DNA of 27,478 nucleotides, from the IMG/VR virus record IMGVR_UViG_3300029914_000111, positions 1 through 27,478 of that record. The stretch is one strand, 5' to 3'. Made by a program: the position numbers and the translations under genes. Of this stretch, positions 1-27,478 are shown piece by piece. Origin of the DNA: a virus. Each line of letters starts with the position of its first letter. Positions within the stretch are counted from its first letter, which is position 1. The notes under the pieces were generated by a model. The model did not search any database and was not told where the DNA came from. It saw nothing but the letters and a program-made list of their open reading frames with translations.

Positions 1-87
1 TCTTTCGGCTATGGGTACGATCTAGGGGTGCATGACGGTCTTAGAAAAGCATTACAAATCATCACGGGGAGAACCTATGTCGAATAA
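1..87 (+). CDS. C-terminal end of an unidentified protein (partial)
   Basis: The window opens inside a reading frame. Frame 1 is open from base 1 and stops at TAA 85-87, giving 28 residues that begin SFGYGYDLGVHDGLRK and end RTYVE. The next gene starts at 77, so the two overlap by 11 bases, as in the other packed genes here. I do not recognise the family from this tail. It may be the last part of a late-module or lysis gene on the plus strand, but that is only a guess from strand and spacing. Confidence 0.5.
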   Translation, partial: SFGYGYDLGVHDGLRKALQIITGRTYVE

Positions 88-241
88 TTCTCAAACGACG
101 CCAGATTGGGAGAATATAGCTGGAAAACTTGCAGATATTCTTTATTCCGTTTGGGCGTGTTCTGTCGCCAATATAGGTGTCATGCCTTCGGAGAAAGAAA
201 TGAGGAAAGTTCTTCAGGAATACGAAAGGATAAAACGATGA
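77..241 (+). CDS. Small hypothetical protein, 54 aa
   Basis: I chose the ATG at 77 because GGGGAGA lies six bases before it. An upstream ATG at 32 in the same frame has no ribosome site and would run through the end of the preceding gene. The product begins MSNNSQTTPDWENIAGKLAD and looks like a soluble, mostly helical small protein with a charged C-terminal helix (EKEMRKVLQEYERIKR). Its TGA stop overlaps the next ATG as ATGA (238-241), so the two are probably translated together. Function unknown. Confidence 0.6.
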   Translation: MSNNSQTTPDWENIAGKLADILYSVWACSVANIGVMPSEKEMRKVLQEYERIKR

Positions 242-336
242 CCGATCCACAAACGACCTTCCACGCCTTAGAGACGATAGAAACGGCTCTTGGAGAACTT
301 AGTCATTGCGTGTCGGCTGGCTCCGAAACAGCCTAA
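238..336 (+). CDS. Very small hypothetical protein, 32 aa
   Basis: A 32-codon ORF starts in the ATGA overlap with the upstream gene (238-241) and ends at TAA 334-336. The product, starting MTDPQTTFHALETIETALGE, can form one amphipathic helix. The only support is the coupled start and the plausible composition. It is the last plus-strand gene before the minus-strand block, whose first stop codon is at 364. I see no clear terminator hairpin in the 27 bases between. Function unknown. Confidence 0.45.
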   Translation: MTDPQTTFHALETIETALGELSHCVSAGSETA

Positions 337-363
337 ACTTTATATAAAAAATGACGAAAATAT

Positions 364-579
364 CTATTCAACGGTAAGAATTTTAAGAGCTATTAGCTCA
401 AATTTTAAACTTCTATTTGGCATATTAGCAACGTCCAACAATTCCTTAGCAATAGAATCGTATTCTAAAAGCTTTGATGCTGATTTCATAATAATGACGG
501 CCTCTTCTTGGTTTTTTGTGCTAGCTAATGCCAGAAGATTTTTGGCGAGTTGATAAGTCGTTTTAGATTCCGAGTGCAT
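364..579 (-). CDS. Small hypothetical protein, 71 aa
   Basis: This is the last gene of the minus-strand small-protein operon. The product starts MHSESKTTYQLAKNLLALAS and is predicted all-helical, with alternating Leu/Ala and charged residues (AVIIMKSASKLLEYDSIAKELLDVANM). There is no signal peptide or membrane segment. Its start lies inside the 3' end of the upstream gene (overlap 563-579), which suggests coupled translation. I recognise no family. Confidence 0.55.
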   Translation of the reverse strand: MHSESKTTYQLAKNLLALASTKNQEEAVIIMKSASKLLEYDSIAKELLDVANMPNRSLKFELIALKILTVE

Positions 580-739
580 ATTTCACCTTTTGTTTGATAA
601 TCCACCAGTTAGCCCACAACCAAGCAAGCTTTGGATACTTTATTTTTGTTGGCTTGGTTTCAGCATCGCAAAGCGCGCATCTGATAGCCCCGTTTGCATT
701 CATGAACAAAACGTGTTGGCAGGTCGTTTGTATTGTCAT
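563..739 (-). CDS. Small Cys-containing hypothetical protein, 58 aa
   Basis: The start chosen is the ATG at 739, because it overlaps the stop of the upstream gene as ATGA (736-739). A longer frame to 802 would lie deep inside that gene. The product begins MTIQTTCQHVLFMNANGAIR and carries C-x(2)-H early and C-x(2)-C later (CALC), so it may bind one metal ion in a small zinc-ribbon-like fold. A Trp-rich stretch (LAWLWANWWIIKQ) follows. The metal-site idea is inference from the Cys/His pattern. No family is recognised. Confidence 0.55.
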   Translation of the reverse strand: MTIQTTCQHVLFMNANGAIRCALCDAETKPTKIKYPKLAWLWANWWIIKQKVKYALGI

Positions 740-981
740 ATTAAAGCCCATATCAAAACCAGAACAGAGAAAGGAAGTGACGCAAGAATAGTTCCCCCCC
801 AAAAACCAGATATATGTCCCCTAGCAAGTCCTTCATCAAGACCAATATTAAATCCGATAGATTTACCGCGACAAAATGATTCATCGACTGCAAAATTAAG
901 TTCCGTATCAATCCAAGGATTTTCTTGCCTAACTGTTTCGCGTTTCTTTGCAAACTTTCCATCTTTTGAGCGCATTACCAT
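736..981 (-). CDS. Small membrane-anchored protein with C-terminal TM helix, 81 aa
   Basis: The ATG at 981 is preceded by a perfect AGGAGG five bases away, which lies in the last codons of the SciP-like gene. The first ~55 residues are polar and charged (MVMRSKDGKFAKKRETVRQE...). The last ~22 (GGTILASLPFSVLVLIWALI) form one transmembrane helix at the very C-terminus, so the protein is probably tail-anchored with its N-terminus in the cytoplasm. It overlaps the genes on both sides by a few bases. Function unknown; position beside the SciP homologue suggests an early host-takeover role, but that is inference. Confidence 0.6.
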   Translation of the reverse strand: MVMRSKDGKFAKKRETVRQENPWIDTELNFAVDESFCRGKSIGFNIGLDEGLARGHISGFWGGTILASLPFSVLVLIWALI

Positions 982-1175
982 TTAATCCTCCTGTATTGTT
1001 CAAGCTTTGTTTCTTTAAGCCCACTCAATCCCATAACTGATACCCTATCAAACCAAGAGTTGAGTTCTTCCTCGGATAATTCGTAAATCTCTAGAGCAGA
1101 ATCAAAGGAAATTTCACCCTGTCCTACCTTTCGGATAACCTCAGCCTTTTTATATGGCGTCCATCTTTCCTTCAT
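975..1175 (-). CDS. SciP-like (DUF1153) transcription regulator, 66 aa
   Basis: The core from RWTPYKKAEVIRKVGQGEIS through LYEL-like EIYELSEEELNSWFDR to GLSGLKETKLEQYR follows the DUF1153/SciP pattern (RW...RKAEVV..V..G.LS...A...Y.L...E...W......GL.GL..T..QQYR), with a helix-turn-helix. In Caulobacter, SciP represses CtrA-activated genes in G1; the family is typical of Alphaproteobacteria. The start chosen is ATG 1175: GGGGGA lies just upstream, and it shares its A with the stop of the preceding 35-aa gene (TGATG). A longer in-frame start at 1217 has no ribosome site and would add only a Tyr-rich stretch. The phage copy is short and is little more than the DNA-binding domain. It probably acts on host or phage promoters that CtrA-type regulators use; the actual target is unknown. 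Confidence 0.82.
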   Translation of the reverse strand: MKERWTPYKKAEVIRKVGQGEISFDSALEIYELSEEELNSWFDRVSVMGLSGLKETKLEQYRRIKW

Positions 1176-1282
1176 CACTTCCCCCACAGCATAGTAATAA
1201 TAGTATTGGCTATCCATCCGGCTATAGACATAGACCCAAGAACTGCCGTAGCGTATAAAACGCCCTCAGATCGGTTTAACAT
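1175..1282 (-). CDS. Single-helix membrane peptide coupled to SciP-like gene, 35 aa
   Basis: Missed by size cut-offs, but well supported. AAAGAGG sits seven bases before the ATG at 1282, and the stop codon overlaps the SciP-like start as TGATG (1177-1173). The peptide starts MLNRSEGVLYATAVLGSMSI and continues AGWIANTIITMLWGK. Residues ~8-33 are hydrophobic enough for one transmembrane helix with a short charged N-terminus and a Lys at the end. It overlaps the upstream gene by 17 bases. Function unknown; it may simply couple translation, or act at the host membrane. Confidence 0.6.
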   Translation of the reverse strand: MLNRSEGVLYATAVLGSMSIAGWIANTIITMLWGK

Positions 1283-1457
1283 GGTATGCCTCTTTATATT
1301 TCCGTTCGCTCGCTCTAACTTCCAGTGCAGTATCCATCATCGAGGAAAATCCTTTGATGTTTTCACGCGCCCACTTTAGATCGGCTCTAGGGAGTTCCGC
1401 CTTTTGGCGCAGGGGAAGTTTCCTGACATTAGAAATAGGCATGATTGGTGTTATCAT
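1266..1457 (-). CDS. Small basic hypothetical protein, 63 aa
   Basis: The ATG at 1457 overlaps the upstream stop as ATGA (1454-1457). The product (MITPIMPISNVRKLPLRQKA...) is basic and mostly helical, with many Arg/Lys residues (LPRADLKWARENIK, EVRASERKYKEAYHVK). No membrane segment or known motif is seen. It could bind nucleic acid or a host protein, but nothing specific supports either. Confidence 0.55.
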   Translation of the reverse strand: MITPIMPISNVRKLPLRQKAELPRADLKWARENIKGFSSMMDTALEVRASERKYKEAYHVKPI

Positions 1458-1747
1458 AGTACCCTCCCGGTAAATCCAGTGTGGCGACGGATGTTTATCT
1501 TATTCGCGTCATAGCGAACGATGTTAAAGCTGGTTCCGTTCATTACTTCGATATCAACAACCCAACGAAAATTAGTATCGTCCCATTTAACGCCAGCGCA
1601 TCTATTTGTGCTATGTAGAAAACCGTTAGGTGCAATAACGTCAACAAGCATGCCCTTCTCACACGGAGCGTTTTGTGCGAGATAGGCAAACGTATCGTTG
1701 ATGTACTTATCGGAAAAGTTCTGTAGATCGTTAAGGTCGAGTTCCAT
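1454..1747 (-). CDS. Hypothetical protein, 97 aa
   Basis: GGGAG lies eight bases before ATG 1747. The N-terminal third is helical and acidic (MELDLNDLQNFSDKYINDTF). The rest alternates hydrophobic and polar residues as in a small beta barrel (GMLVDVIAPNGFLHSTNRCAG, then WVVDIEVMNGTSFNIVRYDA), ending with a basic INIRRHTGFTGRVL. Two Cys residues (CEKG, NRCAG) are present but without a metal-site spacing. Not recognised. Confidence 0.6.
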   Translation of the reverse strand: MELDLNDLQNFSDKYINDTFAYLAQNAPCEKGMLVDVIAPNGFLHSTNRCAGVKWDDTNFRWVVDIEVMNGTSFNIVRYDANKINIRRHTGFTGRVL

Positions 1748-1748
1748 G

Positions 1749-2036
1749 TTATTTGCTCCCTTTGGTTGGCTTCCTGATAGGCTTAGGCTCGGCTATCTTA
1801 ATTCCCTCGCTAGATACTCGTTGAATATCCGCATCTCCTGAAAGTACGCTCTGAGCGGTTTCTGCGTATATCCAGTTAAACTCCCCTGATTTTGCGTCAT
1901 AACCACCACAGTTATTTGCAATGGCGAGGTGTTTTACCGATGGGAGAAGTTCTGGATTTTTCTCGAACATCCAAGCATCTCCAACGCTTGCCGTGACAAA
2001 TGATATTAGGATGATTGTGAGGGTATAACGGATCAT
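1749..2036 (-). CDS. Exported small protein with signal peptide, 95 aa
   Basis: GGAGTGA precedes ATG 2036 at a good distance, and the gene starts three bases after the upstream stop. Residues 1-20 (MIRYTLTIILISFVTASVGD) form a typical signal peptide: a basic start, a hydrophobic core and a possible cleavage after TASVG or nearby. Alternatively this is an N-terminal anchor. The mature part is ~75 residues with NCGGYDAKSGEFNWIYAETA in the middle and a Lys/Pro-rich tail. It should act in the periplasm or at the inner membrane. It could be a superinfection or lysis accessory protein, but no family is recognised. Confidence 0.6.
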   Translation of the reverse strand: MIRYTLTIILISFVTASVGDAWMFEKNPELLPSVKHLAIANNCGGYDAKSGEFNWIYAETAQSVLSGDADIQRVSSEGIKIAEPKPIRKPTKGSK

Positions 2037-2038
2037 AA

Positions 2039-2272
2039 TTAGTCACTCCCATACTTTGCTATTTCATCGTTTAACTGCTTGGACATACCGTTTGCCTCGA
2101 TCACAATAGGTGAGGTATGAGATGCAGATAAACAAGAAACCAAATCGAATGCGGACTGAACGCGCTCAATAGCAGAGTCTGTATCGTTTTCTTTCGTATT
2201 GTACAGACCTGTTTTTAGTGCGTTGTAGATAGAGCTAACTTGATCTGATGTAAGCGTGTAGGTCGTTGTCAT
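2039..2272 (-). CDS. Small hypothetical protein, 77 aa
   Basis: The ATG at 2272 overlaps the stop of the Arc-like gene as ATGA (2269-2272), so this gene is translated after it. The product (MTTTYTLTSDQVSSIYNALK...) looks helical, with a middle segment TDSAIERVQSAFDLVSCLS and an acidic C-terminus. This style of short Thr/Ser-rich N-terminus followed by two helices is common in small phage early proteins. Function unknown. Confidence 0.6.
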   Translation of the reverse strand: MTTTYTLTSDQVSSIYNALKTGLYNTKENDTDSAIERVQSAFDLVSCLSASHTSPIVIEANGMSKQLNDEIAKYGSD

Positions 2273-2418
2273 TTCGTTTCCCTCTTGAAAGATTGAAGAA
2301 GTCTGTGAGTAATTTCACCGGAGGGGCTGCGCGTATTTATCTTTGCGCTCGCAACGAGTTTTTTGCGAAGCTCCGGTGATGGCCTAAATGACATCGTCTT
2401 ATTTTCTTCTTTATCCAT
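2269..2418 (-). CDS. Arc-like ribbon-helix-helix DNA-binding protein, 49 aa
   Basis: The ATG at 2418 follows a GGGGGAA ribosome site. A longer frame to 2487 would run through the promoter described next, so I reject it. The sequence MDKEENKTMSFRPSPELRKK continues with a helix, a turn at RSPSGEITHRL and a second helix. This is the Arc/Mnt ribbon-helix-helix layout: a DNA-contacting strand (KTMSFRP), helix A (ELRKKLVASAK) and helix B (SGEITHRLLQSF). Such proteins bind as dimers to short repeats. It is the first gene after a strong promoter with paired repeats, so self-repression is likely. It is one of three ribbon-helix-helix proteins in the window. Confidence 0.75.
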   Translation of the reverse strand: MDKEENKTMSFRPSPELRKKLVASAKINTRSPSGEITHRLLQSFKRETK

Positions 2419-2434
2419 ATTGGTTCCCCCTTGA

Positions 2435-2472
2435 TGTAAACAAACATATTGCATTGTAAACGTGGATGTCAA
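2435..2472 (-). promoter_or_regulatory. Sigma70-type promoter with paired TGTAAAC operator repeats
   Basis: On the minus strand there is a perfect -35 TTGACA (2472-2467), an 18-base spacer and a -10-like TATGTT (2448-2443). The plus-strand heptamer TGTAAAC occurs at 2435-2441 and 2455-2461, exactly 20 bases apart. That is about two helical turns, so both copies face the same side of DNA and flank the -10. This would suit two dimers of the Arc-like protein encoded just downstream. The link to that protein is inference. Confidence 0.55.
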
Positions 2473-2489
2473 ATAAAAACAGCGCAACT

Positions 2490-2633
2490 TTATTGCTTTC
2501 TATCTTCAGCCTTTTCTTCCTGTTTTTTACAGTAAGAAGGCGTCAAACATCCTTCATATTCGGTATCTTTCCAATCAATTGGAAATTCAAATACAAATCC
2601 ACAAACCCTACATTTAACTGACTTAGTTTTCAT
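2490..2633 (-). CDS. Zinc-ribbon-like peptide, 47 aa
   Basis: Too short for usual ORF cut-offs, but its ATG at 2633 overlaps the winged-helix gene's stop as ATGA (2630-2633). The product begins MKTKSVKCRVCGFVFEFPID and contains Cys8, Cys11, Cys29 and Cys35, a C-x2-C ... C-x5-C pattern that could bind one zinc ion. The last dozen residues are charged (KKQEEKAEDRKQ). Such small zinc peptides often bind nucleic acid or RNA polymerase in phages; the role here is unknown. It is the last gene before the 2435-2472 promoter. Confidence 0.6.
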   Translation of the reverse strand: MKTKSVKCRVCGFVFEFPIDWKDTEYEGCLTPSYCKKQEEKAEDRKQ

Positions 2634-2950
2634 TCTGACATCCTTTTTGCGTCTTCATCGGTGAAAAAGAATTCAAATCCCCAGCCTTTATTTCCTCGAT
2701 ATACTGTCCGGTGCTGAACTTTTATGCCGATATTTTTAAGGCGTTTTTTGAGTAGAAACATCTGAACAGACAGATTTGAATTAGATGTTGATCCTAGGTA
2801 TGTCCCCTTATCTTTTCTTCTCTCTATTCCCCATCTGCCATATAACAGAAACGCTAACTCTTCATAAGTTCTAGGACGCTCTATCATTCCTTCGCATATT
2901 TGACGCTGTCCTTCTGTTAAGAGAAGTTGCGTGTCTATATTCAATCCCAT
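2630..2950 (-). CDS. OmpR/PhoB-type winged-helix protein without receiver domain, 106 aa
   Basis: Residues ~10-35 (LLLTEGQRQICEGMIERPRT) match the first helix and turn of the trans_reg_C fold. A positioning helix follows (YEELAFLLYGR), then a recognition helix (LSVQMFLLKKRLKN) and a closing hairpin with the typical Gly-aromatic end (YRGNKGWGFEF, compare RG.GY.F in OmpR/CtrA). There is no phospho-acceptor domain, so activity is not set by phosphorylation of this protein. The ATG at 2950 overlaps the stop of the GcrA-like gene; a TTG at 2971 is possible. Being next to a GcrA homologue and near a SciP homologue makes a CtrA-type binding site a natural guess, but the fold is shared by many regulators. 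Confidence 0.6.
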   Translation of the reverse strand: MGLNIDTQLLLTEGQRQICEGMIERPRTYEELAFLLYGRWGIERRKDKGTYLGSTSNSNLSVQMFLLKKRLKNIGIKVQHRTVYRGNKGWGFEFFFTDEDAKRMSE

Positions 2951-3294
2951 TTGCGAATCACTTTCACGCAATACACAGATACATGTTTTTCACACCAAGC
3001 TTTCCCTTTAACGCGGGGCAGGCCACAACATAAAAGAGATGTTGCTTCTCCAATGATTGCCGGACATTTGCCTGCTGGAGGAGGAAACGGAACCGGAGAA
3101 TGATCAATCCTCGTTTCTTCCATCATCTTTTTATATTTCTTCTTAAAGATGGGTCGTTTGCCTGCTGGAGGAGGAAACGGCTTGCAATCCATATTCTTGA
3201 TATTCCCCTCATGCAGCACAACCGGCTTCTTCTCACGCCTAAGATTTCGAGCTGCATTCCCCTCTGGATGCGGCATGTTCGCAAACGCCGTCAA
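2941..3294 (-). CDS. GcrA-like regulator lacking its N-terminal DNA-binding half, 117 aa
   Basis: The C-terminal third (CPAIIGEATSLLCCG, then GKAWCEKHVSVYC) matches the end of GcrA proteins (C.WPIG......CG.....G..YC..H...AY). In Caulobacter GcrA this region binds the sigma70 subunit while the N-terminus binds DNA around methylated GANTC. The only good start in this frame is TTG 3294, with GTGAGAG seven bases upstream. The frame is open before it to 3348 and reads FGVSKNAIIGLCRRESIP, clearly the GcrA recognition helix (VTRNAVIGKVHR in GcrA). An in-frame TAA at 3349-3351 cuts this off, and the residues before that stop (ILQIRKKALTMTAVHLAF) still look like the first helices. So the gene is either a broken gcrA or a form reduced to its sigma-binding part. 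The middle holds a duplicated PFPPPAGK segment. Confidence 0.72.
   Translation of the reverse strand: MTAFANMPHPEGNAARNLRREKKPVVLHEGNIKNMDCKPFPPPAGKRPIFKKKYKKMMEETRIDHSPVPFPPPAGKCPAIIGEATSLLCCGLPRVKGKAWCEKHVSVYCVKVIRKWD
3067..3180 (-). repeat. Two exact 24-base direct repeats inside the GcrA-like gene
   Basis: Bases 3067-3090 and 3157-3180 are identical and 90 bases (30 codons) apart, in the same frame. They encode the doubled FPPPAGK motif of the GcrA-like linker. The period keeps the frame, so gain or loss of a unit would change the linker by 30 residues. Confidence 0.8.
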
Positions 3295-3541
3295 CGGTAT
3301 GCTCTCACGGCGGCATAGCCCGATGATCGCGTTTTTCGATACGCCAAATTAAAATGCAAGATGTACGGCTGTCATGGTTAGAGCCTTTTTGCGGATTTGG
3401 AGGATTAGGGATGGGGAGTATTTTCGGGAGTGGTGCATTCGGTGGTGTTCCTGGTGGGGCGTAAAACAGGGCGACAAACATTGCATCTGCCGCCCTGTGT
3501 ATCCGCGCTCTACTCAGAGCGGATTATTTCGCCTTGCGACT
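3295..3541 (-). other. Gap with gcrA HTH remnant and two hairpins
   Basis: No convincing complete gene. On the minus strand, 3348-3295 encodes the GcrA-type recognition helix, cut from upstream helix-like sequence by TAA at 3351-3349. Further upstream are two hairpins: ACAGGGCG (3466-3473) with CGCCCTGT (3491-3498), and CGCTCT (3506-3511) with AGAGCG (3516-3521), the latter extended by ATCCG/CGGAT on its edges. They lie just after the SSB-like stop codon and may end or stabilise that transcript, though no T run follows. A short Gly-rich plus-strand frame (3354-3464) and a Pro-rich minus-strand frame (3305-3481) are open but lack ribosome sites. Confidence 0.5.
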
Positions 3542-4027
3542 CTAAAAAGGTATTGAATCATCCAAATCCGCCGCAGTTTCCGCCGCCGTCTTTGGCTCGA
3601 CCTTTGGCAAATCCGCTGCCGTGACCTTGCCGGGCACATGCTTCTTGAAGTCACGAATGACATTCTTGTCGTCATAAACGCCGTTAGGATCGGACTCTAT
3701 GGCAAGCTTCACAAAGCAAGACCTTCCCTTTAAGTTTTCTTCATTTAGCGTTCCCGCTTTATAAACTTCGAGAACGTCCAGAGCTTCAGCGGCGGTTCTT
3801 AATTGGAATGCAGCCTTACCATCAGCCATAATCCAAGTTTTAATCTGACGCATCTTTCCATCGTCATTGTAAACAAGGAACATGGTTTCAAACATTAGGT
3901 TGCCGTTCTTAGACAACTTCTCCACGCATCCGTCTGGCGCGTCTGATACAGTCGCTGCGTAAAATCCTGCTGGCCATACGTTGCGCTGTTTGTATTCAGT
4001 TTCATCAACTGGTGTAAACTTACTCAT
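3542..4027 (-). CDS. Phage single-stranded-DNA-binding-like protein (DUF669-type), 161 aa
   Basis: The N-terminal ~120 residues fit the phage DUF669/OB-fold style: WPAGFYAATVSDAPDG, a beta-rich middle, then LKGRSCFVKLAIESDPNGVY. The protein ends in the acidic tip DLDDSIPF, the same type of tail (DDDIPF) that bacterial SSB uses to recruit partner proteins. It should coat single-stranded DNA during replication and recombination. The ATG at 4027 has GAGAGG upstream and overlaps the stop of the Sak4-like gene as ATGA. Pairing of Sak4-type annealases with an SSB is well known in phages. Confidence 0.72.
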   Translation of the reverse strand: MSKFTPVDETEYKQRNVWPAGFYAATVSDAPDGCVEKLSKNGNLMFETMFLVYNDDGKMRQIKTWIMADGKAAFQLRTAAEALDVLEVYKAGTLNEENLKGRSCFVKLAIESDPNGVYDDKNVIRDFKKHVPGKVTAADLPKVEPKTAAETAADLDDSIPF

Positions 4028-4926
4028 TTGGCCTCTCCCTTAAGTTTTGTGTTCAGCATGGCAATCGTTTTGGTTGCTTGATCGTTGTTCAGCTCTGCCA
4101 GTGAAGTGGTGGCAGCTTTTGTTAAAAGCTTCTCCAACCAATCATCTGGCATTTTTACAATCTCCATCAAACGTCCAATCTCAGCAAGCTGTTCAAGCGT
4201 GATAAGTTGGATTTTCTCTGACTTGCGCTCGATAACGGCCTGACCATAACGCTTGGCAAACTCTGGATAAGACCAAGCGAAGGACTCACCATCAGGAAAG
4301 CCAAGTAAACGCGACTTCCGAATACGCGCCAACCGGCTCGGCCCCGTCTTGACGATGTTTAGGCACAAGTCCAGCTCATACGCCAGCTTGTCATAACCAT
4401 CGAAGGTCATGCCGATCTGTATGCGTTCGCCCTTGGAATCCATACCCCACTCTGCCTTCTCATGGCAGATTAGGATGACATTCATATCAAGTTTGGAAAT
4501 CCAGTTGATAAGCTTTTTGGTCTGGGAAACGGCTGGCTTCTTATCAATACCAAACTCATTCTTTTTGTGTTCGTTTTCCAAACGCTGCGCTTCATTGGCG
4601 ATTGCTGTGTTAAACAACTTCGTGAAGCTGTCGATCACAAGCGTCTTATAAGAATGATCTTCAGTTGCCAACGCCTGAATTTGCCCGATGACCTCGTTAA
4701 AGTCCAAAGATCCTTGATCGGAGCCGAAGTAAGCGCCTCCCGATGCTTTCAGCTTATCGGTGTAGTGCTGAAGGCTCGCGCCGTCCTCTTCGTCGATATA
4801 GAAGACATTCGGGAAGTCCAAAGAAGTCCATGTTTTGCCGACGCCGGGTGCGCCGTATGCGAGGATTTTTGGTTTTCTTGGTTCTGCCGATTTGGGGTCA
4901 ACAGCTTTTAGTTTTGAGACAGCCAT
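4024..4926 (-). CDS. Sak4-like RecA-fold ATPase / single-strand annealing protein, 300 aa
   Basis: A Walker A motif GAPGVGKT occupies residues 25-32, followed by an early acidic strand (NVFYIDEEDGAS). A Walker B-like strand with a sensor Ser follows (YKTLVIDSFTKL), and then a strand ending in LDMNVILICHEKAEWG. This order matches the AAA_24/Sak4 group of Rad51-like phage recombinases, which pair complementary single strands. The C-terminus carries extra helices of unknown role. AAGGAG lies eight bases before ATG 4926. It is the first gene of a two-gene operon with the SSB-like protein and is read away from the shared regulatory region at 4927-5058. A general nucleotide-binding role rather than annealing cannot be excluded. 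Confidence 0.78.
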   Translation of the reverse strand: MAVSKLKAVDPKSAEPRKPKILAYGAPGVGKTWTSLDFPNVFYIDEEDGASLQHYTDKLKASGGAYFGSDQGSLDFNEVIGQIQALATEDHSYKTLVIDSFTKLFNTAIANEAQRLENEHKKNEFGIDKKPAVSQTKKLINWISKLDMNVILICHEKAEWGMDSKGERIQIGMTFDGYDKLAYELDLCLNIVKTGPSRLARIRKSRLLGFPDGESFAWSYPEFAKRYGQAVIERKSEKIQLITLEQLAEIGRLMEIVKMPDDWLEKLLTKAATTSLAELNNDQATKTIAMLNTKLKGEAK

Positions 4927-4984
4927 ATTATTTCTCCTTGGTTTTGATGCTTAATTCTAAACCCAAACATCGAAAGGTTTTTGC

Positions 4985-5013
4985 TTTACAAAAGAACGAT
5001 ATTCTTTTACAAT
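4985..5013 (+). promoter_or_regulatory. Promoter with a palindromic operator in its spacer
   Basis: The plus strand has -35 TTTACA (4985-4990), a spacer of exactly 17 bases and -10 TACAAT (5008-5013), each one base from consensus. An interrupted palindrome AAAAGAA-CGATA-TTCTTTT (4990-5008) fills the spacer. On the minus strand the same bases give weaker boxes (TTGTAA and TGTAAA) that could fire toward the Sak4-like gene. A repressor bound here would block plus-strand initiation and probably the minus-strand start as well. The likely repressors are the two ribbon-helix-helix proteins just downstream (inference). Confidence 0.6.
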
Positions 5014-5058
5014 CTGCCAGTCAAGATAAATAATGCAAAAAACATGACTGAGGATAAA

Positions 5059-5211
5059 ATGGCGCAGAATAAGGATAATAAACGCATAACATTCGATTTG
5101 CCTAAACCTTTGGCGGCAAAACTAGAAAGGGAATGTTTTGCCAAAATGACCTCTGTCGCACAACTGATTCGGTTTATTATCCACAATCACTACGAAGCTA
5201 AGAAGAAATGA
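5059..5211 (+). CDS. Ribbon-helix-helix DNA-binding protein 1, 50 aa
   Basis: The sequence after MAQNKDNK is a textbook ribbon-helix-helix: strand RITFDLP, helix A PLAAKLERECFAKM, then TSVAQLIRFIIHNHY as helix B. GAGG lies five bases before ATG 5059; in-frame starts further upstream (5044, 4981) have no ribosome site and the latter would cover the promoter. It is read opposite to the neighbouring minus-strand replication genes. The stop overlaps the next start as ATGA (5208-5211). It is likely a repressor of its own promoter and perhaps of the Sak4/SSB operon. Confidence 0.75.
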   Translation: MAQNKDNKRITFDLPKPLAAKLERECFAKMTSVAQLIRFIIHNHYEAKKK

Positions 5212-5369
5212 CATTCCATCGCGTATTCCTAGACCTCAAAAAACCAGATTACCGCCGTCTTGTCGCGTTGCTGAAGGACGGGCAAAGCATATCAAACATT
5301 ATTCGTGTTGCGGTGAAGGCATATCTCGAATTGAACTATCGGAACACGGAATCCCCTCGCGGCGAATGA
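5208..5369 (+). CDS. Ribbon-helix-helix DNA-binding protein 2, 53 aa
   Basis: Too short for the usual cut-off. The start is in an ATGA overlap with protein 1. The product begins MTFHRVFLDLKKPDYRRLVA and has the same layout: strand HRVFLDL, helix A (DYRRLVALLKDG), turn and helix B (SISNIIRVAVKAYLELNY). Two different coupled ribbon-helix-helix proteins could form a mixed dimer or two repressors with different half-site preferences. Its last 71 bases lie opposite the 3' end of the VRR-NUC gene, so the two transcripts are complementary there. Confidence 0.68.
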   Translation: MTFHRVFLDLKKPDYRRLVALLKDGQSISNIIRVAVKAYLELNYRNTESPRGE

Positions 5370-5856
5370 TCTCTTTTAGTCCATCGACCCCCCTTTCCAG
5401 GACATAAACAGGAAAGCCTTGTGCTTTCAACCTGTCCCCAACCGTATCCTGTGCATCACTCACAACGCCGCCATTGCGCCGCTTCATTTCGATAAATATA
5501 CAGCGCGAAGGAAACCATGTAAGGCGCAAGTCGCAATCGCCGGTTAGCATCCCTCGACTTTTTAGTTTGTTCATCCATCCATAAAACTTGCCCATGTCCC
5601 CGGTCGGTCGCAACTCTCCGTTAAGACTGGCGGCTACAAGAACGGATGGACACAACTTATGTAAATAATGAACAACTGCGGCCTGCATATCGTGTTCTTC
5701 TGATTTGTTCTTCACGGTTGCTTTCCTTGGTGCGCGTGGGGTTTTCTCCATAAACTTTAATGGAAACTTTGACTCAGAATTAACCCATCCTGCGGGGGCT
5801 TGCGATCTCATCTGCGCTTGAAGTTCAGCCAAAGAGGGTATTTTACTTTTTTTCAT
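5299..5856 (-). CDS. VRR-NUC-type nuclease, 185 aa
   Basis: The conserved half starts with EEHDMQAAVVHYLHKL (~55-70), an acidic helix seen in VRR-NUC enzymes. G-x-C-D appears at ~105-108 (GDCDLRL) and the strand IFIEMKRR with Glu123 and Lys125, which together form the PD-(D/E)xK metal site. A closing QDTVGDRLKAQGFPVYVLER matches the family's Q...L...G.....V end. The first 50 residues are basic and probably flexible. Phage members are thought to process branched or damaged DNA during replication or packaging. The start at 5856 is in an ATGA overlap with the preceding 54-aa gene. The tail of the gene is opposed by the ribbon-helix-helix gene. Confidence 0.8.
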   Translation of the reverse strand: MKKSKIPSLAELQAQMRSQAPAGWVNSESKFPLKFMEKTPRAPRKATVKNKSEEHDMQAAVVHYLHKLCPSVLVAASLNGELRPTGDMGKFYGWMNKLKSRGMLTGDCDLRLTWFPSRCIFIEMKRRNGGVVSDAQDTVGDRLKAQGFPVYVLERGVDGLKEIIRREGIPCSDSSIRDMPSPQHE

Positions 5857-6017
5857 GCGTCCGCCAGATCAAGCGTCATGATCCCATACGACAACTCGGC
5901 ATCGCTTATCACGCCCCGCTCATAATTGTCTGTCAGAATGGATTTCTGTTCATTGCGCGGGAGATTTATCAGCATGAAAAGCGTGATGTCGAACAAGCCG
6001 TGAGAGATATGCTGCAT
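5853..6017 (-). CDS. Small hypothetical protein between primase and nuclease, 54 aa
   Basis: A 54-codon frame fills the space between the primase stop (6022) and the nuclease start, with a 4-base gap before and an ATGA overlap after. The product begins MQHISHGLFDITLFMLINLP and has a helical second half (YERGVISDAELSYGIMTLDLADA). The tight fit on both sides argues it is real although no strong ribosome site is seen. Role unknown, presumably in replication. Confidence 0.55.
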   Translation of the reverse strand: MQHISHGLFDITLFMLINLPRNEQKSILTDNYERGVISDAELSYGIMTLDLADA

Positions 6018-6021
6018 TTTT

Positions 6022-8154
6022 TTACCCGTATTGCTGTTGTTGATTTTCTATCGGAACCAAAAGCAAGCGAACACCATTGCTCTTTTTGCTTTTATTGCCA
6101 TTGTATTTCCTGATCGCCCTGCTCATTCTATTAAGGTCAATTTGTTTGGGGTTTATTATTCCGACTTGGTGGCATACCTCGGTTGAGGTTTTCCACATCC
6201 CGTAACCCCACTCAAGATTTCCCCAATCGAAGCGTCGCGCCGCCAGTTCTTCGTGATAATCAGCCCCCATAAACTCATCGTTATTGGTGTTTATCAGTTT
6301 CATTTCTTCGGCACTCATTATGTACGGCTCACCAGCCAAGAACATTTGATAAAACTCAGCCCAAAGTTGCTGCATGTCGATAGTGTGATCATATCTTATA
6401 CCTGTGACGGGTATGCTCCAAAAGCGAGTGTTGCCAGTCTCATCAAAAAGAAATTCTTTGATGTTCACGGATGCAAAGAAAACCGTCCTTCGTCCATATT
6501 GACTATCCTTGCGGGCATACGGGCGACGCAAGATGTCTTTGTCCATTGGGATAAAGGCTTTTAACTGCGCGATGTCCGACTTCTTGAACGTGGCCTCAAG
6601 TTCGCCCAGCTCGATCAACCAATGGGAAAGGCATTGGAAAATGTTGTCCTTATCATCGAGCCGGAGAATGTATCCGTCTTTCATAACGTCCAATTCTCTC
6701 GGCGCAAGTTTCTTGAACCATGAAGTTTTTCCTAGGTACTGTTCGCCTTGGAACACAAGGACGCCGCGTGTAGCAAGACCGTCGGGCGCAAAGGCTGTGG
6801 CAATCGCTGAAACCATCCACCTTTTCAAAATCAACTCTTTCACAATTTTGTCGGACGACGATATGGTGTCGTAAAACTCTTGCAATCTTGAAACTCCGTC
6901 CCACGGTGCAGACGTGACCCACGTCGTCACGGGATTGTACTGGTTCTTATCACAAATATATGTGAGAAAATCCCCCATCTGCGCCGTCGGCATATCCTCT
7001 TCTTTGCAGAAAGACAGCAGCCGGGCAAAGGAGGCGTTAAGTTGATTATCGAGGCTATATGTCTCGTTAGGAATTAGGATTTCTTCCTGTTTCTTTATAA
7101 CGTTGTACCGAAGGATTATCCTTCTCTTTTGGGCGACGACAAGCAAGTTTTCAATGGTTCCCTGCGGCCTGCCTTTATCATCAAGGGAAAATTGCAATTC
7201 TTGTGTGTTGTCAGACACTGGCGAGTATTCGTCAAAGCACTCAAGTTCATGCGACCCCGCATCACCGGAGACAATCAATTCATCCTTGACGGCACCAATC
7301 CCAAATTTGCAAGCCCAGTCGTTCCAGTCCGTCAATCTTTCTCCATCGGATGGAAAATGCGGGTATTTGACCTCGGCATATATCTCAGCGGCGGCTTTCT
7401 CTGCTTCCACAAGCCCGATATTAAACGGTTTGCCCTTTACTTCCGTAAACTGATCGTTATCCGCAGCGATGACAATTTTCTGGGCGACACCGAATTTCCC
7501 ACGCATTGCCTTGGCCACGGGCATGAGGTTTCCGGCATCCAGCGCGACAACACAGCAACGCCCCGTGGCTTCATTTACACTTGATGCGGTAGCAAACCCC
7601 TCGGCAATAAAAATAACGTCGCGCAGGCCGTCCACAATCCCATAGCACCCGCGCTTCCTGGCGTCAGGAAGGAACCGCTTGCCGTCTGGAATGATGCGCT
7701 GAAGATTGACGATCTTTCCGTTTTCATAGATTGGGTAAATAAGGGTTCCGCTTGCATCAAGGCGCGTTCCTGTCGTGCGTATTTTCTTTTTGACGATATA
7801 CCAGTGATCGGCACCGGTTGATTGCGCGGCTTCCCAAATCCTTTTCGCTTCGTTAGCAGCCCGCGCCTCGGCGTTTTCTTTTTCTGCTGCGCGTCTGCGG
7901 TTCTCTGCTTTGTATTTAGCGTGAGATTCGGCGCGTTCTTGTTCAGTCAGTTGCTCGGTCTTGCCAGAGCGGAATTTGTATTGGTCGCCGGTTTTCCAGT
8001 TTCCAAACACGCCGAACCCGTTGGCGTCTAGGTTATAATAGCCATCCTTGTCAGACTTACGAACTGGAAAGCGGTGGTATGTCCCGTCGGCTATGATCTG
8101 CCCCGGCTGAAAACCGTGGGATAACATTAGTTCAATAAAATCTTGTTCAATCAT
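6022..8154 (-). CDS. TOPRIM primase fused to VapE-type helicase/ATPase, ~710 aa
   Basis: The N-terminal part has GQIIADGTYHRFPV and a helical linker rich in Ala, Glu and Arg. A TOPRIM domain follows, with the catalytic Glu in IFIAEGFATA (~183-192) and an acidic strand VIAADND. The C-terminal half is a VapE (virulence-associated E) ATPase: GEQYLGKTS as Walker A (~468-476), LIELGELEA as Walker B region, and RRPYARKDSQYGRRTVFFAS through TGNTRFWSIPV. Together these make a primase-helicase that lays primers and unwinds DNA at the phage fork. I chose ATG 8154 (GGGTG upstream, no overlap) over ATG 8244, which would overlap the HTH gene by 61 bases and has a poor ribosome site. The gene is next to the candidate origin. 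Confidence 0.85.
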   Translation of the reverse strand: MIEQDFIELMLSHGFQPGQIIADGTYHRFPVRKSDKDGYYNLDANGFGVFGNWKTGDQYKFRSGKTEQLTEQERAESHAKYKAENRRRAAEKENAEARAANEAKRIWEAAQSTGADHWYIVKKKIRTTGTRLDASGTLIYPIYENGKIVNLQRIIPDGKRFLPDARKRGCYGIVDGLRDVIFIAEGFATASSVNEATGRCCVVALDAGNLMPVAKAMRGKFGVAQKIVIAADNDQFTEVKGKPFNIGLVEAEKAAAEIYAEVKYPHFPSDGERLTDWNDWACKFGIGAVKDELIVSGDAGSHELECFDEYSPVSDNTQELQFSLDDKGRPQGTIENLLVVAQKRRIILRYNVIKKQEEILIPNETYSLDNQLNASFARLLSFCKEEDMPTAQMGDFLTYICDKNQYNPVTTWVTSAPWDGVSRLQEFYDTISSSDKIVKELILKRWMVSAIATAFAPDGLATRGVLVFQGEQYLGKTSWFKKLAPRELDVMKDGYILRLDDKDNIFQCLSHWLIELGELEATFKKSDIAQLKAFIPMDKDILRRPYARKDSQYGRRTVFFASVNIKEFLFDETGNTRFWSIPVTGIRYDHTIDMQQLWAEFYQMFLAGEPYIMSAEEMKLINTNNDEFMGADYHEELAARRFDWGNLEWGYGMWKTSTEVCHQVGIINPKQIDLNRMSRAIRKYNGNKSKKSNGVRLLLVPIENQQQQYG

Positions 8155-8183
8155 AGGCACACCCAATTGCGTTTGAGAAAAAA

Positions 8184-8405
8184 TTACTTCTTCATCAACC
8201 GTATGAGCGTGGCCATGTTGTAAGATTTGCGCTTGGATTTCCAAAGCGTGAGGGTGGAAGGATCAACGCCCCTTTCTCGGCAGTATTTGTAAAGCGGCAC
8301 CCCTTCTTTTGCGGCGAGATTAGACACAAATTGGAATGCTTCTTTGGCAGTTTCTGGAAAAGTCATGGGGGGGCTTTCGATGATGGATTTTATTTCTGCT
8401 GCCAT
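8184..8405 (-). CDS. Small HTH regulator (Cro/CI-type), 73 aa
   Basis: The C-terminal half (LYKYCRERGVDPSTLTLWKS) is a helix-turn-helix: helix YKYCRERG, turn VDPS, recognition helix TLTLWKSKR. A last helix (MATLIRLMKK) follows. The ATG at 8405 is preferred; a TTG at 8423 is also in frame. It is the first gene of the replication operon and lies beside the repeat-rich region, so it may repress the early or late promoter there or assist origin binding. Target unknown. Confidence 0.6.
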   Translation of the reverse strand: MAAEIKSIIESPPMTFPETAKEAFQFVSNLAAKEGVPLYKYCRERGVDPSTLTLWKSKRKSYNMATLIRLMKK

Positions 8406-8787
8406 AATAATGATGTTAGTCAATAGATCAATATCAAATAAGCATAAGATTATATTACGGATGCGGAATTATTATTTTGTAATTTTATTGCTGAGTAGGG
8501 GCGGTTCATAATTGCTAAACTATTGATATTTATAAAGATAGGGTCAGAGGGTCAGTAGGGGCGGCGATTTTCATATAGGCTCTTATATAAATACAATACA
8601 CTCCGCATACATTATATATATAAATATACTGTCCCTAGTGACCCTATATAGATATAAGTATATGAAACCGTTATTTTTTTTCAAGGGTCGGTGTCAAGGG
8701 TCGGGTTGTTTTATACCGCCCCTCTGACCCTTGATTTTTGGAGATTTGCATGTTATTGGCTTAAAATCATCAATTATGGAGAATAAA
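8406..8787. other. Gene-free region with iteron-like boxes; candidate origin or switch
   Basis: About 380 bases without a gene, between the leftward replication operon and the rightward late operon. AGGGTC occurs six times, four on the plus strand (8540, 8548, 8684, 8697) and two inverted (8640, 8726). GGGGCGG occurs three times, at 8498-8504, 8558-8564 and inverted at 8716-8722. The boxes often join as AGGGTCAG followed by GGGGCGG. An AT-rich tract (8581-8628, with a run of alternating TA) lies between the two groups and could be the strand-opening element. TCAAGGGTC (8694-8702) and GACCCTTGA (8726-8734) form a 9-base inverted repeat. A -10-like TATAAT on the minus strand (8454-8449) may serve the HTH gene; its -35 is poor. 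Confidence 0.5.
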
Positions 8788-8925
8788 ATGACCTCAGCCC
8801 AATGCCTAGCAATATGCGCCACGATCTTCGCAGCGACACACCCACGCGACAAAACGCCATGGCTTGCGGCGGGGCTGTACTTCGCGGCAGTCGTCGTTTG
8901 GGCGGGGCATTTAGCGCCGGTTTGA
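8788..8925 (+). CDS. Small two-helix membrane protein, 45 aa
   Basis: GGAG lies six bases before ATG 8788, which I prefer to the upstream ATG at 8776. The product MTSAQCLAICATIFAATHPR has a short hydrophobic helix, a polar loop (HPRDKTP) and a clear transmembrane helix (WLAAGLYFAAVVVWAGHLA). It is the first gene of the rightward operon, just before the terminase. Size and layout resemble small holins or membrane peptides, but nothing specific proves lysis function. Confidence 0.5.
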   Translation: MTSAQCLAICATIFAATHPRDKTPWLAAGLYFAAVVVWAGHLAPV

Positions 8926-8957
8926 CGATCGGCGACGATTTGTGTTAAGATCTGACA

Positions 8958-9404
8958 ATGACAGATCAAATAGTTAATTCGGATATAACCGCAGGTCGTT
9001 TGGCTGGTGGACTGTTCGCGCCCAATAACAAAATATCACAGGGACACGCCACATCAAAGACATGGCAACCATACGGCCAACGCGCTGTTTATCTTGGGGA
9101 AAAATACACACAGGCTGAGATAATGGAGTTCGGACGCAATGAACAATTGCGAATGGAAAGCCTATCGTATTGGGACGGTGTTTGCATCGTTCACATGGCG
9201 CGGTCGATCGACAGAACTTTGACCATGACCGATTCCGGCGCCGATCAAGTTGGCAAAGAGCGCGAGAAACTGGTCGATCGCATCGAGGGAACGGCAGTAC
9301 AAACAATTCGCACAGGAGCCATTGCGCCGATTGATCCAGAGGAGGCCGATGGATTGACCATCGCGCAGAAACAACGCGCCTATGACGACCTCATTAAATC
9401 CTAG
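8958..9404 (+). CDS. Probable terminase small subunit, 148 aa
   Basis: It sits directly before, and overlaps by 23 bases, the terminase large subunit, the normal place for the small subunit. The product begins MTDQIVNSDITAGRLAGGLF, with the middle part helical (YTQAEIMEFGRNEQLRMESL) and a long amphipathic segment with a REKLVDRIEG turn. The small subunit binds the packaging site and loads the large subunit. I do not see a clear HTH, so the assignment rests mainly on position, size and helix content. The ribosome site before ATG 8958 is weak. Confidence 0.5.
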   Translation: MTDQIVNSDITAGRLAGGLFAPNNKISQGHATSKTWQPYGQRAVYLGEKYTQAEIMEFGRNEQLRMESLSYWDGVCIVHMARSIDRTLTMTDSGADQVGKEREKLVDRIEGTAVQTIRTGAIAPIDPEEADGLTIAQKQRAYDDLIKS

Positions 9405-11016
9405 GGCATATCCCCCCGACTATTCGGCAGAAGTATCCCGGCGATTCAGGAACGCCTACAAGCTCAAGCATGACCGCGACCTGCAAACGGCGGTTTGGGG
9501 ATTTTACAAAACACACCCGATTGAATGGATTAATGATTGGTGCGTGACGTTTGACCCGCGCCGCCAAGACAGCAAAACAATCCCGTTTCTGTTATTCAAA
9601 CGGCAAGAAGAGTTTGTCGAGCTACTGATGGAATGCCTCGCCGATCGGGAAAGCATGCTGGCAGAGAAATGCCGCGATGTCGGCGCATCGTGGATATGTT
9701 GCGCGTTTAGCGTATGGCTTTGGATATTTCATGCGGGCGCATCAATCGGCTGGGGTTCGCGCAAGGAAGAATACGTTGATGCAAGGGGAAACCCGAAGGC
9801 CATTTTCCCCAAAATGCGGCAGATTATCCAAAACTTGCCGACATGGATGCTGCCATTTGGTTTCAGCATGCGCGAACACGCGCCGTACATGCGGATAATA
9901 AACCCCGTCAATCAGGCGACGATAACCGGTGAGGCTGGCGACAGCATCGGGCGCGGCGGGCGTACCACGCTATTTTTCAAAGATGAATCGGCGCATTACG
10001 AAAGGCCGGAATTGATCGAGGCGGCGCTGGGAGACAATACCGATGTGCAAATCGACATATCCAGCGTCAACGGTTCGGCGAACGTGTTTTACCGGCGCCG
10101 CATGGCCGGGGAATTGTGGACGCCCGGCAAGCAAATGGACAAGGGCAGAACGCGGGTGTTTGTCTTTGATTGGCGCGATCATCCAGGCAAGACGCAGGAA
10201 TGGTACGACCTGCGCCGCAAGAAGGCAGAATCAGAGGGCTTGCTTCATGTGTTCGCGCAGGAAGTTGACCGCGATTATTCCGGATCTGTCGATAAAATAA
10301 TCATCAAATCTGAGTGGATACGCGCCGCATGCGATGCCCATATCGTGCTTAAAGATTACGGCGATTGGTTCTCCGGCGAGAAAACAGCAGCGCAGGACGT
10401 TGCGGACGGCGGCGGCGATAAGAACGCGCTGGCGGTTCGCCACGGCTCGGTTTTGATGTTTGCCGATCACTGGGGCGGCGAGGCGCAAGAGGCCGCAAAG
10501 ATAGCCATTCCGGTTTGCATAGAGCAATCCGTTCATGAGCTTTATTATGATTGCATCGGCGTAGGCGCGGGCTTCAAGGCGCAGACAAACACCATGCAGG
10601 AAAATGGCGCAATACCCCGCAACATGCGCGTGTTCCCGTGGGATGCGTCATCATCGCCAGTTGATCCCGAAGGAAATATCATACCGAGCGATTACGAATC
10701 CCCAAAGAATGAGGATCATTTCTTGAACATGAAGGCGCAGGCATGGTGGCGATTAAGGACGCGGTTTTACAAGACGTTTCGCGCCGTGAAATACGGTGAG
10801 CAATTCCCTGTTGATGAACTGATAAGCCTCCCGTCAAATTTACCAAACCTGCATCAATTCGAGATGGAGTTGACGCAGGCGACTTACGAATACAATCAGG
10901 CTGGGAAAATGCTTGTGGACAAGAAGCCCAATGGCGCATTAAGCCCGAACATGGCCGACAGCATCGTCATGGCATATTGTCGGCCAAGTCATAGAGATAG
11001 TTTGTTTAATCTTTAA
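9382..11016 (+). CDS. terL: Terminase large subunit (packaging ATPase-nuclease), 544 aa
   Basis: The ATPase half has an adenine-binding segment (FLLFKRQEEFVELL), a P-loop variant KCRDVGASW (~96-104) and a Walker B strand TTLFFKDESAHYE with Asp-Glu (~201-202). The nuclease half starts with the acidic strand DVADGGGDKNALAV (~339-352) and continues with YDCIGVGAGF. The conserved closing segment NMADSIVMAYC (~522-532) supplies the last acidic residue. The enzyme cuts concatemeric DNA and pumps it into the prohead at the portal. Length is typical. Confidence 0.9.
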   Translation: MTTSLNPRAYPPDYSAEVSRRFRNAYKLKHDRDLQTAVWGFYKTHPIEWINDWCVTFDPRRQDSKTIPFLLFKRQEEFVELLMECLADRESMLAEKCRDVGASWICCAFSVWLWIFHAGASIGWGSRKEEYVDARGNPKAIFPKMRQIIQNLPTWMLPFGFSMREHAPYMRIINPVNQATITGEAGDSIGRGGRTTLFFKDESAHYERPELIEAALGDNTDVQIDISSVNGSANVFYRRRMAGELWTPGKQMDKGRTRVFVFDWRDHPGKTQEWYDLRRKKAESEGLLHVFAQEVDRDYSGSVDKIIIKSEWIRAACDAHIVLKDYGDWFSGEKTAAQDVADGGGDKNALAVRHGSVLMFADHWGGEAQEAAKIAIPVCIEQSVHELYYDCIGVGAGFKAQTNTMQENGAIPRNMRVFPWDASSSPVDPEGNIIPSDYESPKNEDHFLNMKAQAWWRLRTRFYKTFRAVKYGEQFPVDELISLPSNLPNLHQFEMELTQATYEYNQAGKMLVDKKPNGALSPNMADSIVMAYCRPSHRDSLFNL

Positions 11017-11056
11017 CCTGTGTTATTATCCCCCAAAATCACCGTGAGGTTGACTT

Positions 11057-12628
11057 ATGTTCAATTGGTTCCGTCGTCCAGCCCCCGCCGCTCCTGCCGA
11101 GCGCGACAGCCTATTTAGCAACGCCACGCCCGCCCCCGAAGTCGCCAACCCATTCGCCTACGCCGACGCCTTCGCCAAGTCATTCCAGCGCACCGCCGCA
11201 GACCTGAAGCCTGTCAACCGCGCAGGCCAGTCCGTCGGCGCCATGGACGCCGCCCCAGTCACCGACGGTGGCGCAGCACTGGCAACGTTCGCAATGGACG
11301 CCGCCACAAGTCCGCAAGGATTTAATGGCGAATTGCAACCAGCTTACAATCTGCCGATCATTCAGCTCGACTGGTATGCCTCGCAAGGGTTCATCGGCTA
11401 TCAGGTTTGCAGCCTCATATCGCAGCATTGGCTTATCGACAAAATTCTGACAATGCCCGCCCGCGATGCGATGCGACATGGATACAAGATCGGCACAAGC
11501 GACGATGACGAGATCGACCCCAAGGTACTGGCGTTCATCAAAAAGCGCGACAAGGCGTTCGGCATCAAAGACGCATGCGTCGAATTTGTCCGGTTTAATC
11601 GCATGTTCGGCATCCGTATCGCCATGCCGGTTATCGACACGACCGATACAGAGTTTTACGTCAAGCCGTTCAACATCGATGGCGTGAAGCCGGGCAGCTA
11701 TCGCGGCATATCGCAGATTGATCCGTATTGGATTACACCGGAACTTGACTTTCAGGCGGGTGCGAATCCGGCGTCGATCAATTTTTACGAGCCGACATGG
11801 TGGCGCATTAACGGCCAGCGTATTCATCGGTCGCATCTCATCATTATTCGCAACGGTCAGGTCGCCGATGTGCTGAAGCCGTCATATTTGTACGGGGGCA
11901 TCTCGGTTCCGCAGAAGATCGCCTTGCGTGTGTATGCCGCCGAGCGCACCGCCAATGAAGCGCCGCAGTTGGCATTGTCCAAGCGCACGAGCCTGTGGAA
12001 AATGGACATGAAACAGGCGTTGGCGAATCAGCAATTGTTCGAGCAGAAAATGGCGTGGTTTGCCGCGACACGCGATAATTTCGGCATCAAGGCTATTGGG
12101 CTGCAAGACGAGGTTGAGCAATTGGATACGTCGCTGACGGACTTCGACGCGGTGATTAATCAGCAATACGCGATTGTTTGCGCGGCGGGGGATTGCCCAG
12201 TTAACAAAATTATGGCCACATCTGAAAGCGGATTAGGTGGTGGGTCTGCTGGCAGTTACGATGAAAAGTCATACCATGAATTTTTGGAGTCAATCCAAAC
12301 AAATGAATGCCAGCCGCTGATTGAGCGTCACCATTTATTGCTTATGAAGTCCGAGGTAATACCTAAATTCGGAACTGATTTTGAAACCGAGATTGTATGG
12401 AATCCTACTGATAGCCCAAGCGCAAAGGAATTGGCTGACTTGAATAATATGAAGGCGACTACGGCTAAGACTTATGCAGACGCGGGCGCGGTGGACGGGC
12501 AAGATATTCGCACTGTTCTTGTCGCGGATAAAGACAGCGGTTATACGGCATTAGAGGACGAATTGCCGGAAATGGCCGAGCCGGAACCAGAAGGCAGCGC
12601 AGGCGGCGGCAATGCCAAGGAAAGCTAA
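11057..12628 (+). CDS. Portal protein (DUF1073 family), 523 aa
   Basis: After a Pro/Ala-rich N-terminus (MFNWFRRPAPAAPAERD) comes the DUF1073 pattern IIQLDWYASQGFIGYQVCSL, then HWLIDKILTMPARDAMRHGY. The central clip/wing portion and a later LGGGSAGSYDEKSYHEFLES match phage portals of this family. Twelve copies should form the ring through which DNA enters the head and to which the neck binds. GTGAGG lies eight bases before the ATG. The gene overlaps the MuF gene by 17 bases. Its acidic, Gly-rich C-terminus (EPEPEGSAGGGNAKES) is probably disordered. Confidence 0.82.
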   Translation: MFNWFRRPAPAAPAERDSLFSNATPAPEVANPFAYADAFAKSFQRTAADLKPVNRAGQSVGAMDAAPVTDGGAALATFAMDAATSPQGFNGELQPAYNLPIIQLDWYASQGFIGYQVCSLISQHWLIDKILTMPARDAMRHGYKIGTSDDDEIDPKVLAFIKKRDKAFGIKDACVEFVRFNRMFGIRIAMPVIDTTDTEFYVKPFNIDGVKPGSYRGISQIDPYWITPELDFQAGANPASINFYEPTWWRINGQRIHRSHLIIIRNGQVADVLKPSYLYGGISVPQKIALRVYAAERTANEAPQLALSKRTSLWKMDMKQALANQQLFEQKMAWFAATRDNFGIKAIGLQDEVEQLDTSLTDFDAVINQQYAIVCAAGDCPVNKIMATSESGLGGGSAGSYDEKSYHEFLESIQTNECQPLIERHHLLLMKSEVIPKFGTDFETEIVWNPTDSPSAKELADLNNMKATTAKTYADAGAVDGQDIRTVLVADKDSGYTALEDELPEMAEPEPEGSAGGGNAKES

Positions 12629-13451
12629 ATACTCCACGGGCCGCAAGCCGAAAGTCCTTGAAGGCAAATTACTCACGCCAAATGCAGGTGTTGCGTCCCG
12701 TTACGACCGCCGCCTTCGCGCACTGATCGCCCTGATGACGACCGAAACCCTGCGCGGCGTTCGTTCGCTATTCGCCGAGCCGCATCCCGCCGATGTGTTT
12801 GCGCTCGACGCTGGCATTGTCGATCAGGCCAAGCACCTTATGGCGTCGCTGACGTTTAAGTTCGATAATCTGTTCGCGTCGCACAGCAAGCCCATCGCCA
12901 CGCTGATGATTGAGGAGAATTCCGACGCATCCGAGGCGGCGATTAAGTCCAGCATGTCGGCGCTTGCGGAAGGTCTGTCACTCAACACCGGCGCGATCAC
13001 CGCCGAGCTTGGCGACGTGTTCACTGCGTCGATTGCCGAGAATGTGGTGTTGATTAAGTCGATACCGGCGCAATATCTCCAACAGGTGCAGGGTGAGGTT
13101 TATCGGGCTATATCTAACGGGAACGGATTGAGTGAGTTGGTTCCGGCGTTGCAGAAATATAAGGGCATAACTGAGCGGCGGGCGCGGCTAATTGCTTCAG
13201 ATCAGGTAAGGCGCTCTTTTACGAATATCAATCAGATCAGATTGAAAAATATGGGGATCAAGAAGTTTGAGTGGTTACACAGCCACGGGCGGACTACCCC
13301 GCGCCCACTTCATGTCGAATATGATCATCAGATTTTCTTGATGGATGAACCCCCGATCATTGATTTGAAAACCGGACAGCGTGGCTATCCTGGGCAATTA
13401 ATAAATTGTTTTTGTAAAATGAAACCACTGGTTTCGTTTGATTATGATTGA
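12612..13451 (+). CDS. MuF / SPP1 gp7-like minor head protein, 279 aa
   Basis: The C-terminal region carries the MuF signature: ERRARLIASDQVRRSF, then INQIRLKNMGIKKFEWLHS, and the His...Cys-x-Cys end GQLINCFCKMKPLVSF, with RPLHVEYDHQIF between. The N-terminal ~150 residues form a long helical arm. MuF proteins attach to the portal inside the head, and a few copies are packaged. It follows the portal gene with a 17-base overlap, its usual place. The CxC pair may bind metal, as in other family members. Confidence 0.8.
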   Translation: MPRKAKYSTGRKPKVLEGKLLTPNAGVASRYDRRLRALIALMTTETLRGVRSLFAEPHPADVFALDAGIVDQAKHLMASLTFKFDNLFASHSKPIATLMIEENSDASEAAIKSSMSALAEGLSLNTGAITAELGDVFTASIAENVVLIKSIPAQYLQQVQGEVYRAISNGNGLSELVPALQKYKGITERRARLIASDQVRRSFTNINQIRLKNMGIKKFEWLHSHGRTTPRPLHVEYDHQIFLMDEPPIIDLKTGQRGYPGQLINCFCKMKPLVSFDYD

Positions 13452-13500
13452 TTTATGTGTCATAAAGACTTCGCCAAAGTTCAATGAAGGATGAGATTCA

Positions 13501-15000
13501 ATGACAACCGACCTAGCCGAACAAGTCTCCACCATATATGCCGAAGCAAACGCCGCGAAATCTGCCGGTGATTTGCAAAAGGCGCATCAGCTTTTTACGC
13601 AATGCGTACAGTTAAACGGGTCTGAACCCGCATACCATCTTTCGCTTGCGATTTGCTGTTCCGACATAGCGCAGAAGGTCGAGCCTCTTCGTGAAATGGC
13701 TATGCTTCATGCACAACAGGCGGCAAAAATGGCCCCTGAACTCCTTGGCATGTGGATTGGACTTGCTGAAATATCATTGGCTCAATCACGTTTTCCAGAG
13801 GCCATAGCCGCATTTGAGCAAGCCATCTCTATGGACGAAAAAAATGCCCGTCTATATGGTCTATGCGGTTTTGCGTATGCGCGTATGTGCAACAACGTAA
13901 AGGCTCTAGAAATGTACTCCAAGGCCGTTGAGATTGACCCTGAAATGGGGGATGTGCATTTTCTGCTGTCGTGCCTGTATGCTGGCGACAACTTCAATCC
14001 TGCCAAGCAAGCGTTTCACGGGGAACGTGGGTTCCTAGCCGAACGTCCTGCTCGGCTATCGGTAGAATCCTGCTGGAATGCAGCGCATGGATATTTGGGC
14101 TGTGGGGATTACATAAAGGGCTGGCAGTACTTTGAATCCCGCCATAACCCTAACTTGACGAATAAGGGGCAGATACTCGCATCCCAACGATTCAAAGTTC
14201 CAATGTGGAATGGTGAAAAAGATTGCACCGTTCGCCTTTCGGCAGAGCACGGGTTAGGAGATTGTTTCCTAATGGCTCGTTACATTCCCGAAGTTCTGAA
14301 ACGCGGCGTCAAGGTAATCTTTGAAGTCCAGAAACCTATGATTGACCTCATGAGGTTCAACTTCCACGATGTGACGTGCATAGAATTTGGCGAAGCGGGT
14401 GAGGATATTGATTACCATTTGCCGATGATGTCATTGCCGTTCGTGCTAAAGTCCAAGAAGGCGCATTGGACTGGCGCATATCTGCAAGCCGATCCCGCCA
14501 AGATTGAGCAATGGGCTGATGTTATCGTTCCGGGCATTCCGAACATCGGCATCGTTTGGGCTGGCGGCAAGCGCAGCTACAACGCCGAGAATAATGAAAC
14601 GAACCGCCGCCGGTCTGTGCCGTTTGATATGATCGCCCCCTTGCTGAAAACCGACAGCATTAATTTTATTTCCCTCCAAGTTGACGAACAAGAGCCGTTT
14701 CCCAATCCCGGCATCAAGGATTTCTCAGACACCGCCGCGCTGATAACTCTGTGCGATGTCGTGATTTCCGTCGATAGTTCGGTTGCCAACCTCGCCGGTG
14801 GCATGGGGCGCGAAGTTTGGTTGCTGAATCGGCGGGACACATGCTGGCGTTGGTTCTCAGATAATTGGTATCCGACGGTTAAAGACTTCCGCCAGACGAA
14901 GGCCAACGACTGGTCGGACGTGTTGGAAACGGTGCAGTTGAAACTTTGCGAATTGCGTGATAGAATGTTTCCCAACGAGGGGAAAGATGCCGCTGAATAA
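13501..15000 (+). CDS. TPR protein fused to a GT9-like glycosyltransferase domain, 499 aa
   Basis: Residues ~5-165 are tetratricopeptide repeats, e.g. [20 protein letters not shown] and [20 protein letters not shown]. From ~245 there is a heptosyltransferase/GT-B type fold: [31 protein letters not shown] (~350), [11 protein letters not shown], and a nucleotide-sugar end with [20 protein letters not shown] (~419-438) and [17 protein letters not shown]. Such proteins occur in bacteria and some phages as predicted sugar transferases. It is unusual between MuF and the protease/scaffold gene. It might glycosylate a virion protein or alter host surface sugars to block later phages. A GGATGAG site precedes the ATG. 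Its stop overlaps the next gene by 14 bases. Confidence 0.75.
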
Positions 15001-16234
15001 ATCCACAAGTAAAGAGGCGTTCAAATCGAACGTGGCGGAGCTTATTAAGGCTGGCCACGATCCGAAACAGGCGGAAGCAATCGCATATAAAATCAAGCGC
15101 GGCGAAGATTGCGGCATGGATTCTGCGCGTAAGGCCGATGCTAATGGGTGGCTGGAAATAAAAGACAACCCTATTTCTCGTGTCGGCGTATTCCCATATC
15201 TAGGCAAGCAGATCGACCCCAGCCTAGAACCTGATAAAATTTATAACGTCTATCGCCCGGCAGAAGAATTATCTAATCCCGAAACAATAGAATCATTTAA
15301 GTTGCTGCCGTGGGTGGATTTACATCCATCGAAGTTGCTGGGCGCAAAGGATGCTGGACGTACCCCTGCCGAAAACAAAGGCATTGAAGGAATTATTGGG
15401 GAAAATGTATTTTTCGATGGCGAGTTCCTGCGTGGTAATATCAAAATCTTGTCGGATAGTCTGCAAGATCGCATAGATTCCGGCGAGGCCGAACAGCTTT
15501 CGGCGGGCTACGCTTGCAAGTACAAAATTCAGTCTGGACTTTTTAACGGACAAGTATATGATGCTATTCAACACACAATTCGTGGCAACCATTTAGCGTC
15601 AGTTCCCGAAGGACGCATGGGGCCGGAAGTCGCAGTTCTCGATCACCTCGTTTTCACTTTCGACGCAAAGGACATTCAAATGCCAGAATCCGAAGAAGAA
15701 AAGAAGAAAGCCGCCGCCGACAAAATGGCGAAGGATGCTGCGGAAGAAAAAGAAAAGGCTGAAAAGGCCGAGGCCGCTGACAAAGCCGCCAAGGACGCGA
15801 AAGCCAAGGACGAGTTCGAGAAGAAAGAAAAAGACGACAAAGAGGCCGCTGACAAAAAGGCCAAAGACGAGGCTGAGGAAAAGAAGGACAAGGCTATGGA
15901 TGCGATGGACGCCCAGATCAAGTCCCTCAATGCCCAGGTCGAAGCCCTCAAAAGCGGCGGCGTGAAAGCCCTGCTTGGTGAAATCGCTCAGCGCGATGTT
16001 CTGGCCTCGCAGATTTCCAAGTTTGTTGGAGCATTTGACCATGCCGAAAAAACCCTCGCGGAAGTCGCCAAGTACGGCGTCGAAAAGCTTGGCCTCAAAG
16101 CACCCGCCGGTCAGGAACAAACCGCGCTCGATGCGTACTTTGTCGGACGCGTGCCTAAGAGTGAAGAAACTGGCTACTCGTTTGATTCGGTTGTTGCTGA
16201 AAAAGGCAAGAGCCTGAAAGATTTGGTAGCTTAA
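14987..16234 (+). CDS. DUF2213 prohead protease with scaffold domain, 415 aa
   Basis: I chose ATG 14987, preceded by GAGGGGAAAG, over an ATG-like start at 14957. The N-terminus ([20 protein letters not shown]) resembles a helical entry region. DUF2213 follows, with [22 protein letters not shown] and the conserved [16 protein letters not shown]. His in NHLA and Ser in LSAGY are likely catalytic residues by family analogy. Residues ~230-330 are a long Lys/Glu/Ala coiled coil ending with [16 protein letters not shown], typical of a scaffold. A last globular part follows. The protein should build the prohead and then cut itself out before DNA enters. Confidence 0.78.
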
Positions 16235-16247
16235 AGACTTGATAAAG

Positions 16248-16273
16248 CCGCGACGTGATGTCGCTGCCAATCC
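16248..16273 (+). promoter_or_regulatory. Leader hairpin, copy 1 (before the cement gene)
   Basis: GCGAC (16250-16254), loop GTGAT (16255-16259), GTCGC (16260-16264), then TGCCAATCC. The 26 bases 16248-16273 are identical to 17262-17287 before the capsid gene. There are 27 bases between the stem and the ATG at 16292. It probably acts in the mRNA, by setting RNA stability or ribosome loading. Confidence 0.6.
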
Positions 16274-16291
16274 TTATAAATGGAGATACAA

Positions 16292-17251
16292 ATGGGTTTT
16301 CAGCAAACCGTTAATATCGAAAATGCCTTTGGCATTCAGGGCGCATTGTACGACAATGGCCCGGTTCGTTCCCTCCCCTATGAATTGGTTTCCGCATCTG
16401 CCGCTTACAACGTGATCGGCGCAACCGCCTTCACGGTCACAAGCGCGGATACCGGCAATAGTTCGGCTTCGGGCGTTGCAGCTGCGGGCGGAACCGGCGT
16501 GTTTGCTGGCATCCTTGGCAATTCCAAACTGTACTCAACGGCTGGCACATCCAGCGGCGCGTTGAACCCCACGATGGCTTTGCTGAATTACACGCTCGGC
16601 GAACTGTTCGTTATGGCTGACCTGATCGTCGCCTTGCCGAATAGCTCCAACATCGGCGATCTGGTTTGCTATGACGCCATGACCGGCGCTCTGGCGACTT
16701 ATGCGCCTGTGACCAAGTTCACGGCGGCATTCTTGTCAACCGGCACTCTGTCGGTCACGGCGGTTTCTGTCGGCCAGCTTCAGGTTGGCATGGTGGTATC
16801 TGGCGCAGGCATTCCTCCCGGTGCATATATCACTGCATTGGGAACAGGCCTTGGCTACACGGGAACCTATACGCTTAGCTGCACGACTGCTGCAAGCATC
16901 GCCAGCGAAGCCATGACGGCCCCTAGCTTGCCGCCTGTCGCCGCGTCGGTAACCGGCTTGTTCTACACCCCCGGCATGTTGAGCGTTACGGCAGTTGGCT
17001 CTGGCGAACTGGCAATCGGCCAAGTTCTCTACGGCACCGGCGTTCCTGCTCAGACTGTCATCACGGGCTTCGGCACGGGCGTCGGCGGAACCGGAACTTA
17101 TTCGGTCAATACCGTCAGCACCTTCACGCTTGGCTCGATCACGATTACCTCTGATTTGCAGATCGCAGTTCCCAATGCAACCGTCTATCGCTTCCCCTCG
17201 GCGGGTGCTTCGGGCGGACAGAATGTCGGCGTTATCAAGTTGACTAACTAA
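16292..17251 (+). CDS. Capsid cement/decoration protein with two inserted beta domains, 319 aa
   Basis: ATG 16292 has GGAG seven bases upstream; an earlier ATG at 16280 overlaps that site. The first ~140 residues ([32 protein letters not shown], then [28 protein letters not shown]) follow the pattern of gp24-type cement proteins. The final [20 protein letters not shown] belongs to the same fold. Between them are two copies of a Gly/Thr/Val-rich beta repeat (~143-210 and ~219-288) that is also found in the neck and sheath proteins. Such proteins bind the outside of the capsid shell and strengthen it. The inserts presumably stick out from the surface. Flanked by matching leader hairpins. Confidence 0.7.
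16718..16922 (+). repeat. Inserted beta-repeat domain, copy A (cement protein)
   Basis: Encodes about 68 residues with the pattern [49 protein letters not shown]. This pattern is shared with copies B, C and D. It is the most divergent at its 3' end. Confidence 0.7.
16947..17154 (+). repeat. Inserted beta-repeat domain, copy B (cement protein)
   Basis: Same pattern as copy [47 protein letters not shown]. Bases 17105-17130 are identical to 22890-22915 in copy D of the sheath gene, so these two copies have a recent common source. Confidence 0.78.
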
Positions 17252-17261
17252 GATTAAGTGA

Positions 17262-17287
17262 CCGCGACGTGATGTCGCTGCCAATCC
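17262..17287 (+). promoter_or_regulatory. Leader hairpin, copy 2 (before the capsid gene)
   Basis: GCGAC (17264-17268), loop GTGAT, GTCGC (17274-17278), followed by TGCCAATCC. The spacing from stem to ATG 17306 is 27 bases, the same as for copy 1. After it comes ATGGAG, which supplies the ribosome site in both leaders. Confidence 0.6.
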
Positions 17288-17305
17288 CTTTTGATGGAGT
17301 TAAAA

Positions 17306-18433
17306 ATGGCATTACAGGCTTCTCAGGAACACTTTCATATCCCAGCGCGTAAGGTTCGTCAGTTTTCCAAAGCGGAGATCTCGAACGACATCAAAGGCGC
17401 AATGGACATGGGGTTTGGTTTCGCAAACCAATCTGTCATGCGCGACATGGCGGTTTCCTACGCCGCCGATGCTGTGCAAGCCCCATTGACCACACCGACG
17501 ATCCCCGGTTTGGTTCAGTTCTTGCAAAACTGGCTCCCCGGCCAAGTCCACGTCATGACCGCCGCCCGCAAGATTGACGACCTGATCGGCATCTCGACAA
17601 TCGGAAATTGGGATGACGAGCAGATCGTTCAGGAAGAACTGGAAAATGTCGGTTATGCCCAGCCATATCAAGATAACACGAATGTCGTTCTGGCTGACTG
17701 GTCGCTGAACTTCGTCGCCCGCACCGTCATCCGCTTTGAACTTGGTATGATGGTCGGCATGTTGGAAGAAGCCCGCGCTGCCCGCGTCCGCGTGAATAGC
17801 TCGGAAGCCAAGCGTCAATCCGCTGGCCTCAATCTTGAAATCACCCGCAATCTGGTTGGCTTCAACGGTTACAATTCTGGCAACGGAAATACCTACGGTT
17901 TCTTGAATGACCCGGGTCTGTTACCTTACACGACTGTTGCAGCAACCGGCACGTCCAGCTCAACCTACTGGTCACAAAAGACGTTCTTGGAAATCCAGTC
18001 CGATCTGTTGATTGCCATTAATGCGCTGGTTGTTCAGACCCAAGCGATTGTCGATCCCGAAATGGTTGACATGACCCTCGCAATGGCGACGAATGCTTAT
18101 GCGTACCTCAGCACGACTTCTGACTTTGGCATCTCGGTTCGCAAGTGGTTATCGGATGCTTATCCGAAAATCCGCGTTGTCCATGCTCCGCAGTTGAATG
18201 CTGCGAATGGCACGGCGGGCGCGGGCGGCGGTGGGTTCTACCTGTTTGCCGACAAGCTGAATGATCTTTCGACCGATGATGGCCGCACGTTCATTCAGGT
18301 GGTTCCTGCTAAGTTTATGGTTACGGGAGTTGAGAAAAAAGCTAAGGGGTATTTGGAAAACTACGTTTCTTGCACAGCCGGAGTTATGGCGAAAAGGCCG
18401 TGGGCATGCGTAAGATATTCAGGAATATCATGA
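17306..18433 (+). CDS. Major capsid protein (DUF2184, HK97-type fold), 375 aa
   Basis: Begins MALQASQEHFHIPARKVRQF; GGAG lies seven bases before ATG 17306. The family features are visible in order: an N-arm, TTPTIPGLVQFLQNWLPGQV, the E-loop region (GNWDDEQIVQEELENVGYA), the spine helix region (EEARAARVRVNSSEAKRQS), and the C-terminal VQVVPAKFMVTGVEKKAKGY-type strand and end (AGVMAKRPWACVRYSGIS). It should form the icosahedral shell. The protein looks complete, so the HNH gene that follows has not split it. The leader carries hairpin copy 2, in keeping with very high late expression. Confidence 0.82.
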   Translation: MALQASQEHFHIPARKVRQFSKAEISNDIKGAMDMGFGFANQSVMRDMAVSYAADAVQAPLTTPTIPGLVQFLQNWLPGQVHVMTAARKIDDLIGISTIGNWDDEQIVQEELENVGYAQPYQDNTNVVLADWSLNFVARTVIRFELGMMVGMLEEARAARVRVNSSEAKRQSAGLNLEITRNLVGFNGYNSGNGNTYGFLNDPGLLPYTTVAATGTSSSTYWSQKTFLEIQSDLLIAINALVVQTQAIVDPEMVDMTLAMATNAYAYLSTTSDFGISVRKWLSDAYPKIRVVHAPQLNAANGTAGAGGGGFYLFADKLNDLSTDDGRTFIQVVPAKFMVTGVEKKAKGYLENYVSCTAGVMAKRPWACVRYSGIS

Positions 18434-18470
18434 GGTTAGCTGATAATATAATCTTTTGATTTACTACTTG

Positions 18471-18505
18471 ATAACCCTTAGTCTATATGCTAGACTAAGG
18501 GTTAT
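18471..18505 (+). promoter_or_regulatory. 35-base perfect palindrome covering the HNH gene start
   Basis: ATAACCCTTAGTCTA (18471-18485), loop TATGC, then TAGACTAAGGGTTAT (18491-18505). The stem is 15 base pairs with no mismatch. The second arm contains the ribosome site AAGGG and the first two bases of the ATG at 18504. In an RNA that includes both arms, translation would be blocked. A -10-like TATAAT is at 18447-18452, so a local promoter could also make this leader. No T run follows, so it is not a standard terminator, though it may still shield the capsid mRNA end. Confidence 0.75.
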
Positions 18506-19265
18506 GAATTACAGCACTACATACGAAAAACTAATCGCCAGCGCAAAAGCAAATCCTCCCGTGGGATATTGCGAGGTGCATCATATTGTTCCGCGCTGCA
18601 TTGGCGGCGGGAATGAGCAAGATAATCTTGTATCACTATCAGCTAGGCAGCATTTTGTAGCACACCAGATTTTAGCAAAAATACATGGTGGAAAATTAAT
18701 AGCACCAGCATATATGATGTCCAAAAACGGAAAACACTCTAGTCACGATTACGAATGGCTAAGAATCAGACACTGCAAAAATCTAGAGGGAAATAAATAT
18801 GGCGAGGCTTTAAGGGGATACAAGCATTCTGCGCAAACAAAAGCCAATATGTCCAGAGCGCAAAAGGGACTTCCATCACAAATCAAGGGGCGCACATTCG
18901 GCCCGCGCAAGAAACGGAAATCACAAGAATGCCGAGACTTAAAGTCCGCATCTATGAAGGCTTTATGGGTCAAGCGCCACGCTGAAGGCTTTAAGCAGGC
19001 CAAGCCACGTCCGCGCAGCGCAGAGGCAAACGCCAAAATCTCCGCCAAGAAAATGGGGCATGAGGTATCGCCAGAAACCCGCGAAAAGATTAGACTCACG
19101 GTATTGGCGAACATCGAGAAACGCCGCGCTGAAGGCTACAAATACCCGAAGAACAGAAAGACCATCTCCGCCGAAGCTCGAGCTAAGATAGCTCAATCCG
19201 TAAGAGATGCTGCCATTCGTCGCCGCGCAAACGCTGCTCTTGAAAATCAAGACACTTTAACGTAA
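18504..19265 (+). CDS. Free-standing HNH homing endonuclease with NUMOD3 repeats, 253 aa
   Basis: The N-terminal HNH site is YCEVHHIVPRCIGGGNEQDN, followed by LVSLSARQHFVAHQIL (~22-57). From ~105 to the end are repeated NUMOD3-type DNA-binding motifs (HSAQTKANMSRAQKG, RSAEANAKISAKKMG, SAEARAKIAQSV) joined by very basic linkers. Such enzymes cut a specific site in genomes lacking the gene and spread by repair; they often sit beside a highly conserved gene such as the capsid. The start at 18504 is chosen for MNYSTTYEK and for the AAGGG in the palindrome. The earlier frame start (18456) would run through the stem. It breaks the normal capsid-to-neck gene order. Confidence 0.85.
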   Translation: MNYSTTYEKLIASAKANPPVGYCEVHHIVPRCIGGGNEQDNLVSLSARQHFVAHQILAKIHGGKLIAPAYMMSKNGKHSSHDYEWLRIRHCKNLEGNKYGEALRGYKHSAQTKANMSRAQKGLPSQIKGRTFGPRKKRKSQECRDLKSASMKALWVKRHAEGFKQAKPRPRSAEANAKISAKKMGHEVSPETREKIRLTVLANIEKRRAEGYKYPKNRKTISAEARAKIAQSVRDAAIRRRANAALENQDTLT

Positions 19266-19285
19266 GATATGCCTTTATCTTTTAT

Positions 19286-19319
19286 GGTCTGTCCTGATGC
19301 TCATCCATTGGGACAGACC
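19286..19319 (+). promoter_or_regulatory. Inverted repeat in the leader of the 130-aa gene
   Basis: GGTCTGTCC (19286-19294) pairs with GGACAGACC (19311-19319) across a 16-base loop. It starts 20 bases after the HNH stop and ends 27 bases before ATG 19347, the same spacing as the GTGAT hairpins. It could be the end of the HNH message or a leader structure. No T run follows. Confidence 0.45.
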
Positions 19320-19346
19320 GCCAACAACCTGATGAGAGGAAAACAA

Positions 19347-19739
19347 ATGGCTAAACACTTCTATATTTTTTCGACCCTCAGCAATGATAATCGCTACGGA
19401 CGCTATTCGCCCGCGCCTAATGGCGGACATCCAGAGTTAACCGAAAGCGTCACTATCGCAGGCGGCGCGAACGTCATCGGTAAACACTTTATAACCCCGC
19501 ATGGCGTCATGACGGAAGTCACCGAAGCGCAAATGGATATTCTGAACAGCAACTTTCTGTTCAAGCAACACGTCAAGTCTGGCCACATCGTCGTGCGCGA
19601 TACCAAGTCAGACCCCGAAAAGGTCGTGGCTAAAGAGATGGAAAAGATTGACGGCTCCGCGCCTGTAACGCCGGAATCACTGAAAGCCCTCGGAATTGCT
19701 GCGAAGCCCGAAGGTAAATCCGGTCGCATGGTGTCGTAA
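19347..19739 (+). CDS. Hypothetical head/neck-region protein, 130 aa
   Basis: AGAGGA lies before ATG 19347, so the longer frame from 19269 is rejected. Sequence MAKHFYIFSTLSNDNRYGRY, then a beta-type segment SVTIAGGANVIGKHFITPHG and a helix-rich C-terminus (SDPEKVVAKEMEKIDG). In related phages a small protein often lies between capsid and neck genes. It could be a head-completion or capsid-surface protein, but I cannot name a family. Its stop overlaps the next start by one base (TAATG). Confidence 0.6.
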   Translation: MAKHFYIFSTLSNDNRYGRYSPAPNGGHPELTESVTIAGGANVIGKHFITPHGVMTEVTEAQMDILNSNFLFKQHVKSGHIVVRDTKSDPEKVVAKEMEKIDGSAPVTPESLKALGIAAKPEGKSGRMVS

Positions 19740-20185
19740 TGTCATGTCCCCCAGCCTTTCAATATAACGACGCCCAGTTCAGGGCGCAGTTCCCTGCGTT
19801 TTCTGACGCCACAGCCTACCCACAGGCCACGCTGTCGCAGTATTTCACGACGGGAGGCATGTACGTGGCTAACTCGAATTACGGCTATCTGGCGCAGGCT
19901 GGGGCGACACTGACGTGCCTTTACCTATTGACGGCGCATCTCGCGCAGTTGGCGACACAGATAGCGGACGGACAGACGCCGGTTATCGTGTCGGCATCCA
20001 GCATCGACAAGATCAGCGTAACGCTTGAACCGCCGCCCGCGACATCGGCTTGGGAGTATTGGTTTCAGACGACGGCATATGGATCTCAGCTTTTGGCGAT
20101 GCTGGAAGGTCTGTCGGTCGGAGGATTCCATGTTGCTGGAAGCATAGGCAGGCAGGGGTTTGGCTTCAATGGCGGTCGTTACTAG
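19739..20185 (+). CDS. Head-tail connector / neck protein (DUF4054), 148 aa
   Basis: The opening FQYNDAQFRAQFPAFSDATA, followed by YPQATLSQYFTTGGMYV, matches the DUF4054 pattern (F...FP.F.....y....l...f...) found in phage connector proteins. A hydrophobic helix follows (TLTCLYLLTAHLAQLA), and a Gly-rich C-terminus (GSIGRQGFGFNGGRY) resembles the flexible ends of these proteins. It should bind the portal from below and seal the head after packaging. Start overlaps the upstream stop as TAATG. Confidence 0.72.
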   Translation: MSCPPAFQYNDAQFRAQFPAFSDATAYPQATLSQYFTTGGMYVANSNYGYLAQAGATLTCLYLLTAHLAQLATQIADGQTPVIVSASSIDKISVTLEPPPATSAWEYWFQTTAYGSQLLAMLEGLSVGGFHVAGSIGRQGFGFNGGRY

Positions 20186-20729
20186 TCAAAACAAGGGAAA
20201 AATCTTCGAGGCAATCAACGCCCGCATCAAAGAACTTGACGGCGTGACGACGCAGGCGGGCTTTCTCGGTGGTACATACCCAAACGGCCAATCCATCGCG
20301 CAAGTCGCTGTCTGGCAGGAGTTCGGCGTTCCATCGCGTAAGATACCGCCCCGACCATTCATGCGCCCAGCCGTTACCGAGAATAAGCAGAAATGGTCAA
20401 ACCTCATGGCATCCGGCGCACGCGCTGTTTTAAAGGGCAATGAAACCCCATTCAGCGTCATGGATAAGGTTGGCGCGGTTGCGGCATCGGATATAGCCCA
20501 AGCGATAATAAACGTCACAGCGCCGCCCCTCAGCCCGATCACGATAGAATTGCGCGATATGAAGCGGCGTGGTATAAATGTAACGGGCGCAACGGTCGGA
20601 GAGGCTGCAAGGAAAGTGGCATCGCCCGATTACGTTACGCCGAGCATTTCCGACAAGCCCTTGATCGAGCCGGGGCAAGATGGCGGGATTATGCTGGCGG
20701 CTGTATCGCATGAAACGAAGAAGGAGTGA
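20169..20729 (+). CDS. Neck / virion-morphogenesis protein (HK97 gp10-like), 186 aa
   Basis: The pattern AGFLGGTYPNGQSIAQVAVW, then QEFGVPSRKIPPRPFMRPAV, is typical of gp10/Mu gpG-like neck or tail-completion proteins (Y.dG...a.vA..nEfG...ip.RPf.r.a). The rest is helical with a basic C-terminal stretch. It would link the neck and tail. ATG 20169 is chosen; a TTG at 20160 is also in frame. It overlaps the preceding gene by 17 bases. Confidence 0.68.
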   Translation: MAVVTSQNKGKIFEAINARIKELDGVTTQAGFLGGTYPNGQSIAQVAVWQEFGVPSRKIPPRPFMRPAVTENKQKWSNLMASGARAVLKGNETPFSVMDKVGAVAASDIAQAIINVTAPPLSPITIELRDMKRRGINVTGATVGEAARKVASPDYVTPSISDKPLIEPGQDGGIMLAAVSHETKKE

Positions 20730-20731
20730 TT

Positions 20732-21103
20732 ATGGCAACGCCGGGCAGCAACATCCTGAAAACCGCACTTCGCGTAATCGCATCGCAGCAAATCCAGTAT
20801 CTTGCGTTCGTCTCGCGCACCAATCAGGCTAACGGTATTCTGTTGCCGGTCTATGCGCCAGCCATAACATTACGTGGAAGCATTCAGCCTGTTCCGCGCT
20901 CAATCATGGAACGGCTCGGGCTTGATTTTCAAAAACATTATCAGAATATCTTTGTGCCAAATAATATCGTTGACGTGCGCCGCGACGTGACATCCGATCA
21001 ATTCAAATTTCAGGGGATGACATTTCAGGCATTATCTTTAACCAGGTGGATTGGCGTTGACGGATGGAATGAGTGCCTCGTCGTGGAGGTGCCAAATTCT
21101 TGA
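20732..21103 (+). CDS. Probable neck protein, 123 aa
   Basis: AAGGAG lies six bases before ATG 20732; a GTG at 20726 is less likely. The protein is mostly beta (QYLAFVSRTNQANGILLPVY, then ITLRGSIQPVPRSIMERLGL) and ends RWIGVDGWNECLVVEVPNS, as in phage stopper or head-tail joining proteins. The position between gp10-like and tail-terminator-like genes suggests the same. I do not assign a named family with certainty. Confidence 0.55.
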   Translation: MATPGSNILKTALRVIASQQIQYLAFVSRTNQANGILLPVYAPAITLRGSIQPVPRSIMERLGLDFQKHYQNIFVPNNIVDVRRDVTSDQFKFQGMTFQALSLTRWIGVDGWNECLVVEVPNS

Positions 21104-21830
21104 CAACGCACTAATCGCGCTGATTATCAGCCAACTCAATACCGGTCTTGCGTCAATAGGCCAAGGGTCAATTGTGGTTCTGCAAGACTACCAGCCAGTC
21201 ACCGAAGGCGTCGATACGGCTGCCAGCATTTACCTTCACAAAGTCGGCGACGAACTCATGGGCGCGTCCTATCGTAACAACCTGTGGAACCCGACGCAGA
21301 TTGCAGCTTTCACCGGCAGCGTCGCCGGCACGACATTAACAGTTTCCGCCATATCAAGCGGCTCGATTACATCCGGCCAAGTCCTGCAAGGAACCGGCAT
21401 TCCCGATAATATCCAGATCGTCGGCGTTGGCGCGAACAACACATTCACGCTCACGCAGGGATTTACCGTCGGCTCAATATCCATGACGACAATCGCTGGC
21501 ATGGGCTACACCGAATCGCAGCAATACTTGACGACGTTCCAGTTTTCCGCGCTTGCCACGCAAGACCCGTCGAACGTGAACAGCCTGACCGCATCGGACA
21601 TTTTGAACTACGCCCGCGCTGTCATGCAGAGCTTGGCGTTTGTCACGGCGATTGAGGCGCAGGGGGTTGGGGTATTGCGGATTGGCGCGGTTAGGAATCC
21701 GGCGTTTACGGATGACCGCGATCGGTTTGAATATGAGCCGAGCCTTGATGTGGTCTTTTCGCACAAACAACTAATCAGTTCCGTCCAGCCAATCGTCACC
21801 GAGGAGGTTGTGCAAATCCTCTCAGTGTGA
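21069..21830 (+). CDS. Tail/neck terminator-like protein with an inserted beta repeat, ~253 aa
   Basis: The first ~75 residues (LIALIISQLNTGLASIGQGS and onward) and the last ~110 (GYTESQQYLTTFQFSALATQ, LNYARAVMQSLAF, then DDRDRFEYEPSLDVVFSHKQ) fit a phage neck/tail terminator. The fold is cut by about 62 residues of the shared beta-repeat domain (~78-141). The start is uncertain: ATG 21069 overlaps the previous gene by 35 bases. An ATT at 21096, six bases after a good GGAGG (21085-21089), is in frame and might be the real start. It is the last neck gene before the sheath. Confidence 0.6.
   Translation: MSASSWRCQILDNALIALIISQLNTGLASIGQGSIVVLQDYQPVTEGVDTAASIYLHKVGDELMGASYRNNLWNPTQIAAFTGSVAGTTLTVSAISSGSITSGQVLQGTGIPDNIQIVGVGANNTFTLTQGFTVGSISMTTIAGMGYTESQQYLTTFQFSALATQDPSNVNSLTASDILNYARAVMQSLAFVTAIEAQGVGVLRIGAVRNPAFTDDRDRFEYEPSLDVVFSHKQLISSVQPIVTEEVVQILSV
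21302..21490 (+). repeat. Inserted beta-repeat domain, copy C (tail terminator)
   Basis: Encodes FTGSVAGTTLTVSAISSGS, then GQVLQGTGIP and NTFTLTQGFTVGSISMTT. It has the same order of motifs as the other copies but is shorter in the middle (no doubled GTG segment). It divides the host protein cleanly. Confidence 0.72.
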
Positions 21831-21998
21831 TAAGCAGGTATGCTTGCATTTGGCGAGTGCGGGTGTAGCGTCGTGATGATGGGACGGAGTGCCAATTCTC
21901 AATAAAACAATCGCCTTGTTTTGTTTAGCGGTTGTGGTAAAGTGATAGCCGATATATCCGCGCTGTGATAGCGCAGAATCCCATAGATGGAGGCTTCA
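21831..21998 (+). promoter_or_regulatory. Sheath leader with hairpin copy 3
   Basis: This 168-base gap holds GCGCT (21960-21964), loop GTGAT, AGCGC (21970-21974), 24 bases before the TTG start at 21999. Compared with copies 1 and 2 the loop is the same, while the stem differs at two positions on both sides, so pairing is kept. Further up, 21868-21898 has GCGTCGTGAT and TGCCAATTC, perhaps a decayed copy. A weak AAAACAA/TTGTTTT stem is at 21904-21922. No clear promoter seen. Confidence 0.55.
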
Positions 21999-23741
21999 TT
22001 GCCAATTCCAATTTCCCAATATGTGCTTATCACATCAGCAGTTGGCGGCGGAGCGAATGTCTCCACCCGCAATTTAGGCGGCTTAGTCGTCACCGGAAAC
22101 CCCCTCTGCCCATCAGGAACAATCGTCAACTTTGCCTCGGCTTTGGCGGTTGGCAATTTCTTCGGTACGGCTTCGGAAGAATACGCCCGCGCTGAGTTTT
22201 ATTTCAGCTATATCAGCAAAAACGGCACTCAGGCGAATCAGATCAGCTTCTGGTATTGGAACGGCGATCAGAACACCGGCAGCTTGATTTATGGCCTGCC
22301 AGCCAGCTATGCAGTTTCGCAGTTTACCGGCATCACGACCGGCGACTTCACGCTGACATTGGGCGGATATACCGATCACGTCACCAGCATCAATCTCAGC
22401 GCCGCAGGAAGCCTAGCAACGGTTGCATCTGACATGCAGACGGCTATCCGGGCGATCACGGGTGGTGGCACGGCATGGACGGGTGCAACAGTCACCTACA
22501 ATGCCCTCACAAGCCAATTTTACCTAGTCTCCGGCGCGATTGGCACGGATGTCATTACGGTGGCGGCTGGAACGAATGAGGATGTTGCCGGGCCATTGGG
22601 CTGGCTCACGGGGGCTATTCTCTCGAACGGTACGAATGCTCAGGCAGTATCGGACAATCTCAACAGCCTCATTCAGATCAGCAATAACTTCGGTTCTCTG
22701 TGCTATGAATCTGGCAACATTCCTCGCGCTGTAGTTACGGCTGCTTTCTACACGCCGAGCATGATGTCTGTTTCTGCGGTCACTTCGGGCCAGTTAGCCA
22801 TTGGCGATGTTCTAGTCGGAACTGGAGTTCCTAGTGGTACAAAGATCGTCGGCCTAGGAACTGGAACGACTGGCGTGGGGACTTTCTCAGTCAATACCGT
22901 CAGCACCTTCACGCTGGGCGCGATTTCGATTGCAGCTTCGTTGCCGATCCAACTTTCGGAAATTGAGTCGGCTGCTACTTGGAATAATAGCCTGTCTCCC
23001 AATAACCAGTTCTTGTTCTCAGTTGCGGTATCGACTGCTAATGCTTCGGCTTGGGCTGCGGCTCTTGCAACCACGGGCGGCGTCTGTGCGACGCTTCCCT
23101 CCCCGCAAGTTGGCGCATATCCTGAAATGGAGCCGATGGCGATTGAAGCGGCGACTGATTACACGGCGCGGAATGCCGTTCAAAACTACATGTTCCAGCA
23201 GTTCAATGACACGGCCTCGGTTACGACTTCGGCGGCTTCTAACATTTATGATGCGCTCTTGGTCAACTATTACGGCGTGACTGAAACGGCGGGACAAAAC
23301 CTGTCATTCTACCAGCGCGGTGTTATGTTCGGTTTGGCGACTCAGCCTTCGGACATCGGCGTGTACGTCAATGAACTCTGGTTGAAGGACGCCATTCAAG
23401 CGTCGATCATGACGTTGTTGTTGTCGGTTGCTCAGGTTCCCGCGAACAGCACTGGTCAAGCGATGTTGACTGCTCAGATTTTGAGCATCGTGCAACAGGC
23501 TTTGTTCAACGGCACAATCTCGGTTGGCAAGACGCTCACGAGCGCACAGAAGCTTTACATCACACAAGCAACTGGAAGCCCTACGGCTTGGCAGCAAGTT
23601 CAAACGTCCGGCTATTGGCTGAATGTCGTCATTCTGCCTTATGTGACCGATGGGATTACGGAATACAAGGCGGTTTATACTTTGATTTACTCGAAGGCAG
23701 ACTCGATTAGGTTGGTCATCGGCTCAGATATTATGATATAA
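21999..23741 (+). CDS. Tail sheath protein (DUF3383 family), 580 aa
   Basis: I chose TTG 21999 as start: GGAGG is five bases upstream and the product then begins (M)PIPISQYVLITSAVGGG, the usual DUF3383 opening. The in-frame ATG at 21987 is part of the ATGGAG ribosome site. The family segments follow: FFGTASEEYARAEFYFSYIS, NQISFWYWNGD, later FSVAVSTANASAWAAALATT, and the C-terminal YWLNVVILPYVTDGITEYKA with a final strand LVIGSDIMI. Residues ~245-314 are the inserted beta repeat. The protein should form the contractile outer tube of the tail. The leader carries hairpin copy 3. Confidence 0.8.
   Translation: MPIPISQYVLITSAVGGGANVSTRNLGGLVVTGNPLCPSGTIVNFASALAVGNFFGTASEEYARAEFYFSYISKNGTQANQISFWYWNGDQNTGSLIYGLPASYAVSQFTGITTGDFTLTLGGYTDHVTSINLSAAGSLATVASDMQTAIRAITGGGTAWTGATVTYNALTSQFYLVSGAIGTDVITVAAGTNEDVAGPLGWLTGAILSNGTNAQAVSDNLNSLIQISNNFGSLCYESGNIPRAVVTAAFYTPSMMSVSAVTSGQLAIGDVLVGTGVPSGTKIVGLGTGTTGVGTFSVNTVSTFTLGAISIAASLPIQLSEIESAATWNNSLSPNNQFLFSVAVSTANASAWAAALATTGGVCATLPSPQVGAYPEMEPMAIEAATDYTARNAVQNYMFQQFNDTASVTTSAASNIYDALLVNYYGVTETAGQNLSFYQRGVMFGLATQPSDIGVYVNELWLKDAIQASIMTLLLSVAQVPANSTGQAMLTAQILSIVQQALFNGTISVGKTLTSAQKLYITQATGSPTAWQQVQTSGYWLNVVILPYVTDGITEYKAVYTLIYSKADSIRLVIGSDIMI
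22731..22939 (+). repeat. Inserted beta-repeat domain, copy D (sheath)
   Basis: Encodes AAFYTPSMMSVSAVTSGQ, IGDVLVGTGVPSG, and [19 protein letters not shown]. Bases 22890-22915 match 17105-17130 of copy B exactly (26 bases). Confidence 0.78.
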
Positions 23742-23747
23742 AAAACC

Positions 23748-24329
23748 ATGAAATCTTACCACATAGATGATGTTCGAGAAGAAAATCAAATTTCCCTAGA
23801 GGAAATTCTTGAACTATTTTCCTATGACGAAACTGGATATTTGATTTGGAACTCACGTCCATTAGGATTTTACGAAAATCCAATCCATCACAAAAGATGG
23901 AATGATTTTCATGCGGGACAACGCGCAGGAACAATCAATAGTTTCGGATATGTCAAAGTCAAGGTATTCGGGAAACAACGCTCCGTTCATCGCATTATCT
24001 GGTTTATAAAAACTGGCGAATGGCCAAAGGGTCAAATAGATCATGAAAACGGCATAAGACATGATAACCGTTTTGAGAATTTCCGCGATGTTTCTGGTTT
24101 AGAAAATCAGCGTAACAGAAAATTTAATAAGGACAATAATTCAGGTTTTCGTGGCGTTTATTGGAATAAGAACGAGAAAAAATGGAGAGCCTTTATTGAT
24201 ACCGGCAAACATCTCGGATATTTCGATAAATTTGAGGATGCGGTCGAGGCTCGGTTGAACGCTGAAAAAGAAATCGGATACCATGAAAATCATGGGAAAG
24301 TCCTGAAACTGGTAGGAGAGTCCAAATGA
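23748..24329 (+). CDS. Free-standing HNH homing endonuclease with AP2 domain, 193 aa
   Basis: A short N-terminal region (SLEEILELFSYDETGYLIWN) is followed by the HNH core: VHRIIWFIKTGEWPKGQIDH, ENGIRHDNRFENFR (~82-115). Then comes an AP2 DNA-binding domain (SGFRGVYWNKNEKKWRAFID, GYFDKFEDAVEARL; ~132-175). This pairing is typical of phage homing endonucleases. It lies between sheath and tube, normally adjacent genes, and is richer in A/T than they are. Its 3' end supplies the GGAGAG ribosome site of the tube gene, and its stop overlaps that start (ATGA, 24326-24329), so the insertion has been fitted into the operon. Confidence 0.85.
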   Translation: MKSYHIDDVREENQISLEEILELFSYDETGYLIWNSRPLGFYENPIHHKRWNDFHAGQRAGTINSFGYVKVKVFGKQRSVHRIIWFIKTGEWPKGQIDHENGIRHDNRFENFRDVSGLENQRNRKFNKDNNSGFRGVYWNKNEKKWRAFIDTGKHLGYFDKFEDAVEARLNAEKEIGYHENHGKVLKLVGESK

Positions 24330-24775
24330 GTGAAGATGTCTCTGGCGTAAATACAGTCATCAACATCGTTGCCAGCGAGACTTTCCCCGCTGGATTGACG
24401 ATCACAAACCTCGCCGATGACAGCGACCCTCTGGACTTCGCGGCGGTTGAAATCGCCGATAGTTCGGTCGGCGCGAATGGCGATCTGATCGTCTGGGCGA
24501 AGGCCAACAAAATCCCGATGGTTGTTTCAGTAATCGCTGGCAGCATCGACGATCAAAACCTTGAAATTCTATTCAATGCTAATCGAGTTGCTTATGGCAA
24601 GGTGGTTGCTGGAGACGTTATCAGCGCGACGGTGATTTATCCTGACGGCAGCATGAAGTCACCGTTCGGTGGCCGCTGCATTTCATACATGCCGGGTAAG
24701 AGCATCGCATCTGGAAGCTTCAGGTTTAAAACGAAAGTTTATACGTTTGTATTTTCTGATTATGTCGGGATTTAA
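24326..24775 (+). CDS. Tail tube protein (DUF3277-like), 149 aa
   Basis: The product begins MSEDVSGVNTVINIVASETF, and the family pattern of a beta-sandwich tube subunit follows (LTITNLADDSDPLDFAAVEI, VVSVIAGSIDDQNLEILFNA, ending SFRFKTKVYTFVFSDYVGI). These proteins stack as rings inside the sheath and guide the DNA. The order sheath, tube, chaperone, tape measure supports the call. Confidence 0.75.
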   Translation: MSEDVSGVNTVINIVASETFPAGLTITNLADDSDPLDFAAVEIADSSVGANGDLIVWAKANKIPMVVSVIAGSIDDQNLEILFNANRVAYGKVVAGDVISATVIYPDGSMKSPFGGRCISYMPGKSIASGSFRFKTKVYTFVFSDYVGI

Positions 24776-24778
24776 TCT

Positions 24779-25231
24779 ATGGTCGCCGATCCCACATTGC
24801 TGAATCCGAAAGAGATTATCCTCAAGGATCGCAAGGGGATTGAGCACACCTATATCCTGTCGGAAATCCCCGCGACTTATTCACGTGAGATTGTCGCTCA
24901 ATGGACGGCGAATGCTTTGCCTAAAGTCGGAGATTACGCCGTCAATGAAGCGATGATGTTCAAGATTTTATCCTATGTGTCGGTGGCGACAAAGGCCGGA
25001 TCGCAAAGGCTAACGACCCGCGAATTGATTGATAACCATGTTCCAGACCTTTTGACGCTTGAACTCATTGAAAAGGAAATGGCCAAGTATAATTGGGATT
25101 TTTTTTTAGGAGAAGAGCTGTCAAATTTAAGAGAGCGGTTTTTCAGGATATTGAGTATTTGGCTTACGAAAATTATGACGGATTCCTTGCAACAATCATC
25201 GAATCAGGAAAAGCAACTCTCAATGAATTGA
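24779..25231 (+). CDS. Tail assembly chaperone, zero-frame product, 150 aa
   Basis: The zero-frame product starts MVADPTLLNPKEIILKDRKG and has a helical C-terminal half (LTLELIEKEMAKYNWDFFLG). It sits between tube and tape measure, where myo- and siphophages encode two chaperones (lambda G and G-T type). Here the zero-frame protein passes the slippery site near residue 109 and ends at 25231. Most ribosomes should make this form. It probably wraps the tape measure during tail building. Confidence 0.72.
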   Translation: MVADPTLLNPKEIILKDRKGIEHTYILSEIPATYSREIVAQWTANALPKVGDYAVNEAMMFKILSYVSVATKAGSQRLTTRELIDNHVPDLLTLELIEKEMAKYNWDFFLGEELSNLRERFFRILSIWLTKIMTDSLQQSSNQEKQLSMN

Positions 25232-25332
25232 GGACTATTTATAGCTTACAAGATGCTTTTTCTATGTGGGAAGTCATTGCAATAAGTCGCTATAATCAGG
25301 CGTTAGCCAATAAGCCCAAGGTGCGCCAATGA
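24779..25332 (+). CDS. Tail assembly chaperone, -1 frameshifted product (~184 aa)
   Basis: A second frame, -1 relative to the first, is open from 25093 to 25332. It encodes a helical segment (RAVFQDIEYLAYENYDGFLA, then SLQDAFSMWEVIAISRYNQA). It has no good start of its own (only TTG). A -1 slip at T TTT TTA (25102-25108) joins the first ~109 residues to this part, giving the long chaperone. Its stop overlaps the tape-measure ATG (25329-25332), so this frame, not the zero frame, leads directly into the next gene. Confidence 0.7.
25102..25108 (+). promoter_or_regulatory. Slippery heptamer T TTT TTA (-1 frameshift site)
   Basis: Read in the zero frame as ..T TTT TTA, inside a run of nine T (25099-25107) followed by A. 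It allows re-pairing of both tRNAs after a one-base step back. AGGAG at 25108-25112 follows; a stimulating RNA fold was not tested. Confidence 0.7.
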
Positions 25333-26747
25333 CGGTACTTGACGTATTTTCCATCCTCTTCACATCGAACGCGGCTGATGTCAAAAAGGACATGGAAGCT
25401 GCTAAAAAGTCAACAGATGACTTTCAGCAACAAATAAACACGGCAAATGAAACGGCTGCTAATTTAGGCAAATCACTTCTAAAGGTTGGCTTAGAGGCCA
25501 TTACTGCCTTTACAACTTTTGAGGGGTTAAAACATGGAATTATAGATGCGGTAAATTTTAACGCTGAACTCGAAAAGACCGCACAGATCACAGGCGCAAG
25601 CGCGAGACAGCTTGCCGTTTATGACGCCACGTTTTCACAATTCGGGGGAACGACAGGAGAATTTGTCGCGTGGTTTCAAAAAGCCTCTGATATTGTCAAT
25701 AAGACGAATGGGGATGTGCGAAATATCATCCCTAACTTGAAGGCGCTTGCCAATCAGATGCACGCTCTGCAAATGGGCGGTGATGAAAAAGGTGCACGGC
25801 AGCTTTTCCAAATTCGCAAAGAACAATTAGGCTTACCGGAAGATTTCTATAACACGCTGATAAAGGGTGCGGATGCAATTAACCTTGTGGCCGATGCGCA
25901 GGGAAGGCTTATCAATCTAACCGATGGAACAGCCGAGGCAGGACTGAGGCTACAATCAGAATTTAAGGAACTCGAAACAGCTGGGCGAAGCTTTTTTACA
26001 TCAAACATTCAGGGTGCGGGAGATTTTCTTAAACTATTAGAAACAACGATTAAGGGATTGCGGATATTCTTTGATCTTTTCACCTTGAGGGGATGGAAAG
26101 ATATAGGAACGATGTTTAAGCAGGATTTCTTGGGTATTGATCCGGGGAGTTCATCAACTGGATCGACGCCAAGTGGCTCGTTACCTTTAGGCATGAGAAA
26201 TAATAATCCCGGAAACCTTCGTTCGTGGGGCGGCGTTTCTTCATCTGGTGGATTTGCACAGTTCCCAACACTTGCCGCAGGACTGAGCGCAGAACAGAAA
26301 CAGCTCCAGCTTTATGGAAACAGAGGCATAAACACTTTATCAGGCATAGCCTCGACATGGGCACCATCAAGCGAAAATGACACGGCTTCTTATATTGCGG
26401 GACTTGTTAAATCGACGGGATTTTCGGCTAATCAAAGGTTAGACCTAAATGATCCTTCGGTTCGCGCAGCCATAGCGAACGCAATCAATAAGCAGGAAGA
26501 AGGTGCGGCTTATGCCAATCTCATAGGCACAGCCCATGCAGCCATTACCGCTGCCGATACAAACCCCTTAAATTCATCGCCCAGTGCGTCAGGAATGACA
26601 CAGCTCACTCCTAACATATCCATAGGCACCGTGACGATTAACTCTCCCACTGGCGATCCTGTAGATCATGCGAGACTATTTCAAGAGCACTTGAACGGGC
26701 AGCTTTCTTTCGTGAACGCCAATCTAAACGATGGGATTAAGTCATGA
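25329..26747 (+). CDS. Tail tape measure protein with peptidoglycan-hydrolase-like domain, 472 aa
   Basis: The N-terminal ~270 residues are helical (SNAADVKKDMEAAKKSTDDF, then a hydrophobic segment TAANLGKSLLKVGLEAITAF), as in tape measures. After a Ser/Gly linker (GSSSTGSTPSGS) there is a domain starting LGMRNNNPGNLRSWGG and continuing GFAQFPTLAAGLSAEQKQL, then GIASTWAPSSENDTASYIAG. This matches the muramidase-type domain often found in phage structural proteins. It likely opens the cell wall during DNA entry. At 472 residues it is short, so the tail would be short too (roughly 70 nm by the usual 0.15 nm per residue rule). ATGA overlaps on both sides. Confidence 0.78.
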   Translation: MTVLDVFSILFTSNAADVKKDMEAAKKSTDDFQQQINTANETAANLGKSLLKVGLEAITAFTTFEGLKHGIIDAVNFNAELEKTAQITGASARQLAVYDATFSQFGGTTGEFVAWFQKASDIVNKTNGDVRNIIPNLKALANQMHALQMGGDEKGARQLFQIRKEQLGLPEDFYNTLIKGADAINLVADAQGRLINLTDGTAEAGLRLQSEFKELETAGRSFFTSNIQGAGDFLKLLETTIKGLRIFFDLFTLRGWKDIGTMFKQDFLGIDPGSSSTGSTPSGSLPLGMRNNNPGNLRSWGGVSSSGGFAQFPTLAAGLSAEQKQLQLYGNRGINTLSGIASTWAPSSENDTASYIAGLVKSTGFSANQRLDLNDPSVRAAIANAINKQEEGAAYANLIGTAHAAITAADTNPLNSSPSASGMTQLTPNISIGTVTINSPTGDPVDHARLFQEHLNGQLSFVNANLNDGIKS

Positions 26748-27340
26748 CAATCGGACAGCCTTTACAAAACGCAAGCACAGACACGATTGCGGTCTTTAAT
26801 GGCTTCACGCAAGTGTTCCAAAATGCGCGTCCGATGAAGGATGATGTTATTCCGCGCGCGAAGCTGATGGATCACCCGACTGAAACGGGACAGGTTATAT
26901 CTGATTATAAAATTACATTGCCGGTTGAAATCACAATTCAGCTTCTTATCCCGGCTCAATACTATCGGGATACTTATCAGGAAATCTGGAACCTCTGGCA
27001 ACAGTCAACAGTTTTGATTGTTCAGACCCGCGTCGGCAGTTTTGGAAATATGATAATTTCAGAACAGCCGCACAATGAAACGCCCGAGAAGTTTGATGCG
27101 ATTGTGATGGAATTAAAATTCCGCATGGTGTTGACGCCAGCGCAACAGCCCGCGTTTACCCCGCAAGATACGACGCAAGCCGACACACAGAACAACGGCC
27201 AGCAAAACGCCACAATGACATTCGCGCCGACCGAGCAATCAACCGTTCCTTTTGACGGAGGGACGGCAAGCGGCGTGGCTTATGTGAACTCTCCACAAAA
27301 CGTACAAACTGATTTTCATTCATCGGGAGCACTCTGGTAA
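26744..27340 (+). CDS. Baseplate/tail hub protein (Dit-like), 198 aa
   Basis: Start in an ATGA overlap with the tape measure. The central part (SDYKITLPVEITIQLLIPAQ, then YQEIWNLWQQSTVLIVQTRV and PEKFDAIVMELKFRMV) is the pattern of Dit-like N-terminal domains and small baseplate ring proteins next to tape measures. The last ~65 residues are Gln/Thr-rich and probably flexible. It should join the tube to the baseplate. Exact family uncertain. Confidence 0.6.
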   Translation: MTIGQPLQNASTDTIAVFNGFTQVFQNARPMKDDVIPRAKLMDHPTETGQVISDYKITLPVEITIQLLIPAQYYRDTYQEIWNLWQQSTVLIVQTRVGSFGNMIISEQPHNETPEKFDAIVMELKFRMVLTPAQQPAFTPQDTTQADTQNNGQQNATMTFAPTEQSTVPFDGGTASGVAYVNSPQNVQTDFHSSGALW

Positions 27341-27478
27341 TGCCTGTCACAGTCCCCTTACAAGCGGTTCCTAATCAATCTTTCACCGTCAATTTAAGCG
27401 GCGTTGTATTCGACATAACGATCCGCTATTGCGCGGGTATAATGGCGATGAGCTTGACGATCAATGGTGTCGATACGA
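27340..27478 (+). CDS. Probable baseplate plug protein (partial, runs off the window)
   Basis: ATG 27340 overlaps the upstream stop (TAATG), with GGGAG 10 bases before it. The product begins MPVTVPLQAVPNQSFTVNLS and continues as beta strands (VVFDITIRYC, MAMSLTINGVD), like the small baseplate plug proteins that follow Dit-like genes in myophages. The frame is open to the window end, so length and C-terminus are unknown. Confidence 0.6.
   Translation, partial: MPVTVPLQAVPNQSFTVNLSGVVFDITIRYCAGIMAMSLTINGVDT

Follow-up and report, generated by a model that had tools for sequence, protein, structure and literature searches.

A conserved GNGA-loop hairpin in phage leaders that probably controls how abundant virion proteins are made

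Three leader hairpins in a PB1/Pbunavirus-like phage

Why should three virion genes of a single phage each be preceded by a short hairpin with the same loop, and does the pairing of these hairpins matter? The question arises in a 27.5-kb IMG/VR fragment of a PB1/Pbunavirus-like phage (the window, i.e. the whole stretch of 27,478 nucleotides analysed here), in which an earlier note had described three 5-bp stems enclosing GTGAT. Direct reading of the sequence at all three sites reproduces these hairpins, their stems and their positions exactly, together with the reported distances of 27, 27 and 24 nt from hairpin to start codon (ATG 16292, ATG 17306 and TTG 21999) and the ATGGAG sequence behind each hairpin (16280-16285, 17294-17299 and 21987-21992). 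The features of the three leaders are as follows.

16247..16267, + strand: leader hairpin copy 1 (decoration gene); sequence, covariance model (CM) R1 44.3 bits
16271..16285, + strand: copy 1 UCC (16271-16273), N8, GGAG (16282-16285); sequence, motif coupling in relatives
16292..17251, + strand: virion structural / decoration protein gene; phrog_3645, E=1.6e-29
17262..17280, + strand: leader hairpin copy 2 (coat gene); sequence, CM R1 41.4 bits
17285..17299, + strand: copy 2 UCC, N8, GGAG; sequence
17306..18433, + strand: major capsid protein gene, PB1/Pbunavirus-type; phrog_264, E=2.8e-67
21908..21934, + strand: candidate counterpart of a second hairpin, copy 3, 7-bp CAAUCGC/GCGGUUG, loop CUUGUUUUGUUUA; fold
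21957..21977, + strand: leader hairpin copy 3 (sheath gene); sequence, CM R1 50.6 bits
21979..21992, + strand: copy 3 UCC, N7, GGAG; sequence
21999..23741, + strand: tail sheath gene, start TTG 21999; phrog_205, E=3.2e-53

On the + strand, the upper stem and loop read GCGAC-GTGAT-GTCGC at both 16250-16264 (copy 1) and 17264-17278 (copy 2), and GCGCT-GTGAT-AGCGC at 21960-21974 (copy 3), the loop being GUGAU in every case. The base of copy 1 is a C.U mismatch above a 2-bp lower stem (GC/GC); copy 2 has the same C.U mismatch above a single C-G pair, and copy 3 a C.A mismatch above a 2-bp lower stem (UC/GA). The in-frame ATG at 21987 of the sheath gene is part of the Shine-Dalgarno sequence and is not the start. 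The PHROG matches bear out the naming of the downstream genes as cement, capsid and sheath (3645 virion/decoration, 264 major head and 205 sheath, respectively). The window coat protein is about 44-48% identical to PB1-like and Burkholderia Bm1 coats, its cultured relatives all falling below 50%.

GTGAT loops closed by at least five Watson-Crick pairs number three in the window, compared with a mean of 0.054 and a maximum of 2 in dinucleotide shuffles; none of 500 shuffled windows reached three. The compensation claimed for the third copy holds insofar as the differing pairs are changed on both sides, but it represents only a single event: copies 1 and 2 have more than 20 identical bases in common and may be products of one duplication, so the window alone supplies one compensated event (two of the five pairs).

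Covariation and architecture of the element

Leaders from other phages provide the independent sequences. In an alignment of 44 motif-selected leaders (A2), 96% of cells are paired and 38 show a double change, compared with 9.2 after shuffling; compensatory changes occur in four of seven pairs, and in nine of 11 pairs in 28 leaders with two hairpins (below). Outside the stem fixed by the search pattern, pairing with covariation extends to two more positions per side (37 of 43 leaders each, versus 27 and 19 when shuffled), whilst the position between these outer pairs is unpaired in all 43, i.e. a conserved 1x1 mismatch (A.C, C.C or C.U) above a lower stem. Selection on RNA pairing, as first suggested from the window, is thus strongly supported by independent leaders, and since the stem is preserved by paired mutations, the hairpin is a real RNA element.

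In a motif-independent test, relatives of four coat families were gathered by protein similarity and only their leaders were inspected, a hit being a GNGA-capped hairpin of at least 4 bp with UCC/CCC-N6..8-GGA behind it. The GNGA class was found in 33 of 177 non-redundant leaders, whereas none of the 11 control loop classes occurred more than once (queries were taken from carrier phages, and cells count sequences, not events). The hairpin and the UCC/GGA motif co-occur in coat leaders gathered in this way (Fisher p=6e-6). Among the 33, the loop-adjacent pairs comprise C-G, U-A and A-U, the next position U-A, C-G and G-C, and the outer pairs G-C, C-G, A-U and U-A, all well above shuffles; the 4-bp detection requirement inflates the percentages paired, not the diversity of pair types or the loop specificity. 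Because motif-bearing homologues mostly retain the stem, the disrupted stems that the earlier note had named as contrary evidence were not found in relatives, the exception being one HK97 clade with an irregular stem (GUC-GUGA(U)-GAC, an internal loop and CUG/CAG), in which UCC and GATGGAG are retained.

The consensus runs, in order, through a 2-bp lower stem, the 1x1 mismatch, a 4-5-bp upper stem, a GNGA loop (GUGA, GCGA or GAGA) with an optional fifth base, and UCC-N7-GGAG-start. Copies from covariance-model and other searches extend the loops beyond GUGAU to GUGAC, GUGAG, GCGAU, GAGAU and the tetraloop GUGA; judged from sequence, GNGA with an optional 3′ base would fit a GNRA-type loop with an extruded base, two GGAU loops being exceptions that do not fit the GNRA fold. 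Most leaders keep a UCC-N7/8-GGAG spacing, with 12-16 nt from stem to ATGGAG. Since UCC was not specified by the search pattern, it counts as a conserved feature in its own right, and the near-fixed spacing of hairpin, UCC, GGAG and start codon implies that the ribosome-binding site belongs to the element. The UCC is able to pair with GGA across a 7-nt loop, with two possible compensations over 3 bp: leaders L340 and L401 have UCU together with AGA in place of UCC/GGA. Predicted accessibility of GGAG in the leaders is low (mean 0.27).

About a third of the modules from all loci (44 of 138) carry CUU(G/A)GGCAA upstream; across the 45-nt zone searched, the end of this sequence lies without exception 9-14 nt ahead of the GNGA stem. 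The sequence caps a 3-6-bp hairpin, in which the three inner pairs covary (paired in 105, 105 and 103 of 127). When both helices are taken jointly in 28 leaders, 95.7% of cells are paired, there are 69 double-change cells versus 20.6, and the covariation score is 0.638 versus 0.184 when shuffled and at most 0.111 when slid. The CUURGGCAA loop was not found in the window; model R2 matches the sheath leader at 21910-21992 (38.2 bits), and the hairpin at 21908-21934 may, tentatively, correspond to this second upstream hairpin.

Distribution among phages and host genomes

Pattern, covariance-model and homologue searches (IMG/VR) reveal the same element ahead of virion genes in many unrelated, mostly uncultured phages. 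A viral-contig scan for CCGCGNNGTGATNNCGC followed by ATGGAG returned unrelated contigs with the stems GCGTC/GACGC, GCGTT/AACGC, GCGCC/GGCGC and GCGCT/AGCGC. A broader pattern gave 84 matches with both free pairs complementary in 63, most of which run on into UCC(C), GATGGAG, a start codon and a structural gene, the rest being chance matches in coding sequence. Carrier genes encode coats of the P22, HK97 and Mu types as well as sheath, tail tube, major tail, scaffold and portal proteins; when 59 downstream proteins were assigned to PHROGs, many unrelated major-head families likewise appeared, alongside sheath, tube, major tail, portal and head-tail adaptor. The downstream virion genes are mainly those for major head, sheath, tube and major tail proteins, and the proposed link to abundant virion genes is strongly supported by these independent sequences.

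The covariance-model search that the earlier note had called for recovers the three copies in the window and further ones in other phages, with R1 adding copies missed by the pattern, seven of them at E<1e-5 in one 22.8-kb phage contig and several elsewhere. Five copies lie in a Mu-like prophage of a proteobacterial MAG, ahead of a small virion-cluster gene, the coat, sheath and tube genes, and a baseplate-like gene. A scan of viral contigs with the exact 17-mer GCGACGTGATGTCGCTG gave 44 stretches, nearly all chance matches in coding sequence, plus the near-identical contig L003, which alone was recovered by a protein scan with the window coat. Consensus blastn against cultured phages gave only chance-level matches; a match in Stenotrophomonas DLP_6 was rejected, as the ribosome-binding-site part is missing.

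A pattern scan of bacterial genomes gave at least 119 stretches; among the matches listed, only two carry the element (a 42-kb phage contig of Sphingobium sp. YR768 and one genome with a Mu-like prophage), the others being chance matches in coding sequence. The sole copy in YR768 at the threshold used is on that 42-kb contig, which is identical to a virus record. When the two carrier host assemblies were scanned in full, no match lay outside the phage contig or prophage, and hence no host regulon is seen. Within Alphaproteobacteria, R1 finds the element in 4 of 385 genomes and R2 in 5 of 385, in prophages, both counts including the chosen centre; the model survey found it in none of 369 Gammaproteobacteria and none of 297 genomes of one actinobacterial class. 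The skew toward Alphaproteobacteria is suggestive only. The element is missing from 16 phages with related coats, all of them named or isolates and several from Alphaproteobacteria (their hosts are Rhizobium, Acetobacter, Erythrobacter, Caulobacter, Citrobacter and others). Coat homology is thus no predictor of the element, which must be unnecessary for high coat expression in general; host or lineage may predict its presence.

Proposed role, rival explanations and known relatives

Our preferred reading, to which we give somewhat better than an even chance, is that the hairpin acts in cis, as a conserved RNA element of phage late mRNAs, and serves as a translation-initiation module for high-copy virion proteins. 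The lower stem, mismatch, GNGA-capped upper stem, UCC, seven nucleotides, GGAG and start codon would act as one unit, setting, and probably raising, translation initiation of coat, decoration, sheath and tube genes. The GNGA loop would be displayed for recognition by the ribosome or a host RNA-binding protein as GGAG engages 16S rRNA, and brief UCC-GGA pairing may tune access to the Shine-Dalgarno sequence. We infer translation initiation as the affected step from the near-fixed distances between hairpin, UCC, GGAG and start codon, and raised expression from the gene set, which encodes abundant proteins. No gene family occurs in more than six of 14 carrier phages (the genomes compared are in part incomplete, and short or rapidly evolving proteins could escape detection), and this lack of a common gene favours the ribosome or a host protein as the likely reader. 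The low predicted accessibility of GGAG could mean repression; together with the UCC/GGA pairing and the two UCU/AGA leaders, it makes a masked or tuned ribosome-binding site possible.

Upstream of the hairpin there is no conserved sequence block, promoter signal or conserved cleavage site, a finding that speaks against both promoter and DNA operator; the promoter reading was rejected on this ground, and an intrinsic terminator is ruled out by the UCC and ribosome-binding site behind the hairpin and the lack of a U run. A role in mRNA stability or processing, in which cleavage of the late polycistronic mRNA ahead of each copy leaves the hairpin to shield the new 5′ end, has a precedent in the ompA leader, where a 5′ hairpin near the ribosome-binding site is a known stabiliser, and several copies do lie inside late gene clusters ahead of high-copy genes. 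A general stabiliser, however, needs no fixed GNGA loop, conserved mismatch or UCC at a set distance from GGAG, and the upstream region has no conserved cleavage-site sequence; we consider this role unlikely, whilst giving it some weight. Comparably improbable is a protein-bound switch, in which a host or undetected phage RNA-binding protein on the GNGA loop represses or activates a virion-gene regulon, as in the RNA switches bound by MS2 coat at its operator and by Mu Com at mom. The constraint on loop and closing pair is like that of protein recognition, the many copies per genome are regulon-like, and UCC facing GGA could mask the Shine-Dalgarno sequence (with UCU and AGA in L340 and L401), yet carriers share no phage gene, the two carrier host assemblies show no host regulon, and the UCC/GGA pairing amounts to two cases of 3 bp.

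The GUGAU loop might also pair with AUCAC beside the anti-Shine-Dalgarno of 16S rRNA and so provide a ribosome standby site; the complementarity to the 16S 3′ tail (GGAUCACCUCC) is exact over 5 nt, and the placement upstream of the ribosome-binding site is fixed. As this pairing is disrupted or shortened in the loop variants GCGA, GAGA and GUGAC and in the tetraloop GUGA, all of which keep the hairpin, we regard such a site as very improbable. Equally slight is the chance of a lambda-like antitermination site of the boxB/nut or HK022 PUT type. Lambda boxB is about 15 nt long, with a 5-bp stem and a GNRA-like loop with an extra base; the present element resembles it in its 5-bp stem and 5-nt GNRA-like loop, and its two-hairpin form recalls HK022 PUT in outline. 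Membership of the boxB/nut class was nonetheless rejected, as the loops are GNGA(N), not GNRNA, with many tetraloops, and sites lie directly upstream of individual late-gene ribosome-binding sites at a fixed distance to GGAG and start, whereas nut sites stand in transcribed leaders ahead of terminators; the conserved 1x1 mismatch and lower stem are further differences, and no N-like antiterminator family is common to the carriers, although tiny, diverged N proteins could be missed. Scarcely credible, finally, is a DNA inverted repeat forming part of an operator or promoter. Any inverted repeat covaries symmetrically, so the covariation of the 44 leaders is alone insufficient against it; but here variable arms flank a conserved, asymmetric centre, orientation and start-codon distance are fixed, and promoter-like conservation is lacking.

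Having weighed these rivals, we return to the translation-initiation module and its known relatives, of which the closest by role is the T7 gene 10 leader and the closest by shape lambda boxB. The T7 leader (g10 RBS / g10-L) is an enhancer fused to the major capsid ribosome-binding site that gives strong expression in E. coli; the enhancer is a sequence element beside the Shine-Dalgarno and is unneeded in the alphaproteobacterium Agrobacterium (PMC8748333). The element described here similarly adjoins the Shine-Dalgarno of a major capsid gene; in contrast to the T7 leader, it is a covarying hairpin, common to unrelated phages and to several genes per genome. The MS2/R17 coat operator, to which the phage's own coat protein binds so as to repress replicase, is a short hairpin with a defined loop and an unpaired base, adjoining a phage ribosome-binding site. 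These traits are shared, whereas the loop and the type of mismatch differ, and many virion genes carry the present element. Membership of this class was rejected, as the element precedes several unrelated coat families, sheath, tube and portal; with so many different genes carrying it, a coat protein is not the general reader. No Rfam 15 family was at or near its gathering threshold for the window and 24 other loci, the likeness to Rfam families being one of class, to cis-regulatory leaders, and no description of GUGAU or CUUGGGCAA hairpins was found in the freely accessible journal literature searched. The element has apparently not been described before; it is a structured phage leader at the ribosome-binding site, unusually broad across unrelated phages.

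More tentatively, the two-hairpin RNA (CUURGGCAA, GNGA, UCC-N7-GGAG) might be a portable ‘virion-gene translation tag’, picked up by unrelated phage lineages with common hosts, read by a host factor or a host-specific ribosome feature, and marking genes needed in hundreds of copies; we hold this to be plausible, at somewhat less than even odds. Production of coat, sheath and tube must far exceed that of their operon neighbours. If true, a shared RNA tag at these genes, in phages whose capsid folds are unrelated, would explain in general terms how uncultured phages set virion stoichiometry, and the tag would offer a handle on its reader, a late-gene marker in metagenomes and possibly a clue to host range.

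Upstream and alternative hairpins

A second, covarying hairpin lies 9–14 nt 5′ of the GNGA hairpin in L067, L199, L225, L239, L243, L245, L424, L450, L505, L602 and other loci; its loop is invariant as CUU(G/A)GGCAA. This hairpin can also precede coat genes that have no GNGA hairpin (e.g. L427, L627 and L650), and CTTGGGCAAG occurs 131 times in the collected loci, where approximately 10 occurrences are expected. An Rfam search with the CUU(G/A)GGCAA hairpin returned no match.

In Mu-type coat leaders without the GNGA element, a terminator-like hairpin often occupies the same position, immediately 5′ of the coat ribosome-binding site; its stem is, for example, CCCGC/GCGGG, its loop is often UUCG, and a run of U follows.

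L507, L516, L520, L524, L535, L547 and further leaders of Mu-type coat genes: terminator-like hairpin at the position of the GNGA element

Further genes of L291 (G001) and L292 (G005) carry GNRA-loop hairpins of different sequence immediately 5′ of the ribosome-binding site (ACTGTC-GTGA-GACAGT, TCGTC-GTGAT-GACGA and TGCCCTGA-GCAA-TCAGGGCA).

Variation between hairpin and start codon

The coat leaders of L340 and L401 have UCU/AGA instead of UCC/GGA with the 7-nt spacing unchanged, possibly a compensatory change that would maintain pairing with the Shine-Dalgarno sequence. In L052 the element is followed by a short reading frame, perhaps a leader peptide.

L052:8356–8396, minus strand: GNGA element, then a very short reading frame (GTGAGGCGTGCCATTCCCGACTAA), then a second possible start
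L059:3599–3639, minus strand: similar arrangement, differing in detail

Genes and proteins of the window

Homing/HNH endonuclease genes directly follow the coat and sheath genes, and thus adjoin two of the three hairpin-tagged genes. A module of approximately 70 residues (phrog_21413) is common to three proteins, and apparently occurs twice in the decoration protein.

16292–17251: decoration protein, phrog_21413 module
18486–19265: free-standing homing/HNH endonuclease gene, directly 3′ of the coat gene
21111–21830: protein with the phrog_21413 module
21999–23741: sheath protein, phrog_21413 module
23748–24329: free-standing homing/HNH endonuclease gene, directly 3′ of the sheath gene
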